Shown in pieces: positions 1 through 64,000 of a DNA stretch of 64,000 bases (position 1 is its first letter; each line of letters begins with the position of its first letter). This DNA is from Gammaproteobacteria bacterium (GTDB taxonomy: Bacteria > Pseudomonadota > Gammaproteobacteria > S012-40): the NCBI GenBank assembly GCA_029881255.1, contig JAOUMY010000003.1, forward strand, positions 182,732-246,731, read 5' to 3'. The notes under the pieces were generated by a model. That model did not search any database, was not told the origin of the DNA, and saw nothing but the letters and a program-made list of their open reading frames with translations. Made by a program: the position numbers and the translations under genes.

Positions 1-212
1 GGTGAATCTGCACGATTCCCCCGGTTTTTTTCGTTTTTCTGCCGCGATAGCACCGCGAAAGAATTGCGACATGCTATAGGTATGGCTAGAATACTTGGCT
101 CCTCTTGACGAGGATAAATCGGCAGTTCGTAACAGGCGTTTCTATATTTAAGGGTCCGATTTAAATCCCGACCTGGATTCTGTAAGAAATGTTTTAAGGC
201 AAATTATTCTGG

Positions 213-241
213 AAAGCGGTCTCCGCGAGGCCGCTTTTCTC
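213..241 (+). terminator. Hairpin with T-tract upstream of argD
   Basis: An 11-bp stem (AAAGCGGTCTC paired with GAGGCCGCTTT, one G-U pair) closes on a CGC loop and is followed by TTTTCT. This is a good intrinsic terminator on the plus strand. It lies 23 bases before the argD start, so it either ends a transcript from beyond the left edge or acts as an attenuator in an argD leader. Bases 1-212 hold no gene I can recognise. Confidence 0.6.
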
Positions 242-263
242 ATTTTGGCGAACGAGAACAGCG

Positions 264-1448
264 ATGTCAGATACGATTATGAAAACCTACAACCGGATTC
301 CTCTCAGCTTTACCCGCGGAGAAGGTGCTTATCTATTCGACGCAGACGGTCGGCAGTTTCTGGATGCGGTGAGCGGAGTTGCCGTGTGCTGCTTGGGTCA
401 TGCGCATCCTGCAGTGTCCAAGGCTATTTGTGAGCAAGCCAATACGCTTGTGCACACTTCCAACCTTTTCCAGATCCCTTTACAACAACAGCTTGCTGAT
501 CGATTAACAAAGCTTGCCGGCATGGATAAAATTTTCTTCGGCAACTCTGGGGCCGAAGCTAATGAAGCGGCGATCAAGATCGCGCGCTTATACGGAAACA
601 AACAAGGCATAAAAAACCCTGCCATCATTGTTACCGAGAGCAGTTTTCATGGCCGCACCCTGGCGACATTATCCGCCACCGGCAACCGCAAGGTGCAAGC
701 CGGGTTTGAGCCGCTGGTACAAGGATTTTTGCGCGTTCCATACAACGATCTTGAGGCGATACGTCGTGTTGCCGAACACAATAATCAAGTGGTCGCGATA
801 CTCGTCGAACCGATACAAGGCGAAGGCGGAGTGAACATCCCTGATGCCAATTACCTGGATGGGATCCGCGAGATCTGCGATCAGCATAATTGGCTAATGA
901 TGCTTGATGAAATTCAAACCGGCATGGGTCGTACCGGTAAATGGTTTGGCTACCAACACGGTAAATCCACGCCTGATGTCATCACCCTGGCAAAGGCTCT
1001 AGGCAATGGCGTACCGATAGGCGCCTGTCTTGCGCGTGGCCCAGCTGCCGACGTGCTCGGCCCGGGCAATCACGGCTCAACCTTTGGTGGCAACCCGCTC
1101 GCCTGTGCAGCCGCGCTCGCAGTGGTTGAAACCCTGGAGAAGGAAAAACTGATTCAGGCCTCGGCTACTACAGGCGAGAAAATCCTTGCCGGTTTCAGGA
1201 AGGCACTCGAAGGGGTGGAAGGGGTAGTCAACATTCGTGGCAAAGGAATGATATTGGGTATAGAACTCGATCGTCCCTGCGCAGAGATGGTACAGCGCTG
1301 TATTGAAAATTCCGTACTGGTTAATGTGACTTCGGAAAAAGTCGTACGCTTGCTGCCCCCATTAAATCTTTCCAGCGCACAGGCGGACACCTTGGTAAAA
1401 ACCGTCAGCGATACAATAAAAACATTTCTGCAGGAGAGTAGCGTATGA
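264..1448 (+). CDS. argD: Acetylornithine aminotransferase ArgD
   Basis: Cytoplasmic class III PLP aminotransferase that makes N-acetylornithine from N-acetylglutamate semialdehyde in arginine synthesis; family members often also act on succinyl-diaminopimelate. The 394 residues match the usual length. Visible landmarks are [13 protein letters not shown] near residue 91 (cofactor phosphate binding), [13 protein letters not shown] near 129, [14 protein letters not shown] near 212 with the cofactor-site Asp, and [15 protein letters not shown] with the Schiff-base lysine at about residue 244. Its TGA overlaps the argF ATG in ATGA, so the two are translationally coupled. A terminator-like hairpin lies just upstream. 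Confidence 0.95.
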
Positions 1449-2362
1449 CTACGCCACGTCACTTTCTGACTCTGCGCGACTTGAGCGCAGAAGAGCATCA
1501 ATACCTGATACGACGTGCAATTGAACTCAAACGCATGCACAAGGCCGGTGAAAGCTATGAGCCGTTGAAAAACAAAGTGCTTGGCATGGTGTTCGAAAAA
1601 TCATCGACCCGTACCCGGGTTTCTTTCGAAACCGGCATGATACATTTTGGCGGCCAGGCAATTTTTCTTTCGCCACGCGATACACAGCTGGGACGCGGAG
1701 AACCCATTGAAGATTCAGCCCGCGTATTATCACGCATGGTCGATATCGTCATGATACGCACCTTCGAGCATCACAAGCTGGAGAAATTCGCACGCTTTGC
1801 CTCCGTACCTGTTATCAATGCACTGACAGATCAGTTTCACCCCTGCCAGTTGTTAGCAGACATGCAAACCTATTTCGAGCACCGTGGCGATATCAAGGGC
1901 AAGACAGTTACCTGGATAGGCGATGGCAATAATATGTGTCACTCCTATATCAATGCCGCCGTGATGTACGACTTTAATCTTCGGATTGCGACGCCGAAAG
2001 CCTTTACCCCAGACCCGGAAATCGTAGCGTTCGGCGGCAAGCGCATCACTGTTTGCAAAACGCCACTGGAAGCTGCCAAAGGCTCCGATCTGATCAGCAC
2101 TGATGTGTGGGCCAGCATGGGACAGGAAGATCAGCAGGCTGAACGTGCGCTGCAATTTCATGACTACCAGGTCAATGATGAAATCATGGCCGCCGCAAAT
2201 AAGGATGCCGTATTCATGCATTGTTTACCCGCCCACCGCGGTGAAGAAGTGACAGCCGATGTTATAGACGGACCACAAAGCGTGGTCTGGGATGAGGCTG
2301 AAAACCGTCTCCACTCGCAAAAGGCTTTGCTTGAATTTCTCATGATCGGGCGCATGGATTAA
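1445..2362 (+). CDS. argF: Ornithine carbamoyltransferase ArgF
   Basis: Transfers the carbamoyl group of carbamoyl phosphate to ornithine to form citrulline, the step after ornithine in arginine synthesis. The 305 residues are the standard length. The carbamoyl-phosphate loop [10 protein letters not shown] lies near residue 53, the [12 protein letters not shown] motif near 132, and the ornithine/catalytic [11 protein letters not shown] motif near 258. The start overlaps the argD stop by four bases. A 72-base gap without a convincing terminator separates it from the ABC ATPase gene, so read-through is possible. Confidence 0.96.
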
Positions 2363-2434
2363 TCTGCATAACTGTACCGAAAAACATTCGTTGTTTTTTC
2401 ATCCGTGAACAATTAAACATTGATGCTGTAACCC

Positions 2435-3478
2435 ATGAGCCACATCCTTGAACTGGAAAACGTTACCTGCGCTTACGGCGAATCTGCAGTCGTCAAGGAT
2501 CTTTGCCTGCGCATACGGGAAGGATGTTTTACTTGTTTGTTAGGACCAAGCGGCTGCGGCAAGAGCACTATCTTAAGGGCAATCGCGGGGCTTGAACCCG
2601 TGCAATCCGGACAAATAACGATGGATGGAAAATTAGTGTCCTCCACGCAAAAAATGATGCCTCCGGAAAAACGCCAGTTGGGCATGGTGTTTCAGGACTA
2701 TGCCTTGTTTCCCCATATGAGCGTAACGGAAAATATCTGCTTCGGAATACGTAAACTCGACAGCCAAAAACAACGTAGAATTTCCAGCGAATTACTGGAA
2801 TTGGTTGGCCTGGAACCCTATGCCAAACGCTATCCCCATGAGCTCTCGGGGGGACAGCAGCAACGCGTGGCACTTGCGCGCGCATTGGCGACTGAGCCCC
2901 GCATCATACTCCTGGACGAACCTTTCTCTAACCTCGATGTTGAATTGCGCGAGCGCCTCAGTCTGGAAGTACGCGAGATACTCAAGACCAGAGAGATCAC
3001 CGGCGTACTGGTGACACATGATCAGGCAGAAGCGTTCGCCGTTTCTGACATGGTTGCTGTTTTACGCGATGGCGAATTGCAGCAATGGGATACCTCGTAC
3101 AATCTTTACCATGACCCCTGTAACCGTTTTGTCGCTAATTTCATTGGTCAGGGCGTTTTTCTACCTGGTGAGTTAATCAACCCGAATTGCGTAAAGACAG
3201 AGATTGGTGAAATACGCGGTGATCGCGCCTATGATTGGCCGATTGGAACACGTGTTGATGTGTTGATCCGGCCCGATGACATTAAGCCAAAAAAAGATAG
3301 CCTATTGCGCACCAGCATTATAGAACGCAGCTTCAAAGGCTCTGAGATTCTCTACACCTTGAAATTGACCAGCGGACACCAATTATTATCGGCTTTTCCC
3401 AGCCATTGTGATTTACAGATCGGCGAGCAAGTCGGCATTGAACTCGACTTACATCATTTAATTGCATTCAAGCAATAA
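2435..3478 (+). CDS. ABC transporter ATP-binding protein, Fe3+/polyamine (FbpC/PotA) type
   Basis: Nucleotide-binding subunit of an ABC importer, 347 residues. In order: Walker A GPSGCGKST near residue 37, Q-loop MVFQDYALFPHM near 85, signature LSGGQQQRVALARAL near 135, Walker B ILLDEPFSNLD near 157, H-loop VTHDQAEAFAVSDM near 191. About 110 C-terminal residues fit the TOBE-type domain of the FbpC/PotA/CysA group. No permease or binding protein is adjacent, so the substrate cannot be read from context; iron(III), spermidine/putrescine and sulfate are family options. A strong hairpin follows its stop. Confidence 0.85.
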   Translation: MSHILELENVTCAYGESAVVKDLCLRIREGCFTCLLGPSGCGKSTILRAIAGLEPVQSGQITMDGKLVSSTQKMMPPEKRQLGMVFQDYALFPHMSVTENICFGIRKLDSQKQRRISSELLELVGLEPYAKRYPHELSGGQQQRVALARALATEPRIILLDEPFSNLDVELRERLSLEVREILKTREITGVLVTHDQAEAFAVSDMVAVLRDGELQQWDTSYNLYHDPCNRFVANFIGQGVFLPGELINPNCVKTEIGEIRGDRAYDWPIGTRVDVLIRPDDIKPKKDSLLRTSIIERSFKGSEILYTLKLTSGHQLLSAFPSHCDLQIGEQVGIELDLHHLIAFKQ

Positions 3479-3503
3479 AAAAGCACTCCGAAGAGTGCTT
3501 TTC
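3476..3503. terminator. Bidirectional intrinsic terminator
   Basis: AAGCACTC and GAGTGCTT form an 8-bp stem with a CGAA loop. A-rich sequence on the left and TTTTC on the right let it work on both strands. It sits between the convergent ABC ATPase and PEP-CTERM genes. Confidence 0.8.
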
Positions 3504-3527
3504 ATAAAGATATGGCGTCAGTTAAAA

Positions 3528-4469
3528 CTATTTACGTCTACGAGTGTATCCCAGTCCCAACAAACCAATAGCCATTAGCGCCAAAGGTGCGGGTGCCGGC
3601 ACTCCATTGGGAGGTGTACTTCCACCGGGTTCACAGATCACGATCTTCTTGTAACACCCACCGGAATTCTTGTCGTAATAGCTTCCGCCAGCATGTGTGA
3701 AGCGCAAATAGTCCTTATTGCCATCGTCATATGAGCCGGAAGACTCGGCGCCAGCCATAACCAGCCAGTATTTCGAAGCCACATAGTCGTCCACACCATC
3801 GTTATTTTTGTCAGAAACAAATCGCTTGGTGTACTCAGTTTCGCCATAGCTATTGGTTTTAGTGCTGGAACCATTCTTTCCGTCATAAACCTTATAAGCT
3901 TCCCATTCAGACGAAGCCAACAGATCAGAATACTTCTTGCCTTTCAGATGATCGTCTATCGTCTTGCCGTTTGACTCCCAATCCGAGTCATCACCAACAT
4001 AGGCGAAAACAGTAAAGTCAGTATCAGAACGATATTTACGGGTAAAGCTTATCTCTTCCAGGACTACACACTTATCGCCATAGTCATACAGTACAGATTC
4101 AAAATGCCCACCATCGTTATCGACATAGTTGTGGAAGTCGGTCTCGCCGGCGTCTTTGGAACCGTATCCGCCTTTATCGTAGTATGCATCGTGCTTTTCA
4201 AACGATTTATCCCACTTGGAATCCGACCATGAAGACACCTTCACTTTCTTGCTTCTGTCACCGTCGTCGTAGCTATAGTTCCAGTCGCCGTAGTCGTCAC
4301 GTCCGTCACGATCATAGTCGCCACAATTGGAATAACAGCTATCATCGTTGCCGCTACTCCAGGAATAACTGCCTCCGCTATATGACATCCCGGCAAAAGA
4401 TGTCGCGCTTGCCAGACATATCACTAGCCCGAGTGATACAGCTGAGAGGGTCTTGATTGGGTTCATCAT
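3528..4469 (-). CDS. PEP-CTERM sorting domain protein
   Basis: Secreted surface protein of 313 residues, the only clear exosortase substrate in the window. An N-terminal signal peptide (MNPIKTLSAVSLGLVICLAS..., cleavage near SFA-GM) is followed by a Tyr/Ser/Asp/Gly-rich body. The C-terminal 25 residues have the tripartite sorting signal: VPAPAP in place of canonical PEP, a hydrophobic helix and a TRRRK tail. The PAP form of the motif occurs in this family. Two Asp-rich stretches (DYDRDGRDDYGD near residue 52, DKNNDGVDDY near 220) resemble Ca2+-binding type-3/dockerin-like loops, an inference. It lies beside prsT, the TPR gene typical of this system, and a sigma-54-like element is about 43 bases upstream. 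Confidence 0.9.
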   Translation of the reverse strand: MMNPIKTLSAVSLGLVICLASATSFAGMSYSGGSYSWSSGNDDSCYSNCGDYDRDGRDDYGDWNYSYDDGDRSKKVKVSSWSDSKWDKSFEKHDAYYDKGGYGSKDAGETDFHNYVDNDGGHFESVLYDYGDKCVVLEEISFTRKYRSDTDFTVFAYVGDDSDWESNGKTIDDHLKGKKYSDLLASSEWEAYKVYDGKNGSSTKTNSYGETEYTKRFVSDKNNDGVDDYVASKYWLVMAGAESSGSYDDGNKDYLRFTHAGGSYYDKNSGGCYKKIVICEPGGSTPPNGVPAPAPLALMAIGLLGLGYTRRRK

Positions 4470-4511
4470 TTTAATTGTCCCTGAGAAAAATTAGTTTCTA
4501 CAGAACTAAAA

Positions 4512-4528
4512 TACAATTAACATGCCAA
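4512..4528 (-). promoter_or_regulatory. Putative sigma-54 promoter of the PEP-CTERM gene
   Basis: Read on the minus strand the sequence is TTGGCATGTTAATTGTA. It matches TGGCAYG-N4-TTGYW with the required ten bases between GG (-24) and the -12 element, which is GT rather than GC. It ends about 43 bases before the start codon. PEP-CTERM genes in XrtA organisms are known targets of RpoN with PrsK/PrsR. Confidence is limited because this is one site read by eye. Confidence 0.55.
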
Positions 4529-4599
4529 GCGTGTTTTTTCATAATTTTCATATTGTTAAAATTCCTTTTAACAGTAATTGTAAACATCTTCGACAAGCA

Positions 4600-7440
4600 T
4601 CAAGGCTGCAACCGATGCAGCATTTTTTCCGCATCCTTACGTTGAGGGAATTTAACACTCTTTTCTAGAATGTTTCTTAACTGAGACACTGCTTCGTCTT
4701 TCCTACCCATTTTTTCAAGGGCAACAGCGATATGAAACCCGACCTCCGGGTTCGCAGAGGCGCGGGCATGGGCGTTACGCAAAAAGCGCAATCCCTCCTC
4801 AGCACTTCCTGAACTCACCAGAATCCAGCCCAGAGTGTCATTAAAGTCAGGTCGATCAGGTTCCTGCTCATGCGCCCTTCTCGCTAACTCAAGAGCACGT
4901 ATATCTTTGTTTATAAGATAAATATTGGCCAGATTATTAAGTGACTGCGCATGCTTGGGGTTGCGCTTTATAATCGCCTCATAATGCTCCGCTGCGCTAT
5001 CTAATTCGTTGATTGACAACAGTTCCTGCGCTAACGCAGCTCTTATCTGAATACTGTCTGGATGCGTCTTTATCCAGGCCTCTAACACACGCCTCGCCTC
5101 GTCGTTATTCTTCTCGTTTTTATAGGCGCCAAACAGCTTCAAGGTCAGCGCTTCGCTTGGCTGGACCTCGAGGGCCTTATTGTATGACTTGCGTGCAGAT
5201 GTAAACTTTCCCGACGCCGTGTACCAGTCTCCACGTAGGCGGTGATATTGAGCCTGATCCTGAGATTGTCGTAGTGTTTCGATCAGCTTTTCCGCCTCTT
5301 CCAGCTTATCCAGTGAAATCAGACTCTCGACCAAAACCACACGCGCAGGCTCAAAGTTCTCGTCACCTTCGATCGCCTTGCGCAAAGACCAGATACCACC
5401 ATCCACGTCCCCGGCTTCGTACTGCAGTCGCGCAAGTCGAAATAGTAGTCGTGTGTCATATGAGGCCAACTTGGCTATATCACGATAAACACTACGAGCC
5501 CGATCGGGCTTGCCACTAAAATTGTATGCATTACCTAACAATTCCATCATTTTTATGCTTTCAGGAAATGCCACGCTGCCTTCGCTCGCTATCGCTAAAG
5601 CCTTTTCAAAATTTCGGTTACTGAGATAGGTTTCGATCAAATGGGTTAGGGCTGAGATGTTTGCTTTGTCCTCATCATAGGCCTTCTCAGCAAGCCTGAT
5701 TGACTCGTTTGCTTCGCCGCGCTTTCTTGCCAACTGACTTTTCGCAATATAAACCGTGGCCATATTGCGATTTTGTTTTTCGAGCTCGTTGAGTATGGCA
5801 CCTGCCTCATCCAGCTTATCCTGCATAGCTGAAATTTTTGCCAGATTCATTTGCGCTGGGAAAAATGATTCATCAGATGACAATATATGCCGTAGTTGCT
5901 TTTCCGCTTCTCCAAGTTTCCCATTCTCTATCAGGGCGACAGCAAGCATGTTTCGCGCAATCAAATTCTCTGATTGTATGGCAACTAGCTTACGTCCGAT
6001 TACCTCCGCATCTTCCATCTTGCCTTCTCTAAAATACAAAGAAAGCAGCATAAATCCCGCCCTCGGATCCTTGGCCTTTTCAAAAAGAAGATTAAAATCC
6101 TGTCGCGCATCGTCTTCACGACCAAAATTCAAATCATTGATTGCCCGCTGTAAACGCGCTGTCGTCCCACCATGTCTTTTTACTGCAAGGCTCAGAATCT
6201 CATCCGCCTTTGCATATAAGTGAATATTCGCGTAGGCGGTGCCAAGCAAAGTGAGCAACTCATAGTCATTGGGATTCTTCAGTCGCGCAGTCTCAAGCAC
6301 CTCGACAGCGTCTCTGTCCAATTGCTGGGCCATGAGTACACGCCCGAAAAGCTTCTGAGCCTGCGATACACCGGGATACAGGCGTACATAAATAGAAAGA
6401 TAGTCGTGGGCTTTTTCATATTGTTCGATATCTAACGCCGTCATCGCGGCCAGCATGAGCAATGTAGAGTTACGTTGAAGATTCTTGATATCGATAGGTT
6501 CCAGGAAGGCATAAACACTCGTCAACACCTCCTGTGCTTCCTTCTTTTTTCCCGTTTTCTTCAAAAACGAATAATTTAGATACATACCGCGAGGGTCGCG
6601 AGGAAATTCTTTTTTTAACACCGCTAGATCTTTTTCCACCAGTTCATTCATTCCCAATTCCAGGTTCAAACTGGCACGACCAAGTAAGGCGTTTATGTTT
6701 TCCGGTGAAGCTACAACAGACTTGTCATAATACTCAGCGGCTTTTTGCAGACTACCTTGCGCATAGCGAATTTTTGCCATCAGTTCCCATGCACGAGACG
6801 AGTTTGAGTCAAAATCCAACGCGCGCGAGACCTGGGTTTCAGCCTCACCTAATCGTTCTTCACTAATCATCACCTGAGCCAAACCAAGATATGCTTTTGC
6901 CGAATCTTGTTTGGTGGATTGCGCCTGCTCAAATTCTGCCCGCGCCTTTTTCAAATCATTCAGTTTTATATAGGTATCCCCACGACGAACCAATAGCTCG
7001 TATTGCACATCTTTGCTAACACTTTTTGTGGAGACTAAGTCAACGACTTCCTGGTATTTGTTCTGTATGAATAATGCATCTGCGAGAGGTACCAATACCA
7101 GCGCGTGATCGGCTCCCATACGCATAGCGCGACTCAACTCCTTTTCTGCGCCAGCTGCATCCCCCCCCTCAAGCAAGACTTTTCCAAGCAAGACATGCGC
7201 GACGAGATAATCTCCATCTTGCTGTATCGCATTTTTGAGATGAATCAACGCTTCCTTGAGATCGCCTTTTTCGTAGGCCTGTAAACCTTTTTCATATTGT
7301 TGCGGCGCCAGGTCTTTCTCTGCCAAAACGGTGACCGGGTGAAAGATCATTAAGGAAAAAAAGCAGAAAAAGGCTATTTTAATTACCTGATTTTCAGCTA
7401 CCGATTTATTACAGAGAAAGAATTGAAAAAGTTTTGACAT
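4600..7440 (-). CDS. prsT: PEP-CTERM system TPR-repeat protein PrsT
   Basis: Large tetratricopeptide-repeat protein of 946 residues, close to the family's usual length. A hydrophobic segment near residues 20-40 (IAFFCFFSLMIFHPVTVLA) acts as signal peptide or anchor. From YEKGLQAYEKGDLKEALIHL near residue 49 onward there are about twenty TPR-like helical pairs, with clear repeats such as KAYLGLAQVMISEERLGEAE and SLNNLANIYLINKDIRALEL. PrsT is a marker of exosortase/PEP-CTERM genomes and is thought to be a periplasmic or envelope assembly scaffold. Many relatives are called lipoproteins; a cysteine with a good lipobox is not obvious here. It is transcribed towards the PEP-CTERM gene with 130 bases between them. 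Confidence 0.85.
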   Translation of the reverse strand: MSKLFQFFLCNKSVAENQVIKIAFFCFFSLMIFHPVTVLAEKDLAPQQYEKGLQAYEKGDLKEALIHLKNAIQQDGDYLVAHVLLGKVLLEGGDAAGAEKELSRAMRMGADHALVLVPLADALFIQNKYQEVVDLVSTKSVSKDVQYELLVRRGDTYIKLNDLKKARAEFEQAQSTKQDSAKAYLGLAQVMISEERLGEAETQVSRALDFDSNSSRAWELMAKIRYAQGSLQKAAEYYDKSVVASPENINALLGRASLNLELGMNELVEKDLAVLKKEFPRDPRGMYLNYSFLKKTGKKKEAQEVLTSVYAFLEPIDIKNLQRNSTLLMLAAMTALDIEQYEKAHDYLSIYVRLYPGVSQAQKLFGRVLMAQQLDRDAVEVLETARLKNPNDYELLTLLGTAYANIHLYAKADEILSLAVKRHGGTTARLQRAINDLNFGREDDARQDFNLLFEKAKDPRAGFMLLSLYFREGKMEDAEVIGRKLVAIQSENLIARNMLAVALIENGKLGEAEKQLRHILSSDESFFPAQMNLAKISAMQDKLDEAGAILNELEKQNRNMATVYIAKSQLARKRGEANESIRLAEKAYDEDKANISALTHLIETYLSNRNFEKALAIASEGSVAFPESIKMMELLGNAYNFSGKPDRARSVYRDIAKLASYDTRLLFRLARLQYEAGDVDGGIWSLRKAIEGDENFEPARVVLVESLISLDKLEEAEKLIETLRQSQDQAQYHRLRGDWYTASGKFTSARKSYNKALEVQPSEALTLKLFGAYKNEKNNDEARRVLEAWIKTHPDSIQIRAALAQELLSINELDSAAEHYEAIIKRNPKHAQSLNNLANIYLINKDIRALELARRAHEQEPDRPDFNDTLGWILVSSGSAEEGLRFLRNAHARASANPEVGFHIAVALEKMGRKDEAVSQLRNILEKSVKFPQRKDAEKMLHRLQP

Positions 7441-7908
7441 TCGTTAAATCAGTCCAGGAAGTTTTAAGAAAATTATGAATGCTAAATTGCTCATCGCCTA
7501 CTTAAATCACAAATGCTAAACAATCGACCCAGCAGGCGAATCCCACAAATAATAGCAGTCTTCGAGACACGACAGTATGACACAAACGTATTAATGTGCT
7601 CTTAACGTTTAAGCCTTAGGACATGTTTCAAACCGCAGTATTTCTAACAAAAACACAATCAAGATTTACATTGGCAAATATTGGCCCGCTTTCTGCGTCC
7701 GCCGCTCTTGCTCCAGAAATAGTCACGAACCACTTGTTCCGCTTTTAGTGTGCGCCAAGTCTCGACGTAAGTTTGGGGAGGAGCACAAAACCAATAATAT
7801 GGGGTACAAAAAAGGCTGCGTAAGACGTTATGCAAAACGAGTATGCCTTCATTCCAGGGCATAGAGCATATCCAACAGACATTAGTGCTAACGATTACGA
7901 GAGAATAT
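7441..7908. other. Intergenic region between divergent prsT and subtilisin genes
   Basis: This 468-base gap separates two divergent genes and must hold both promoters. A sigma-54-like element at 7682-7697 points towards the protease. A strong Shine-Dalgarno-like run GGGGAGGAG at 7775-7783 has no start codon at normal distance; the first ATG (7799) opens only a 21-codon frame. No stable hairpin or convincing small gene was seen. Confidence 0.5.
7682..7697 (+). promoter_or_regulatory. Possible sigma-54 element upstream of the S8 protease
   Basis: TGGCCCGCTTTCTGCG matches TGGC-N-C-G-N4-N-TGC with ten bases between GG and GC. The distance to the protease start is about 210 bases, long for a leader, so it may be chance or the transcript may have a long 5' UTR. 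Confidence 0.35.
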
Positions 7909-9489
7909 ATGTACAAACAAATTCCATTACTCAGCAAAGCAAAAACCGTCCTCAACCCACATTACTCAACAAAGATACTGTTAGCCTTCGCACTACCTGC
8001 TTTAATGGCGACTCCGACCTACTCAATCGCTCAGAGCGACTGGGCCGTCGGTGAGATCCTGGTAAAAGGTAATCCAGGCATTAGTGACGAAACGCTTGCG
8101 TTGATTCTTCAAAAAGCCGGCGCTGCTGCTCTAGAGAAATTGCCGTTTATTGGCGTACACCGGGTAAATGTCCCTGCGAATAAAGAAGAGGTATTCGCGA
8201 ATGCCGTATCTAACATTCCTGGGATCGCCTACGCAGAACTGAACAGACTTTTACCTTTAGCAGAATTCATCCCCGACGACCCCAAGTTTAGCGTTCAGTG
8301 GCATCACCAGCATGTTCATACACCTTTCGCATGGGACATAGCGACAGGTAGTAATGTCGTAGTCGCCGTTCTTGATACCGGCGTACAGGTCGATCACCCC
8401 GACCTCGCAGGTAATTTGCTCAGTGGCTTTAATACCGCTGATGACAGCACGAACACCATTGACGTCGTTGGTCACGGTACCAAGGTAGCTGGCGTCATTG
8501 GGGCAATCGCGGGAAATAGTATTGGCGTTGTAGGTATGGCGTTTAACGCCAGCATACTGCCTGTACGCGTCACAAATGACTCGACCGGAAACGCCTATCT
8601 TAGCGATATAGCTCAAGGCATCGCCTGGGCAGCAAACAACGGCGCCAAAGTCATCAACATCAGTTATGGCGTATCCGGCAGCAAAACGGTTGACGATGCC
8701 GCCCTCGCTTTTCGCGATTTAGGAGGTGTTGTCTTCGTGTCAGCAGGAAATAGCGGCACTGATCTAGGCTATAGCGACCAGCAAGGCCTAATTGCCGTTT
8801 CCGCCAGTGACAGTAACGACAATATTACCTCCTGGTCTAGCTTCGGAAATTATGTTGATCTCATAGCCCCTGGCTTAGGCATATGGACAACCGCAACCGG
8901 CGGAAGCTATGGAGCACCCTCAGGCACTTCCTTTTCCAGTCCAGTGGTAGCAGGTATTGCCGCCCTGTTAATATCTGTCAACCCTACTCTCACAGCCGCG
9001 CAGGTAGAACAAATTCTTGAAGACAGCGCGACAGATCTTGGTACGACAGGATGGGACAGCAGATACGGTCATGGCCTGGTAAACGCACAGGCCGCTGTTC
9101 AAGCCGCACTAAACATGGAAGGGCAAACCCCGACGCCAACTACTCCTACTCCCACCGAGCCACTTCCGGCGGATACAGAGTCACCACAAGTCAGCATTGT
9201 TTCCCCAGGTGATGGCATAGTTGTCAGTGGCACGGTCCAGATTGAAATACGCGCAAGCGACAACTTCGCAGTCAGCATGATTTCCTGCTATGTCGATAAC
9301 AACCTAATGGGAACTGCCGCTGACACCGAAAGCTTTACTTGCAATTGGAATACGCGAAAAGCCACAGCAGGCCTACACACACTTCGTGCAGTCGCCAGAG
9401 ACGCGGCAGGTAATGAGGGGGCAATCCAGATAAATGTCGAAACAAGCGATACCACTAGCTCTGGCAAAGGAAATGGACGAAAACGATAG
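7909..9489 (+). CDS. Secreted subtilisin-like (S8) serine protease with C-terminal Ig-like domain
   Basis: Extracellular or envelope endopeptidase, 526 residues from the ATG at 7909, chosen because ACGAGAG lies just upstream; an in-frame ATG at 7843 would add 22 residues before the signal peptide. The signal segment is ILLAFALPALMATPTYSIAQ. A short propeptide-like region follows, then the catalytic domain with Asp156 in AVLDTGVQVDHPDL, His189 in VVGHGTKVAGVIG, oxyanion Asn281 in SAGNSG and Ser341 in SGTSFSSPVVAGIAALL. A Thr/Pro linker (TPTPTTPTPTEP) leads to an Ig-like domain (SPQVSIVSPGDGIVVSGTV) with one Cys pair. It diverges from prsT, so a role in surface-protein turnover is plausible but inferred. 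Confidence 0.88.
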   Translation: MYKQIPLLSKAKTVLNPHYSTKILLAFALPALMATPTYSIAQSDWAVGEILVKGNPGISDETLALILQKAGAAALEKLPFIGVHRVNVPANKEEVFANAVSNIPGIAYAELNRLLPLAEFIPDDPKFSVQWHHQHVHTPFAWDIATGSNVVVAVLDTGVQVDHPDLAGNLLSGFNTADDSTNTIDVVGHGTKVAGVIGAIAGNSIGVVGMAFNASILPVRVTNDSTGNAYLSDIAQGIAWAANNGAKVINISYGVSGSKTVDDAALAFRDLGGVVFVSAGNSGTDLGYSDQQGLIAVSASDSNDNITSWSSFGNYVDLIAPGLGIWTTATGGSYGAPSGTSFSSPVVAGIAALLISVNPTLTAAQVEQILEDSATDLGTTGWDSRYGHGLVNAQAAVQAALNMEGQTPTPTTPTPTEPLPADTESPQVSIVSPGDGIVVSGTVQIEIRASDNFAVSMISCYVDNNLMGTAADTESFTCNWNTRKATAGLHTLRAVARDAAGNEGAIQINVETSDTTSSGKGNGRKR

Positions 9490-9500
9490 TAGTCTCTAAA

Positions 9501-9533
9501 AAAAAGCGGGCCTAGTAGGCCCGCCTTTTTCTT
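9501..9533. terminator. Intrinsic terminator between protease and cytochrome c genes
   Basis: GCGGGCC and GGCCCGC form a perfect 7-bp GC-rich stem with a TAGTA loop, flanked by A9 on the left and CTTTTTCTTT on the right. It can serve both convergent genes. Confidence 0.88.
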
Positions 9534-9557
9534 TATAACTCTCGACTTGGTGCTCGA

Positions 9558-10205
9558 TCAGTCCAAGCTAGCAAGATAATCCGCTAGCGCATCGATCTCT
9601 TCGTCGCTAAGCTTTTTGGCAATATCCATCATCATGTTGGCGGGATCATTGGCGCGAGTCGTCGCACGGAAATCGCGCAATTGCTTGGCGATATATTCGC
9701 GGTGCTGACCACCAATAACCGGGAACACATGGTTATTTGGCGCTTTGCCCTTACCGTTCTTACCATGGCAATTGATACAGCCATATAAACCGGTGCGAGG
9801 ATTACCTTCCTCGAATATCTTCTGGCCCTTAGCGATACTCTTTTTATCGTCAGGTTTGCCCATCATATAACGGCTACCGCCCATAGACATCTGCGAGGAA
9901 TAAAATGCAGCGATATCTTTTATATCCTGCAGCTCGCCCGCCATTGCCGCCATAGGTGACATGGTATCGTTCTGACGATGTCCTTTCTGGAAATCGATAA
10001 CCTGCTTAATGATATAACCCGCTTTTTGTCCGGCGAGGTTCGGGCACTCGGGATTTACACTCATGCCATCTTCACCGTGACAACCCATACATAGGCCGGC
10101 TTTGTCTTTACCCGCAGCGGCATCACCACCGGCAAAAGCCCCTCCAGCCACGGATACTAATGCTGCGAACATCGCAACAACTGTTAATTTTTTTATCATA
10201 ATCAA
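9558..10205 (-). CDS. Dihaem c-type cytochrome, c4 family
   Basis: Periplasmic electron carrier of 215 residues. A signal peptide (KKLTVVAMFAALVSVAGGAFA) precedes two similar halves, each with one haem site: CMGCH near residue 39 and CINCH near residue 138. Methionine-rich stretches (MSPMAAM and ANMMMDIAKKL) could give the axial ligands. The two-domain layout and length fit cytochrome c4, which passes electrons to terminal oxidases. A second ATG two codons downstream is an equal alternative start. It has no obvious functional tie to the glycan genes; it faces the protease gene across a terminator. Confidence 0.88.
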   Translation of the reverse strand: MIMIKKLTVVAMFAALVSVAGGAFAGGDAAAGKDKAGLCMGCHGEDGMSVNPECPNLAGQKAGYIIKQVIDFQKGHRQNDTMSPMAAMAGELQDIKDIAAFYSSQMSMGGSRYMMGKPDDKKSIAKGQKIFEEGNPRTGLYGCINCHGKNGKGKAPNNHVFPVIGGQHREYIAKQLRDFRATTRANDPANMMMDIAKKLSDEEIDALADYLASLD

Positions 10206-10347
10206 CCCTTTACCGTCTCTCTCTTAAAGAACGCTATACGTTAATCTCACCCGTAAAAACGGCGCGAAAGCCTGTATTTTAATTAAGTAGAAGGGGAAGT
10301 AAAGGTTTATTAAGCAAAATTTCAGTAAATACCCGACAGGGCTATTA

Positions 10348-11421
10348 CTACGCTGCCGCGGTGTCTGTTTGAAAACGGCGTTTCCACGCCTTGCGTATCA
10401 GATGCGGAAGCAAACGGTATATAGGCATGCGCAAATAGTGCGATCGCACATACAGCACCCAACGCGCGATACCCGTGAAACTGTCACGACAACTTGCATG
10501 TTCCGGCATGAGGCCTCGATGAAATAACAGATCCATGTAGCGGGGAAAGATGGGCGCATATTTGGAACTTAGACGCAAAGTCTCCTCTGGCACCGGGCTC
10601 AACAAGATTTTATGCACATAGCGCAATGCGTAAAACACTGGACGACCTAAACCCAACTGTCCGGCGCGATTCACTAACGCCTGCCAAAACCCCGGGTCTA
10701 GTTGCGAAAACTCGCGCATTAAAGCGTCCAGGTCGACTAGATCTCGCATGCCGTGCTCCAGCTCACCGTCGCAAAACAAATGTGTCGCACTATGTATAAC
10801 CATATCCAGAGGCGACAAGCGATACGCGCCATCTTGCTCTATTGCGGACGCAAACAATAGTTCAGTTTTAACCTTGAGCCTCGCAGTCGGAGGCAGAATA
10901 GTATGGTGCAAATCAGTCACTGTATTCCGCTGCCGACTTATTAACGGCGGCAGCTCATGCATCCACTTGCGATAATACATTTGATCATATCGATCCAACG
11001 CCTTACGAATCCATCCGTTCAGAATCAAAGCACGCTCCGCACGCTCCAACCGGTCAGCCGGGACCATGATATCAACATCGGAAAATATTCTGCCATGCAT
11101 AGGGGGCAGTTCGGCCATAACATAGGCCGCGCCTTTTAGAAAAACTGGCTGTATATCCGCCTTGGCAAGAGCACTTTTCAAACAGTGAATTTCCCATCGC
11201 ACCGAGTTTTTTTGTTTTTCGAATAGAACGCGTGCTGCTTCGAAGTGCCAAACTGCGGCTGGCGGTATCGCGAATTGCAATTCATGCTGCACCAGCAAAT
11301 AGTCAACTCGCGCCAACAAAAACGCGGCACGCGCCTGCCTAATTAATAGCGCCCAATCCTGCTGAGAAAAATCAACAACAACACCCGGCCTGGCCAATAC
11401 TTCCCGCAGCAACACCTGCAC
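10348..11421 (-). CDS. Nucleotidyltransferase family protein of the HPr-rel-A cassette
   Basis: 357-residue protein of the NTP_transf_5-like nucleotidyltransferase family. The fold core is visible as VFLKGAAYVMAE near residue 92, followed by RIFSDVDIMVPADRLERAE near 111, with the DxD metal pair at about 115/117. The rest is helical. It is the last gene of a tight three-gene unit: two bases separate it from the HprK-like gene. The same trio (nucleotidyltransferase, HprK-related kinase A, PqqD-like protein) is known as a conserved, functionally uncharacterised cassette in exosortase-bearing species. The target of nucleotidyl transfer is unknown. Confidence 0.75.
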   Translation of the reverse strand: MQVLLREVLARPGVVVDFSQQDWALLIRQARAAFLLARVDYLLVQHELQFAIPPAAVWHFEAARVLFEKQKNSVRWEIHCLKSALAKADIQPVFLKGAAYVMAELPPMHGRIFSDVDIMVPADRLERAERALILNGWIRKALDRYDQMYYRKWMHELPPLISRQRNTVTDLHHTILPPTARLKVKTELLFASAIEQDGAYRLSPLDMVIHSATHLFCDGELEHGMRDLVDLDALMREFSQLDPGFWQALVNRAGQLGLGRPVFYALRYVHKILLSPVPEETLRLSSKYAPIFPRYMDLLFHRGLMPEHASCRDSFTGIARWVLYVRSHYLRMPIYRLLPHLIRKAWKRRFQTDTAAA

Positions 11422-11423
11422 GA

Positions 11424-12341
11424 TTAGATGTCCTCCCCTGAAGCGACTCGATCGAATAATTCCAGCGCTTCGCCAATATCTGAATAAGAGAACGTGTAGG
11501 TTTCACTACCTCCTATGACCTCAGTCATGACTTCGAACCCGATTTTTCCCTGTAAGTCATAATTAAAGGCGTTGCGAATCAGTTCGACGAGTGACTCGCC
11601 TCGGTTTTTTCGCTCCAGCTGCGTTGTCGCGCCTGCCTGGTATTTAGGGAAAACGATCCAGGCGACCGGCACGCGCTCCAGCCCACGTAATACACTATCC
11701 GCAGGTGGTTTCATATGTGCAACAGTACCCTTTGAGGTATCGTAAGACTTTTTACCTATCACCATATCCGGAAACGTCTCGGCGATAATATCGATAGACT
11801 GGTTTTTCAGACTAACAGGACGGGGAAAGGGCACCGCTAACTTGCTAAGCGGATCAATAATGGTGAGCTCGTCGGATAACAAACGCCATCCGTGTGCGAC
11901 AAGCGATGCGGTTAGGGTGCTTTTACCTGAACCCGGGGGCGCAGGCAACACCAATGCACGCCCGTTTTTCTCCACTATCGCGGCGTGTATCAGTATAAAA
12001 TTATGTGCATGGTTACCAACACACCAGTTAAACGCCCATTCAAACAATGCGAAGGCGTGTTCAGCCGGTAGCGGTATAAATGGCGTATGGCCATCAAGCG
12101 AAAAACTCACCTGTGGTTTAATCCAGCGACGCAGACCTGGGGGCGACTTTATATCGAGATAGAAATCGATAAAGTCATCTTCTGGCACCAATGGGTATTG
12201 TTCGTAGAGATTGAGCAAACTCTCTGCAACAATCGAATGGCTGGAGCGCACGCACAGGCGGTATATCCCCGCGCGAATACGCATCTGGCCGGCCTGAAGA
12301 CGACGTCGAATCTGTGCGAGCGTCAGGTCAGAAACTAGCAC
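11424..12341 (-). CDS. HprK-related kinase A
   Basis: 305-residue relative of HPr kinase/phosphorylase. The P-loop ALVLPAPPGSGKSTLTASL lies near residue 129 and is followed by HGWRLLSDELTIID, the equivalent of the HprK capping and Walker B region. The N-terminal ~120 residues are specific to this subfamily. Its start overlaps the PqqD-like gene by seven bases, so the products are made together. The family is known from conserved neighbourhood only; the phosphorylated substrate is not established. No HPr/PTS gene is nearby, which argues against a classical HPr role. Confidence 0.82.
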   Translation of the reverse strand: MLVSDLTLAQIRRRLQAGQMRIRAGIYRLCVRSSHSIVAESLLNLYEQYPLVPEDDFIDFYLDIKSPPGLRRWIKPQVSFSLDGHTPFIPLPAEHAFALFEWAFNWCVGNHAHNFILIHAAIVEKNGRALVLPAPPGSGKSTLTASLVAHGWRLLSDELTIIDPLSKLAVPFPRPVSLKNQSIDIIAETFPDMVIGKKSYDTSKGTVAHMKPPADSVLRGLERVPVAWIVFPKYQAGATTQLERKNRGESLVELIRNAFNYDLQGKIGFEVMTEVIGGSETYTFSYSDIGEALELFDRVASGEDI

Positions 12342-12628
12342 TCATCCACTCGCTTGATTAAACGAGCAGCTTCCAGCTCCGTCAAACGGCCTGTCAATTG
12401 TTCTTCCAAATCGGAATCCCATTCAACATCAAACTGCCTGGCCAACGCGAGACTCAGCTCACTCGCTGGAGTAGGCTCAAGCTTGAGATTCAAAAGAATT
12501 TCAGCGGACATTATGTCAAAAACTAATGTGCTGCCCGAGTTTTCATCGAACAAGGCCACCCGATCGTCGAGAGCTCTTGCAATTAGCGACATGGCATCGG
12601 CAAGATGCCAGGCAGCTTTTTCTGTCAT
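12335..12628 (-). CDS. HPr-rel-A system PqqD-like protein
   Basis: 97-residue protein with the PqqD-like winged-helix pattern: a beta-rich first half (VALFDENSGSTLVFDIMSAEILLNL) and a helical second half (LSLALARQFDV...DLEEQLTGRLTELEAARLI). PqqD proteins bind precursor peptides of ribosomally made natural products and present them to modifying enzymes. Here it heads a cassette with the HprK-like kinase and nucleotidyltransferase, suggesting these act on a peptide or protein, an inference. It is separated from the Tat-exported protein gene upstream by a terminator, so it should have its own promoter in 12629-12700. Confidence 0.75.
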   Translation of the reverse strand: MTEKAAWHLADAMSLIARALDDRVALFDENSGSTLVFDIMSAEILLNLKLEPTPASELSLALARQFDVEWDSDLEEQLTGRLTELEAARLIKRVDEC

Positions 12629-12703
12629 AACGCTTTCACCATACGAGGGTTATCTATCGACATACTCATTGAAGCCATTAATAACACAGAAACCTTAAGA
12701 CAG

Positions 12704-12731
12704 AAAAAAAGCCGCTTTTGCGGCTTTTTTC
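12704..12731 (-). terminator. Intrinsic terminator after the Tat-exported protein gene
   Basis: GCCGC and GCGGC, extended by A/T pairs on both sides (AAAAAAGCCGC-TTTT-GCGGCTTTTTT), make a long perfect hairpin. It follows the minus-strand gene at 12751-13389 and precedes the PqqD-like gene, so it probably divides two transcription units. Confidence 0.85.
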
Positions 12732-12750
12732 CAGGATTCATACGCGCCCG

Positions 12751-13389
12751 TTATGCACCAAGCTCGTTCAATGATTGAAACACCTGTTTTAACATCAAGG
12801 GGTCAGATACATGGTAAGTGTGATACAACTCGACAACCTCGGCTGGCGTATAGGGAAAGTTTCCTGCGAATTTATATGCATTCAATAATCCAGCAACGAT
12901 GTGTGCACCAAGCTGATACGTGTCATCAGTTCCTTCCAACTGAATGACTTGCATCATAGTACGCCACTTCATTACGCCCCCATCGTAGTAGGAAAATGCT
13001 GAGTCCAGAAAAAACCCCTTGGCCGCATCGTTAAACGCCGTACCATCATCCCCATATGAGTTGAACGAACAATGCGGACCAGACATTCCATCCGTACAGC
13101 TTCCCGGCGCAAAACCGTAAACACTCCATTCTTCCGGATGTTGTCCCCAATAACCTGGAGTTAATCCTTTATAGTCGCCATTAGCACAAGGATCGATGCC
13201 GTCAGGTCTGACAGACAAATTGCCTGATTCCAACCCGGACATCGTACATGCCTGATTAACCGCCAGGGCCGAGCGGCTTTTGGTAACCAAAATCAACGGA
13301 GCGCCTATCAATCCGGCCTTGGCCAGGCGTCGACGCGATTGGTCTATCTTTTGATCTTTTGATTTATCTTGATTTTCGGTGTGACCCAT
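12751..13389 (-). CDS. Tat-exported protein of unknown function with TPGYW motif
   Basis: 212 residues, not recognised as a characterised family. The N-terminus has a twin-arginine signal: QSRRRLAKAGL near residue 18, a hydrophobic stretch (IGAPLILVT) and a SRSALA cleavage region. The mature part has four cysteines (ACTMSG, DPCANGD, GSCTDG, PHCSF) and GLTPGYWGQHPEEW near residue 75, a motif seen in hypothetical secreted proteins of exosortase-bearing bacteria. There is no C-terminal sorting signal. It lies directly upstream of the HPr-rel-A cassette on the same strand and has a good sigma-54-like element 56 bases upstream, so it may be a substrate or partner of the cassette (inference). Confidence 0.7.
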   Translation of the reverse strand: MGHTENQDKSKDQKIDQSRRRLAKAGLIGAPLILVTKSRSALAVNQACTMSGLESGNLSVRPDGIDPCANGDYKGLTPGYWGQHPEEWSVYGFAPGSCTDGMSGPHCSFNSYGDDGTAFNDAAKGFFLDSAFSYYDGGVMKWRTMMQVIQLEGTDDTYQLGAHIVAGLLNAYKFAGNFPYTPAEVVELYHTYHVSDPLMLKQVFQSLNELGA

Positions 13390-13444
13390 CTTTTACTCCA
13401 GATGACGGTTTCGGCATCCAATATGAACGGCGCATTGCTATAAC

Positions 13445-13460
13445 TGCATAAGTTGCGCCA
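13445..13460 (-). promoter_or_regulatory. Putative sigma-54 promoter of the Tat-exported protein gene
   Basis: On the minus strand this reads TGGCGCAACTTATGCA. The invariant GG and GC are ten bases apart and the flanks TGGC-N-C and TGCA match consensus. The expected start point is about 45 bases before the start codon. It is among the best -24/-12 matches in the window. Confidence 0.55.
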
Positions 13461-13564
13461 CTTCTATAACCTTTTAATACTCAACGACTTTTTCTCGATC
13501 CAAAACGCATTGCATCGCTTCTTGTCAATATTTCCGACAGCGCAATTCAAGCGGTATCTGAAGC

Positions 13565-13620
13565 ACCTAACTTTTCTTCTTTGTGCTTCATGTAGTTAGC
13601 ATATTATTTCATACCTAACT
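13565..13620. repeat. Three CTAACT/AGTTAG repeats, possible operator
   Basis: ACCTAACT occurs at 13565-13572 and again at 13613-13620, and the inverted copy AGTTAG at 13594-13599. The left copy also lies in a GAAGCAC...GTGCTTC inverted repeat (13561-13590 region). All are within 75 bases upstream of a possible small gene at 13637. They may form an operator or leader structure, but no regulator can be named. Confidence 0.3.
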
Positions 13621-13636
13621 CCAGAGAAAGTGAAGT

Positions 13637-13741
13637 ATGACACAACCAGTACGTAAATTTAATCGACAGTCGAGGAATAGAAAATACAGGCGCGCATTCT
13701 CCTACATACCTCTTGAAGTTGAAATAACCCGAAGGTCTTAA
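13637..13741 (+). CDS. Possible 34-residue basic peptide
   Basis: An ATG frame of 34 codons with CCAGAGAAAG about seven bases upstream as a plausible ribosome-binding site. The product (starts MTQPVRKFNRQSRNRKYRR, ends ITRRS) is strongly basic and has no Cys or membrane segment. Its TAA overlaps a downstream ATG as TAATG. It lies in the gap between the Tat-exported protein and the VanZ-like gene, near a PqqD-like protein that could bind a short peptide. There is no homology evidence; it may not be a gene. The rest of 13390-13843 holds the sigma-54-like site and repeats listed separately. Confidence 0.3.
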   Translation: MTQPVRKFNRQSRNRKYRRAFSYIPLEVEITRRS

Positions 13742-13843
13742 TGACTATGGCCAAATTCTTGCCTATTCTCAAGCTATTAGGAAAACACCGATGTGGCCCC
13801 ACGATAGCTGGAACCCGCCTCATCCAATATAAATGCAACGGTT

Positions 13844-15037
13844 GTGAATTCAGGCATCAACGCACAAAAGCGACACTATTTACGCCCTCTGATCACGCTC
13901 GCCTATTTGGCGCTTGTCGTCTACGGCAGCCTATACCCTATGAGCAACTGGCGTTTACCGGAAAATGATGACTGGTGGACCCTATTCGATGTTACCGCGC
14001 GATACATGCCTCGCAGTGATTATGTCACCAATTTTCTGGTCTATATGCCACTCGGTGTTTTGATAGCGATCAGTCTGCGTTCACGCTTTCCGCCGGTCCG
14101 CCTCATCTTAGTCTCTGTCCTTTTGATGTCTATCCTCAGTCTGACATTAGAATGGTTGCAAATATTCCTGCCCCGTGTCCCATCGCTTATCGACTCCGGT
14201 CTGAATATGGCGGGTGGATTTATCGGCACATTGATCGCGTATTTTACTGGCCGGCATTCAATAACCGGCGCCTGGCTACGCGAAAAACGTTGCAACTGGT
14301 TCGCTCACGGACGTTTCGCTGATCTGGCTCTGGCGACTTTAGGCATTTGGGCGTTGTCTGTAACCAGTCCCTTAATTCCAGTGTCCGGATTAGCGGAGTT
14401 GACTGATCGTCTGCAACTCTTTAGTCATACCAGCCATTGGCTGATCTACCCCAATATGGCGATAAATGTACTCGCGGTTGGATTCATACTTTCCTTTATC
14501 AGCGTTAACTTTCGCAGTTTCTGGCCACTGTATATTGTTTTCGTGTTCGTTATATTGTTTCTGCGCCTGTTTGTCATGGATACGCAAATGGATCTGGCAA
14601 TCTGGTTTATGGCAATCATCGGCATGTTGTTGTGTGGCGGATTATTGTTGCTGGATATTGAGCGCCAGGCGGCCATTGTGATGACGCTACTCGTCGTCAG
14701 CTATTTGATGACTCACTTCCTGCAACCCGATTATGTAAGTCATGGCAAACTGATTAACTGGCTACCATTTGATCAACAGATCGGCAAAATACAGCGATTT
14801 GCCGAAATACTTCAGGTGTTTTTTGTTTTTCTATCGCTGTCGTTTTGTGCCATTGCCTTCCGTCCGCGCAATGATTTCAACTTTGGCATGATAGGTGGGT
14901 TCATGGTGGTATTCGTGGTGTTGCTACTCGAATCCCAGGATACCGTTGTCGATGTCACGGAAATTCTTCTCGCCCTGGGCGCCTGGACGATCCCCTGGCT
15001 ACACCCGGAAATACGCAAAGGCCCAACACTCTACTGA
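13844..15037 (+). CDS. VanZ-like integral membrane protein
   Basis: 397 residues with about ten hydrophobic segments. The first half matches the VanZ-like pattern: LAYLALVVYGSLYPMSNW near residue 20, the NFLVYMPLGVLIAI segment near 62 and LTLEWLQIFLPRVPSLID near 100. VanZ itself gives low-level teicoplanin resistance, but most relatives, including those near exosortase loci, have no known role. The start is a GTG; upstream stops in this frame (13742, 13778, 13805) limit extension, and the Shine-Dalgarno signal is weak. It ends four bases from the convergent rfbB gene, with no terminator between. Confidence 0.72.
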   Translation: MNSGINAQKRHYLRPLITLAYLALVVYGSLYPMSNWRLPENDDWWTLFDVTARYMPRSDYVTNFLVYMPLGVLIAISLRSRFPPVRLILVSVLLMSILSLTLEWLQIFLPRVPSLIDSGLNMAGGFIGTLIAYFTGRHSITGAWLREKRCNWFAHGRFADLALATLGIWALSVTSPLIPVSGLAELTDRLQLFSHTSHWLIYPNMAINVLAVGFILSFISVNFRSFWPLYIVFVFVILFLRLFVMDTQMDLAIWFMAIIGMLLCGGLLLLDIERQAAIVMTLLVVSYLMTHFLQPDYVSHGKLINWLPFDQQIGKIQRFAEILQVFFVFLSLSFCAIAFRPRNDFNFGMIGGFMVVFVVLLLESQDTVVDVTEILLALGAWTIPWLHPEIRKGPTLY

Positions 15038-15041
15038 ACCA

Positions 15042-16073
15042 CTACTGGCGATTCAGATAGGCTTCGTTTTCAAGATACCACGTTATGGTTTTTCGTATAC
15101 CTTGCTCAAATTGAATCGATGGCTCCCAGTTCAATTCGCGATGTATCTTGGCGTTGTCGATCGCGTATCGCCAATCGTGTCCAGGGCGGTCAGTAACAAA
15201 GCTGATTAGATTTTCGTATTGGCCGGAAGTGCTGGGGCGCATCTCATCCAGCGTCTTGCAAATCAGACGCGCAATATCGATGTTCGCCCATTCATTACAA
15301 CCACCGATGTTATACACTTCTCCGGTTATGCCTGTGCGCATAATCGTATCTACCGCGCTACAGTGGTCCTCAACAAACAGCCAGTCTCGTATATTCGTCC
15401 CGTCACCATAAACAGGTATCGCTTTACCTGCCAGACAGGAACGAATCACCGTCGGAATAAACTTTTCCGGATGTTGGAATGGCCCATAATTGTTCGAGCA
15501 ATTCGATGTAGTGACTGGTAAGCCGTAGGTATGAAAATAGGCACGCACCAGGTGATCAGAACCGGCCTTGGATGCCGAATAGGGCGAATTAGGTAGGTAG
15601 GGATGCGTTTCGGTAAAAGCGGGCGCTGTTTTCTCCAGCGTACCGTAAACTTCATCCGTCGAGATGTGATGAAAGCGACATTGATCAGCATTCAGCTTTT
15701 GTTCTTTTAACCAATAGTTACGTGCGGCTTCCAATAAGGTAAACGTTCCCAACAAATTGGTTTGTACAAAAGCCTCCGGGCCAGATATGGAACGATCGAC
15801 ATGACTTTCCGCGGCGAAGTGGATAACGCTATCGATAGCGTGTTCGCGGAAAAGTTTATCCACTAATACACGGTCACATATATCGCCTTTGACGAAAGTG
15901 TGTCGGTCGGCACCAGGAAGTTCCTGAAGATTTTCCATACTGCCCGCATACGTCATCGCATCGAGATTCACGACTCTTGCCGAATCATCCTTTGCCAACA
16001 ACCAGCGCACATGATTGCTGCCGATAAATCCTGCACCGCCAGTGATTAATATGTTCCTGGGAGAAAATGTCAT
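15042..16073 (-). CDS. rfbB: dTDP-glucose 4,6-dehydratase RfbB
   Basis: Short-chain-type NAD-dependent dehydratase that converts dTDP-D-glucose to dTDP-4-keto-6-deoxyglucose, second step of dTDP-L-rhamnose synthesis. 343 residues. The Rossmann motif ITGGAGFIGSNHVRWL is at residue 9, the TDE active-site triplet in FHHISTDEVYGTL near 138, the YSASKAGSDHLVRAY catalytic Tyr-Lys near 168, and NNYGPFQHPEKFIP near 195. It is the last gene of the rfbA-C-D-B unit, 11 bases after rfbD. Confidence 0.95.
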   Translation of the reverse strand: MTFSPRNILITGGAGFIGSNHVRWLLAKDDSARVVNLDAMTYAGSMENLQELPGADRHTFVKGDICDRVLVDKLFREHAIDSVIHFAAESHVDRSISGPEAFVQTNLLGTFTLLEAARNYWLKEQKLNADQCRFHHISTDEVYGTLEKTAPAFTETHPYLPNSPYSASKAGSDHLVRAYFHTYGLPVTTSNCSNNYGPFQHPEKFIPTVIRSCLAGKAIPVYGDGTNIRDWLFVEDHCSAVDTIMRTGITGEVYNIGGCNEWANIDIARLICKTLDEMRPSTSGQYENLISFVTDRPGHDWRYAIDNAKIHRELNWEPSIQFEQGIRKTITWYLENEAYLNRQ

Positions 16074-16084
16074 ATTAGCTTCCG

Positions 16085-16978
16085 TTATTTCTGTTTCGTT
16101 CGAACCTGTTCGAGTTCCGCAACCACATCACGCAACTCCTCACGCCAATCCGCTTGACTTATCCCAAAATCCTGTCGAATTTTATCGCAATTTAGCACCG
16201 AGTTTTTTGGGCGCATGGCAGGAGTTGGATACTCCTGTGTTGAAATCGGCGTTATGGTTTGGACTTTCACTACTTGCCGCTTAGCCGTTTCCTCGACAAT
16301 TTCACGCGCAAACTCATACCAATCCGTCGATGGTTGGCAGGAATAGTGATATGTCCCCCACGGCCCACCATCTCGCAACACTTTCTCAGCCATTGCGATG
16401 ATCGCATGACTCACTGCACGTGTTGCGCTTGGACAACCGTATTGGTCATTCACCACCCGTAACTCGTCACGCTCCAAAGCAAGCCTCTGCATGGTCTTTA
16501 CAAAATTATGTCCAAATACACCAAATACCCAGGCAATACGCAAAATCAGATGTGACGAACAATGTTGTCTGATAGCCTGCTCGCCCTGCCATTTACTTTC
16601 ACCGTATACACCGAGAGGACTAGCGACATCATCCTCTACATACGCACCGGATTTTTCGCCATTAAATACATAGTCGGTAGATATATGTACCAGCGGCAGT
16701 CCATGAAGCGTGCAGGCTCTTGCCAGATTCGCCGCACCATCGTGGTTAACCGCGAAAGCGAGTTCCGCTTCAGATTCCGCCTTGTCGACGGCTGTATAGG
16801 CCGCGCAGTTAACGACGATGTCGAACTTGTGCGTGTTCAGGAAAGCGTTTATTGACTCTTCAGAAGTAATATCCAGATCTGAGCGCTTAGGAGCTTCCAC
16901 CTTATAGTCGCGAGCGCCCGCGATTCGATTCAAATCACTTCCGAGTTGCCCATGTCCTCCGGCAATTAAGATTTTCAT
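16085..16978 (-). CDS. rfbD: dTDP-4-dehydrorhamnose reductase RfbD
   Basis: NAD(P)H-dependent final step giving dTDP-L-rhamnose. 297 residues. The nucleotide-binding start MKILIAGGHGQLGSDL is intact, NCAAYTAVDKAESE near residue 57 and STDYVFNGEKSGAYVEDD near 100 are typical, and YGESKWQGEQAI near 129 supplies the catalytic Tyr/Lys pair. The ATG overlaps the rfbC stop by four bases, so the pair is coupled. Confidence 0.94.
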   Translation of the reverse strand: MKILIAGGHGQLGSDLNRIAGARDYKVEAPKRSDLDITSEESINAFLNTHKFDIVVNCAAYTAVDKAESEAELAFAVNHDGAANLARACTLHGLPLVHISTDYVFNGEKSGAYVEDDVASPLGVYGESKWQGEQAIRQHCSSHLILRIAWVFGVFGHNFVKTMQRLALERDELRVVNDQYGCPSATRAVSHAIIAMAEKVLRDGGPWGTYHYSCQPSTDWYEFAREIVEETAKRQVVKVQTITPISTQEYPTPAMRPKNSVLNCDKIRQDFGISQADWREELRDVVAELEQVRTKQK

Positions 16979-17535
16979 GACGCGGGATATAGGGGTAGAT
17001 CGTGCTCGGCAACACCGGCAAGTGACGAGGCGGCTTTATCTTTTTCTGAAAGCGTGACATTTACAAGCGGCCACTCTATGCCTATATCCGGATCATTCCA
17101 TGCGATGCTGCGTTCGTGTTGAGGATGATAATAGTCGGTGCATTTATACATGAAATCGGCGGTTTCACTCAGCACGCAAAACCCGTGGGCAAAACCGGGA
17201 GGGATATACATTTGACGATGATTTTCTTCGCTCAGAATATGGGCATAGTATTGACCATAGTTCGGCGAACCTCGACGTATATCCACTGCTACATCAAAGA
17301 CAGAGCCTCTGGTGACAAACACCAGTTTTCCCTGTGCATGCTCAACCTGATAATGCAGACCTCGCAACACCCCCTTAGCCGAGCGAGATAGATTGTCCTG
17401 CACGAAATCCATGTCTATACCCGCCTCGCGATAGCGTTGGGTATGGAAAGACTCCATAAAAAATCCTCTCGTATCACCGAATACTTTGGGTTCGATGACG
17501 ATAACGCCAGGTAATGTGGTTTCAATGATATTCAT
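16975..17535 (-). CDS. rfbC: dTDP-4-dehydrorhamnose 3,5-epimerase RfbC
   Basis: Cupin-fold epimerase acting at C3 and C5 of dTDP-4-keto-6-deoxyglucose. 186 residues, the normal length. The family pattern is clear: EPKVFGDTRGFFMESFH near residue 15, QDNLSRSAKGVLRGLHYQ near 46 with the catalytic His, and IPPGFAHGFCVLSE near 115. It is second in the rfb unit, 84 bases after rfbA. Confidence 0.95.
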   Translation of the reverse strand: MNIIETTLPGVIVIEPKVFGDTRGFFMESFHTQRYREAGIDMDFVQDNLSRSAKGVLRGLHYQVEHAQGKLVFVTRGSVFDVAVDIRRGSPNYGQYYAHILSEENHRQMYIPPGFAHGFCVLSETADFMYKCTDYYHPQHERSIAWNDPDIGIEWPLVNVTLSEKDKAASSLAGVAEHDLPLYPAS

Positions 17536-17619
17536 AATTAGACACGTTGGTATCTTGCGGCCTTCTTGTGCCTACCCTCACCAAAATGGTGTGAATAGAA
17601 ACATACAAAGACCGAACTT

Positions 17620-18504
17620 TTATCCAAAATAATCGCGTTTCAGCAAATCCAGAAGATATTGACCGTAGCCATTTTTTGCCAGGGGCTGAGCCAGTCTTTC
17701 CAATTGTTCGGCATCTATATAACCTTTACGATACGCTATCTCTTCAGGGCAGCATATCTTCAGACCTTGACGCTCCTGAACCACTTCCACATAGTTGGCA
17801 GCGGCCAATAATGATTCATGAGTACCCGTATCTAGCCAGGCAATGCCGCGACCAAGGGCTTCGACATTCAGCTGCCCCATCTCCAGATAGCGCTTATTGA
17901 CATCGGTGATCTCCAGTTCTCCTCTGTGCGAGGGCTGGATGGATTTGGCAATATCGACGACCTGGCTGTCGTAATAATACAGACCGGTGACCGCGTAGTT
18001 GGATTTCGGTTGTTTGGGTTTTTCCTCTATGCCCTGCGCCACGCCGCTTTTATTAAACTCCACAACACCGTAGCGTTGTGGATCCTTAACGTAGTAGCCA
18101 AAGACTGTCGCACCTTCGGAACGAGACGTTGCCGCCTGCAGGGTTTTTTCCAGGCCATGTCCATAGAAAATATTGTCGCCCAATACCAGACAGGAAGGCG
18201 AATTGCCAACAAACTGTTCGCCGATGATAAAGGCCTGGGCCAGCCCATCGGGTGAGGGTTGAACGGCATAAGCGAGATTCATCCCCCACTGGCTGCCATC
18301 ACCGAGTAAACGTTCAAACAAAGTGGCGTCCTCGGGTGTGGTTATCATCAGCACATCGCGGATACCCGAGAGCATCAGCACCGACAACGGATAATAAATC
18401 ATGGGTTTGTCATAGATCGGCATCAACTGCTTACTGACAGACCGAGTGAGGGGGTGTAGACGGGTACCGGATCCTCCCGCCAGTATAATGCCTTTATACT
18501 GCAA
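17620..18504 (-). CDS. rfbA: Glucose-1-phosphate thymidylyltransferase RfbA (TTG start)
   Basis: Makes dTDP-glucose from glucose-1-phosphate and dTTP, first and regulated step of the rhamnose pathway. From a TTG at 18504 the protein is 294 residues, the standard length, and begins [25 protein letters not shown] lies seven bases before the TTG, whereas an ATG at 18597 would add 31 residues not found in the family. Other landmarks are [20 protein letters not shown] near residue 25, [14 protein letters not shown] near 110 and [14 protein letters not shown] near 198. Divergent from the acyl-CoA ligase gene with about 138 bases between them. Confidence 0.93.
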
Positions 18505-18642
18505 TGCGTTTTCCTTACAATAGCGCCTAATTTCGTGCAGCGATTGTACATGACGAAAGCCGCCAGTTGAACCTGTATGTGGTGGTCGTCTCTTCAAACG
18601 CCGCCACTATCTACTTGTTATTTCAGGAAGAATCGATAATAA

Positions 18643-20229
18643 ATGTCGGAACTGTTACACCAGCTGATATTACGCAGCAGCAATACCACCCCCAATTCCA
18701 CCGCCCTGCAATGGAAAAAGGAGGCCATGGATTATCAAACCCTGGCCCAAACCATATCGCAGGTCGCCAGCGGACTGATGGGGCTTGGACTGAGCGCCAA
18801 TGAGCGAGTCGCCATTTACCTGCCCAAACAATTCGAAGCGGTGTGCAGTTTTTTCGGCACTTCGATGGCTGGTGGAGTATTCGTTCCGGTTAATCCGCTA
18901 CTCAAATCCGAACAAGTTGGCTATATCCTGCGTGACTGCAATGTACGCACACTCATTACGTCAATGGATCGCCTTGCACTGCTTGAAGAAACACTGGAGC
19001 ATTGCCATGACCTTCAGAGCGTCGTATTGGTCAACACGGCGACGAAAGCGTTACCTGAGCTAAAACTACAGTCGGTTCTCCGCTGGGAGGAACTGATTGC
19101 AAACGGCGGTAATTCCCGTTTTCACCGTCGCATCGACAGCGATATGGTTTCGATACTCTATACCTCAGGCAGCACCGGCAAGCCCAAAGGCGTGGTGTTG
19201 TCGCACAAGAATATGGTTACCGGTGCCAAAAGTGTCGCCGAGTATTTGCAAAATACCGCTCAAGACAAACTGCTCGCGGTACTGCCGTTTAGTTTCGATT
19301 ATGGCTTTAGTCAGTTGAGTACGGCTTTTCATGTGGGTGCCGAAGCGGTGCTCATGGACTATTTACTCCCCCGCGATGTGGTAAAGGCGGTTGCGCGCTA
19401 TGGCATCACCGGCCTTGCTGGCGTACCACCTCTGTGGAATCAGCTTGGTGCACTCGAATGGCCACAAGAAGCTATTGATTGCCTGCGCTATATGACAAAC
19501 TCCGGTGGTGCCATGCCAAAAACCACCTTGGCTTCACTGCGTAGCAATCTACCCAAGAGTGATTTCTATTTAATGTATGGTTTGACCGAGGCGTTTCGTT
19601 CCACTTATCTGCCACCATCAGAAATCGACAAACGCCCGGATTCCATGGGCAAGGCCATACCCAATGCAGAAGTGATGGTAGTGCGCGAGGACGGCAGTCC
19701 GTGTGCGCCCGGTGAACCGGGCGAACTCGTCCATCGAGGATCACTGGTATCCCTGGGCTACTGGAATGACCCGGAAAAAACCGCGGAACGTTTTAAACCA
19801 ACACCTTCGCAAGTCAGCGGACTGGTCTTGACTGAGCTGGCGGTATGGTCGGGCGACACTGTCAAAATGGACGAAGACGGTTATCTTTATTTTGTCGGAC
19901 GTAAGGACGATATGATCAAGAGCTCTGGCTACCGCATCAGCCCGTCAGAGGTCGAAGAGATTATTTATGCCAGTGGACTAACAGGTGAAAACGTGGCCCT
20001 GGGCATTCCGCATCCTATACTTGGACAGGCCGTAGTGATTGTCGCGACTGTGAAAACTGATGATGCATCAGAAGAAACACTGCTAAGCCACTGCAAACAG
20101 CACCTACCGAATTTCATGGTGCCGATAAAAATTATTTTCCGTGAACTTTTGCCTAGAAACCCGAATGGGAAAATTGATAGAAAGGCGCTTGCGATCGAGT
20201 ACGCGGATATCTTTAACGAAACGAATTAG
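18643..20229 (+). CDS. Acyl-CoA ligase (AMP-forming), exosortase A system-associated
   Basis: Adenylate-forming enzyme, 528 residues, that activates a carboxylic acid as acyl-AMP and then thioester. The P-loop-like SILYTSGSTGKPKGVVLSHK lies near residue 170, YLMYGLTEAFRSTYL near 310, the GDTVKMDEDGYLYFVGRKDD hinge region near 406 and the catalytic lysine in PNGKIDRKAL near the end. Members of this subfamily occur with XrtA, a PLP decarboxylase, two hydrolases and an acyl carrier protein, all present here. The substrate acid is unknown. Its TAG overlaps the downstream GTG by one base. Confidence 0.88.
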   Translation: MSELLHQLILRSSNTTPNSTALQWKKEAMDYQTLAQTISQVASGLMGLGLSANERVAIYLPKQFEAVCSFFGTSMAGGVFVPVNPLLKSEQVGYILRDCNVRTLITSMDRLALLEETLEHCHDLQSVVLVNTATKALPELKLQSVLRWEELIANGGNSRFHRRIDSDMVSILYTSGSTGKPKGVVLSHKNMVTGAKSVAEYLQNTAQDKLLAVLPFSFDYGFSQLSTAFHVGAEAVLMDYLLPRDVVKAVARYGITGLAGVPPLWNQLGALEWPQEAIDCLRYMTNSGGAMPKTTLASLRSNLPKSDFYLMYGLTEAFRSTYLPPSEIDKRPDSMGKAIPNAEVMVVREDGSPCAPGEPGELVHRGSLVSLGYWNDPEKTAERFKPTPSQVSGLVLTELAVWSGDTVKMDEDGYLYFVGRKDDMIKSSGYRISPSEVEEIIYASGLTGENVALGIPHPILGQAVVIVATVKTDDASEETLLSHCKQHLPNFMVPIKIIFRELLPRNPNGKIDRKALAIEYADIFNETN

Positions 20230-21476
20230 TGATTAAATCGATGAACAAACCCAAACCTCAACACGCCCCTATGGATCAGTTTACTATCATTGACGGCGAT
20301 CTTGCTGTTGGGGGAATGACGGTAAGTCGTTTAGCAGAACAGGCTGGCCAAACCCCATTTTACGCCTATGACCGATACCTGATCACGCAACGCATCAAAC
20401 TGCTACGCGAATCCCTACCGGCGGACATTCATTTGCACTACGCGATTAAGGCCAATCCGATGCCTGCAGTGGTTCAACACCTGGCGACACTAGTCGACGG
20501 CTTTGATCTCGCCTCTGCTGGTGAAATGAAAGTTGCGCTCGACACTTCCATGCCGCGTGAACACATTAGTTTTGCAGGGCCGGGTAAGACCGATAAAGAA
20601 TTACGCCAGGCCATCGCCGCTGGCGTCGTTATCAATATGGAATCAGAAGGCGAAATGCGTCGGATTGCGAAGATTGCTAACGAGCTTGGCATCACACCAA
20701 AAGTCGCCATACGCGTAAATCCGGATTTCGACTTGAAATCATCCGGCATGAAAATGGGTGGTGGACCGAAACAGTTTGGTATCGACGCCGAGCGCGTTCC
20801 TGCTTTGCTGAAAGAACTTTCGAAGCTGAATCTAGGTTTTCACGGTTTTCATATTTTCTGGGGTTCACAAAACCTCAATCCTGATTCGATTATGGAAGCC
20901 CATGAAAAGACATTTGAGCTCGCTGTTCGGCTGCATAGTGATGCACCTTGCCCTGCCAAGCTGCTGAATATAGGTGGAGGCCTTGGCATCCCGTATTTTC
21001 CTGGCGAACAACGACTCGACCTCAACCCGATCGGCGAAAACCTGAATAGACTTCTGCCGAAGGTAAAGGCAGCCATACCTGAAGCAGAAATTGTTACCGA
21101 GCTCGGACGTTTTATTGTTGGTGAGGCTGGTGTCTACGTTTGCAAAGTTATCGACATCAAAGAATCCCGGGGTGAAAAGTTTCTGGTGACCGACGGTGGC
21201 CTTCATCACCATTTAGCGGCCTCGGGTAATTTTGGTCAGGTGATTCGTAAGAATTATCCGGTGGCGATTGGAAATAAAATGGTTTCCACAGATCTGGAAA
21301 ATGTCAGCGTGGTTGGACCTCTATGCACACCTTTGGATTTATTGGCTAACAAGATGGATTTGGCTAGTACGGATATTGGTGATTTGGTGGTGGTGTTTCA
21401 GTCGGGGGCATATGGGTTGACGGCGAGTCCGGAGAAGTTTTTGAGTCACCCACAAACCACTGAATTATTGATTTAG
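20229..21476 (+). CDS. PLP-dependent decarboxylase, exosortase A system-associated
   Basis: 415-residue fold-type III PLP enzyme of the diaminopimelate/ornithine decarboxylase family. The Schiff-base lysine is in LHYAIKANPMPAVVQHL near residue 78, the Gly-rich phosphate site LLNIGGGLGIPYF near 241, and VGPLCTPLDLLANK near 363 carries the active-site Cys seen in this family. It is coupled to the acyl ligase gene (GTG start at 20229; an ATG at 20241 is the alternative). Amino-acid decarboxylation could supply an amine for acylation, but the role in the exosortase context is unproven. It ends three bases from the convergent beta-helix gene. Confidence 0.87.
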   Translation: MIKSMNKPKPQHAPMDQFTIIDGDLAVGGMTVSRLAEQAGQTPFYAYDRYLITQRIKLLRESLPADIHLHYAIKANPMPAVVQHLATLVDGFDLASAGEMKVALDTSMPREHISFAGPGKTDKELRQAIAAGVVINMESEGEMRRIAKIANELGITPKVAIRVNPDFDLKSSGMKMGGGPKQFGIDAERVPALLKELSKLNLGFHGFHIFWGSQNLNPDSIMEAHEKTFELAVRLHSDAPCPAKLLNIGGGLGIPYFPGEQRLDLNPIGENLNRLLPKVKAAIPEAEIVTELGRFIVGEAGVYVCKVIDIKESRGEKFLVTDGGLHHHLAASGNFGQVIRKNYPVAIGNKMVSTDLENVSVVGPLCTPLDLLANKMDLASTDIGDLVVVFQSGAYGLTASPEKFLSHPQTTELLI

Positions 21477-21479
21477 TAA

Positions 21480-22676
21480 TTACAGACCGAACTCAAACGC
21501 GCCAATATCTAAAGCCTTTCCACGCATTTCTCTCCGGCGCAATTCCTTGTCACCGATTTGCCACTCAGGGATTAACTCCGTTCCTCCAGGCAAGACAAAA
21601 GGGACGGCCTGATCGATGATATCTGTATCCATTTTGGGTCGAAAATCGAACGATTCAGGTGCTACGAATTTTCCTGGCAGGTCTTGCATTAAATTGTTAC
21701 TCGCATGGACGCCGTTCTCTTCTGGCAAACGCCCTTTTCCCACAAAGAGATTGTTTGTCACCCGGACTTTAGCGCCAGGCTTTATGGTTACAAACATCGC
21801 TGAGTTTCGATAATTGATAAAGGTATTGTGCACTAGATATAGACTATTCTCTTTGTGCTTCAATCCCTCCATCCCGAATGCCACCATAGCCCAGTTATCG
21901 GTCTTATCACTTTGCTGAATCACATTTCCGATAACAATAGAATTCCCACCATTGGGCAAATCAATCAAATAACTCGAATTTCCGTCGGTGCCATCCAAGA
22001 GCCTATTATAGGCAACATAGTTGTTACTCGCTCTGCTTTTGAGCGTATGGCCAATGATGGCATGGTGAGAAAGATTTCCAATAAAATTCAAACTACGCAC
22101 TTCACCAATATATACATTGTGGGTTTGGCCTCTGCCATGACCATTATATGAAAACACGCTATTCTCTATCGAAATATCACTCTTTGTATTCTTACCTGAA
22201 AGAATTCCGTTCTGGTTGTGATGAAAAAAACAGTTAACAATCTTTATACTCGCACCTTCCAAACGCAGTGCCGCGCCGTTTTTATCTCGGACTTTTGCAC
22301 CGGAAAACTCAATATTTTCGATGAAATAGTTATCGCCTTGTAACACCCAAATTGCCTTACCATTTGGAATTTGACGCTTACTTTCAATATGAGGCACACC
22401 ATTTACACCGCGGATGATCAAGTCATCAGCCTTCCAGATCGCCACATCATCATCGTAAAAACCTGCAGCGTCAATCAATACGGTATCGCCATCTCCAGCA
22501 AATTCCGCGGCAACACTGGGAAACAAAAACTCTTTTCCTGGACCAACCTCAAGGACTTTTGGCGTTCGCGATCCGCCGTTTTTATCATCGGCTAATGCGC
22601 CGTGCATAAAAGTCGAGAGACTTAACGTCAGCACTAAAATGCTGAGTATGCCGCCATGAACTTTATGATATGTCAT
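21480..22676 (-). CDS. Secreted right-handed parallel beta-helix protein
   Basis: 398 residues with a signal peptide (ILSILVLTLSLSTFMHGALA). The body shows the Asn/Gly/Val-rich rungs of a pectate-lyase-like beta-helix, for example FIENIEFSGAKVRD, IKIVNCFFHHNQNG, ISIENSVFSYNGHG and LYLVHNTFINYRN, ending in LDIGAFEFGL, a common end for this fold. Such proteins bind or cleave polysaccharides, so action on the local exopolysaccharide is likely but unproven. The start lies inside the 3' end of the hydrolase 1 gene, so it is the last gene of the ACP-hydrolase unit. A beta-helix gene is not a standard member of that acyl module. Confidence 0.8.
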   Translation of the reverse strand: MTYHKVHGGILSILVLTLSLSTFMHGALADDKNGGSRTPKVLEVGPGKEFLFPSVAAEFAGDGDTVLIDAAGFYDDDVAIWKADDLIIRGVNGVPHIESKRQIPNGKAIWVLQGDNYFIENIEFSGAKVRDKNGAALRLEGASIKIVNCFFHHNQNGILSGKNTKSDISIENSVFSYNGHGRGQTHNVYIGEVRSLNFIGNLSHHAIIGHTLKSRASNNYVAYNRLLDGTDGNSSYLIDLPNGGNSIVIGNVIQQSDKTDNWAMVAFGMEGLKHKENSLYLVHNTFINYRNSAMFVTIKPGAKVRVTNNLFVGKGRLPEENGVHASNNLMQDLPGKFVAPESFDFRPKMDTDIIDQAVPFVLPGGTELIPEWQIGDKELRRREMRGKALDIGAFEFGL

Positions 22677-23511
22677 GCAGCCAATCCAAGGTCAAATGCT
22701 CTACTTGACTACGCCACTTCTCACTGGAAAATGTATGATTCGCCTGTTGCACGTCCTTAAAAATCGCCTTCTTTTTTGCGAGCATTTTTTTCCATTCCCT
22801 GGACGAGGCGATGAGGTCGCGAAATTCACTCGCCGTCAGATCGTCTTCACTAAGAACAAACAACACTTTCCCGTGAAACGCACTCAAGCCTTGCAACATT
22901 CTTTGTGGTAGTGGCGCAATTCCACATGACGCATCACTGGTAATCTGACTTGCTTTTTTTGACATTGATACTGCAGAACTCACCGACTCGCCCATGCGGA
23001 ACTTGCCGCTAAATACTTTGGACCAAAATGCTTTGCTCGTCAGCCTTCGCAAATAGTAGTGTTTGAGATACGCACGCGCCTCTCCTGCCTCTGTCCTGAC
23101 CCACGGATTCAGCAACACCATGCCCGAAACTCGGTTATCGGTATGCCCATAGAATAAGGCAGCGGATGCCGCATCGCACAATCCCCATATAACCACTTTC
23201 TTGATCGATGGCGAATGGACAATAAACGTGTCTATAGCTGCGCGAATATCCTGGTCGACATCTTCAAACGTACGCAATTCACCACTACTGTCTCCCATAC
23301 CTCTGTAGTCAAAACGGAAGACAGGAATTCCATTGCTTGCAAGCATGCGTGCGAGTAAAACAAACTGCCGATGTGAACCCGCACGATATTGCGGACCACC
23401 GACGACGATGAGTACACCTGTTTCAGCAGATGCATCCGAGTGATGAACTATGCCGACTAGCGTTTCGTCCTGGCAGGTAAAAGTAATCGGCGTTTCGGGA
23501 TGACTATCCAT
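22663..23511 (-). CDS. Hydrolase 1, exosortase A system-associated
   Basis: Alpha/beta-hydrolase of about 282 residues. VLIVVGGPQYRAGSHRQFV near residue 35 is typical of this subfamily, FRFDYRGMGDSSGELRTFE follows, and VVIWGLCDAASAALFYG near 105 has Cys in the nucleophile-elbow position (GLCDA). A conserved HTF near the C-terminus can give the catalytic His. I take the ATG at 23511; a TTG at 23523 would add four residues. The protein has no signal peptide, so it acts in the cytoplasm, perhaps on an acyl thioester made by the module. It overlaps the beta-helix gene by 14 bases. Confidence 0.8.
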   Translation of the reverse strand: MDSHPETPITFTCQDETLVGIVHHSDASAETGVLIVVGGPQYRAGSHRQFVLLARMLASNGIPVFRFDYRGMGDSSGELRTFEDVDQDIRAAIDTFIVHSPSIKKVVIWGLCDAASAALFYGHTDNRVSGMVLLNPWVRTEAGEARAYLKHYYLRRLTSKAFWSKVFSGKFRMGESVSSAVSMSKKASQITSDASCGIAPLPQRMLQGLSAFHGKVLFVLSEDDLTASEFRDLIASSREWKKMLAKKKAIFKDVQQANHTFSSEKWRSQVEHLTLDWLHDIS

Positions 23512-23532
23512 GTGACTTTTCAAACTTCTGCT

Positions 23533-24369
23533 TCAAGATGATAGTATGCACACACTAACATCAATTAATTTCGGCGCTTCGACGAGCTCAGTCGCGCCCC
23601 AAAAAGGTGGGCCAACTATTTTTTGAAATTGAATCTTTTTGCCTGTGGATGCGAGATGCTCAAATAGCTTACGATTCATCAAAGGAGGCTCACGTCCTTC
23701 GTCGGCGATAAGTTCGCACCAGCAAATGTCTACGTCGAGTTGCTCGAGATTCCCCGCTAGCTTTGCGTCAGACATAGGGCCAACTAAACTGCTAGAAAGC
23801 TGATACCCCGCGATTTCGACATCTGTGCCGGATTCGATCAGCTCAAAGATCGCTTTGGTCGTCGATAACTCTCGATTTTCGCTAGTCATATTGGCCGCAA
23901 TTTTCAGGCGAAAGAATTGGGTTAAAAACGTTCGTCCATCTAATACAGGTTGCCACATAACAAGTTTCCGAATATCCGTCTCAGACGCCACCTCTGTACC
24001 TAATAGACAGCCGGCCCTCATCGCCAGCATGTCTATGGAATTTGCACCCTGTTCCTTCAGCCATTGGATACCTGCCAATATATCGGATTTCCAGTCTTCC
24101 CAACCAGCATCCGCAAAATCGCCTCCACTATCTCCTGTCCCGTATAGGTCGAGCAACAATACGATCGAACCAGATTCAGCCAATCGACGCGCAATACGTG
24201 TAAACAGGTGGCGAGACCTATTCATTTCCTCCGCAAATGGGGGAACCACGACAACGCCATTAATTTTCTGGCTTTTAACAATTGCTTGGGGAACAAAGGC
24301 GATACAAAAAATCTTTTTAGTATCGCGTTCAAGAAAAAACGGCTGAACGGAGAATGTGTTACTGCTCAA
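23533..24369 (-). CDS. Hydrolase 2, exosortase A system-associated
   Basis: 278-residue alpha/beta-hydrolase of the partner subfamily to hydrolase 1. VVVPPFAEEMNRSRHLFTR near residue 40, VLLLDLYGTGDSGGDFADA near 74 and MLAMRAGCLLGTEVA near 113 are visible; the elbow RAGCL again places Cys where Ser is usual. The start is TTG overlapping the acyl carrier protein stop as TTGA, so translation is coupled. Cytoplasmic. The pair of Cys-elbow hydrolases next to an ACP suggests acyl-transfer or thioesterase chemistry, an inference. Confidence 0.8.
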   Translation of the reverse strand: MSSNTFSVQPFFLERDTKKIFCIAFVPQAIVKSQKINGVVVVPPFAEEMNRSRHLFTRIARRLAESGSIVLLLDLYGTGDSGGDFADAGWEDWKSDILAGIQWLKEQGANSIDMLAMRAGCLLGTEVASETDIRKLVMWQPVLDGRTFLTQFFRLKIAANMTSENRELSTTKAIFELIESGTDVEIAGYQLSSSLVGPMSDAKLAGNLEQLDVDICWCELIADEGREPPLMNRKLFEHLASTGKKIQFQKIVGPPFWGATELVEAPKLIDVSVCILSS

Positions 24370-24617
24370 GTATTCAACTTGCCTTCAACGAAATCAACCA
24401 GACTACCAACTGACTCAAATGTTTCTGCGTCAATCTCATCATCATCAACGACAAAGCCATAATTCTCTTCCAGGGCCGTAATAACCGACACCACCGCCAT
24501 GGAGTCAAACTCCGGCACACCACCCAAAAGCATGGTCGACCTATCGAACCTGCCTTTGATATCAGTAATTTGCAATACATCCCCCAGGATCTGGAGCACT
24601 TCCTCAAGTTGAGACAT
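24366..24617 (-). CDS. Acyl carrier protein, exosortase A system-associated
   Basis: 83-residue acidic carrier protein. The phosphopantetheine attachment Ser39 is in GVPEFDSMAVVSVI, followed by the helix-II/III pattern ALEENYGFVVDDDEID and a final FESVGSLVDFVEGKL. It heads the minus-strand unit ACP-hydrolase 2-hydrolase 1-beta-helix. It could carry the acyl group activated by the ligase at 18643, and could feed the acyltransferase at 62297; both are inferences. Confidence 0.88.
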   Translation of the reverse strand: MSQLEEVLQILGDVLQITDIKGRFDRSTMLLGGVPEFDSMAVVSVITALEENYGFVVDDDEIDAETFESVGSLVDFVEGKLNT

Positions 24618-25020
24618 CGTTACCTCTACTCATCAATGTGTCTGAGCACGACACTACCAAGCAAATAAAAAACTGCATAATATACCACGCGAATCATGGA
24701 TTGGGATGCGTAGAATGAATCTTTACTTGTCAATCAATAAGCCACTGTTTTGGACCAGAAACAGCTGACCCGAAAGCGATTTGATAGCTTATAGCGCGCT
24801 CCCAAAGCTAAAACGCAGTTGCGTGCGTCGCCTTAACCCGACACAGTAGAGCAACTTTCGACACCCAATCAGTTTCTTATAGAGAGCTTCGCAAAAGCGC
24901 GTTATGATATTCGGTTTGGCAATCAAGGTGCTTGGGCGATTATAGCGGGTTTTACGCTTGTATTGGCCTGAATGCTGCAATTCACTATAAATCATTTATT
25001 TTGAAAGAAAAACTTTGTAA
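24618..25020. other. Intergenic region between divergent ACP and Ig-like protein genes
   Basis: A 403-base region holding both promoters. The plus-strand element at 24964-24979 is described separately. I saw no terminator hairpin, no tRNA and no small gene with a good ribosome-binding site. Confidence 0.5.
24964..24979 (+). promoter_or_regulatory. Putative sigma-54 promoter of the extracellular three-gene module
   Basis: TGGCCTGAATGCTGCA has GG and GC ten bases apart, TGGC at -24, G at the seventh position and TGCA at -12. The predicted start point near 24990 leaves a leader of about 50 bases to the ATG at 25039. Confidence 0.5.
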
Positions 25021-25038
25021 TTGCACAAAACGGATTAT

Positions 25039-26229
25039 ATGCATCTAAGATATACAACTACAGCCGGCTGCAAACGCTTAATCACTTCATTAGGACTAAC
25101 GTTATTCGGGTTGTCCGCACTTAGCTGCTCTGACGGCTCTCGTGAAAATTTCTCGCTCGAGCTTGTGAGCCAGAAAGATGCTCAGCGAATAGAAAATTCA
25201 ATTCCAGATCAATCCTCCCTGGACAACCAAATACACAATCACGTTAACGACACCCAGGTAAACGAGCCCAGCAAAAACCAAACCAGTAAACAGACTAATG
25301 ACCAAACAAGTACGCCGATCGACAGCCCATTGATCGATAGTTCGCTGATAATACAAAACGATGAACAGCCATCTATTGTGCCTGCGCCTTTAAACAATGC
25401 GCCTGTCATATATTTAAAAGCTTCCGACATAGCCATTGTGGGGATAGAGAAGTCAATCAGCGCTGAGGCATTTGACGCCGATGCGGACGAGCTTGGGTTC
25501 TTGTGGAAGTTGGCCTCTACGCCTAAGGGCAGCGCAACTACGTTGCAGACGAATACCTCGTCCTACACTCTGGTCACACCCGACATTGCAGGTGCATATC
25601 TGCTTGAACTGACCGTAAATGACGGCAAGTCTTCGGCAACAAAATCCATGGAACTGATCGCTACGACAGAGAACATTCCCCCTCGAGCCAGGATAGACAC
25701 AACAAGTGATGTTGTAGCGAGTCAAACCACCGTTGCTTTATCTGGTGCGGGAAGTCGCGACGAGGACGGCGACACACTTAGCTATACCTGGACGATGGTG
25801 TCCAGGCCGGCAGGTAGTCAGGCAACACTTTCGAACCTATACACCGTTGAAACAACATTTCATACTGACGTAAACGGTTCGTACAATATCTCGCTTCAAG
25901 TGCGTGACGACACGTCTCAGAACACTGTCACGAAGACGATATACGCCAGTTCATACAGCTTGGACATTTCTTGGCCGGCAAACCCCGATGGACCTGATGG
26001 ATATAGCATTTATATTGGCGAAGACATAAGCAATATAAACGAATTGCTAACCATCTTAGTCGCTGACGATACTAATTGGGAGCCCGCTTCTCCATCGGTC
26101 ACCATAGGTGGAGAGACGATCATTTCTGCACTCCCTGCAAATAGTAAATTTGCCTGCTTCTCCATTAGAGCATACAACGCATGGGGATATTCAGATGCTT
26201 CTGATGCTAGTTGTATAACGTTACCGTAA
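25039..26229 (+). CDS. Putative lipoprotein with tandem Ig/PKD-like domains
   Basis: About 396 residues from the ATG at 25039 (a TTG at 25021 is possible but would lengthen the n-region). The signal region LITSLGLTLFGLSALSC gives a weak lipobox. A Gln/Asn/Thr/Ser-rich linker runs to about residue 120. Two Ig-like (PKD/REJ type) domains follow, shown by FDADADELGFLWKLASTPKG and the similar SRDEDGDTLSYTWTMVSRPA, then a fibronectin-III-like end (LDISWPANPDGPDGYSIYIG). Surface adhesion or polysaccharide binding is likely for such domains. It is the first gene of a three-gene unit: four bases separate it from the next start. Confidence 0.68.
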   Translation: MHLRYTTTAGCKRLITSLGLTLFGLSALSCSDGSRENFSLELVSQKDAQRIENSIPDQSSLDNQIHNHVNDTQVNEPSKNQTSKQTNDQTSTPIDSPLIDSSLIIQNDEQPSIVPAPLNNAPVIYLKASDIAIVGIEKSISAEAFDADADELGFLWKLASTPKGSATTLQTNTSSYTLVTPDIAGAYLLELTVNDGKSSATKSMELIATTENIPPRARIDTTSDVVASQTTVALSGAGSRDEDGDTLSYTWTMVSRPAGSQATLSNLYTVETTFHTDVNGSYNISLQVRDDTSQNTVTKTIYASSYSLDISWPANPDGPDGYSIYIGEDISNINELLTILVADDTNWEPASPSVTIGGETIISALPANSKFACFSIRAYNAWGYSDASDASCITLP

Positions 26230-26233
26230 CGAT

Positions 26234-28573
26234 ATGCGCAATCCAACTAGTAACACGACCCGCCAATTTTTCTACCGACTAGGTTTTGCCCTCGTTTTAG
26301 CTGGCGTTAGCGGATGTGAAGTCGGAACAGAGTCCTTTGGGAAATTCCAAATTACCCCTTCCGAGACAATAAACAAGGATGCCACCAAACAAAACGAGTC
26401 CGACATACTTAATAATCGGGATTCGATTGACGCCAAAATTGAGGACGACAAAACAAACGAAACAGAGGCCAACTCTGGAAGCACCGATGTAGTTATTGAC
26501 GCCACAATTCCAGCCCCCCCAGAAACCGTTGCAGAGGAGCCTGAAATTATAAAAGTAGAGCCTGAGTCTCCTGATTTATCTGCCACCATGCCCATCGCGA
26601 AGGTGCGTATACAGAATCTGCGAAACAGCGCTCAAGCATCAATACCGATTACCTTTGGCCACATTTTCCATGAAGGGCAGGTTTCCGGAAATGCGCAATT
26701 ATCAGTGGTGTTAATAGGCGAGACAATTCAACAACTACAAAGTCAATTTGATAAAAAGGCCTTTCACACAGACACATCGTTACGACACGCAATTGTTACA
26801 TTCATGCTACCAAGTCTTGCACCTTCTGGCGAAGCAGTGCTTGAACTCAGAACGGCATTAGATGCTCCTCAGAGCACACCTATTTCGATCCAGGACATCC
26901 TCAATAGTCAGTTCGACGGTAAAGCCTCGGTAACTATCGACGGTATTGTTCATACTGCATCCGTTAAGGATGCTCTGCGAAACGGCCTGCAATCCACATG
27001 GATAAATGGCTCACTCGCGAGTGAGTGGATAAGCGCCACGCCACTAGTGACCGCAGAAGGAGTTGAACATCCTCACCTGACAGCGCGCTTTTATGTCCGC
27101 GCTTACACAGGACTTCAATCTATTCGCGTTGATTATGTAATTGAAAACAACTGGGCCTACGTGCCAGGACCGCAAAACTTTACCTATGATGTACAACTTG
27201 AACTCTGCGGAAAGCGTGTCTACGAAAAAACAGGACTTACTCACTATCATCATGCGCGTTGGCGGAAAACGTTGTGGTGCGGCGAAGAACCGGACGTTCA
27301 TGTGAAGCATGATGTGGACTATCTTATCGACTCAAAAGCGGTGCCCAATTATGACCGCAGCATTGTGATTCCCGAACAAGATCTTCAAGCGATGGATGAC
27401 GGTTGGAGTGGCGAAAAAATTGAACCCATGGGGATCGGTGTTGCGAACGCCTATATGCCAGCGACGGGGGCAAATCCAGCAATTGGGCCACTACCTCGAT
27501 GGAGCGTTCGATACCTGCTCAGCCAGGATTATCGAGCGAAGACAGTGATGTTAGGTACAGATTCTTTAGCCGGAAGTTGGTCAATACACTACAGAGACAA
27601 GAACACAAACCTTAGTGTATCGCTTGATGACTATCCCTATATGACACTTAAAGGCACATATGGCGATACCCGTAACCCTGTCACAGGAAAACATGAAGCA
27701 TTTCCCGCCTGCGCAGGCGAATGTGCAAGTTTATACACCCACGATGTTGCACACCATCCGTCACTGGGATATCTGCCATATATCGTAACCGGCGACTATT
27801 ATCTGCTAGAAGAACTCCAGTTCTGGTCCAACTATCTTTTATTTCAAAGCAACCCACATTTCAGAGAGTTTGGTTCGGGTCTTTTCAAACAGGAGCAAGT
27901 CAGAGGACAGGCATGGGCGCTTAGAACACTTGGACATGCAGCATATATCACCCCCGACGCCAACCCAATGAAAGAGTACTTCACGACAAAACTAACAAAC
28001 AACATAAACTGGTATAACAGCAACTACAGCCAAAATGATATTGCTAACCCATATGGCGTAATAACTAACGGCTATGCTCTTGTGTATAACGATGGTAAAG
28101 GAATTGCGCCATGGATGGACGACTTCTTCACCTGGAGCACTGGAAACCTTGTAGATCTAGGCTTTACCGACGCCTCTACACTCTTAAAATGGAAATCGCG
28201 CTTTCCTATTGGTCGTATGACAAACCCCGGCTATTGTTGGCTTTTCGCATCGAGCTATTCGTTGAACCTACGTGCAAGTCAGGACACGCCTATTTATTCC
28301 ACATGGCTTGAAATTTATACTACGCAATTTGCGCCCGAACTCACATCGAATGAATGTAACAGCCTGGCCATGGCCGAATACAGACAAATTGACCGCGGTG
28401 TGATGGAAGGCTACCCATATTCACCAACCGGATATCCGTCGAACCTGCAAATTGCCTTAGCTGCGGTCGACAATAGCGTCGATGGGGCCCAAAAGGCCTG
28501 GGATATTTTTCAAAATCGCACTGCCAAACCCGATTACTCCCGCTACCCAAACTTCGCGATTGTACCTCGATGA
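26234..28573 (+). CDS. Large lipoprotein resembling PcRGLX/YetA-type polysaccharide lyase
   Basis: 779 residues. The signal ends in LAGVSGC, a good lipobox at Cys28, followed by an acidic linker rich in Glu/Asp/Thr. From about residue 120 the sequence (IPITFGHIFHEGQV) resembles the N-terminal barrel of exo-rhamnogalacturonan lyase-like (PcRGLX/YetA) proteins, and the Trp/Tyr/His-rich C-terminal half (HHPSLGYLPYIVTGDYYLLE, RGQAWALRTLGHAAYI) fits an alpha/alpha-toroid. This assignment is from pattern only. If right, it would be an outer-membrane-anchored lyase for an acidic, rhamnose-containing glycan, in keeping with the nearby rfb genes. Confidence 0.5.
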   Translation: MRNPTSNTTRQFFYRLGFALVLAGVSGCEVGTESFGKFQITPSETINKDATKQNESDILNNRDSIDAKIEDDKTNETEANSGSTDVVIDATIPAPPETVAEEPEIIKVEPESPDLSATMPIAKVRIQNLRNSAQASIPITFGHIFHEGQVSGNAQLSVVLIGETIQQLQSQFDKKAFHTDTSLRHAIVTFMLPSLAPSGEAVLELRTALDAPQSTPISIQDILNSQFDGKASVTIDGIVHTASVKDALRNGLQSTWINGSLASEWISATPLVTAEGVEHPHLTARFYVRAYTGLQSIRVDYVIENNWAYVPGPQNFTYDVQLELCGKRVYEKTGLTHYHHARWRKTLWCGEEPDVHVKHDVDYLIDSKAVPNYDRSIVIPEQDLQAMDDGWSGEKIEPMGIGVANAYMPATGANPAIGPLPRWSVRYLLSQDYRAKTVMLGTDSLAGSWSIHYRDKNTNLSVSLDDYPYMTLKGTYGDTRNPVTGKHEAFPACAGECASLYTHDVAHHPSLGYLPYIVTGDYYLLEELQFWSNYLLFQSNPHFREFGSGLFKQEQVRGQAWALRTLGHAAYITPDANPMKEYFTTKLTNNINWYNSNYSQNDIANPYGVITNGYALVYNDGKGIAPWMDDFFTWSTGNLVDLGFTDASTLLKWKSRFPIGRMTNPGYCWLFASSYSLNLRASQDTPIYSTWLEIYTTQFAPELTSNECNSLAMAEYRQIDRGVMEGYPYSPTGYPSNLQIALAAVDNSVDGAQKAWDIFQNRTAKPDYSRYPNFAIVPR

Positions 28574-28590
28574 AAGATTTTGGAGACACC

Positions 28591-29781
28591 ATGAAAACCA
28601 CATACGCATCAAGCTACTCGAGATACTTCAAGATGGTATTGTTTACGCCATTCTTTTTATCTTGGAACACGGGAGTTCTAGGGGGACCACTGGAAGATCT
28701 AGCTCCACTCCATTGGTACCAAATCGAAAACAGCAAACTTTCAGATATCGCACCGAACCCGCTTCCTGAAAATAATAGCGGTCACAAGGCGGTCATCTCC
28801 GCTTGGAACGGGGCTGTTTACGATACGAGTAGAGATAAATTGATCGTTTGGGGTGGAGGACATGCTGACTATTCAGGAAACGAAATATATGCATTCGACC
28901 TTGCCTCACTGACATGGGAACGACTTACCGAGCCGTCATCCCTCGTAAACTGGACGGAAGGAGATAAAAAGTATCAGGATGGAGCTCCGGTTTCACGACA
29001 TACATATGGATATATCGACTATATACCTCCTCCATTTGACCGGCTATTCGTCGCCGGAGGTGGTGGACTCTGGAAAACTGGTAAAAGTGACACCAATACC
29101 TTTTTCTATCATTTCGCTACCGCTACTTGGCAGTACCTTCAGGCTTCGGTCCCATTTAACAATGGGAGTATTGGAGCATTAAGTGTTTATGATCCGCTTA
29201 CTCGCAAAATATGGGTACATAATGCTGGCGCAGGATCATTTCTAAGCTCGTACAATCCTGTAAATGACACCTGGCAAACTCACGGAAACATGCATACCGA
29301 ACCTGACGGCTGGATTCCGTATACGCTTTCCGCCGCGATAGACCCAATTCGCCGAAAACTCGTCGCGATTGGGAATAATCAGGTTTATATTTGGAGTTTG
29401 AGCAACAACCAGACTATTGCAAATACCAAGCTTGCCACATCTGGTGATACCGAAATACTCGGCAAACCCAGCCCAGGGTTTCAATACGATCCAGCATCAG
29501 ATAGCTTTGTCGCATGGGCAGGCGGTTCGGACGTCTATCAACTTAAACTGGGTACGGGAAAATGGGAACGCATTCCAGCAGCCATTACAAATACCGTTAC
29601 CCCACCTCCCCAAACTGAGCAAGGTACCTTTGGTCGGTTCAGATATATTCCATCGAAAAATGTTTTCGTCGTAGTTACCAGCACCCTAGACAACGTATTC
29701 ATTTATAAACTGGGACCAAAACCGATTGCAAGCACACCAATCAAGCCCAATGCAGCCTCGGTGAACACGAAACCATTGTAA
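28591..29781 (+). CDS. Secreted kelch-type beta-propeller protein
   Basis: 396 residues from the ATG at 28591, which has GGAG five bases upstream; an ATG at 28570 overlapping the previous stop is less likely. A signal peptide (KMVLFTPFFLSWNTGVLGG) is followed by about six kelch-like blades, each with a hydrophobic strand, Gly pair and later Trp: DKLIVWGGGHADYSG, RLFVAGGGGLWKTG, RKIWVHNAGAG, RKLVAIGNNQVYIW, SFVAWAGGSDVYQL and NVFVVVTSTLDNVFI. No copper-site pattern of galactose oxidase is evident, so glycan binding is more likely than oxidation. It ends the module begun at 25039. Confidence 0.7.
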   Translation: MKTTYASSYSRYFKMVLFTPFFLSWNTGVLGGPLEDLAPLHWYQIENSKLSDIAPNPLPENNSGHKAVISAWNGAVYDTSRDKLIVWGGGHADYSGNEIYAFDLASLTWERLTEPSSLVNWTEGDKKYQDGAPVSRHTYGYIDYIPPPFDRLFVAGGGGLWKTGKSDTNTFFYHFATATWQYLQASVPFNNGSIGALSVYDPLTRKIWVHNAGAGSFLSSYNPVNDTWQTHGNMHTEPDGWIPYTLSAAIDPIRRKLVAIGNNQVYIWSLSNNQTIANTKLATSGDTEILGKPSPGFQYDPASDSFVAWAGGSDVYQLKLGTGKWERIPAAITNTVTPPPQTEQGTFGRFRYIPSKNVFVVVTSTLDNVFIYKLGPKPIASTPIKPNAASVNTKPL

Positions 29782-30004
29782 GAAAGAGATGGTTAGTATA
29801 ATTTTCCGCCACGGAATGTAGTATCATTCGGACGAACAGCACCATACGGAATTGCTCTTCCCTAGGGTTTTAGGCACAATTCACCTCGAAATGCTTTGCC
29901 TGCTCACCCTCAACTTAATGCTTCTGTATTTTCAGTCACTTGAAAATGCTTAGCTATTTTTTAAAATATTCGAAATTATTGCGACATAGACAGAATTACA
30001 ATAA

Positions 30005-31210
30005 ATGAACTATCCATTACCTGGCATCCCAATCAAACCTACAATTGATGAGTCTACGTTGTTCAAACTCGCAAAAAGGCGCCCATTTCCATCAATATTA
30101 GACAATAGTGATATTCGTTTTGTGACCAGTGGTCGGGTCGCCATCACCATAGCATTACAGGAGATGAATATAGGTCCAGGGTGTGAAGTGCTTATTCCCG
30201 CATACCACTGCTCTTCGATGGTTGAACCCGTGCTCTTCGTAGGAGCTAAACCGGTTTTTTATAAGATCACTCAAGACACCTCTGTCGATTTCGACGACAT
30301 TAAGCTCAAGTTGACTAGCAATAGTAAACTTCTTATGGCGACACACTATTTTGGTTTTCATCAGCCCATTGGCCGTATACGTGAGTTTTGCGAAGAAAAT
30401 AATCTGCTTCTTCTCGAAGATTGCGCACACGCGTTTATGGGTAAAATCAACAACCGTCCCATTGGAAGTTTTGGAGACGCCGCGATTGGGAGCGCAATGA
30501 AATTTTTTCCTGTATTTGATGGGGGCTGTCTGATATCAAGATACTCTATTGAGAAAAGACATCCTCTCACTAGTGCAGGAAAAGGGTTCCAGTTCAAAGC
30601 CAAAGTTAACCCTCTCGAGTATTCGCTACACTACAAAAGACTACCGTTTCTCAAATACTTTTTTTCTCCAATTTTTTCCATAAAAGATGCTGTTTGGAAA
30701 CTATTAAAATCCCTAAAAAGAAAAACCAGCTCCATTGGGCCAAGCTCCTCGGAAGGTGGCTATAGCATTGATCCTAATTGGCTCGACAAAGAAATTTCCA
30801 ACTTTTCATTGTTCGTAATCAAGAATAGTAACTTGGCTGGCATAACTCAAAAAAGACTGGACAATTACCACTACTTTCGGACGAGAATAGAAAATAATTC
30901 CTTAGTTTCCCCACTCTTTGATAGCGTGCCGAACAACACAGTACCGTATGTATTTCCTGCCGTTGTTCAACACCCCGATAAGCTTTTTCCAGTATTGAAA
31001 AGCAAAGGGGTACCCATTGTTCGCTTTGGTGAGTTCTTATGGGAAGGAGTAGACGCCGACGTCTGCAAATATAGTGTCGAATATTCCAAAAGTGTTTTTC
31101 AATTTCCAATTCACCAATCCTTAACCACAAAAGATATAGACTGGATGGCAGACATAATAAACAAAGAGTCAGAAAATTACCTCTCCACCGAAAAGGTGGC
31201 CGCCAAATGA
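30005..31210 (+). CDS. DegT/DnrJ/EryC1/StrS-family aminotransferase
   Basis: 401-residue PLP enzyme of the sugar-aminotransferase superfamily. VLIPAYHCSSMVEPVLFVGA near residue 64 is the cofactor-stacking region, LLLLEDCAHAFMG near 136 has the conserved Asp, and IGSAMKFFPVFDGGCL near 160 carries the Schiff-base lysine. Members build amino sugars on nucleotide-activated sugars. Its stop overlaps the next start (ATGA), and it begins a plus-strand unit of four glycan genes. The 220 bases upstream hold no gene. Confidence 0.8.
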   Translation: MNYPLPGIPIKPTIDESTLFKLAKRRPFPSILDNSDIRFVTSGRVAITIALQEMNIGPGCEVLIPAYHCSSMVEPVLFVGAKPVFYKITQDTSVDFDDIKLKLTSNSKLLMATHYFGFHQPIGRIREFCEENNLLLLEDCAHAFMGKINNRPIGSFGDAAIGSAMKFFPVFDGGCLISRYSIEKRHPLTSAGKGFQFKAKVNPLEYSLHYKRLPFLKYFFSPIFSIKDAVWKLLKSLKRKTSSIGPSSSEGGYSIDPNWLDKEISNFSLFVIKNSNLAGITQKRLDNYHYFRTRIENNSLVSPLFDSVPNNTVPYVFPAVVQHPDKLFPVLKSKGVPIVRFGEFLWEGVDADVCKYSVEYSKSVFQFPIHQSLTTKDIDWMADIINKESENYLSTEKVAAK

Positions 31211-32211
31211 AATGGAAGCTAGTTGCGATTGATCAATTTTCGGGTTTCCAGTCTGAGTGGGATACCCTCAATCGGGAATTTCCCAATTCTATTCTTCTTG
31301 ACTATAGATTTATCAGTGCGTCAGTACGTAATTTCGATTTTGATAACGCGCACCTGGCAATTTGTGAAGACCAAGGTAAAGTCATTGCTGTTACTATCGT
31401 TAGCAAAGTAGCCTTCGGTCGTTGGTCAACAATTCAACCATCTCAGTGTCCTGTTGCCCCATGGATTCACAACGACGACTACTCGCTAGAAGACCTGCTC
31501 GGATCGCTTATTAAATGTTTGCCCGATTTCATAGTTCTAAATTTCGGGCTTACGCAACAAGATCCATTTTTGACTAGAAAACCCATCGACAGCGGTAAAA
31601 TCTCTACGCTCGACTATATACAAACTGCCCGTGTTACTACTGAAAATCTGGATTTTGACCAATACTGGGCTCAACGAGGAAGAAATTTAAGACAAAACAT
31701 AAACAAACAGCGCAATCGACTAAATCGCGAAAACGTATCTCTTAACGTTTCAGCCTACAATACACCTGAACAGATGGAACAATGCGTAGACGACTATGGC
31801 AAACTTGAGTCTTCCGGATGGAAGGCCGAAATGGGAACAGCTATAAGTGTCGATAATTCTCAAGGTAGATTTTACATTGATATTTTGACGCGTCTGGCGG
31901 AAACGGGAAACGCGAGAGTCTACCAATTACACTACAATGACAAACTAGTCGCCACTGACCTATGTGTTTCCGATAGCAAACAGATCATTATTCTTAAAAC
32001 AACCTACGATGAATCTGAAAGCTCATCGTCGCCTGCCCTGTTGATGAGACGACACTATTTTGAAGATATATTCAATACTTCCGAGTTTCAAAGAATAGAA
32101 TTCTACGGCAAAGTTATGGAATGGCACAAGAAATGGACTACTGACATTCGGCAAATGTACCACGTGAATTATTTTCCTCACGCATTTGTCAAACTCCTGA
32201 AAGGGAAATAA
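31207..32211 (+). CDS. GNAT/FemAB-like N-acyltransferase
   Basis: 334 residues in the BioF2-like/FemAB acyltransferase pattern. A central basic stretch (RGRNLRQNINKQRNRLNRE near residue 157) and the later NARVYQLHYNDKLVATDLCV followed by ESSSSPALLMRRHYFEDIF are typical of this family. Together with the aminotransferase just upstream it could acylate an amino sugar. A second FemAB-like protein lies at 53380 in the XrtA core, so the locus has two. Confidence 0.68.
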   Translation: MKWKLVAIDQFSGFQSEWDTLNREFPNSILLDYRFISASVRNFDFDNAHLAICEDQGKVIAVTIVSKVAFGRWSTIQPSQCPVAPWIHNDDYSLEDLLGSLIKCLPDFIVLNFGLTQQDPFLTRKPIDSGKISTLDYIQTARVTTENLDFDQYWAQRGRNLRQNINKQRNRLNRENVSLNVSAYNTPEQMEQCVDDYGKLESSGWKAEMGTAISVDNSQGRFYIDILTRLAETGNARVYQLHYNDKLVATDLCVSDSKQIIILKTTYDESESSSSPALLMRRHYFEDIFNTSEFQRIEFYGKVMEWHKKWTTDIRQMYHVNYFPHAFVKLLKGK

Positions 32212-32301
32212 GCGGCAAGAATTTAGCGCCAAAGTATCTTTGTACTTTCGCCAATATTCATTTTTTCATTTAATTTAAATATATTTCTGGGTACATTTTT
32301 T

Positions 32302-33291
32302 ATGGAAACTCTTTTAATCAGTGGCGGCCTACTAAGACCCAATGGATTTGAACTCGGTGAGGGAAAGTACTATGGGTGTGCCAAGCTACTATCACTAGAC
32401 ACCTCTACCGGACAGGTTGAAACTTTACTCTCGATCGACAGAGGCAATGATAATTTTCCTTCTGAATACCCTAACCTGGAATTCACTGCAATGGCGGTAG
32501 ACGGAAACGTGCTTTGGATTCCAACCGACACAGAAATACGCCAATATAGCTATCCCGATCTCGAACTACTTAAAACATACTCGCATAAGTGCTTCCACAA
32601 CATACACTCCGTGGCAGTTAGAGAAAATAGACTTTTCGTGACCTCAACCGGCCTCGACATGGTTGTAGTTCTGGATAAGGATACAGGAGAAATCGTCGAC
32701 CAAATCAATGCCGAAGGGAAAGAAACCTGGCATCGGTTCTCACCCGAGATCGATTATCGCAAGCTACACTCTACACGTCCACACGACTGCCACCCTAATT
32801 ACGTATTTTGGATAGAAAACCAACCCTGGGTCACTCGGTGCACACAAGAGGATGCGGTGAATCTACACGACAATTCTCAGCGCATAGATATTAGCGGCCC
32901 AAACAAAAGCATCAGTGTACATGATGGAATTGTCGCAGGAGACTTCGTCTATTTCACAAGCGTAGATGCCTACATAATCGTTGCCGATATACGCACTCTA
33001 GAAATTGTAGAAACCATCAATCTAAATAGCGTGAGAGGATATGGTCAAGTTAGAGGTTGGTGCAGAGGGCTATTCGTTAAAAATGACATACTCTATCTTG
33101 GATTTTCTCTTTTAAGAAAGACCCGCCATCTAGACAAGATCAAATGGCTCAAACCACTACTCAGGAATAGAGAAGTAAGCGAAACCTGCTCCGTTTTGGC
33201 GTTCGATATTAGTAGCAGAACGATCGTTGGCGACTATCCAATAAAGGATACAGATATAAGCGCCATATATTCAATTACCCATAAGCCTTAG
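32302..33291 (+). CDS. Probable beta-propeller protein of unknown function
   Basis: 329 residues; I do not recognise the family with certainty. No signal peptide. Repeated units with a strand-turn-Asp-x-x-T-G pattern (LLSLDTSTGQVETLLS, VVVLDKDTGEIVDQI, IIVADIRTLEIVETI) indicate a beta-propeller. Conserved-looking His residues cluster at HNIHSVAV and RPHDCHPNYVFW, which may form a metal or ligand site. It lies between an N-acyltransferase and a flippase gene, so a sugar-modifying or sensing role is possible but not shown. Confidence 0.5.
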   Translation: METLLISGGLLRPNGFELGEGKYYGCAKLLSLDTSTGQVETLLSIDRGNDNFPSEYPNLEFTAMAVDGNVLWIPTDTEIRQYSYPDLELLKTYSHKCFHNIHSVAVRENRLFVTSTGLDMVVVLDKDTGEIVDQINAEGKETWHRFSPEIDYRKLHSTRPHDCHPNYVFWIENQPWVTRCTQEDAVNLHDNSQRIDISGPNKSISVHDGIVAGDFVYFTSVDAYIIVADIRTLEIVETINLNSVRGYGQVRGWCRGLFVKNDILYLGFSLLRKTRHLDKIKWLKPLLRNREVSETCSVLAFDISSRTIVGDYPIKDTDISAIYSITHKP

Positions 33292-33333
33292 ACTGTCAGA
33301 TAAACATCGCCGCAGCGCCAAGGAACGCAGCAA

Positions 33334-34791
33334 TTGAACACAATTAGGACAAAAATTACCAGCGGAATTTTCTGGTCAATTTTAATGCGATGGAGTGTTA
33401 AATTCATCGGATTAATCAGTACTATAATTCTCGCCAGGATACTTACGCCTGATGATTTCGGCCTGGTAGCAATGGCCACATTAGTCATAGCCCTTATTGA
33501 AGAATTTTCCACGATAAACGTATCTCTATTACTTATACGTGCATCTGGCAACGATATAGAACAAAGCAATACTGCCTGGACAATTGGCATTGTCCAGAGC
33601 TTTCTACTTGCCGCACTATTAGTCGTTTTTGCACCCTTCGCAGCGGACTATTTTAATGATCCAAGGGTAACTTTGGTTATCTACATTCTTGCCTTTATTA
33701 AAATTGCTGCAGGTTTTCAAAATATTGGCATGGTACTGGCCAGGAAGGAACTAAACTTTTCACTCGATTTTAAATTTATTGTATATCGACGCGTAAGTAT
33801 TTTTCTTGCGGTAGTTTCGCTCGCACTGATTTATCAAAATTACTGGGCTATTGTGTTTGGCACCCTAATAGGAGAAGTTGTTAGCGTGTGGCTAAGTTAC
33901 AAATTTCACCCATACCGGCCATCGGTGAGTTTTACTTTTGCCAAGGAATATATTCGTTTTGCAATACCGATGATTCCGCTTTCCATTGCACGCCTACTCA
34001 ACAACAAATTCGATGTAATAGTGGTGGGTGGAAACACTGGAACTTCACAAATGGGTATATACAACGTTGCCAACGAACTTGGCTCTGTATTTACTAAAGA
34101 AGTCATTTTGCCAACGGCAAGAGGTCTTTTTCCCAACTTCACGAGACTTGCTGAAGATCGAGCCCAATTTGTTAGAGTTTATCTGAATATTTTGTCAGCC
34201 ACTTTTGTATTTTCAGCTCCTGTGGTCGCCGGCATGTGGCTGGTTGCCGATAATTTTGTCTACGTCGTATTGGGGCAGCAATGGATGGAGACAACTGAAT
34301 TTCTAAAACTACTAATTCTGTATGGTGCAGTCTCGAGTGTTATAACGATAATGGCGGAGCACCCATTGATTGCCTTAAAAATGGAATACAAGGCCAATTC
34401 AATTATGTGGTTACGAGTCTCTGTTCTAATTATTTGCGTTATCTACGGTTTCAAAGTCATGGGAATATATGGTGCAGCGCTTGGCATGGCTTGTTCGTCT
34501 TTGATTAATTTGCCACTAGTCATATTTCTTATTTCGAGACTGCTGAATATCAAAGTTCTTGAATTCATAAAAGCATCCGTGAGCCCCATATTATCCGCTG
34601 GCTTTATGTTTGCTATTGTTTCCTTTCTTGTCCAACCACATTTAAGCACAGGAAACCACTATTTTGACCTAGCGGTATCGACTTGTAGCGGTGGAGTACT
34701 TTATCTATGCGCCTTGATTCTTCTGTGGCATATAAGAGGAAAACCGGACAGTATCGAAAAGATACTTGTGAATAAAATAAAACGAAGATAA
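33334..34791 (+). CDS. wzx: Wzx-type polysaccharide flippase
   Basis: 485-residue integral membrane protein with about 12-14 hydrophobic segments. The N-terminal IILARILTPDDFGLVAMATL near residue 34 is typical of MOP-superfamily O-unit exporters, which flip undecaprenyl-linked oligosaccharides to the periplasm. The start is TTG at 33334 with AAGGAA eight bases upstream. This is the only flippase in the window, so it is probably the one that serves the exopolysaccharide. It faces the TPR gene across 36 bases. Confidence 0.85.
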   Translation: MNTIRTKITSGIFWSILMRWSVKFIGLISTIILARILTPDDFGLVAMATLVIALIEEFSTINVSLLLIRASGNDIEQSNTAWTIGIVQSFLLAALLVVFAPFAADYFNDPRVTLVIYILAFIKIAAGFQNIGMVLARKELNFSLDFKFIVYRRVSIFLAVVSLALIYQNYWAIVFGTLIGEVVSVWLSYKFHPYRPSVSFTFAKEYIRFAIPMIPLSIARLLNNKFDVIVVGGNTGTSQMGIYNVANELGSVFTKEVILPTARGLFPNFTRLAEDRAQFVRVYLNILSATFVFSAPVVAGMWLVADNFVYVVLGQQWMETTEFLKLLILYGAVSSVITIMAEHPLIALKMEYKANSIMWLRVSVLIICVIYGFKVMGIYGAALGMACSSLINLPLVIFLISRLLNIKVLEFIKASVSPILSAGFMFAIVSFLVQPHLSTGNHYFDLAVSTCSGGVLYLCALILLWHIRGKPDSIEKILVNKIKRR

Positions 34792-34827
34792 TACTTAAAA
34801 CACGGGAAAAGGATATTCGTCTATAGA

Positions 34828-35556
34828 CTACTTCCCCTTGTCCTTCTTTTCAGCAAGCTTGTTCCGCAATCCCTGCAATGGATAACCCAAAGAATATGCA
34901 CGCTCAGCATATTCCTCTGCGATAGAGACTTCCCCCTTATCAACATAATAAAGACCAAGAAAATATGCTATTTCAGATGACTTTTTTTGCATGGCCTCAT
35001 CTCCCTTTAGCAAGATGTCTAGCGCAAATTTATCTTTACCGCCATTTTTGTAATAAAGATATGCCTGTAGATACCCTACAGAATTTCTTGGTTGCAACTG
35101 AATTGCTTTTTCGAAAATTTTCTCTGCTTCAGAATCTCTGCCAACTTTTGCCAACGCCGTGGCATAGGTTGCGGCGATCTCAGAGGCCCATTCTGCGCCA
35201 TCTTTCATACCACCGTAACTAAACCCCGTTTCATTAACTGCCCTTTCAAGAAATTTCTTTCTTTTTTGGGCATCTAATTCAAGACTCGCTCGCGTCAGCA
35301 GCACCTTGCCTGCGCAATAGTGCCAAGCACCACCATTCCGTTCTCCAAATACACGCCAACGTTCGATGTCTGCCGCCGAATAGTTCCTGGCATAACCCTG
35401 CATTTTTCCTATCTGGGTGAATGCGTACATGCCTTGACACTCAACTGACCATGATGAATATTCAGCTTCAGTAACGATGAAATTGTAGGCATGCGCAACA
35501 TTAATGGGAAGCAGCACAAAAACCATTAACATTGGTAGGAAACCTAATTTTCTCAT
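34828..35556 (-). CDS. Exported TPR-repeat protein
   Basis: About 242 residues from the ATG at 35556, chosen for GAGG six bases upstream; a TTG four codons earlier is unneeded. The signal peptide (LGFLPMLMVFVLLPINVAHA) is clear. Mature residues include one Cys pair (VECQGM, WHYCAG) and at least three TPR-like units (ATYATALAKVGRDSEAEKIF, IAYFLGLYYVDKGEVSIAEE). Function unknown; likely periplasmic scaffold. It is the last gene of the long minus-strand glycan unit. Confidence 0.68.
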   Translation of the reverse strand: MRKLGFLPMLMVFVLLPINVAHAYNFIVTEAEYSSWSVECQGMYAFTQIGKMQGYARNYSAADIERWRVFGERNGGAWHYCAGKVLLTRASLELDAQKRKKFLERAVNETGFSYGGMKDGAEWASEIAATYATALAKVGRDSEAEKIFEKAIQLQPRNSVGYLQAYLYYKNGGKDKFALDILLKGDEAMQKKSSEIAYFLGLYYVDKGEVSIAEEYAERAYSLGYPLQGLRNKLAEKKDKGK

Positions 35557-35622
35557 CACAATCCTCAATTGTTTCTAATCACACAGCAAACTTGCGTTAA
35601 ATCGTCAACAATATAACCTCGC

Positions 35623-37431
35623 TCAACTTTTTTCCAACCATAATTCAAGCATCATTAACACCCACACCAATTCCCCATAGAATCCGGCATGTACATTTTG
35701 ATGCATTTTTATAGTTTCATCTATAAACGTTTCCTGAAATATGCCTCTACCCTTTAACGAAGCGAGTGCGCTATATGCCAACTCCTGCAATCCTTTATGT
35801 TCGGCAGTCCATACGCCGAAAGGCAGCCCAAATCCATGCTTGCTTTTATTAATGATTCTTTCAGGTAAGAATCCTTTTACACCTTCTTTATACATCCATC
35901 TAAGCTTGTTTCCGTGAAGCTTCATATTGGATGGCACACGACACGAAAATTCTACTAATTCGTCGTCAAGTAGAGGGTACATGACCTCCACACCAGCCAA
36001 TTCGCACATACGATTGACTTTCACTAAGTCGTTGTCATGCAGCGTCCTCTTCCAATCAAGCCATAACATGCGATTCAACGACGTGGCACTTTTGGGCTGA
36101 TGATATGTCTCTCGCAAATTGTTCAAAGGTGCCAACTCATCAATTTCTTCCAGAAACTCCCTAGTGAAAATCGTACTGGCCATATGGCGATGAAGGAAGT
36201 TATATGCTTCTAATCTGTCGGGTAGAGGCGTATTGGATCTCGCTATATAGTTTCTGGCCTTGCCTATTATGGAAATATTCCCCAGCAAGGGAGTTTTGAA
36301 AATGAGCGGCTCCAATAACATATGACGAAGGCCCTGCGGAAGTTGACTATAACGCTCAAAAACAGTTTGTTTTGCGTATCGTTCATTCCCTGCAAATATT
36401 TCATCACCACCATCACCCGCTAGCAATCTATCTATTCCCGATGAATGCGCGAGTTTCGCACAAAAGTATGTTGGTAACGCCGATGAGTTTCCAAACGGCT
36501 CATCAAAATACGCTGCAATCTTAGGCACTTCTGCCACGACGTCTTCCGGCGTAACATAATACTCCACGGCTTCGGTAGCAAAGTGGCTTGACGCTAATCT
36601 CGCATATTCCATTTCATCATAGCCCTTAGCGTCAAACCCAATGGAAAATGTCTTGACCTTAGATGAACTGATTTTTGACAAAAACCCGCTAACTGTTGAA
36701 CTATCGAGACCACCACTCAAGAACGCTCCCGTGACTGACTCACCGACGTTTTTTCTAACTGAGTTTTCAATCAGGCTCATCATTTCTTCTGACAGGGATG
36801 CTACAGATCCCCCTACTGACTCACTAAACTCTGGTTGCCAATAAAGCTCTGAGCGCGCTCCACTTTCAGAAAAACATACATAGTGCGCATTCCTTAGTTT
36901 GAAGACATTCTTATAGATACTACCAGGACTAGGGCTGGCATGATGATATATGTAGTTAAATATACCCTGAGGACTTATCTCTTGCGGAACGAGAGCACTA
37001 GACACCAAAATGTCAGCACGTGTCGCAAAAACAATGTAGTCACCTTGAACCGAGTAAAATAGATTCTGTAAACCCATTCTATCCACAACAAGAAACGTGC
37101 ACCGTTTTGCATGATCGTAAATCACAATACAGAACTTGCCCTTCAACTCCGAAACGAAGCTAATCCCCTTCTTTAAATACAATTCAGCTACACGCTTTGC
37201 GTCAGTATTATTAGTCGCATTTTCAGCGTACCTACATCCAACCCAATCAAGCCTCCCCATGATCCCGACTGAAACATTGCCATCTATTTCCGCTGTCTGC
37301 CCAACAACAGTTAGAGCAATAAATTCGTTAACTAAAACTCTTCCTGCCACCAAATATGAATGTTGCTTCATTTCCTCAAGACGGTCACCTAAACCACCAT
37401 CTCTTCTTAAACATGCGATGCCAGCAATCAT
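35623..37431 (-). CDS. Asparagine synthase-like protein lacking the glutaminase cysteine
   Basis: About 602 residues from the ATG at 37431, seven bases after the deacetylase stop; a GTG at 37461 would add ten. The C-terminal synthetase domain is intact, with the PPi loop GAFLSGGLDSSTVSGFL near residue 243 and LAGDGGDEIFAGNERYA near 346. The N-terminal domain has the glutaminase fold pattern but begins MIAGIACLRRDGG: the Cys that must follow Met is absent, as is the usual RGPD motif. It may use free ammonia or a different acceptor, as in non-glutaminase members. It likely amidates a sugar acid in the glycan. Confidence 0.78.
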   Translation of the reverse strand: MIAGIACLRRDGGLGDRLEEMKQHSYLVAGRVLVNEFIALTVVGQTAEIDGNVSVGIMGRLDWVGCRYAENATNNTDAKRVAELYLKKGISFVSELKGKFCIVIYDHAKRCTFLVVDRMGLQNLFYSVQGDYIVFATRADILVSSALVPQEISPQGIFNYIYHHASPSPGSIYKNVFKLRNAHYVCFSESGARSELYWQPEFSESVGGSVASLSEEMMSLIENSVRKNVGESVTGAFLSGGLDSSTVSGFLSKISSSKVKTFSIGFDAKGYDEMEYARLASSHFATEAVEYYVTPEDVVAEVPKIAAYFDEPFGNSSALPTYFCAKLAHSSGIDRLLAGDGGDEIFAGNERYAKQTVFERYSQLPQGLRHMLLEPLIFKTPLLGNISIIGKARNYIARSNTPLPDRLEAYNFLHRHMASTIFTREFLEEIDELAPLNNLRETYHQPKSATSLNRMLWLDWKRTLHDNDLVKVNRMCELAGVEVMYPLLDDELVEFSCRVPSNMKLHGNKLRWMYKEGVKGFLPERIINKSKHGFGLPFGVWTAEHKGLQELAYSALASLKGRGIFQETFIDETIKMHQNVHAGFYGELVWVLMMLELWLEKS

Positions 37432-37438
37432 CTCTTCC

Positions 37439-38353
37439 CTATACCCTTTCTTCTTTTCCACGAGTGAAACGATATCGCAACAATCGCGATATAAACTTCA
37501 TATTAGATTTGTCCCACGGAGTAAAACGCGGCAACTGATAAATATCGCTCCCACTGCTAGCAACTCCCCAAGATGTACTCACGGCGCATGTAAACCCTGA
37601 TTCTTTAACTATTTTCACGTGCACGTCTTCATAGTCAATAAACGGCTTTCCGTTTGGATACGCAAATAAGTTAACTTCACGCTGAACTATGCTTTCCAAT
37701 TGAGCTTTCCCAGTCTGTATTTCCGAACTTGCATCTTCAAGAGACAACTTAGACAGAATCGGATGATTTACAGTATGTGCACCGACTGTCATTCCAGACT
37801 CCACCATACTTCTTACATTCTCAGCAGACATCATCAGTCCGCGACATCTATCCACTTCAAGCATATCAGGAAGTTCATCGATAACTGTCTTCCTTCTATC
37901 GAATGGCAGATATTTCAAATCTGATAATAGACGCCCGAGAGTCACTAATCTATTATCTTGCAAATCGTAAGTGTGAAGACCGTGATTTGTAAGATCAAGA
38001 AAGCTTTTACGCGTTGCTCGTATCGTCTCCGTAACAACATCGTTCCACATTATGCCGTTTTCGAGAAACCCAGTAGATATAAAGAATGTTGCCGGTAGGC
38101 CGTACTTTTTTAGTACTGGAAGAGCATTGGTATAATTGTCAAGATAGCCATCATCAAATGTAATTGCCAGTGCGCGAGAATGTAGACCTCCGCCATTCCG
38201 TGCATACTCAACATCGGAAAGCGGTATAACATTGAAAAAACGTCTAATAATTTTCATCTGCGCGTCAAACCGTACGACATCAACCTCACTTGGTCGCAAT
38301 GGATCAGGCTTATCTAACACTCTGTGATATATCAATATAGATACGTTTTTCAA
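37439..38353 (-). CDS. Polysaccharide deacetylase (NodB-type)
   Basis: 304-residue carbohydrate esterase family 4-like protein. The metal and catalytic motifs are ALAITFDDGYLDNYTNALP near residue 62 and VGAHTVNHPILSKLSLEDA near 192 (His-x3-His). RLVLDKPD-like N-terminal sequence (IYHRVLDKPDPLRP) is common in this group. No signal peptide is obvious, so it may act at the inner membrane or cytoplasm. It removes acetyl from N-acetylated sugars. It overlaps the O-antigen-ligase-like gene by four bases. A second, XrtA-type deacetylase is at 54407. Confidence 0.82.
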   Translation of the reverse strand: MKNVSILIYHRVLDKPDPLRPSEVDVVRFDAQMKIIRRFFNVIPLSDVEYARNGGGLHSRALAITFDDGYLDNYTNALPVLKKYGLPATFFISTGFLENGIMWNDVVTETIRATRKSFLDLTNHGLHTYDLQDNRLVTLGRLLSDLKYLPFDRRKTVIDELPDMLEVDRCRGLMMSAENVRSMVESGMTVGAHTVNHPILSKLSLEDASSEIQTGKAQLESIVQREVNLFAYPNGKPFIDYEDVHVKIVKESGFTCAVSTSWGVASSGSDIYQLPRFTPWDKSNMKFISRLLRYRFTRGKEERV

Positions 38354-39639
38354 GTCGCTCTCCCGGAAACAGTCTGCAACCTCTCATTTTCCTTTTCAAC
38401 ACTTCCTTCAAGCTTGAGCAGTATAATTTGTGCTACCACGACAATCGAAAATATATGATATGGCAAGTCAAAATATGCTAATCCCAAAAATGCTCCCCCG
38501 GCACAATATGCGACCAAACTAATTTGACACATCGATACCAGGCCCGATACCCATTCTAATTCTTTTTTTCCTGCAACCTGTTTCCTGATCTTATTGCAAG
38601 TTCGATAGCACAAAAACCAGAGCAATAGAAAGAGAATTAACCCAATAAACCCCTGTTCTCCCAAGACCTCGAAATAGATGCTGTGTGCGTCATGAAAGTT
38701 TTCAGGTTCCGGTGCATATTTTAGAAAGAGATTCTGGTTAAATGCGCCGAAACCACCGCCCGACAATGGATAATCGCGTGCAAGATTAAATGCAAAAAGC
38801 CATGCATTTATTCTTCCCATCGCTGATCCATCCTGCTCATATGTCTGTATCGTGCCAATCCTATCGAAGTATTTGTCTGGCATAAAGGTAAGTACAACAA
38901 CAGCCAATAGCACTATTCCAGTCCCGTACAGAACCTTTCTCTTACTCTTAATCCAGAACATAAACATAACCGCGCCGGCAGCCAGAAAAGCCCCTCTCGA
39001 ATATGAACTAATGACTGACAAAAGGCAGAGCACGATAGCCCCAAGCAATGCCAACCTCACCCACTTATTGCTATACTGTGTTCGAAGAAACCAAAATAGT
39101 GGCGAAATCATAAGGAGCGCCAAGGCTAACTCATTGTTCCCCTCAATGAATGTCCCGGGAGGCCCCCAAACTCGGTGACTACCACCGGTTGCTAACACAA
39201 ACAGGCCACCTTTAATCCCAAAAAAACCTATAGAACCAGCAATCACCCAAATGAGAAATATCAGGCGTTTCTGGTCGACAATTAGCAAAATTGTTAGCAG
39301 AGTGACGAGCTGTATCTTCAGGGTTCGTTGCCACTCTATTAGCGCGGTATCAACATCAAGAGAAATAAATGTCGAAAGTGTAATCCAGAACACAAATAGA
39401 ACCCACGTCATAGTGACTGCATTCATCGGCAATCTGTTTTTTTCTTTGGAAGTGAAAAGCCCTATCAATAACGCAACTGCAACCACTGCAGCAAAGGGCA
39501 TGTTATAGGCGAAGCCCCAGGAAAACCGATGTGGATTCATATACGACAACCAGGACCATAGGTAAATCCCAATATATGGTCGCATTAGCACAAATGGAAC
39601 GGCTCCGAAGACGACTAGCGTAATAATCAGATCACGCAT
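38350..39639 (-). CDS. O-antigen-ligase-like membrane protein, exosortase A system-associated
   Basis: 429 residues with about eleven hydrophobic segments. The start (FVLMRPYIGIYLWSWLSYMN) and WGPPGTFIEGNNELALALL near residue 155 match the subfamily called putative O-glycosylation ligase of exosortase A systems. SSYSRGAFLAAGAVMF and the large periplasmic loop with GGGFGAFNQNLFLKY near 285 fit the Wzy/WaaL superfamily. It may polymerise the repeat unit or link glycan to protein; the two cannot be told apart here. Confidence 0.84.
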   Translation of the reverse strand: MRDLIITLVVFGAVPFVLMRPYIGIYLWSWLSYMNPHRFSWGFAYNMPFAAVVAVALLIGLFTSKEKNRLPMNAVTMTWVLFVFWITLSTFISLDVDTALIEWQRTLKIQLVTLLTILLIVDQKRLIFLIWVIAGSIGFFGIKGGLFVLATGGSHRVWGPPGTFIEGNNELALALLMISPLFWFLRTQYSNKWVRLALLGAIVLCLLSVISSYSRGAFLAAGAVMFMFWIKSKRKVLYGTGIVLLAVVVLTFMPDKYFDRIGTIQTYEQDGSAMGRINAWLFAFNLARDYPLSGGGFGAFNQNLFLKYAPEPENFHDAHSIYFEVLGEQGFIGLILFLLLWFLCYRTCNKIRKQVAGKKELEWVSGLVSMCQISLVAYCAGGAFLGLAYFDLPYHIFSIVVVAQIILLKLEGSVEKENERLQTVSGRAT

Positions 39640-40804
39640 TAATCATCTCCTGAAACAACTTTAACTGACCTGACGTCGTTTCTTCCCAACTGTATTGCTC
39701 TGCGTAGAGTCTTGTTTTCACTCGGTCAGGATAGGAACTATAAAGAGCAGAAATACCTTTCGCAATCGCGCCTACACTACGCTCGTCTATTAAAAGACCT
39801 GACTCAGGGGCAGTAACAACTTCGGGAGTGCCCCACAGCTTTGTTGCAACGACCGGCGTTCCACAAGCCATAGACTCAAGCAGAACATTTGCCCACCCTT
39901 CTCTACTAGATGCCAACACCAACATATCTGCTGCACCATAGTAGTCTTTCAATTCTGTATGTTTCACCGAGCCCAGGAATCGAACTCGATCCTCAAGCCC
40001 CAGGCTGCTCACTAGCCGTTGTAAGAACTCTTGCCTTTCTCCACTCCCAGCGACTACAAGAGACACATCTTTTAGTTCGAGTAATGCTTCAATGATAAGG
40101 TGATGGCCTTTCAGCTCTACCAAATTGCCAACACTCAAAACCGTTTTACCGCTGAATCCTAGTCTCCGCCGAAGCTGCTCTCTGTTTTCTGGGGGTCTGA
40201 ATTTTTCTAAGTCAACTCCATTGCGCAAAACAGTAATCTTCTCATCGGGAATTCCTAACTCAAGCAAAACATTTTTCAATGCCTGACACACAGTAATTAT
40301 CGCGTTAGCTCGCTGGGCGGCCCAAATAATTTTTTGTCGAGGCTTATTAAAGGAGGGGATCAGGCTTAGGTCAGATCCTCGCGCAGTTATAACGACTGGT
40401 TTACCGATTGCATCAGCAAGCATTACAGCAGCCACGCCGTCTGGATAGAAGTAGTGAGCATCAATTAAGTCAAATTCAAAACCATTAGCCATTAGCTTTT
40501 TTATATGTGGTAGAACAGCACGAAAGATAGCTTCTGGCGCCATGTTCATACCCACTTTTGGAATAAGCATATAGCGGGGATGATATACGTTCAGGTCATC
40601 GCGAACCTCATAGTGGGGAATTTTCGCAGCCGTGGCATATTTTCCGAATATGCCATTTTTAAACGGAAACCACGCCACAGGCGCAACAACTCTCGTTTCA
40701 ACCTCGCCACTTGATAATAAATGTCTGAGTCTGTTTTCTACAAAACCTCCATGCTGAGGCTGAACACAATTCGGGAATAGCGTAGAAAATAGAAGCGTCT
40801 TCAC
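39632..40804 (-). CDS. Glycosyltransferase family 4 protein
   Basis: About 390 residues from a GTG at 40804 that overlaps the preceding stop as GTGA and has GGGGA seven bases upstream. GT-B fold: an N-terminal LFPNCVQPQHGGFVENRLR pattern like TuaC-type enzymes, VVITARGSDLSLIPSF near residue 140, and the C-terminal nucleotide-sugar site SREGWANVLLESMACGTPVVAT near 300. Cytoplasmic, adds a sugar to the lipid-linked repeat unit. The sugar cannot be told. Confidence 0.84.
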   Translation of the reverse strand: MKTLLFSTLFPNCVQPQHGGFVENRLRHLLSSGEVETRVVAPVAWFPFKNGIFGKYATAAKIPHYEVRDDLNVYHPRYMLIPKVGMNMAPEAIFRAVLPHIKKLMANGFEFDLIDAHYFYPDGVAAVMLADAIGKPVVITARGSDLSLIPSFNKPRQKIIWAAQRANAIITVCQALKNVLLELGIPDEKITVLRNGVDLEKFRPPENREQLRRRLGFSGKTVLSVGNLVELKGHHLIIEALLELKDVSLVVAGSGERQEFLQRLVSSLGLEDRVRFLGSVKHTELKDYYGAADMLVLASSREGWANVLLESMACGTPVVATKLWGTPEVVTAPESGLLIDERSVGAIAKGISALYSSYPDRVKTRLYAEQYSWEETTSGQLKLFQEMINA

Positions 40805-42021
40805 GTTTCTTTCCCCGTTAGGCAAAGATAAATCTTTTCATATCTTTCAACACTATTTTTCCAATTGCGTACATTTTCAACGTATGACCTTCCCGCCGTA
40901 TGAACGTCGCCCCATGCCTCTCTTTTATCAATGAGTGAATTCAACACATCAGCCAGTGCACCAGCGTTACCAGCCGAAAAAAGAAAACCGGTTTTGCCAT
41001 TTTCTATTAATTCACGATGCCCCCCGACATCAGATGCCACCAACAATTTCTTCTGGGCCATCGCCTCCAGGGGCTTTAGAGGAGTTACTAACTCTGTTAA
41101 TCGCATTGGGAGACGGGGGTACGCAAGAATATCTACTAGGCTATAGTATCGCTGCACAGTGTCATGAGGTACTCGACCAATAATTCGGACATGTTCGGAT
41201 AGGTTTTTCGATTGAACAAGTGCCTTAATGTGCCCTTCCTGAGGACCGCCACCAACAAGAAGCAAAACCACATCTTTTCGCCGAGTAACAAGCTTGCCTA
41301 GAGCTTCGACGAGCACTGGCAGGCCTTCGTAGGCATAGTAAGACCCAATAAAACCTATCACAGTTTTTCCGGACAGGCTGTGTTTTGCCTCCAACTCTAC
41401 ATCTTTCTTCGATATCTCACTAAATTTCTGAATATCCACAGCGTTTGGAATGACGGTAATCTTCTCTGGCGACACTCCTCTGGAAATTATGTCACTGCGC
41501 AATCCCTCACAAATTGTTGTCACCGCGTCAGCTTTGTTGATAACTCTGGTTTCCATTGCACGAGTTAGACGGTACCGGATGCTTCCTTCTTTAGTCGTGC
41601 CGTGGTCTACTGCTGCGTCTTCCCAAAATGCTCTAATTTCATAAACAACAGGAATACCAAATTTCCTTGCTGAATTTATTGCTGCCCATCCGTTCAATGC
41701 CGGAGAGTGAGCATGGATAATATCGGGCTTTATCTTCGGTATGACTTCATTCAGCCTTTTTTCTATCGCCGGAATTGCCGCCAATTGATTCATTACAGGC
41801 AAGCGCCAAATTTTCCCCTTAAGTGGAGGCGTCCGAAAAAAATGCAGTCCATCAATAATCTCTTCCGCCCCGCTAGGGTCTGTTGCCATATTGTGCTTGG
41901 GACTAGTGAGGTGCTCAGTTTCCCAACCAAGCTTCCTTTGTTGTTCAAGAATCGAGCGAGATCGAAATGTATAACCGCTATGAAGTGGAATCGAGTGATC
42001 AAATACATGTAATATCTTCAC
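40801..42021 (-). CDS. Glycosyltransferase, PEP-CTERM/exosortase A-associated
   Basis: 406-residue GT-B enzyme. The N-terminus (ILHVFDHSIPLHSGYTFRS) is the hallmark of an exosortase-A-associated glycosyltransferase subfamily. Other landmarks: IIHAHSPALNGWAAINSARK near residue 99, GFIGSYYAYEGLPVLVEAL near 227 and the donor-site PLKPLEAMAQKKLLVASDVG near 330. It sits between sulfotransferase and a second glycosyltransferase gene in the same unit. Confidence 0.87.
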   Translation of the reverse strand: MKILHVFDHSIPLHSGYTFRSRSILEQQRKLGWETEHLTSPKHNMATDPSGAEEIIDGLHFFRTPPLKGKIWRLPVMNQLAAIPAIEKRLNEVIPKIKPDIIHAHSPALNGWAAINSARKFGIPVVYEIRAFWEDAAVDHGTTKEGSIRYRLTRAMETRVINKADAVTTICEGLRSDIISRGVSPEKITVIPNAVDIQKFSEISKKDVELEAKHSLSGKTVIGFIGSYYAYEGLPVLVEALGKLVTRRKDVVLLLVGGGPQEGHIKALVQSKNLSEHVRIIGRVPHDTVQRYYSLVDILAYPRLPMRLTELVTPLKPLEAMAQKKLLVASDVGGHRELIENGKTGFLFSAGNAGALADVLNSLIDKREAWGDVHTAGRSYVENVRNWKNSVERYEKIYLCLTGKET

Positions 42022-42032
42022 GCGCCCCCCTT

Positions 42033-43007
42033 CTAGAAATCTGCTTCGTACCAGGAAAATGCGACGCTACCTCGCAAAATATTTTTTATCTTATCGATAT
42101 CGGTGGCTGAGAGTTTTGTCTGCCACTTATATGCGGCTTCGAGAGGGTTTTTGTAGACCGAGTAGTATGCCTTTTTGTCTTGCGATGTACTCAATTTGAC
42201 GAATGCTTCGGTTTGTGTACTCCACTGCAAACCCAATTCATTTATTACTCTTTTGGCGATATCCAATGGATTTCGACACAGGTCTTCGTAAATCAAGCGG
42301 TGATAGTTGTGTAGATCCTTACAACCCGCAAAAGCAATCTCGTTATAAAGTCTCCACCGAATGGCAAGCCGTTCTACTGGATCCAGCATCTTCAATTCAT
42401 CAAGACCTATCCCAATATCTTTTCCACAAGCAGTATTCAGCAACATTTCAAAAATTTGAAAATCGTCACTGCTGGGAGTTGAACTCTGAAAGGAGTTTTT
42501 TGACTCCCCGCTAAGAACTGACGATATATAGCCGGCAGGATTTCTAACAATGTGCAGACATTGAGAGCCTTCGATCAGTTGTGAAAACAACGACAACCTA
42601 CCGAGTGATTCGATCGATTTCCAGGCTATGTAAAACTGATTCTTGTTTCGAGATATTCTGGAAATGGGGTTCGCAGTAAAACCAATCTTACCTGCAAGCT
42701 TGGTGGCATAGAGTGATCCCTTATAAGCACTATGCCTTAAACTAGATTGATAGTTCTTTTTGAAAATTGGCAACTTTGAGGTAACCTGCGCCTTTCTCAT
42801 TAATGGAAGGCTTTCAACAAAATGCTTAAGTTCGTCGCCGTATTCTACATCCATTGATTCAACAAACAGGGGAATTCGGTCAAGTCGGTTCCATGAATCC
42901 GGTTCATGTAAATACAACGTATCGGGATTACTATCGATTATTTTTCCTACCCAGGTCGTTCCCGATCTAGGCATTCCAAATAGCAACAAAACTTTTTGAT
43001 CCTTCAT
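42033..43007 (-). CDS. Sulfotransferase family protein
   Basis: 324-residue cytosolic-type sulfotransferase. The 5'-phosphosulfate loop is LFGMPRSGTTWVGKIIDSN near residue 9 and the 3'-phosphate site is LHIVRNPAGYISSVLSGE near 164; both PAPS-binding motifs are intact. Its ATG overlaps the amidotransferase stop as TAATG. With an APS kinase domain encoded about 2 kb away at 45341, this argues for sulfation of the exopolysaccharide or its precursor. Confidence 0.83.
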   Translation of the reverse strand: MKDQKVLLLFGMPRSGTTWVGKIIDSNPDTLYLHEPDSWNRLDRIPLFVESMDVEYGDELKHFVESLPLMRKAQVTSKLPIFKKNYQSSLRHSAYKGSLYATKLAGKIGFTANPISRISRNKNQFYIAWKSIESLGRLSLFSQLIEGSQCLHIVRNPAGYISSVLSGESKNSFQSSTPSSDDFQIFEMLLNTACGKDIGIGLDELKMLDPVERLAIRWRLYNEIAFAGCKDLHNYHRLIYEDLCRNPLDIAKRVINELGLQWSTQTEAFVKLSTSQDKKAYYSVYKNPLEAAYKWQTKLSATDIDKIKNILRGSVAFSWYEADF

Positions 43008-44902
43008 TACACATACACCTTGCGTTGAAAGGCTTCAAACATCATTAACGTCCATATTGAAGCACTATAGTCACGCATACCGGATTGATGTTGATTCACA
43101 AGATGTTCTATGTACTTCATATTAAAAAATCCGCTTTCCTCAATAGATTGTCCCAGCAAAGCATCTCTTACTCGCTGTTTCAGTGGCCCCCTAAACCATT
43201 CCGCTAAAGGCACTGCAAACCCCATCTTGCTTCGATACAAGACGTCATGCGGCAAAAACGGCTCCATCGCCTTTTTGAGTATGTACTTCCCTTGCTGTCC
43301 GCGTAACTTCAGATTTGGATCAAGCCCGGTCACCCACTCAATTAATTCGTGATCAAGCAAAGGTGCACGCACCTCCAACGAATTCGCCATACTCGCTCGA
43401 TCAACCTTGGTGTGAATGTCGCCAACCAAATAGGTTTTCAGATCCAGGTATTGAATCAGCGAGAGCGGATGTTTTGATGGTGCTTTCGCTGCATGACGTC
43501 GAAACACTTCAACGGCGTTATAGCCCTGAAGAGATTCCTTGAATTCTTTCGAAAATAATTTATTCCGCATATCGTTGTCGAGTATCGACACCGTATGAAG
43601 ATAGGCCGCAACACTGTCCCGACCTATCGACTGGAATGTGGTTTTGGCGCGCAAAAAGCGAGGTGCCCAATCCAATTTTGGATAGACCTTGCCTAGCAGG
43701 CCGAATATTGGTCCTCTGATAGAATAAGGCAGAACCGAACGCACTTTCTCCTCATTCATATGCCAGCGATGACGACGGTAGCCTGAAAAATATTCATCGG
43801 CACCATCACCGGACAATGCAACCGTCACCCTCTTTTTCGCCAATTCGCAAACGCGGTACGTTGGAATAGCGGAACTGTCTGCATAGGGTTCGTCGTAGAT
43901 ATTGGCCAACTTATCGACGAGGCTGAAATCGTCAGGGTCAACTGTTTCAACAAAGTGATTGGTGTGGTAACGATCCGCTACCATCTTGGCAAATTCCGCT
44001 TCGTTAAATTTAGGGCTGGTAAACGAAATCGAGCATGTATTCACCGGTTTGTCAGAGAGCTGGGACATCATTGCAACAACTGCACTGGAATCCACTCCGC
44101 CGGACAGGAATGCACCAAGTGGTACTTCAGCCATCATGCGCACCGAGACCGATTCCTTCACTCTTTCAACCAACTCCTGAATAGCGACAGTCTCAGAAAT
44201 CGACTGTTCATGCTCGAACGGAAAATCCCAGTATTCTCTGGGTTCTGGCAAATTGCTATTCCCAACTTTCAAAAGCAGGCTATGGGCAGGAGGCAATTTC
44301 AGGATTTCCTTAAAGATCGAGCGCGGCTCAGCAACATAGCCCAGCGCAAAATACTCTTCGATAGCCTGGTGTTCAATCGTCCTAGTTAGTTGCGGATGGG
44401 CATAGAGAGCTTTGAGCTCAGAACCAAAAATAAAGTGTCCGTTTTTCAGTAAGGCGTAGTGCAGCGGCTTTTTACCCAAACGGTCTCTGGCTAAAAACAG
44501 CGTCTGGCGATTTCTATCCCATACCGCAAAGGCAAACATACCGCGAAAGCGCGTTACGCATTTTTCACCCCATTCTTCCCAGGCATGGACGATGACTTCG
44601 GTATCAGAATGGGTCTTAAACACATGCCCAGAAGCCTTCAACTCCTCGCTGAGTGCCGGGAAATTGTATATCTCTCCATTAAAGGTCACCCATACCGACT
44701 CGTCTTCGTTATGCATGGGTTGTTTGCCCGTAGAGAGGTCAATTATTGACAGACGACGATGCCCCAGACCAATGCCAGGCTCGATATGTAGCCCACCGGC
44801 GTCTGGTCCGCGGTGAAACTGTGTTTCATTCATTTTGTGGAGAAGCTCGCGGTCTATGGGGCCTGCACCACGGGTGTCAAAGATGCCGACTATGCCGCAC
44901 AT
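43007..44902 (-). CDS. XrtA/PEP-CTERM system amidotransferase (asparagine synthase family)
   Basis: 631 residues with both domains intact. The N-terminal glutaminase begins MCGIVGIFDTRG with the Cys2 nucleophile and has FHRGPDAGG and FNGEIYNFPAL motifs. The synthetase domain has GAFLSGGVDSSAVVAMM near residue 262 and VALSGDGADEYFSGYRRH near 353. It belongs to the exosortase-A amidotransferase 1 group, which probably amidates a uronic acid in the glycan using glutamine. It is the first gene of the minus-strand unit reaching to 34828. A non-glutaminase relative is encoded at 35623. Confidence 0.88.
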   Translation of the reverse strand: MCGIVGIFDTRGAGPIDRELLHKMNETQFHRGPDAGGLHIEPGIGLGHRRLSIIDLSTGKQPMHNEDESVWVTFNGEIYNFPALSEELKASGHVFKTHSDTEVIVHAWEEWGEKCVTRFRGMFAFAVWDRNRQTLFLARDRLGKKPLHYALLKNGHFIFGSELKALYAHPQLTRTIEHQAIEEYFALGYVAEPRSIFKEILKLPPAHSLLLKVGNSNLPEPREYWDFPFEHEQSISETVAIQELVERVKESVSVRMMAEVPLGAFLSGGVDSSAVVAMMSQLSDKPVNTCSISFTSPKFNEAEFAKMVADRYHTNHFVETVDPDDFSLVDKLANIYDEPYADSSAIPTYRVCELAKKRVTVALSGDGADEYFSGYRRHRWHMNEEKVRSVLPYSIRGPIFGLLGKVYPKLDWAPRFLRAKTTFQSIGRDSVAAYLHTVSILDNDMRNKLFSKEFKESLQGYNAVEVFRRHAAKAPSKHPLSLIQYLDLKTYLVGDIHTKVDRASMANSLEVRAPLLDHELIEWVTGLDPNLKLRGQQGKYILKKAMEPFLPHDVLYRSKMGFAVPLAEWFRGPLKQRVRDALLGQSIEESGFFNMKYIEHLVNQHQSGMRDYSASIWTLMMFEAFQRKVYV

Positions 44903-45319
44903 TTATAGAGGAGTTCCATGTTAAATTGATTGATATTTATATGTTTTTCAGCCCGAAATGATACCTTGTTTGGCCATTTTTAGCATTAACACCTATGGCG
45001 TAGACTGCCTGTTTCAGCCTACAAGCTCGTATTAAAGCGCTTATCTATATTTCTATCAGCATAATGCTAGACGACGCTGTTAAATATTAACCGTAATTGG
45101 TTATGGAAAAATTATCAGGAACATGGCAGTCTTCTTCACCAAAATCCGGTATCCCACAGGACCATATCGGCACTGAACTTGGAAGTATCCCTCCCTAAAG
45201 CTGAACCCCGACGCAATAACTACCATGGACTGGATCTAAATGCTCGAAAGACACGATATAAGGGATAGGAGAGATGCGAAATTGCCTTTACAGGCCTGAA
45301 AGCGCAAGGATCGCGCGAA
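44903..45319. other. Intergenic region between divergent amidotransferase and CysN/C-like genes
   Basis: A 417-base region with promoters for both directions. A 31-codon ATG frame at 45103-45198 has no good ribosome-binding site. A sequence at 45168-45183 (CGGCACTGAACTTGGA) resembles a sigma-54 element but has GG instead of GC at -12. No hairpin or RNA gene was recognised. Confidence 0.45.
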
Positions 45320-45340
45320 ATGACAAGAGGAGAGTTAGTG

Positions 45341-47068
45341 ATGTATGGAAATTTGTATGAAGTTTTTGGTCAGAAATCGACGCGTCTGTTTCGGTTGATG
45401 GTATGCGGGGGAAACAGCGGCGACAGGACCGCGTTGCTCAAGAGCATGCGTGTCGATTCTTTAATCCAGATCACTGAGATATTCAGTGAGGCCAGTAAGT
45501 CTTCACTATCCGAATACGATCAAAATTTCCCTGTAATCGAGAGCAGTGCTGATGTCGCCATTATTCTGATTGACGCCTCGACCGGCGTAGACACCGTGGC
45601 CTGCCGTGGTAGCTATATTGTCAACCTGTTGGGAATTCGGCACATCATTGTCGCCGTAGACAACATGGAAAATGCTGGATATTCCGAGGACATGTTTAAA
45701 GCCACCGAAGCAGATTTCCGCGCGCTTGCCTCCCGTCTGGATTTTTCAACCATTACCGTGCTGCCAATATCATCACACAAGCACGACAACATAATGGAAA
45801 GCAGCCCTAATACTCGCTGGTACCAAGGACTGCCTTTAGCCTCTGCACTGAAGAAAATCGAATACTCGAATGACAGAAACAATAAACCTTTTCGACTGCC
45901 AGTGCAGGAAGTCGACAAATCTGATCCAGATTTCCCTCGCATTTCCGGGACGATTGCCAGCGGCGCTGTTTCGCCCGGATTCGATATCGTCGTTCTTCCC
46001 GCAGCAAAGACGGGCAAGGTAAAGTCCATTTCATCCACTTCCAGTGCTCTATCGGAGGGAGCGTCTAATCGACCAGTAACGATCGCATTGGAACAGAGCA
46101 TCGATATTTCTCCTGGTGATGTCATCACGTCGACCGAACATCGCCCCGAGGTCACCGATCAGTTCCGTGCCCATATCGTCTGGTTGCACGACAAACCATT
46201 ATTTCCAGGACGCCCGTATTTGTTTCAAACCTGCAATAAAACTGTCACCGGCGAGGTGACCGAGTTAAGACACAAAATCAATGTGAATTCCTTCGAGCAT
46301 GATGCAGCCAAAGTTCTCGAACAGGGTGAAATCGGGGTGGGTAACGTCGGCCTCGACAAGTCCATTGTTTATGACGCCTATAAGAATGACAAGACGCTTG
46401 GCTCGTTTACCATGGTCGACAAACAAAGCAAGGCGACCGTTGCTTTCGGGGTGATTGAATACGGACTACGTCGCGCCACCAATATTCACTGGCAGGCAGT
46501 GGATGTGGACAAAGCAACCCGTTCCGCACAAAAAAGACAAAAGCCAACCGTATTATGGTTTACTGGTTTAAGTGCCTCGGGCAAATCCACCATAGCCAAT
46601 CTCATTGAGAAGAAACTCCAGGTTCTCGGTAAGCACACCTATTTGCTCGATGGCGATAATGTGCGTCATGGTCTGAATCGAGACCTTGGCTTCGTAGAGG
46701 CCGATCGCGTGGAAAACATCCGTCGTGTCGGTGAGGTCGCGAAGCTTATGGTGGATGCTGGGTTGATTGTGTTAACTGCGTTTATTTCGCCCTTCAAAGC
46801 AGAACGGCGCATGGTGAGAGAATTGCTCGGTGAGCATGAGTTTGTCGAAGTCTTCGTCGATACACCGATTGAAATCTGTGAGCAACGTGACCCCAAAGGA
46901 CTGTATAAGAAGGCGCGCGCTGGTCAGATCAAGAACTTCACCGGTTTGGACAGCCCATACGAAGCACCAGAGACGCCAGAGATACATCTACACATGGCTA
47001 ACCGTACTGCAGAAGAGGCGGCAGACGAAGTTATCGCGAAAATCGAGTCTTATCTTAATCTTCAATAG
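45341..47068 (+). CDS. CysN-like pseudo-GTPase fused to adenylylsulfate kinase (CysC)
   Basis: About 575 residues from the ATG at 45341, eight bases after a GGAG; an ATG at 45320 is possible. The C-terminal APS kinase is intact: [15 protein letters not shown] near residue 410, [28 protein letters not shown] and [16 protein letters not shown]. The N-terminal half is CysN/EF-Tu-like, with good barrel domains ([20 protein letters not shown]), but the GTPase core is broken: P-loop reads [11 protein letters not shown] without the Lys, the DTPGH region is missing, and NKMD is replaced by VDNMEN. About 50 residues are absent relative to usual CysN/C proteins. It should make PAPS from APS but not bind GTP. 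No cysD is adjacent. Confidence 0.85.
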
Positions 47069-47094
47069 CTGAAATTAGCGCAGGATTTTAAATC

Positions 47095-47130
47095 ACACAC
47101 CTTTCGTTTTGATTCAAGCGAAAGGTGTGT
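47095..47130. terminator. 12-bp perfect hairpin between convergent genes
   Basis: ACACACCTTTCG at 47095-47106 pairs perfectly with CGAAAGGTGTGT at 47119-47130 around a 12-base loop that contains the stop of the DHH gene. T-tracts are weak on both sides, so termination is likely but not certain. Confidence 0.55.
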
Positions 47131-48088
47131 TGAGAAACGCTTGCTTGAACTCATCAAACGCGGACACGGCCAAGTCATTTATTCCTGCCGCCGCCTGACG
47201 CCCACCGCCACTGGGGAACTGTCGGCATAATTCGTCGGCCCCCGTTCTCGTACTCAGTGGCGCACGTACGCTCACCAAGAAGTTACCATCTTCTTTTGCA
47301 GTCAAAATGGCGTGAGCCCGTTGTGGTGATTTGTTTGCCAGGTCATTCGCGTAGACGCCGGATACACGACGGGCCCATGCCTCACACGGCAGAATATAGA
47401 TTGCACGCGTTTCCGTTTCCAATTCAGGCTTTAGCGATTTAACCATGGCGATATCGTTTTCATAGCCCATCTCCAAAATACGAAAACTGTCTTCGTTCTC
47501 GATAAATTCAAATGGACTGGTATATGGTCGAATACTTAGCGCAAGGTCTTCTGGCGTGATATGCAAATCGTCTAGTGTTGCCCCGTAACCATTGTAGTTA
47601 ATCGCCTCACCCAGCGTTTTGAGTAGTGTCGTCTGCTTTTCGCTTAAACCTGATGACTTTGCCAATACGGTTGCCGATTCCGCGAAATTGTCGCCAAAGG
47701 CACCGGTAATCGCCCATAGACGATGTCGGCCTTCAAGATATTTATCGACTATCAGACTGGTACAGGTATCTTTGGCGGTATCGATAAATGCCGAAAAATT
47801 CTCGTGCTCAGGAATTTCACCTGCGTAGTGATGATCGAAATAACGCAGCTTACAACCGACATCAAGCAAACGATTCGCATCGTCGCGATTCTTGTCCAGG
47901 GAGATATCCAGCACTGTAATACTATCGCCTGCGTTTGCATTTACACGTTTTAACAGACTGATGTCCCTTTTAACACCAGTTATCAAGCGCGCTTCTATTT
48001 GTGGCGTTTCGAGTTGAAGCTGTTGTAAGGCACAAATCCCGTCAGCATCACCATTGAACACAAAATAATTATTCACTGAATTCACCAT
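47114..48088 (-). CDS. DHH-family phosphoesterase
   Basis: 324 residues with the DHH/DHHA1 plan. Metal motifs are YFVFNGDADGICALQQL near residue 8, VLDISLDKNRDDANRLL near 58 and LRYFDHHYAGEIP near 82; the C-terminal substrate motif is FPSGGGRQAAAGINDLA near 290. The family includes RecJ-like exonucleases, oligoribonucleases (NrnA) and cyclic-dinucleotide phosphodiesterases. The short gap to the beta-CASP gene (2 bases) means co-expression. Why it ends the exosortase operon is unclear; a role in nucleotide-signal or PAP turnover is conceivable (inference). Confidence 0.82.
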   Translation of the reverse strand: MVNSVNNYFVFNGDADGICALQQLQLETPQIEARLITGVKRDISLLKRVNANAGDSITVLDISLDKNRDDANRLLDVGCKLRYFDHHYAGEIPEHENFSAFIDTAKDTCTSLIVDKYLEGRHRLWAITGAFGDNFAESATVLAKSSGLSEKQTTLLKTLGEAINYNGYGATLDDLHITPEDLALSIRPYTSPFEFIENEDSFRILEMGYENDIAMVKSLKPELETETRAIYILPCEAWARRVSGVYANDLANKSPQRAHAILTAKEDGNFLVSVRAPLSTRTGADELCRQFPSGGGRQAAAGINDLAVSAFDEFKQAFLNTPFA

Positions 48089-48090
48089 AT

Positions 48091-49503
48091 CTATTCCGTC
48101 GGGACAACTACACGACTGTCTGGCAACAAATCTTGTAACTTAGACTGAAGTGTTTTCTTCGCTTGCGTGTCGCCGTGGACAATACGTATTTCTTGGGGGC
48201 GATTCTGCATACCCATTACAAAATCTATCAAATTTTGTTGATCCGCGTGTGCCGAATAACCCGACAGGGTGTGTACTGCTGCCTTGATATCGTAGCGTTG
48301 ATCATCCAGCATCACATAACCATTGGCAGGCGCGTAACGTTGTATATCGCGCCCCGGTGTCCCTGCCGCCTGATAGCCTACAAACACAATATCGGTACGT
48401 TCATCACCGATGAGAGCCTTGAGATAGTTGACGATACGCCCACCTGCGCACATGCCGCTCGCCGCAATGACTATCGCCGGTTTATGTTTCCTGGAAAGAT
48501 ATTCTACTGTTTGCATGTGCTCTTGGTGTGTGTCCACACAGTATAGTTGCTCAAACGCGAGTGGATGACGACCCTGCTCCACACGTTGCTTCGCCTCAGT
48601 ATCCCAGTATTCTTTTAGCTCACGATAGGATTCGGTAAATTGCGCCGCTAGGGGCGAGTCTACGATAATTTCTATATCCTGCCATAACAAACCATCAGCG
48701 GCTTTCTTGTCCCCGTGTTGATGAATAATTTGCTCAAGCTCGTATAGCAATTCCTGTGTTCTTCCGATACTGAAGGCGGGCACCAAAATGACACCGCTAT
48801 TGAGCAAACAGCGTTCGACAACAGACTTTAGCTGCTGAGTTCGCGCACGTCGATCGGGATGAATACTATCGCCATAGGTACTTTCTATCACCAATATATC
48901 GGCACTTGCTGGCGACGTCGGATCAGGTAACAAGGGAGTATCTGGCGCCCCAAGGTCCCCAGAAAAAACAAGGCGTCTTGAGTCACCCTTGATTTCTGTG
49001 TCGATACTAATATATGCCGACCCAAGGATATGACCAGCAGGTGAAAAACTGACTTGTGCGCTATTTTCACCACCCTCAATTAGATCGGTCAAATCAACCA
49101 GGACGTTATAATCGACGCCTATAATTTTGCTAGACAGAGCATTGACAGTCTTTTGGACTAGAGCCTGGTTGCGAGTAAAGCCGACCTTAATCGCATCTTC
49201 CAGAACTTTAGGTAATAAATATGCGCTCGGTTTGCTGCAGAATATCGGTCCGTTAAATCCCGCAGCGAATAAATAAGGTATACGACCAACGTGGTCGATA
49301 TGGCAATGAGTCACGAGTAATGCGCGAATTTTTTCGATTGGGAATTCAATCTGCAAATGCTCAAAACTAGCACCCGCACCCGAGGTCTCGGCGCCTTGAA
49401 ACAGCCCGCAATCGATAAGCAAAGAATTGTTCGCGTCGAGGACTAGTTCATGACATGACCCTGTTACACCGTTTACCGCTCCATGATGGCGTATCTCAAA
49501 CAC
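48091..49503 (-). CDS. Metallo-beta-lactamase/beta-CASP RNA-processing-type hydrolase
   Basis: 470 residues. The zinc motif ALLVTHCHIDHVGRIPYL lies near residue 61, SFSPAGHILGSAYISI near 155 and the beta-CASP signature VIVIAASGMCAGGRIVNYLKA near 345, with LSGYSAHADQQNL near 415 as the final His motif. This is the CPSF-73/Ysh1-like group of RNA endo/exonucleases. Cytoplasmic. Its start overlaps the preceding glycosyltransferase stop by one base, so it is part of the exosortase transcript. Its link with glycan synthesis is not established. Confidence 0.85.
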   Translation of the reverse strand: MFEIRHHGAVNGVTGSCHELVLDANNSLLIDCGLFQGAETSGAGASFEHLQIEFPIEKIRALLVTHCHIDHVGRIPYLFAAGFNGPIFCSKPSAYLLPKVLEDAIKVGFTRNQALVQKTVNALSSKIIGVDYNVLVDLTDLIEGGENSAQVSFSPAGHILGSAYISIDTEIKGDSRRLVFSGDLGAPDTPLLPDPTSPASADILVIESTYGDSIHPDRRARTQQLKSVVERCLLNSGVILVPAFSIGRTQELLYELEQIIHQHGDKKAADGLLWQDIEIIVDSPLAAQFTESYRELKEYWDTEAKQRVEQGRHPLAFEQLYCVDTHQEHMQTVEYLSRKHKPAIVIAASGMCAGGRIVNYLKALIGDERTDIVFVGYQAAGTPGRDIQRYAPANGYVMLDDQRYDIKAAVHTLSGYSAHADQQNLIDFVMGMQNRPQEIRIVHGDTQAKKTLQSKLQDLLPDSRVVVPTE

Positions 49504-50633
49504 TAGCTACCTCGCCCGCATAACTCGTCATAAACTTTCATATAGTTCGCTATCATCGCGTCCATACTAAACAAGCGTTCCACTCTCGCTCTGCCGGCCT
49601 TGCCATGCTGTTTTAGTAGAGCCTTATCTTTTAGATAGGAGTCAATAGCAGCCGTCATAGCCGACGGATTGTTTGACGGCACCAGCAGCCCGGTATTTCC
49701 ATCGTCGATCAACTCCGGATTTCCTCCCACTGAAGTCGCTACGATGGGGAGTCCACTCGCCATGGCTTCGAGTATGGTGTTGGAGATTCCCTCACCTAAA
49801 GATGGCAACACGAATAGGTCGAGCGCATTTAGCATCGCCGGTACATCATTTCTTGCGCCCGCGAAAATAACACGGTTCGATATCGCTAGTTGTATTGCAA
49901 GCGCTTCAAGCTTCTGACGATCTGGACCATCACCAATCAGAACAAGTCTGGTGTTTTCATTTTTTTCAAGTAGTGCATAAGCCCGAAGCAAAGTCGCCTG
50001 ATCTTTTTCCGCCTGCAGCCTGCCAACCGAACCGACTAAAATTTCGCTTTTGCCAATTCCAAGTTCCTTACGAATCTCCTGGCGACTTTTCTCTGATTGA
50101 GAAAAGCGCTGCATATCCACGCCATTGTAAATTTGAACAATTTTGCGAGGCGAGATTCTCACCTGCTCTTTTAGCCAACTGTCGAGATCTTTTGATAGTG
50201 CAATAAAACGGGCAATCAGAGGATTATAGGCACGTCGCAATATACGATATTTACTATTGCTACCGTCGATGTCACTCATGTCGCGCCCGTGTTCGCCATG
50301 AATTCGATATTTTACACCTGCAAATGCTGCGGGCAATGTGTACTCAATTGTGCCAAGGTTACGTGTGTGCACAATTTGCGGTTTTAGTTTGCGCATAAGT
50401 TTCCAGAAACGGTACTGGGCGCGGATATCGTTTCCAGGTCGCTTGTGTAAGGCATATACTTCGACGTCATCTCGCTGAATACGTTTGCGAAAATCAGTGT
50501 AATCAGACGCGCAGATAATTACATGCCTATAGCAATCTTCTGGCATGCGATTTATCAGGTTGATCAAACCGTTCTCCAGCCCGCCAATCGCCAGTCGGTA
50601 CAACACGTGAACAATGAGTGGTCGTCCCTGCAT
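49503..50633 (-). CDS. Sugar transferase, PEP-CTERM/EpsH1 system-associated
   Basis: 376-residue GT-B glycosyltransferase, the partner found downstream of exosortase A in many genomes. VHVLYRLAIGGLENGLINLI at residue 9 is a typical start for it. KIVQIYNGVDMQRFSQSEK near 165, VGSVGRLQAEKDQATLLRAY near 200 and SLGEGISNTILEAMASGLPI near 285 are visible. It adds a sugar to the lipid-linked unit. It is one base from the xrtA stop. Confidence 0.88.
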   Translation of the reverse strand: MQGRPLIVHVLYRLAIGGLENGLINLINRMPEDCYRHVIICASDYTDFRKRIQRDDVEVYALHKRPGNDIRAQYRFWKLMRKLKPQIVHTRNLGTIEYTLPAAFAGVKYRIHGEHGRDMSDIDGSNSKYRILRRAYNPLIARFIALSKDLDSWLKEQVRISPRKIVQIYNGVDMQRFSQSEKSRQEIRKELGIGKSEILVGSVGRLQAEKDQATLLRAYALLEKNENTRLVLIGDGPDRQKLEALAIQLAISNRVIFAGARNDVPAMLNALDLFVLPSLGEGISNTILEAMASGLPIVATSVGGNPELIDDGNTGLLVPSNNPSAMTAAIDSYLKDKALLKQHGKAGRARVERLFSMDAMIANYMKVYDELCGRGS

Positions 50634-50634
50634 A

Positions 50635-52149
50635 TTATTTCAGGTTAGCGGATTTCAAACTTGTCATAACTGCGCCATGTATACTTTCCAACTCCATCTG
50701 TAACGCATTGTAAGAGTCCTCGAAATGCTCACTCATAGGCATTGCAATCGTAACAATGCTCGCCGTCTTGTCACCGCCAACTATGCGGGTCTTGGCTTCG
50801 CGCAATTTTGCAATATAGTCATTAATCGTAATCTCGCCGTCAACGATGAAATAATGCGCTACTATTAATCTGACGGTCGGTGATTTCACTTCTGAAACTC
50901 TGACTTCGTTGTTGCCGAATGTAACTCTCCCCTTATCTACCACGCGCCAATTTTTTTCCTCTGCCGGCACAAGAAGGTTTGTTGAGGTGATTAATTCGGC
51001 GCCTTGCCTCTGTTGTACATAGTAGCCTACATAGAGAAATAAGGATTTTTCTTCCTGTTGATATACTTGATCAATCTCCGCATCAACACCAAGATAAGTC
51101 GGCCTCCATTCACTCTGGCCCCCAGCGGCATGCCAGCCCACTGGTACCGGTGACTTTAGGGAGATCGACAGCGTGCCTTTAGAAACCTGAGATTCGGAAT
51201 ATGCGAACAAAGGTGCAATCCCAACAGACACTACTGCTAGAACCAATGCATACAAAACCTGTTTCCTCGGTACTTTTATCGTATCAAGAGAATGTTGCTT
51301 GTGTTCCGCTGCTTTTTTCTGATCCAAGTCCTCGCGCCAAAACGAACCGATATAAAACATAATCGCAATTACTACACCGAAAAACAGCCAGCCATATATC
51401 AAATGATCTACACCGGTGGCTAACTGCATATCGCTATAATGACCTATCATGACTATCATGAATGCCCGCAGGCCATTAGCGATTACTGGAACAAGAATAG
51501 AAACCAAAACAAATAACACGCGTTTCCAAAGTGTTCGATAGGTTAGGTAGGCATATAGAAAACCCAATGTTATCGATGCTATTAGATATCTCACGCCGCT
51601 ACAGGCTTCAACAACCGACCAATTTCCCGTGGGTAATTCAAAATAAGTTCCCTCACGAAATATTGGAATACCCACAAATTTCACCATAGCCACGGTAAAA
51701 TCAGCAGTAAACTCTATCATCGAGGGAACCAAGCCTTCTCCCATGGGCACAGCAAACAATAGAAAGAATAGTGCAAACGATATTTCTCGCGTCGCCTGCC
51801 AACCCAATAGTGAAAGCACCAGAAACGGAATCATCGAAACCAGGGCTAATTGTTGAATGACTAGTACATCAACAAGATAGGCCAGCAACCACAACAAACT
51901 GAGTAGAAAGAGAATAAACTGGGGCCACAATATCGGATTGGGTGATTTAGATATTACGTCATCACGTCTTTGCCAAATCAGCCAGAAAGCAATCGGAAAT
52001 ATCAAGAATCCATGCGCAAATGTTTCCGAGCGTATCCAGATATCCACCATCGAGGCGGTCGTCGGATAGTAGAGCACAAGAAGAAAAATGACGCTGGCGA
52101 GAGCTAGTACACTTATCTGCATCCAATTCAAGGCAGTTGTGTTATTCAT
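50635..52149 (-). CDS. xrtA: Exosortase A (XrtA/EpsH) with fused EpsI domain
   Basis: 504-residue inner-membrane cysteine protease/transpeptidase that recognises PEP-CTERM signals. About eight transmembrane segments fill residues 10-265. The catalytic set is intact: Cys183 in VVEACSGVRYL, Arg228 in ANGLRAFMIV and His249 in GVDHLIYGW. A soluble C-terminal EpsI-like domain (about residues 300-500, with GWHAAGGQSEWRPTYLG) is fused, as is usual for exosortase A. The start overlaps the upstream glycosyltransferase stop. Its clear substrate in this window is the protein at 3528-4469. Confidence 0.94.
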   Translation of the reverse strand: MNNTTALNWMQISVLALASVIFLLVLYYPTTASMVDIWIRSETFAHGFLIFPIAFWLIWQRRDDVISKSPNPILWPQFILFLLSLLWLLAYLVDVLVIQQLALVSMIPFLVLSLLGWQATREISFALFFLLFAVPMGEGLVPSMIEFTADFTVAMVKFVGIPIFREGTYFELPTGNWSVVEACSGVRYLIASITLGFLYAYLTYRTLWKRVLFVLVSILVPVIANGLRAFMIVMIGHYSDMQLATGVDHLIYGWLFFGVVIAIMFYIGSFWREDLDQKKAAEHKQHSLDTIKVPRKQVLYALVLAVVSVGIAPLFAYSESQVSKGTLSISLKSPVPVGWHAAGGQSEWRPTYLGVDAEIDQVYQQEEKSLFLYVGYYVQQRQGAELITSTNLLVPAEEKNWRVVDKGRVTFGNNEVRVSEVKSPTVRLIVAHYFIVDGEITINDYIAKLREAKTRIVGGDKTASIVTIAMPMSEHFEDSYNALQMELESIHGAVMTSLKSANLK

Positions 52150-53375
52150 ATTTTCATCTCCTGCTGAGCCTTATGTCCCGACAAAATGCTATCCAGTTTC
52201 TGAATATTTGATGACCAACTATAGTCTGCCATCACTCGACGCCGAGCAGCCTGGCCAATTGAACTTCCGGTATTTCGATCTCGACCCAGAACCTCTAACA
52301 CGGCCAAAAACTGTTCCACGGTATCAGCAACAAAGAGTTCTTCATCAACTCGAGCCTTAATGCCTTCAAAACCGAGTGACGACGTAATTACCGGTTTTGC
52401 CATTGCCATGGCTTCAAGCACTTTGTTTTGTATGCCACGTGCAATGCGCATAGGCGCGACAGAAAATTCTGCATATGCGATATAAGGTCGCACATCAGCA
52501 ACCCGCCCTGTTACGGTTACTATTCCGGGACTGTCTAGAGACTGTACCTCGACAGTTGGCTTCGATCCGACGATAAAAAACTCGAATTTCTGGTCGCTGG
52601 CTTTAATTGATGGCAGTACCTCTTTTACAAACCACACAACAGCATCCACATTTGCCCAGTAATCCATCGCCCCAGTGAAGACTATGGGTCTCACACCCTC
52701 CGCATACGGACTTTTCAATTCATGTTGTGGCGAGAAATAATCGGCATCCACACCATTATTCACAAACCCAATATCTACACTAGTGTCATTAAGCTTGCCA
52801 GAGAATGATTCGGCTTCGGCTGAAGAAACAAAGAGCGAGCAATCAAATTCTTTTGATACCTTCTGCTCATATTTGCCAAGCAAGCGACCTTCTCTTGCGT
52901 ATACATAGCTCATGGGCCAGGATTTATTTGTGGCATATTGCAGCCACTTATCTGAGTCCATATCGACAAAATCGATCACTCGAGTCATGTCCAATAAATG
53001 ATCGCCTTCGACGTATTGCGCCATCGATGAGGAAAATATCAAACACTTCTCAACAGCATTGACATGAACCACTTGTTCTACCCAATGTTGCATTTTCTTC
53101 GAATAGTAATATGAAAGCGTCAAAGGTGAATTGGACAATAGACCTTTTGCCGATTTCAATTTTGCAAGACGCGTATTCATTTGTTCAATATAGACATCAG
53201 CACAATACGGTTTTAATTGTTCGATGTATTGCATGTCTTCCGGTTCATCGACGAAACATCCGAGATAAATCTCATATTGTCGCGCCAAGCCTTTCAGCCA
53301 ATGGAAGGACCGGATCTTGTCTCCCTTGTTAGGCGGAAAGGGAATTCGATGAACAAGATAAAGTAACTTTTCCAT
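52146..53375 (-). CDS. Glycosyltransferase, PEP-CTERM/XrtA system-associated (stp1 type)
   Basis: About 409 residues from the ATG at 53375, four bases after the FemAB stop with GGGA seven bases upstream; a start at 53411 would add 12 non-conserved residues. The opening LLYLVHRIPFPPNKGDKIRS is diagnostic of this XrtA-linked family. GAMDYWANVDAVVWFVKEVL near residue 220 and IARGIQNKVLEAMAMAKPVI near 310 complete the GT-B pattern. It overlaps xrtA by four bases. Confidence 0.9.
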   Translation of the reverse strand: MEKLLYLVHRIPFPPNKGDKIRSFHWLKGLARQYEIYLGCFVDEPEDMQYIEQLKPYCADVYIEQMNTRLAKLKSAKGLLSNSPLTLSYYYSKKMQHWVEQVVHVNAVEKCLIFSSSMAQYVEGDHLLDMTRVIDFVDMDSDKWLQYATNKSWPMSYVYAREGRLLGKYEQKVSKEFDCSLFVSSAEAESFSGKLNDTSVDIGFVNNGVDADYFSPQHELKSPYAEGVRPIVFTGAMDYWANVDAVVWFVKEVLPSIKASDQKFEFFIVGSKPTVEVQSLDSPGIVTVTGRVADVRPYIAYAEFSVAPMRIARGIQNKVLEAMAMAKPVITSSLGFEGIKARVDEELFVADTVEQFLAVLEVLGRDRNTGSSIGQAARRRVMADYSWSSNIQKLDSILSGHKAQQEMKI

Positions 53376-53379
53376 TCGA

Positions 53380-54405
53380 CTATCCCAGGTAGCGATTGAT
53401 CTTTGGCCCAATCACTTTTGTTGCCCAAAAAGGCAGCTTTTTCCAGGTATTGATAAACACCGCATACTTTGGGTTGGTCGGACTTACATTGGGAACCTCA
53501 GCCGCGTTCACCAGAAAATACTCATATTCAAGCGGCTCTGGCTCGAAACCCCAGTTCTTCTTGAAACTGTATGGCCCCGTACCAACCTTGCTACGTCCGT
53601 AGTCAAACCACTTCAATCCGCGTTCACAGGAACGACGCATCAATTCCCAGTACATGAAATCATGCGCTTTATATTGTCGGGCGAGGTCACTGGCACCGGC
53701 ATAATATGGCAATACTTCACCGCGAAAGTAAAAATTCATGACACTGGATACCAGTTGGCCATCTTTGAATATAGACAGTACATCGCAGTCGTCTTTGAAT
53801 ACTTCTTTCAAAATATGAAATAGCTTACGCGGGAAAGCCGGAGTACCAAGCCCGTGTAGACTATAGGCATAGGATTCGTAAAAACGATCGATGTCCGTAT
53901 CCCATTCGCTATTTAACCCCGCAGAAATACCTTTACGCACAACAGCACGCTGTTTGCGTGGAATATTCGTCATATTCGTTTCGACATCAGGATCAATTTC
54001 CTTTCGGAAACGCGCGTACAGATCAGACTTTACTGCCCAATCAGAATGTTGCTGGCGGATGGTCCTGAATTCCATGTAATCAACATTCAGCTGTTTCGCC
54101 AGCGCTATGGATTTCTGGGTCAAGGCGTCGAAAGCTTCTGTTGAGCTGGAAAGTATTCCACCGTGCACATAAAACGGTAATGATATCAGCGCGTTCCCAA
54201 AAACACGGCTCTTCACTTGCCCCAAGGGCAGCACACCTTTGATTTCGCCCTGCTCTTCAGCATAGAGAAAATACATTGGATGGCCATATGTACGCTGGAT
54301 AACTTCCTTCCACTCAGCACGGTGAAAAAACGTCGCCTCTGGATGTTCAAAAACGAATTTATTCCACGCTGCTGCGTTTTTTGAATCGAGTTCCTTTACT
54401 AGCAT
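53380..54405 (-). CDS. FemAB family XrtA/PEP-CTERM system-associated protein
   Basis: 341 residues. FemAB/GNAT-type acyltransferase fold: FHRAEWKEVIQRTYGHPMYF near residue 27, RQLRAVVRKG-like basic region (PRKQRAVVRKGISAGL near 148), AHDFMYWELMRRSCERGLKW near 260 and FDYGRSKVGTGPYSFKKNWG near 280. FemX-type enzymes move amino acids from aminoacyl-tRNA; the acceptor here is unknown and may be a sugar. It is a constant member of XrtA operons, between the deacetylase and the first glycosyltransferase. Confidence 0.9.
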   Translation of the reverse strand: MLVKELDSKNAAAWNKFVFEHPEATFFHRAEWKEVIQRTYGHPMYFLYAEEQGEIKGVLPLGQVKSRVFGNALISLPFYVHGGILSSSTEAFDALTQKSIALAKQLNVDYMEFRTIRQQHSDWAVKSDLYARFRKEIDPDVETNMTNIPRKQRAVVRKGISAGLNSEWDTDIDRFYESYAYSLHGLGTPAFPRKLFHILKEVFKDDCDVLSIFKDGQLVSSVMNFYFRGEVLPYYAGASDLARQYKAHDFMYWELMRRSCERGLKWFDYGRSKVGTGPYSFKKNWGFEPEPLEYEYFLVNAAEVPNVSPTNPKYAVFINTWKKLPFWATKVIGPKINRYLG

Positions 54406-54406
54406 G

Positions 54407-55252
54407 CTAATCCTTCTTAAAAACCTTATCCATGCGATCCCAGCGAAAGTCCTGCAGCAAGTGATTCAACCTTGCCTCCATTTTCCCCAAGTTCAAATAA
54501 TGCCTAAAGCGCGCCTTCGAACTCAATTGCTGAGGTCGTGGTTGACCGGGATCTATTTCCCATGGATGGAAATAAAACATGCCTGATTTACCTTCCTTTT
54601 CATTAATACTACGCAATGCATAACGTGAAAAAGCATAGGGGTAGGCTCTGAAAAAACCGCCGCCACCTGCGGGCCAACGTTTTCCTAACCAATCGAACGT
54701 GGTCACAGGTACTTCTCTGAATGAACTAGACTCGATAGGTTTGTACATAAACCTTGGCGCATCGGGAATACCATACAGATCATGTTTAACAGGGTAGATG
54801 CTTGAACTGTATTCATGCCCCGTCTCCGCCAGGATATCCAGCGCCCACAAATTGCTCGTACTAATGGAGTAACTAGCGGCGCGATAACCTGTAACTCGCT
54901 CGCCTGACAAATCTTCCAGTATAGCTTTGGTCTTGACTACGTCCTCGCGAAATTGATCAGGGGTTTGTGTCGTAGCGCGCACATGAGAATATCCATGACT
55001 CGCCACTTCATGGCCCTCCGCAATCATGCGCCTAATCAAAGCGGGAAATCGCTCAGCCACCCAGCCAAGTGTAAAAAAAGTAGCATTTATATCCGCTGAG
55101 GCAAAGATATCCATGACCTTGTTGGTATTTCGTTCTACACGCAGTTCCCATTTATCCCAGTCATTCCTCGACACAAATGGTTCAAATGCGGAAACCTGGA
55201 AATAGTCCTCGACATCACAGGTCATAGCGTTCGTAATTTTATTGTCGTTCAT
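54407..55252 (-). CDS. XrtA system polysaccharide deacetylase
   Basis: 281-residue NodB-fold enzyme. MTCDVEDYFQVSAFEPF at residue 10 holds the metal Asp and is diagnostic of the XrtA subfamily; GHEVASHGYSHVRATTQTPD near 82 gives the His-x3-His motif; RAASYSIS and the final FYFHPWEIDPGQPRP are also conserved. Cytoplasmic or inner-membrane, it would deacetylate an N-acetylhexosamine in the glycan. It ends two bases from the FemAB gene. Confidence 0.9.
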   Translation of the reverse strand: MNDNKITNAMTCDVEDYFQVSAFEPFVSRNDWDKWELRVERNTNKVMDIFASADINATFFTLGWVAERFPALIRRMIAEGHEVASHGYSHVRATTQTPDQFREDVVKTKAILEDLSGERVTGYRAASYSISTSNLWALDILAETGHEYSSSIYPVKHDLYGIPDAPRFMYKPIESSSFREVPVTTFDWLGKRWPAGGGGFFRAYPYAFSRYALRSINEKEGKSGMFYFHPWEIDPGQPRPQQLSSKARFRHYLNLGKMEARLNHLLQDFRWDRMDKVFKKD

Positions 55253-55284
55253 ACTTAACTCAAATTATGTGTAACGAGGATGTT

Positions 55285-56406
55285 TTAAATCCAGGAATTG
55301 ATATGTTCAACAATACGCTCTGCCGCTTTACCATCCCACAAGTCCGGCTTTCTGCCGGCCTTACCGCCATTTTTCATCACGTCAGCAAAGGCAGTGAGTA
55401 TTTTGTCTGGATCTGTTCCGACAACAGTATTCGTACCTTCAGTTACGGTGATCGGACGCTCAGTGTTCTCTCTTAGCGTGATGCACGGTACACCCAAAGC
55501 AGTCGTTTCCTCCTGAATACCGCCGGAATCGGTTAGCACAACCTTGGCATCCGATACCAAACCGAGCAATTCAAGGTAACCAAGTGGTGTCATCTTCAAA
55601 ACATTGTCATTTTCAAAGAATTCTTCCAAACCGAAGGATTCAATCTGTTTTTGTGTTCGGGGATGAACAGGAAAAACGATGGGAATATCTTTGCTAACCG
55701 TAGTCAAAGTGCTCAGTAAACGCGTCAAGATTTCCTGATTATCGACATTAGAGGGTCTATGCATAGTGACTACGGCATATTGTCCATTCTGCTCGAGGAA
55801 TTTTCTTCCTTTTTCAAAAGCAGTGAGTGTCGTTTTGGATGATACTGAATTGCCTAAATTGTACATCAGTGTATCAATCATGACATTGCCAGCAAATATG
55901 ACCCGCGCGCGATCAATACCCTCTCGTGCCAGATTATCTTCTGCCGATTTTTCCGTCGTATACAGCCAATCAGAAATCTGGTCCGTAAGAACTCTGTTAA
56001 CCTCTTCCGGCATTTGCCTATCGTAGCTACGTAGACCTGATTCAACATGTATAACCGGAATATTTTTCTTGGAAGCAACCAGCGCGCACGCAATGGTCGA
56101 GTTCACGTCTCCAACAACTAATATGGCAGACGGTTTCTGCTCATCAATCACAGGCTCAAATCGCTTCATAACCTCCGCGGTTTGCACCGCGTGTGAACCA
56201 GACCCGACCTCCAGATCAATATCCGGCTCCGGAATACCTAGTTGGTCAAAAAACTGATGTTTCATCGCTTTATCATAGTGCTGCCCCGTATGCACAAGTA
56301 CAGCCTTTGCCTTACCCTGCGCCTTAAATGCCCGCATAATTGGGGCAATCTTCATGAAATTAGGACGTGCCCCTACGACACATAAAACGATTTTTTCCTT
56401 ACTCAT
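55285..56406 (-). CDS. wecB: UDP-N-acetylglucosamine 2-epimerase (non-hydrolysing)
   Basis: 373 residues. Converts UDP-GlcNAc to UDP-ManNAc. GARPNFMKIAPIMRAFK near residue 12, VHTGQHYDKAMKHQFFDQL near 38, VHVESGLRSYDRQMPEEVNR near 115 and VLTDSGGIQEETTALGVPCI near 290 match WecB. ManNAc or a derivative is therefore a likely component of the exopolysaccharide. It stands where XrtA operons usually have an epimerase, between the outer-membrane protein and the deacetylase. Confidence 0.92.
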   Translation of the reverse strand: MSKEKIVLCVVGARPNFMKIAPIMRAFKAQGKAKAVLVHTGQHYDKAMKHQFFDQLGIPEPDIDLEVGSGSHAVQTAEVMKRFEPVIDEQKPSAILVVGDVNSTIACALVASKKNIPVIHVESGLRSYDRQMPEEVNRVLTDQISDWLYTTEKSAEDNLAREGIDRARVIFAGNVMIDTLMYNLGNSVSSKTTLTAFEKGRKFLEQNGQYAVVTMHRPSNVDNQEILTRLLSTLTTVSKDIPIVFPVHPRTQKQIESFGLEEFFENDNVLKMTPLGYLELLGLVSDAKVVLTDSGGIQEETTALGVPCITLRENTERPITVTEGTNTVVGTDPDKILTAFADVMKNGGKAGRKPDLWDGKAAERIVEHINSWI

Positions 56407-56418
56407 TATTACTCCGGT

Positions 56419-57888
56419 CTAATATTTTAACTGTATAGAAGCGGTTACCAGGTGATGGCGTTGATTTGCAATCTCATTAGATGAATCCCGCTTCAGATAA
56501 TAGTACTCAAGTTTTGCCTTAACTCTTTTTGAGAGCCTATGAGTGTAACTTGCACTTCCTTCGTAGATATTGTCATCTTTACTAACTCGACCATATCCGC
56601 CGTGTTCGAATAGTGCCGACGTAGCGATACTTCCTGCAGAGAAAACCTTCAACGTCCACGAAAAGTTAACACCATACGATTCCTCAAAGAAGTTCTGTTC
56701 CTGAAACACGCGATGCTCTTTATGGAGTTGCAACACACCTAGATTTCGCTTTCCTCGAATAGAGTATTTCGCAGTCGAAAGTTTTTTCACAAAAACGCCG
56801 TCTTCAATTGTTTGCAATACTCGGCGCTTAATATTCGCAACCTCTCCAGTAAAGACTGAAGCGGTTAGTTCGTCGCCCACATTCTCAAAAACGCTCTGCG
56901 TATCAATATATGTCCTTGAAGTCAGGTCTTCCGAATGTATCAGCTCGATACTTGACTTTCGGAATTCGTGTTTAAGAAATGTCGTCCAAGTTTTTCCGAT
57001 TACGCTTTTTCCGATAGATGCGAGGGCCTCAGTCCTAGAACCGATTTCCCAACTACCACTGACTCGATACGTTTCGCCATACGACCGCCGACCGTACAAT
57101 GCATCCAATTTCATGTCACGACCCAATAGTGCAGATAGCATTGCTTCCGCAAAATATCCGCTGGTCGCAAACTTGTTTGAACTCGCCATTTGGGGATTTT
57201 GCTCGTAGCCGCCTTTCGCACTCAAACTCAAGCGGCGAATTAAACGCACACCCATGGCAGCTTGAGCGGTTCGTGTATACGGCCTTGCAGAATTTGTGTA
57301 ACGAATACGATCCTGTTTAGCATCAAAGCGCCAAAACATTCGCTGGAATAAATCACCACTACGCAACACTGCTTCTATTTGGTGACTTTCGTTATCAGTG
57401 GCTCGGATAGAATTATACTTGTTTTGCGCGACTCTTCCTTGTAATTCGCCAACTAGCAGATGTGCGACAGGCTGTTTCCAGTCAATCGATGCTGCATAAG
57501 CTTCGTAGTCAGAATATAATTCATTAAACGTTAATTCATTTTTTAAGGTTATCGTATTCAGTGGACTGTAATACCGTCGCTCCTGATTCCCTAGTAACTT
57601 TATGTTCGCACGTTTCTCGATTAATTCAAGATTTGAAGCAATCCTATACTGATGCTCTTCATCAAACTGTTCATAGTTTCGTAGCAACATGCGCTGAACA
57701 TAAGAATATTCCACATCGGTCTGGGTTCTTGGCGTCTTTAATTCTAAATCGACGCCAGGAGAGAATTCGGTAATTAAGTTACGTTCACGTCTGGAACTAA
57801 ATATTAAATGAGCAGCGGTTTGAGAAACATTCAGGCTTGGAGCAAGTGTTAACTCGTTTGCATGCACGAAACCAGCCTCAAGTATCAC
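56419..57888 (-). CDS. TIGR03016-type PEP-CTERM system outer-membrane protein; 5' end out of frame
   Basis: 489 residues from the first in-frame GTG, a beta-strand-rich protein of the TIGR03016 family, predicted outer-membrane barrel. Alternating-residue strands such as TDVEYSYVQRMLLRNYEQFD and the final HHLVTASIQLKY with an aromatic C-terminus fit a barrel. The GTG at 57888 falls inside a signal peptide; the preceding in-frame codons read LLKHVVGFLIFTFV, then ILEAGFVHA. The likely start (GTG 57950 or ATG 57944, with AAGGA upstream) is out of frame because of an A10 run and meets TGA after about eight codons. One more A, or -1 slippage, would restore the full protein. Either the gene is phase-variable or slippage-dependent, or the run is a sequencing error. 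Confidence 0.8.
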   Translation of the reverse strand: MILEAGFVHANELTLAPSLNVSQTAAHLIFSSRRERNLITEFSPGVDLELKTPRTQTDVEYSYVQRMLLRNYEQFDEEHQYRIASNLELIEKRANIKLLGNQERRYYSPLNTITLKNELTFNELYSDYEAYAASIDWKQPVAHLLVGELQGRVAQNKYNSIRATDNESHQIEAVLRSGDLFQRMFWRFDAKQDRIRYTNSARPYTRTAQAAMGVRLIRRLSLSAKGGYEQNPQMASSNKFATSGYFAEAMLSALLGRDMKLDALYGRRSYGETYRVSGSWEIGSRTEALASIGKSVIGKTWTTFLKHEFRKSSIELIHSEDLTSRTYIDTQSVFENVGDELTASVFTGEVANIKRRVLQTIEDGVFVKKLSTAKYSIRGKRNLGVLQLHKEHRVFQEQNFFEESYGVNFSWTLKVFSAGSIATSALFEHGGYGRVSKDDNIYEGSASYTHRLSKRVKAKLEYYYLKRDSSNEIANQRHHLVTASIQLKY

Positions 57889-57929
57889 AAAGGTAAAGAT
57901 GAGAAAACCGACGACGTGTTTCAGAAGTG

Positions 57930-57939
57930 TTTTTTTTTT
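57930..57939 (-). repeat. A10 homopolymer in the 5' end of the outer-membrane protein gene
   Basis: Ten T on the plus strand, ten A on the coding strand, directly after ATGTT. The run is a classic slippage site and separates the only good start codons from the signal-peptide frame. Confidence 0.85.
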
Positions 57940-57953
57940 AACATGGGCACAGA

Positions 57954-58838
57954 CTATTCCTTGTCCTTTGCTCCATAAGCACCATAGCCATAGTATGAAC
58001 CATAGTAGTTCCCTGACGATTTGCCGCGAAACTTGTTAAGCACCAGGCCTACGGTTTGTTGATCGGTATTTAGATAGGAGAGCGCTTCCTTGATAACCGG
58101 TTCAGCGGTTTTTACCGATTCAACCACTACGAGAATTTGCCCCATCAATCCAGCAAGAACCCTGGCCTCACTGGTCGCAAGCAATGGTGGCGAATCAAAT
58201 ATCACAACTCGATCGGGATAACGCTCTGATAATTCCATAGTCAGGTTATACATTGATTCGCTGGCAAGCACCTCAGTTGCATGAGAATGCAAACGGCCAG
58301 CGGGAAGCAATCGGAGGTTTTCAACATTCGTATTGAGCAAAACATCGGACAATTCGAGGTCGTCGTCGAGCAGATAGTCGACCAAACCAACATCGGTATC
58401 CAGCCCAAGATATTTCATGGCTGAGGGTTTGGCAACATCTGCGTCAATTAAAAGAACCTTGCGATCTAACTCCATCGATATACTCATAGCGAGGTTTATA
58501 GAGTTAAACGATTTGCCTTCGCCAGGTACCGCGCTGGTTACCATTATCAGATTACCGCGGTCATTTACTTTACCTGAATTACTAAACGCATTGCGCAAAA
58601 GTGGGCGCTTGATTGCCCGCATCTCTTCCGCTATACGACTACGACCGTTCTTGGTTGTCAGCATTCCCGCTGCTTCAAGCCGCTCAAGATCAATTTGAAC
58701 TTCTTTTTTCGTCTGCCGTTTCCCTGTCGCGACGGCTGACTGACGAGAAACAATACTGTTACTCTCGCTCTCGCCTGTTTGAGCTCCTTGCACCTTATTC
58801 TGACGATTTTTTTGGAGAGCTTTTTCAATGGTGTTCAT
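57954..58838 (-). CDS. XrtA-associated tyrosine autokinase (BY-kinase)
   Basis: 294 residues from the ATG at 58838 (GGGGA six bases upstream, overlapping region TGATATG with the previous stop); an upstream start at 58940 would lie inside the chain-length gene. Walker A SAVPGEGKSFNSINLAMSI near residue 101, A' VLLIDADVAKPSAM near 127 and Walker B VVIFDSPPLLATSEAR near 212. The C-terminal GNYYGSYYGYGAYG is the autophosphorylated Tyr cluster. It works with the adjacent Wzz-like protein to control polymer length and export. Confidence 0.93.
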   Translation of the reverse strand: MNTIEKALQKNRQNKVQGAQTGESESNSIVSRQSAVATGKRQTKKEVQIDLERLEAAGMLTTKNGRSRIAEEMRAIKRPLLRNAFSNSGKVNDRGNLIMVTSAVPGEGKSFNSINLAMSISMELDRKVLLIDADVAKPSAMKYLGLDTDVGLVDYLLDDDLELSDVLLNTNVENLRLLPAGRLHSHATEVLASESMYNLTMELSERYPDRVVIFDSPPLLATSEARVLAGLMGQILVVVESVKTAEPVIKEALSYLNTDQQTVGLVLNKFRGKSSGNYYGSYYGYGAYGAKDKE

Positions 58839-58839
58839 A

Positions 58840-60420
58840 TCAAATCCCCAATCCTGAAGCAGCGAATAAGCCGCGCAACTTTGCTTGCATAAGTACGACG
58901 ATACCAAGTGCAACAACCAACAAGGCTGCCATGAGCACAAAAGAACTTACCTCAACAAGGCGAGTTCGAATTTCTTTTTCCGTTCTGACCTTGCTTACCA
59001 CACCGAACACAGGCAAACCAGTAGCCAAGGTTAATCTACGCGACGAATCAAACGTAGGTTTAACTTGGGACAAGAAAAACGCAAAAATAAGACCACCAGC
59101 CAATCCGCCTGTTAATACCACGATATTAAATAACAAGCGATTGGGACCAGCCGCTTCAAGAGGAGTCTTCGGTGGATCGAGCACCTTGAATTGCACATCA
59201 TCAGCAGATTGGTCTGCTGATTGCGCCAGTTTTGCGGATTCACGTCGAGCAAGAAGCTGATCATAATTGCGCTTTGTTATGTCGTAGTCTCTGTTCAGGC
59301 GCTGCATTTCGGCTTCAATCTGTGGAGTCGTATCCACAGCCTTTTCAAGCTGAACGACCTCTTTCTGTAGACGTTCGACTCGCGCAGCTAATGTCACCAC
59401 TTCGGCTTCAGCCTGAGCAAAAGAAATTTTTAATTGTTGATAAACGGGATTTTGAGCAAGTGGGGCAATTTTTGTGCCTTCAGGTAAATCAGCCTTGGCC
59501 TCTTCCAGTTCTTTATCTCGCTGGGATTTCAAACGTTTCACCGTTTCTTCCAGCGCTACAACATCTGGATGCTTATCGGTATACTTTAACAACAAATCAT
59601 CGCGTCGCTTTTCCATATCAGAAATTCGAGCATCTAAGGGATGACTCAAGCCACCAGAGAATATGTTCGTTGAGGGCGCGATGCCAAAGGTAGGTTCCTC
59701 GCCCGCCATCTGGCGCTTGAACTCATCTCTACGGCGCGAAATTTCTTCCAGCTCCGCACGGCTACGGGACAATTCAGCGCTCTTGGATTGCATCTGCGTA
59801 AAATAGTCCCCTCCCCGACCGGGCAGAAAGGCTACGTTCTTCTGTTTGAATTCTTTTACTCGCTCTTCTGCGTCAAACAGACGCTTTTCATATTCTTTAA
59901 TCTGCTCCTCAAGAAAACGCTGTGCAGAGGAACTGTCTTTTCTCGAATCTCCTAATGAGGATTCCACAAATAATGTCAATAATGACTGAACAACGTTTTT
60001 CGCCAAATGAGGCTCGTCATCAACATAGGAAATACTGTAAATATTATCTCGGCCGCCTTGGAATTTTATGGTTTTCTTTAGACGCTCAATCAATAACTCC
60101 ATATCTGCTTCATCTTTCACCTTGAGGTCCATGTCCGTCATGCGGGCAATTTTTTCAAGGTTGGGCCGACTTAACAGTGTACGGGTCATAATCTGGACTT
60201 CGTCTTCTACGTCAGATTGAACTGCCAATCCACGCAATAATGGTCGCAATACAGACTTGGTATCAACATAGACTCGTGCTGAAGACTCGAATTGATCAGG
60301 AAGACTGGCTACAAACAACCACCCTGCAATAGCGATAGGCCAGGCAATCAAATGCACATACCAGCGATAACGCCATATCGCCCGGGCATAGTGCATGACT
60401 TGTTCAAATATCTCGTGCAT
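58840..60420 (-). CDS. XrtA system polysaccharide chain-length determinant
   Basis: 526-residue polysaccharide co-polymerase of the Wzz family. One transmembrane helix near residues 20-36 (HLIAWPIAIAGWLFVASL), a long periplasmic coiled-coil region (residues about 165-405, rich in Glu/Lys/Arg), and two C-terminal hydrophobic segments (FNIVVLTGGLAGGLIFAFFL and VLMAALLVVALGIVVLM). The PPKTPLEAAGPNR proline motif before the second membrane segment is typical. The usual partner kinase follows immediately. Confidence 0.92.
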   Translation of the reverse strand: MHEIFEQVMHYARAIWRYRWYVHLIAWPIAIAGWLFVASLPDQFESSARVYVDTKSVLRPLLRGLAVQSDVEDEVQIMTRTLLSRPNLEKIARMTDMDLKVKDEADMELLIERLKKTIKFQGGRDNIYSISYVDDEPHLAKNVVQSLLTLFVESSLGDSRKDSSSAQRFLEEQIKEYEKRLFDAEERVKEFKQKNVAFLPGRGGDYFTQMQSKSAELSRSRAELEEISRRRDEFKRQMAGEEPTFGIAPSTNIFSGGLSHPLDARISDMEKRRDDLLLKYTDKHPDVVALEETVKRLKSQRDKELEEAKADLPEGTKIAPLAQNPVYQQLKISFAQAEAEVVTLAARVERLQKEVVQLEKAVDTTPQIEAEMQRLNRDYDITKRNYDQLLARRESAKLAQSADQSADDVQFKVLDPPKTPLEAAGPNRLLFNIVVLTGGLAGGLIFAFFLSQVKPTFDSSRRLTLATGLPVFGVVSKVRTEKEIRTRLVEVSSFVLMAALLVVALGIVVLMQAKLRGLFAASGLGI

Positions 60421-60522
60421 ATTGGCTTTTTATCTTAAATTTCCACTATTTGGAATAGAGCAAAAGGCTTAGCCCTTTCATCAAACCTGGAGAATCTTAG
60501 CCCTTGCTTCTTAGACTATCCT

Positions 60523-61125
60523 TTAAAACCAGGATTCTGGAATAATGAGTATATCTCCGGGCAAAATGTTCACATTTTGCTCTATTTCGCCATCCTTGAT
60601 CAGATCATCCAAATAAACGCGAATTTCCTTTTGCTTACCGTCAACAACACGCACAATCTTGGCGCGATTGCCCGCAGCAAATTCGGTTAAACCACCGACA
60701 GCAATCATCACATCAAGGGCTGTCATGTGCTCTCTATAGGGTAATGCCTGAGGTTTTGCGGCCTCGCCAACGACTCTAACCTGCTGAAAATATGGGCCAA
60801 CAAATCCTGTCACAATGACAGTTACTAAAGGGTCTTTGACATAAGCCCCCAATGCCTTTTCTATTTCTCTGGCCAATTGTGTTGGTGTTTTGCCACTCAC
60901 CTGAAGGTCCTCCACCAGGGGGATCGACACCCTGCCATCAGGTCGAATGGGAACAGTGATTGACAGGTCCGGATTTCGCCAGACGAAAATGTTGATATTG
61001 TCACCAGGGCCAACTACATAGAGAGGACTTTTAGTGTTCGGGGTTATTGTGGACGGTTGCTCTGCCGCCCAAACTGGCATAGCCAACGCCCATACAACCA
61101 GGAAATTCAAGTATTTCACGATCAT
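60523..61125 (-). CDS. XrtA system polysaccharide export protein (Wza-like)
   Basis: 200 residues. A signal peptide (FLVVWALAMPVWA, cleavage before AEQ) precedes the export domain: YVVGPGDNINIFVWRNPDLS near residue 36, RPDGRVSIPLVEDLQVSG near 62, VRVVGEAAKPQALPYREHM near 117, and the final ILPGDILIIPESWF. It lacks a lipobox Cys and the C-terminal helix of E. coli Wza, so another component must complete the outer-membrane pore. The AAAAGG ribosome-binding site is good. It is the first gene of the core XrtA operon. Confidence 0.92.
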   Translation of the reverse strand: MIVKYLNFLVVWALAMPVWAAEQPSTITPNTKSPLYVVGPGDNINIFVWRNPDLSITVPIRPDGRVSIPLVEDLQVSGKTPTQLAREIEKALGAYVKDPLVTVIVTGFVGPYFQQVRVVGEAAKPQALPYREHMTALDVMIAVGGLTEFAAGNRAKIVRVVDGKQKEIRVYLDDLIKDGEIEQNVNILPGDILIIPESWF

Positions 61126-61285
61126 ACCTTTTGTTACATCGCGCGATTATTGCGGCGATTTTATGCTATCTGACACTGTGATTGATGTTAGTTAATTCAC
61201 AAGGGTTGTACTACAAACATTCGACCCAGGTGGTAGCCTTGAGAAGAGCGAGGATATTAACACAAAACTGAGGATAAGAGACCTG

Positions 61286-62194
61286 TCAACCCATTTGTTT
61301 TAACTGGTCTAGCAAGCCAATAGCGGAAAACTTTTTCACTACCAACTGGCGTTTGAGCCGTTGTTTCCAATTCCTGTTCCCGCTGCGGAGATAGCCTGTT
61401 GCTAACTTTTGTCTATAGGCATCAAATTGAATATAGTGAGGCGCGTACCGCATCCCACCTCTACCCAGCAATACTTTTAAGGCTTGTGCTGATAACAAAC
61501 TCGCGGCCTGCTGCACACCAATCACCGAAGATGGGCCACGCCCGGATGCCGGGTCCACCGAAGAAAAGTCCATATATGGTAAGTGTAAGGCTGACGGGGC
61601 CAAACCTATCAAGAAATTTATTATTTGGTCCGCGTATGATTGACCATCACTAAGAGAAAAGTATTCATCAAACGACATGGAGCCGTGAGAAAACACCAAT
61701 AAAGATCCGGAAAAGCCCAAAGGCGCTGCAGTCAGACTCGTCACTTGCTGCCTTCTGGCTTCGGCAAAAAACAATCGCCTCACGCCAATCGAGAAAAAGT
61801 CCACTCCATCAATCGCAATGTCAGCGCCCTTTACAAAAGCCTCTACATTGTCTTTGCTCAATCCTCCAGGGTATATTTCAACTTGAGCGTCGGGGTTAAT
61901 TGACTTGATTTGAGCCGCTGTAATTTCTGCTTTGTTCTTGTCTACGCTTTCTATGGTAGCGCCGATTTGGCGATTGAAGTTTGCCACAGAGAATTCATCA
62001 GGATCAGTCAATCGAAATCGACCAATACCCAGACGCGCAAGAGTAAGCGCGTGATAACCACCTACCCCGCCACAACCAACTATTGAGGCCAAAGAACCAA
62101 ACAATCGTTGCTGTTCTTCTTTCGATATGAGACCAAGATTCCGGCCAAATGCTTCCGAAATACTAAATCGGCTATGTTGAGACATCCGTGCCAC
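61286..62194 (-). CDS. ThiF/MoeB/HesA-family adenylyltransferase
   Basis: 302-residue E1-like enzyme. The nucleotide-binding motif IVGCGGVGGYHALTLARLGI lies near residue 37, LTDPDEFSVANFNRQIGA near 62 with the conserved Asp/Asn/Arg, and DGVDFFSIGVRR near 130. The zinc-binding CxxC pairs of classical MoeB/ThiF are absent. Such enzymes adenylate a carboxy terminus, usually of a small ubiquitin-like protein; none is adjacent. It is next to the exosortase-associated acyltransferase, so it may activate the carboxylate of that enzyme's product (inference). Confidence 0.82.
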   Translation of the reverse strand: MARMSQHSRFSISEAFGRNLGLISKEEQQRLFGSLASIVGCGGVGGYHALTLARLGIGRFRLTDPDEFSVANFNRQIGATIESVDKNKAEITAAQIKSINPDAQVEIYPGGLSKDNVEAFVKGADIAIDGVDFFSIGVRRLFFAEARRQQVTSLTAAPLGFSGSLLVFSHGSMSFDEYFSLSDGQSYADQIINFLIGLAPSALHLPYMDFSSVDPASGRGPSSVIGVQQAASLLSAQALKVLLGRGGMRYAPHYIQFDAYRQKLATGYLRSGNRNWKQRLKRQLVVKKFSAIGLLDQLKQMG

Positions 62195-62296
62195 CTATTT
62201 GAATTAGTGTTTATAGACTAATTTTAGTATCGGCTATACGGAATGTAATTTGAACTCTTACCATATCGACAACATATGAATCTTCCCTACAAGGAA

Positions 62297-63016
62297 TCAT
62301 AAGTTTGCCAAATCCAGCACTCTTTCCCTGCTCAAAAAGCTCTGATACCACGACTGATTAAATAACCGACTGTGTTGCGATCTACCTGTTTCCAAATCCT
62401 TCACGAAATCGTCCACCTTACAATAATAAGGTTTACGGATTCCCCTGAAGTCTACTTCCGGCCCAATCTCAGTTAAATTAAATCCCAACGACCTAGCCAC
62501 GCGAGCCAAAGGCAACGACTGCATGGCGAACCAGTGTTTTACACCAACATCAACGCTGTATTGATACATCGCTCGTAGCAATCCAAACAAAATCTCCGGC
62601 TCTCTTCTGCGAGGCACCACTTTAACTATGTTCGTGTTGTTAGAATCAACGCCTTCCGATCTAAGTTGACTTCGGCGATGGGAGCTCAGAATACATGCAC
62701 GAGATATTTCAGCACACTGGTCCAGACCGCCATAATACTCCGGAGACTCAACCTCACTATGGGCCCAAATTGGCATTCTCGTCGGCGCATCAAGCACGAG
62801 CCGCATTGCAGCAACCCAACTTTCAGTCTTCTTACACCTTACGACAAAATGGGCGGATCTGTAGTCATACCTATCCCATTCCAACTCCTCGTTAAATTTT
62901 TCACATCGCTCATATCCTGTTTCTAAACAGTAGACTTTATAACGAATCGAATAATTTAATCTTTTTGATGCAGCGGTGTCGCATAGAAATACTTCATATT
63001 GATCGTCGAATAACAT
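62297..63016 (-). CDS. PEP-CTERM/exosortase system-associated acyltransferase (FeeM-like)
   Basis: About 239 residues from the ATG at 63016, which has AAGGG just upstream; a TTG at 63070 would add 18 residues. LNYSIRYKVYCLETGYERC near residue 20, EWDRYDYRSAHFVVRCK near 46 and AEISRACILSSHRR near 100 match this GNAT-type family, related to autoinducer synthases and long-chain N-acyl amino acid synthases. Such synthases have been linked to exosortase systems in published work. Its acyl donor could be the acyl carrier protein at 24366. A sigma-54-like element is at 63088-63103. Confidence 0.82.
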   Translation of the reverse strand: MLFDDQYEVFLCDTAASKRLNYSIRYKVYCLETGYERCEKFNEELEWDRYDYRSAHFVVRCKKTESWVAAMRLVLDAPTRMPIWAHSEVESPEYYGGLDQCAEISRACILSSHRRSQLRSEGVDSNNTNIVKVVPRRREPEILFGLLRAMYQYSVDVGVKHWFAMQSLPLARVARSLGFNLTEIGPEVDFRGIRKPYYCKVDDFVKDLETGRSQHSRLFNQSWYQSFLSRERVLDLANL

Positions 63017-63087
63017 AGCCCTTATTTCATACTGGTAAAACGTACAGGAATTATCCTTATTAGGCCCCAAACCCCATTTTTTGAAAA

Positions 63088-63103
63088 TGCAAGGACTAGT
63101 CCA
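63088..63103 (-). promoter_or_regulatory. Possible sigma-54 promoter of the acyltransferase gene
   Basis: On the minus strand this reads TGGACTAGTCCTTGCA. The -12 half TTGCA is perfect and GG lies ten bases before GC; the -24 half is TGGAC rather than TGGCAC. The predicted start near 63077 supports translation from 63016 rather than 63070. Confidence 0.45.
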
Positions 63104-63272
63104 TCAACAAACAAGGACTCTTAAAACGAAATGCGATGGACAATGTATTTGAAGAAGACACTATGTTTTGATCGTGTTAGGCTAAATTAGTGAGAAAAAT
63201 GATCAAGATTAGCAATTTATTACGGCGATTAGTGACGCCAATAAAAACTGTCGGCTTTAGCAGACAAGACAC

Positions 63273-63959
63273 CTAGGAAGCCTTGTTTTTTTGTACTAAA
63301 AACCTAATCAACTTCTCGCCGTAATCAAGATTACCGGCAAATTTCTTGATTTCAAGCACCCGTCGAACTTCGTATTCCCTCACTCCTGCAGACTTCGCCA
63401 GATCTTTTGGCCCAATACGTACAACCTTCGCACCTGGAACCTTCGTGTCGGGCAAAGACTTCTTTAGCAAATCATTTAAGGCATATTCAACTCTGCCGGT
63501 CTGTGGCGCGAAGGCCATTACCATTGCCAGATCGTCAGTTCGCCTGATTCGGTCAGCAAACACGGCAAAAAGTTTCTCCACTAAAGGCGAATCAAAATTA
63601 ATAATTTTCTGAAATACTTTTTTATCAATCCTGATTACCTCTACATGTGTATTGGCAACTGCACTAGCCGATCTACTACTGTCGTCAATTAACGAAAGCT
63701 CTCCGAACAATGCGCCTCGAGCAAGCGTTGCCAACGTTAACTCTCGTCCATCATCATCTTTTCGTGCAATAGCCACCCAACCGCTGTCCAGAATATAGGC
63801 CTCCCCCCCTAGATCCCCTTCAGAAAAAAGCGTTTCACCCGGTGCAAAAAGCATCCTTTCGAAGTGTTGCGCGAAATTGTCTAGCCAGAACGTGTCAAGA
63901 TTGCTATCTAAGAGCTGTCCAAACGCCCATTGATAAACATCAGAAAATTTCGTAAACAT
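63273..63959 (-). CDS. Crp/Fnr-type cyclic-nucleotide-binding regulator
   Basis: 228 residues. The cNMP-binding domain spans about residues 36-150, with the phosphate-binding cassette FGELSLIDDSSRSASAVA near 86 that retains the Glu and Arg-Ser-Ala used for cAMP. A C-terminal winged-helix-like part (IGPKDLAKSAGVREYEVRRVL near 188) is recognisable but shorter and less canonical than in Crp. It could regulate the neighbouring acyltransferase or the exopolysaccharide genes. The start ATG lies 41 bases from the window edge, so the gene appears complete. Confidence 0.75.
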   Translation of the reverse strand: MFTKFSDVYQWAFGQLLDSNLDTFWLDNFAQHFERMLFAPGETLFSEGDLGGEAYILDSGWVAIARKDDDGRELTLATLARGALFGELSLIDDSSRSASAVANTHVEVIRIDKKVFQKIINFDSPLVEKLFAVFADRIRRTDDLAMVMAFAPQTGRVEYALNDLLKKSLPDTKVPGAKVVRIGPKDLAKSAGVREYEVRRVLEIKKFAGNLDYGEKLIRFLVQKNKAS

Positions 63960-64000
63960 CGGGACTATATGATTAGTGTATTCTTCAACCCATACCTTTT

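Follow-up and report, generated by a model that had tools for sequence, protein, structure and literature searches.

Closest described systems

In Citrobacter rodentium, the A11 tract of tssM1 is subject to transcriptional frameshifting, with 20-25% restored frame (PMC4256274). The gene analyzed here, which encodes a predicted outer-membrane β-barrel protein (OMP) of an XrtA exopolysaccharide (EPS) locus, resembles tssM1 in that a poly-A run throws a cell-envelope gene out of frame and an added A restores it. The two genes differ in that the tssM1 tract lies late in the gene, its slippage is proven and both products are needed (PMC4256274), whereas the A10 tract of the OMP gene stands at its start, slippage is predicted and the short product has only nine residues. 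Poly-A tracts (A8/A9) also phase-vary the polysaccharide genes wbeL and manA of Vibrio cholerae, where a tract shortened by one A gives a truncated protein and reversibility has been confirmed for manA only (PMC3441752). The OMP gene shares with them a poly-A tract in a surface-polysaccharide gene; however, wbeL and manA encode biosynthesis enzymes with observed variants, whereas the OMP is a putative export barrel for which a single sequence is known. A third comparison is offered by inlA of Listeria monocytogenes, in which a shorter tract (A6/A7) is likewise found close to the 5' end of a gene encoding a surface protein. Poly-A near gene 5' ends has been proposed as a general regulator, and the reported 5' bias of homopolymers concerns runs of 5-8 and not those above 8 (PMC2831843).

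As regards the export machinery, the EpsY-EpsX pair of Myxococcus xanthus exemplifies short OPX proteins that have no outer-membrane helix and work with a β-barrel partner (PMC9601211, PMC9603273). The present locus is similar in combining a short OPX protein and an outer-membrane barrel within one polysaccharide cluster. A term search in these two publications found no mention of XrtA or PEP-CTERM.

The XrtA locus and its barrel protein

The window, i.e., the whole stretch of 64,000 nucleotides that was analyzed, carries an exosortase A locus on its minus strand. It includes genes for a short OPX export protein of 200 aa (TIGR03027; 60523..61125), an XrtA polysaccharide chain-length determinant (TIGR03007; 58840..60420) and an XrtA-associated tyrosine autokinase (TIGR03018; 57954..58940, with the true start downstream of the listed TTG). 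Downstream of the OMP gene follow closely spaced genes (49503..56406) encoding an epimerase, an XrtA deacetylase, a FemAB-like protein, a glycosyltransferase, exosortase A and another glycosyltransferase; an XrtA amidotransferase is also present, and the XrtA operon is otherwise complete-looking. The OMP gene itself sits after the XrtA kinase, as expected for TIGR03016.

The mature OMP is encoded at 56419..57855 on the minus strand. Its body matched TIGR03016 (PEP-CTERM system-associated outer-membrane protein) with 98.9 bits against a cut-off of 90.85, over residues 30-508 and thus nearly full length. The AlphaFold2 model (56422-57864, minus strand), built with 40 sequences, was a confident barrel (pLDDT 87.7, pTM 0.82) with approximately 24 β-strands, as counted by hand in the DSSP string, whereas barrels of the EpsX type are described as 18-stranded (PMC9601211, PMC9603273). 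The PDB sequence search with the TIGR03016 family profile returned no match, and the fold search with the OMP model retrieved generic outer-membrane barrels only, with poor superposition. Since the protein is modelled as a β-barrel, it must be exported. The length of the OPX protein (~200 aa), the synteny and the predicted barrel agree with a short OPX/β-barrel translocon, and by analogy the OMP barrel may serve as the polymer export pore, in which case loss of its signal peptide should block or lower export.

Reading frames at the poly-A tract

Direct reading of the minus strand gives ...AAGGAATAG TCT GTG CCC ATG TTA AAA AAA AAA CAC TTC TGA, with the A10 tract (T10 on the plus strand) at 57930..57939 and the A of TTA as its first base. 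The initial annotation had reported that start codons with a good ribosome-binding site read into the tract and soon stop, and this was confirmed: GTG 57950 or ATG 57944 opens a short frame (57921..57950) of nine codons followed by TGA at 57923-57921. A Shine-Dalgarno-like AAGGA, recognized by eye at 57958..57962, lies 7 nt 5' of GTG 57950 within the last codons of the kinase gene, whose stop codon TAG (57956-57954) is located ahead of the tract.

The OMP frame reads ...TGT GCC CAT GTT AAA AAA AAA ACA CTT CTG AAA CAC... (translated as HVKKKTLLKHVVGFLIFTFVILEAGFVHA|NELTL...) and is open as far as the stop at 56421-56419. Its signal-peptide region (VKKKTLLKHVVGFLIFTFVILEAGFVHA; 57856..57942, minus strand), which begins with HVKKKTLLKH and ends with GFVHA directly before NELTL, has no standard start codon at its head. 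Consistent with the earlier description of a typical signal peptide devoid of a normal start, no ATG, GTG or TTG occurs in this frame before GTG 57888, which falls inside the hydrophobic core. The longest standard ORF of the OMP gene, starting from this GTG, encodes 489 aa without a usable signal peptide, and an annotator would thus miscall the gene and judge its product unexported. When 20,000 segments of 33 codons were drawn at random from the window, only 22 were open with an equally hydrophobic core; the signal peptide is thus not a product of chance. Adding one A to the A10 tract reaches the OMP frame, and the tract has the run length of a poly-A slippage site (about nine or more A/T). 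An in-frame start with a signal peptide is expected of a TIGR03016 member; here the signal peptide is present and the standard start is absent, and this is the only respect in which the OMP copy departs from the family.

Homologous loci in related genomes

The order kinase-then-barrel was found in 79 of the 80 loci scanned across genomes, the exception being a locus (L123) whose contig ends shortly after the kinase. By eye, most of these loci possess an in-frame ATG, GTG or TTG ahead of the signal peptide, and in a few the sole candidate start is remote or doubtful; no frame break like that of the OMP gene was seen among the scanned loci of relatives.

Most relatives are without the tract. The site was compared among relatives, as suggested in the initial annotation. 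In a genome of the same family but another genus (G001; WFPC01000031.1, locus L070), the sequence GTG CAG TGC CCG AAA AAA AAA ACA TTG contains an A10 at the homologous site, which encodes the same KKKTL and is in frame. G004, of the same family, has A7 there, and a long A run is missing from G002 and G007. The tract of G001 is the single A10 of this 2.4-Mb genome and the longest among its ~50 A tracts of 8 or more; for a genome of this size, the chance of the longest tract falling in the OMP gene was estimated as ~1 in 2,000, even granting a gene-start position. Both the source genome and G001 favour AAA near gene starts (in G001, AAA 34 vs. AAG 16 in the first ten codons and 469 vs. 1107 overall), and the product of the AAA and ACA codon fractions near gene starts indicates that a conserved KKKT start would give A10 ~9% of the time without selection for slippage. 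Codon usage was considered as evidence of selection on the A10 of G001, and it was weakened once the preference for AAA and ACA at gene starts had been counted. Poly-A also arises where signal peptides rich in lysine use AAA close to gene starts, and the tract common to the source genome and G001 is therefore suggestive only, whether of function or of common descent. The family and order searches, which covered the same 13 genomes, contained no other species of the source genus, and a contig scan with the OMP as query confirmed no closer relative.

Homopolymeric tracts in the source genome

In the source genome (4.97 Mb, 44 contigs), A/T runs reach a length of 10 or more at five places, compared with ~15 expected from base composition. 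The tract of the OMP gene is the sole intragenic one among the five; the rest are intergenic, including the T-run of a terminator-like hairpin directly upstream of another gene. By itself, an A10 in a stretch of 64 kb is nothing rare (39 of 100 shuffled sequences had one), yet this is the only A/T run of such length inside a gene, and the tract is therefore unusual by its place, not by its existence. None of the ~35 other intragenic homopolymers checked in the genome, which reach A9 and G10, breaks its reading frame; among them are A9 tracts (e.g., in L023, L035, L041, L045, L051 and L056) and four G/C runs of 9-10 (L246, L252, L254 and L259). Within the window, 24 runs (A/T of 7 or more, G/C of 6 or more) sit in unbroken ORFs. 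As no other out-of-frame tract was found, the source species is not clearly a user of such switches. A codon-score coding test around the tracts was too feeble to carry weight.

Two of the in-frame runs occur in genes of separate interest. L246 (~1501-1510; contig C2, near 302393) has a C10 in the final codons of a gene with a PEP-CTERM-like ending (LFGLGLVGIGASRMRRKSKPSPPPKEG), possibly a hypermutable C-terminus. L252 (~1501-1510; contig C4, near 125486) has an in-frame G10 within a frame of 459 codons for a membrane protein that may be polymerase- or ligase-like, and is a candidate for another hypermutable site.

Interpretation of the frame break

The initial annotation had posed a choice between slippage and a sequencing artefact, which we judge to be the right one; its interpretation as a whole finds partial support. 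The most likely reading, to which we assign about an even probability, is that the XrtA EPS barrel gene has, at the start of its signal peptide, a poly-A tract that is slippery and hypermutable and that the sequenced cells carry out of register. This reading is ranked ahead of a miscounted tract and of a plain null mutation. With the tract off by one nucleotide, most transcripts would yield only the nine-residue peptide; RNA polymerase slippage on A10 would add an A in a minority of transcripts and give the normal exported barrel at a lower level, and replication slippage could shift the tract into and out of frame, as with the tracts of wbeL and manA, which would make the state reversible at the DNA level. 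Slippage itself, how strong and how reversible it is, and whether it affects EPS export are our inferences. The frame is broken without decay of the signal peptide or the body, in support of this reading. The sole intragenic position of the tract among the long A/T runs, the other homopolymers that keep their frame and the A10 of G001 also count in its favour; the ~9% expectation for a KKKT start, the absence of the tract from most relatives and the lack of other out-of-frame tracts count against it. The frequency of transcriptional insertions grows exponentially as a run lengthens, and every such insertion in a homopolymer fell within an A/T run (PMC5574713); taken with the 20-25% restoration at the A11 of tssM1 (PMC4256274), this indicates that an A10 one base out of register should still allow a certain amount of normal barrel. 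Of the rescue routes named in the initial annotation, the addition of an A by transcription thus fits known polymerase behaviour, whereas the ribosomal slip fared less well (see below).

The first alternative, possible but unlikely, is that the tract was miscounted in sequencing or assembly and that the OMP gene is ordinary and in frame. No other intragenic A/T run of the genome is as long as this one, and it is at the longest runs that miscounts are most to be expected; the signal peptide and body are intact, and the relatives are in frame. On the other hand, the intragenic runs up to A9 and G10 that keep their frame make general homopolymer miscounting improbable, and the contigs are long, reaching 1.1 Mb.

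A real but plain inactivating mutation, without a regulatory role, by which the sequenced strain lost EPS export, appears to us rather improbable. Genes are most commonly lost by a change of one base in a hypermutable tract, and loss in culture is plausible; nevertheless, slippage at the A10 should still let some product through, the gene displays no further decay, and G001 carries its tract at the same site.

Programmed -1 ribosomal frameshifting is very improbable as the source of the barrel. The slippery heptamer A AAA AAA is correctly framed, and the two frames would be joined by a -1 slip on it; however, the downstream sequence forms a stimulatory structure no better than shuffled sequence (z -0.24 and -0.36), the upstream AAGGA is already spent as an initiation site, and the same slip would harm the relative with A10 (G001). 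Equally improbable is re-initiation at CTG 57924 of the OMP frame, which overlaps the TGA of the short frame in CTGA (57921..57924, minus strand) and would leave a peptide with a charged n-region, core and V-H-A cleavage motif, since CTG is a very poor bacterial start codon, no Shine-Dalgarno sequence lies beside it, and G001, with a TTG at about this position, also has an in-frame GTG upstream.

If real, the slippery tract would subject exopolysaccharide export in an XrtA/PEP-CTERM system to slippage or phase variation at a poly-A site. No report of such a site was found in the literature searched; sites of this known kind have not, to our knowledge, been described in the OMP gene. In the out-of-frame state, ~1.5 kb of message ahead of the closely spaced downstream genes goes untranslated, and polarity on the remainder of the operon is therefore conceivable. 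A broader version of the slippery-tract reading, which we regard as rather improbable, would hold that the signal peptide of the XrtA EPS barrel contains a poly-A switch that different genera have conserved. Frame states would alternate, tract length would set the amount of barrel through polymerase slippage, and expression of the downstream genes, that of exosortase A among them, might also be dampened, with a single tract then able to tune the whole PEP-CTERM surface programme.

Other genes of the cluster

A β-CASP nuclease-like protein is encoded inside the XrtA operon (48091-49503, minus strand); its top NCBIfam match is the type VII CRISPR Cas14 model, with 309 bits, far under the cut-off of 800. 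On the plus strand, a CysN-CysC-like fusion (45320-47068) matched PRK05506 with 645 bits, under the cut-off of 715, and its GTPase P-loop is degenerate (GGNSGDRT). A 5' frameshift in this gene was considered as a sign of poor assembly and rejected, as the absent P-loop looks like sequence divergence and not a frame break. The gene shares the EPS cluster with another (42033-43007) that has a weak match to NoeE (sulfotransferase), and the two products could perhaps take part in sulfation of the polymer.
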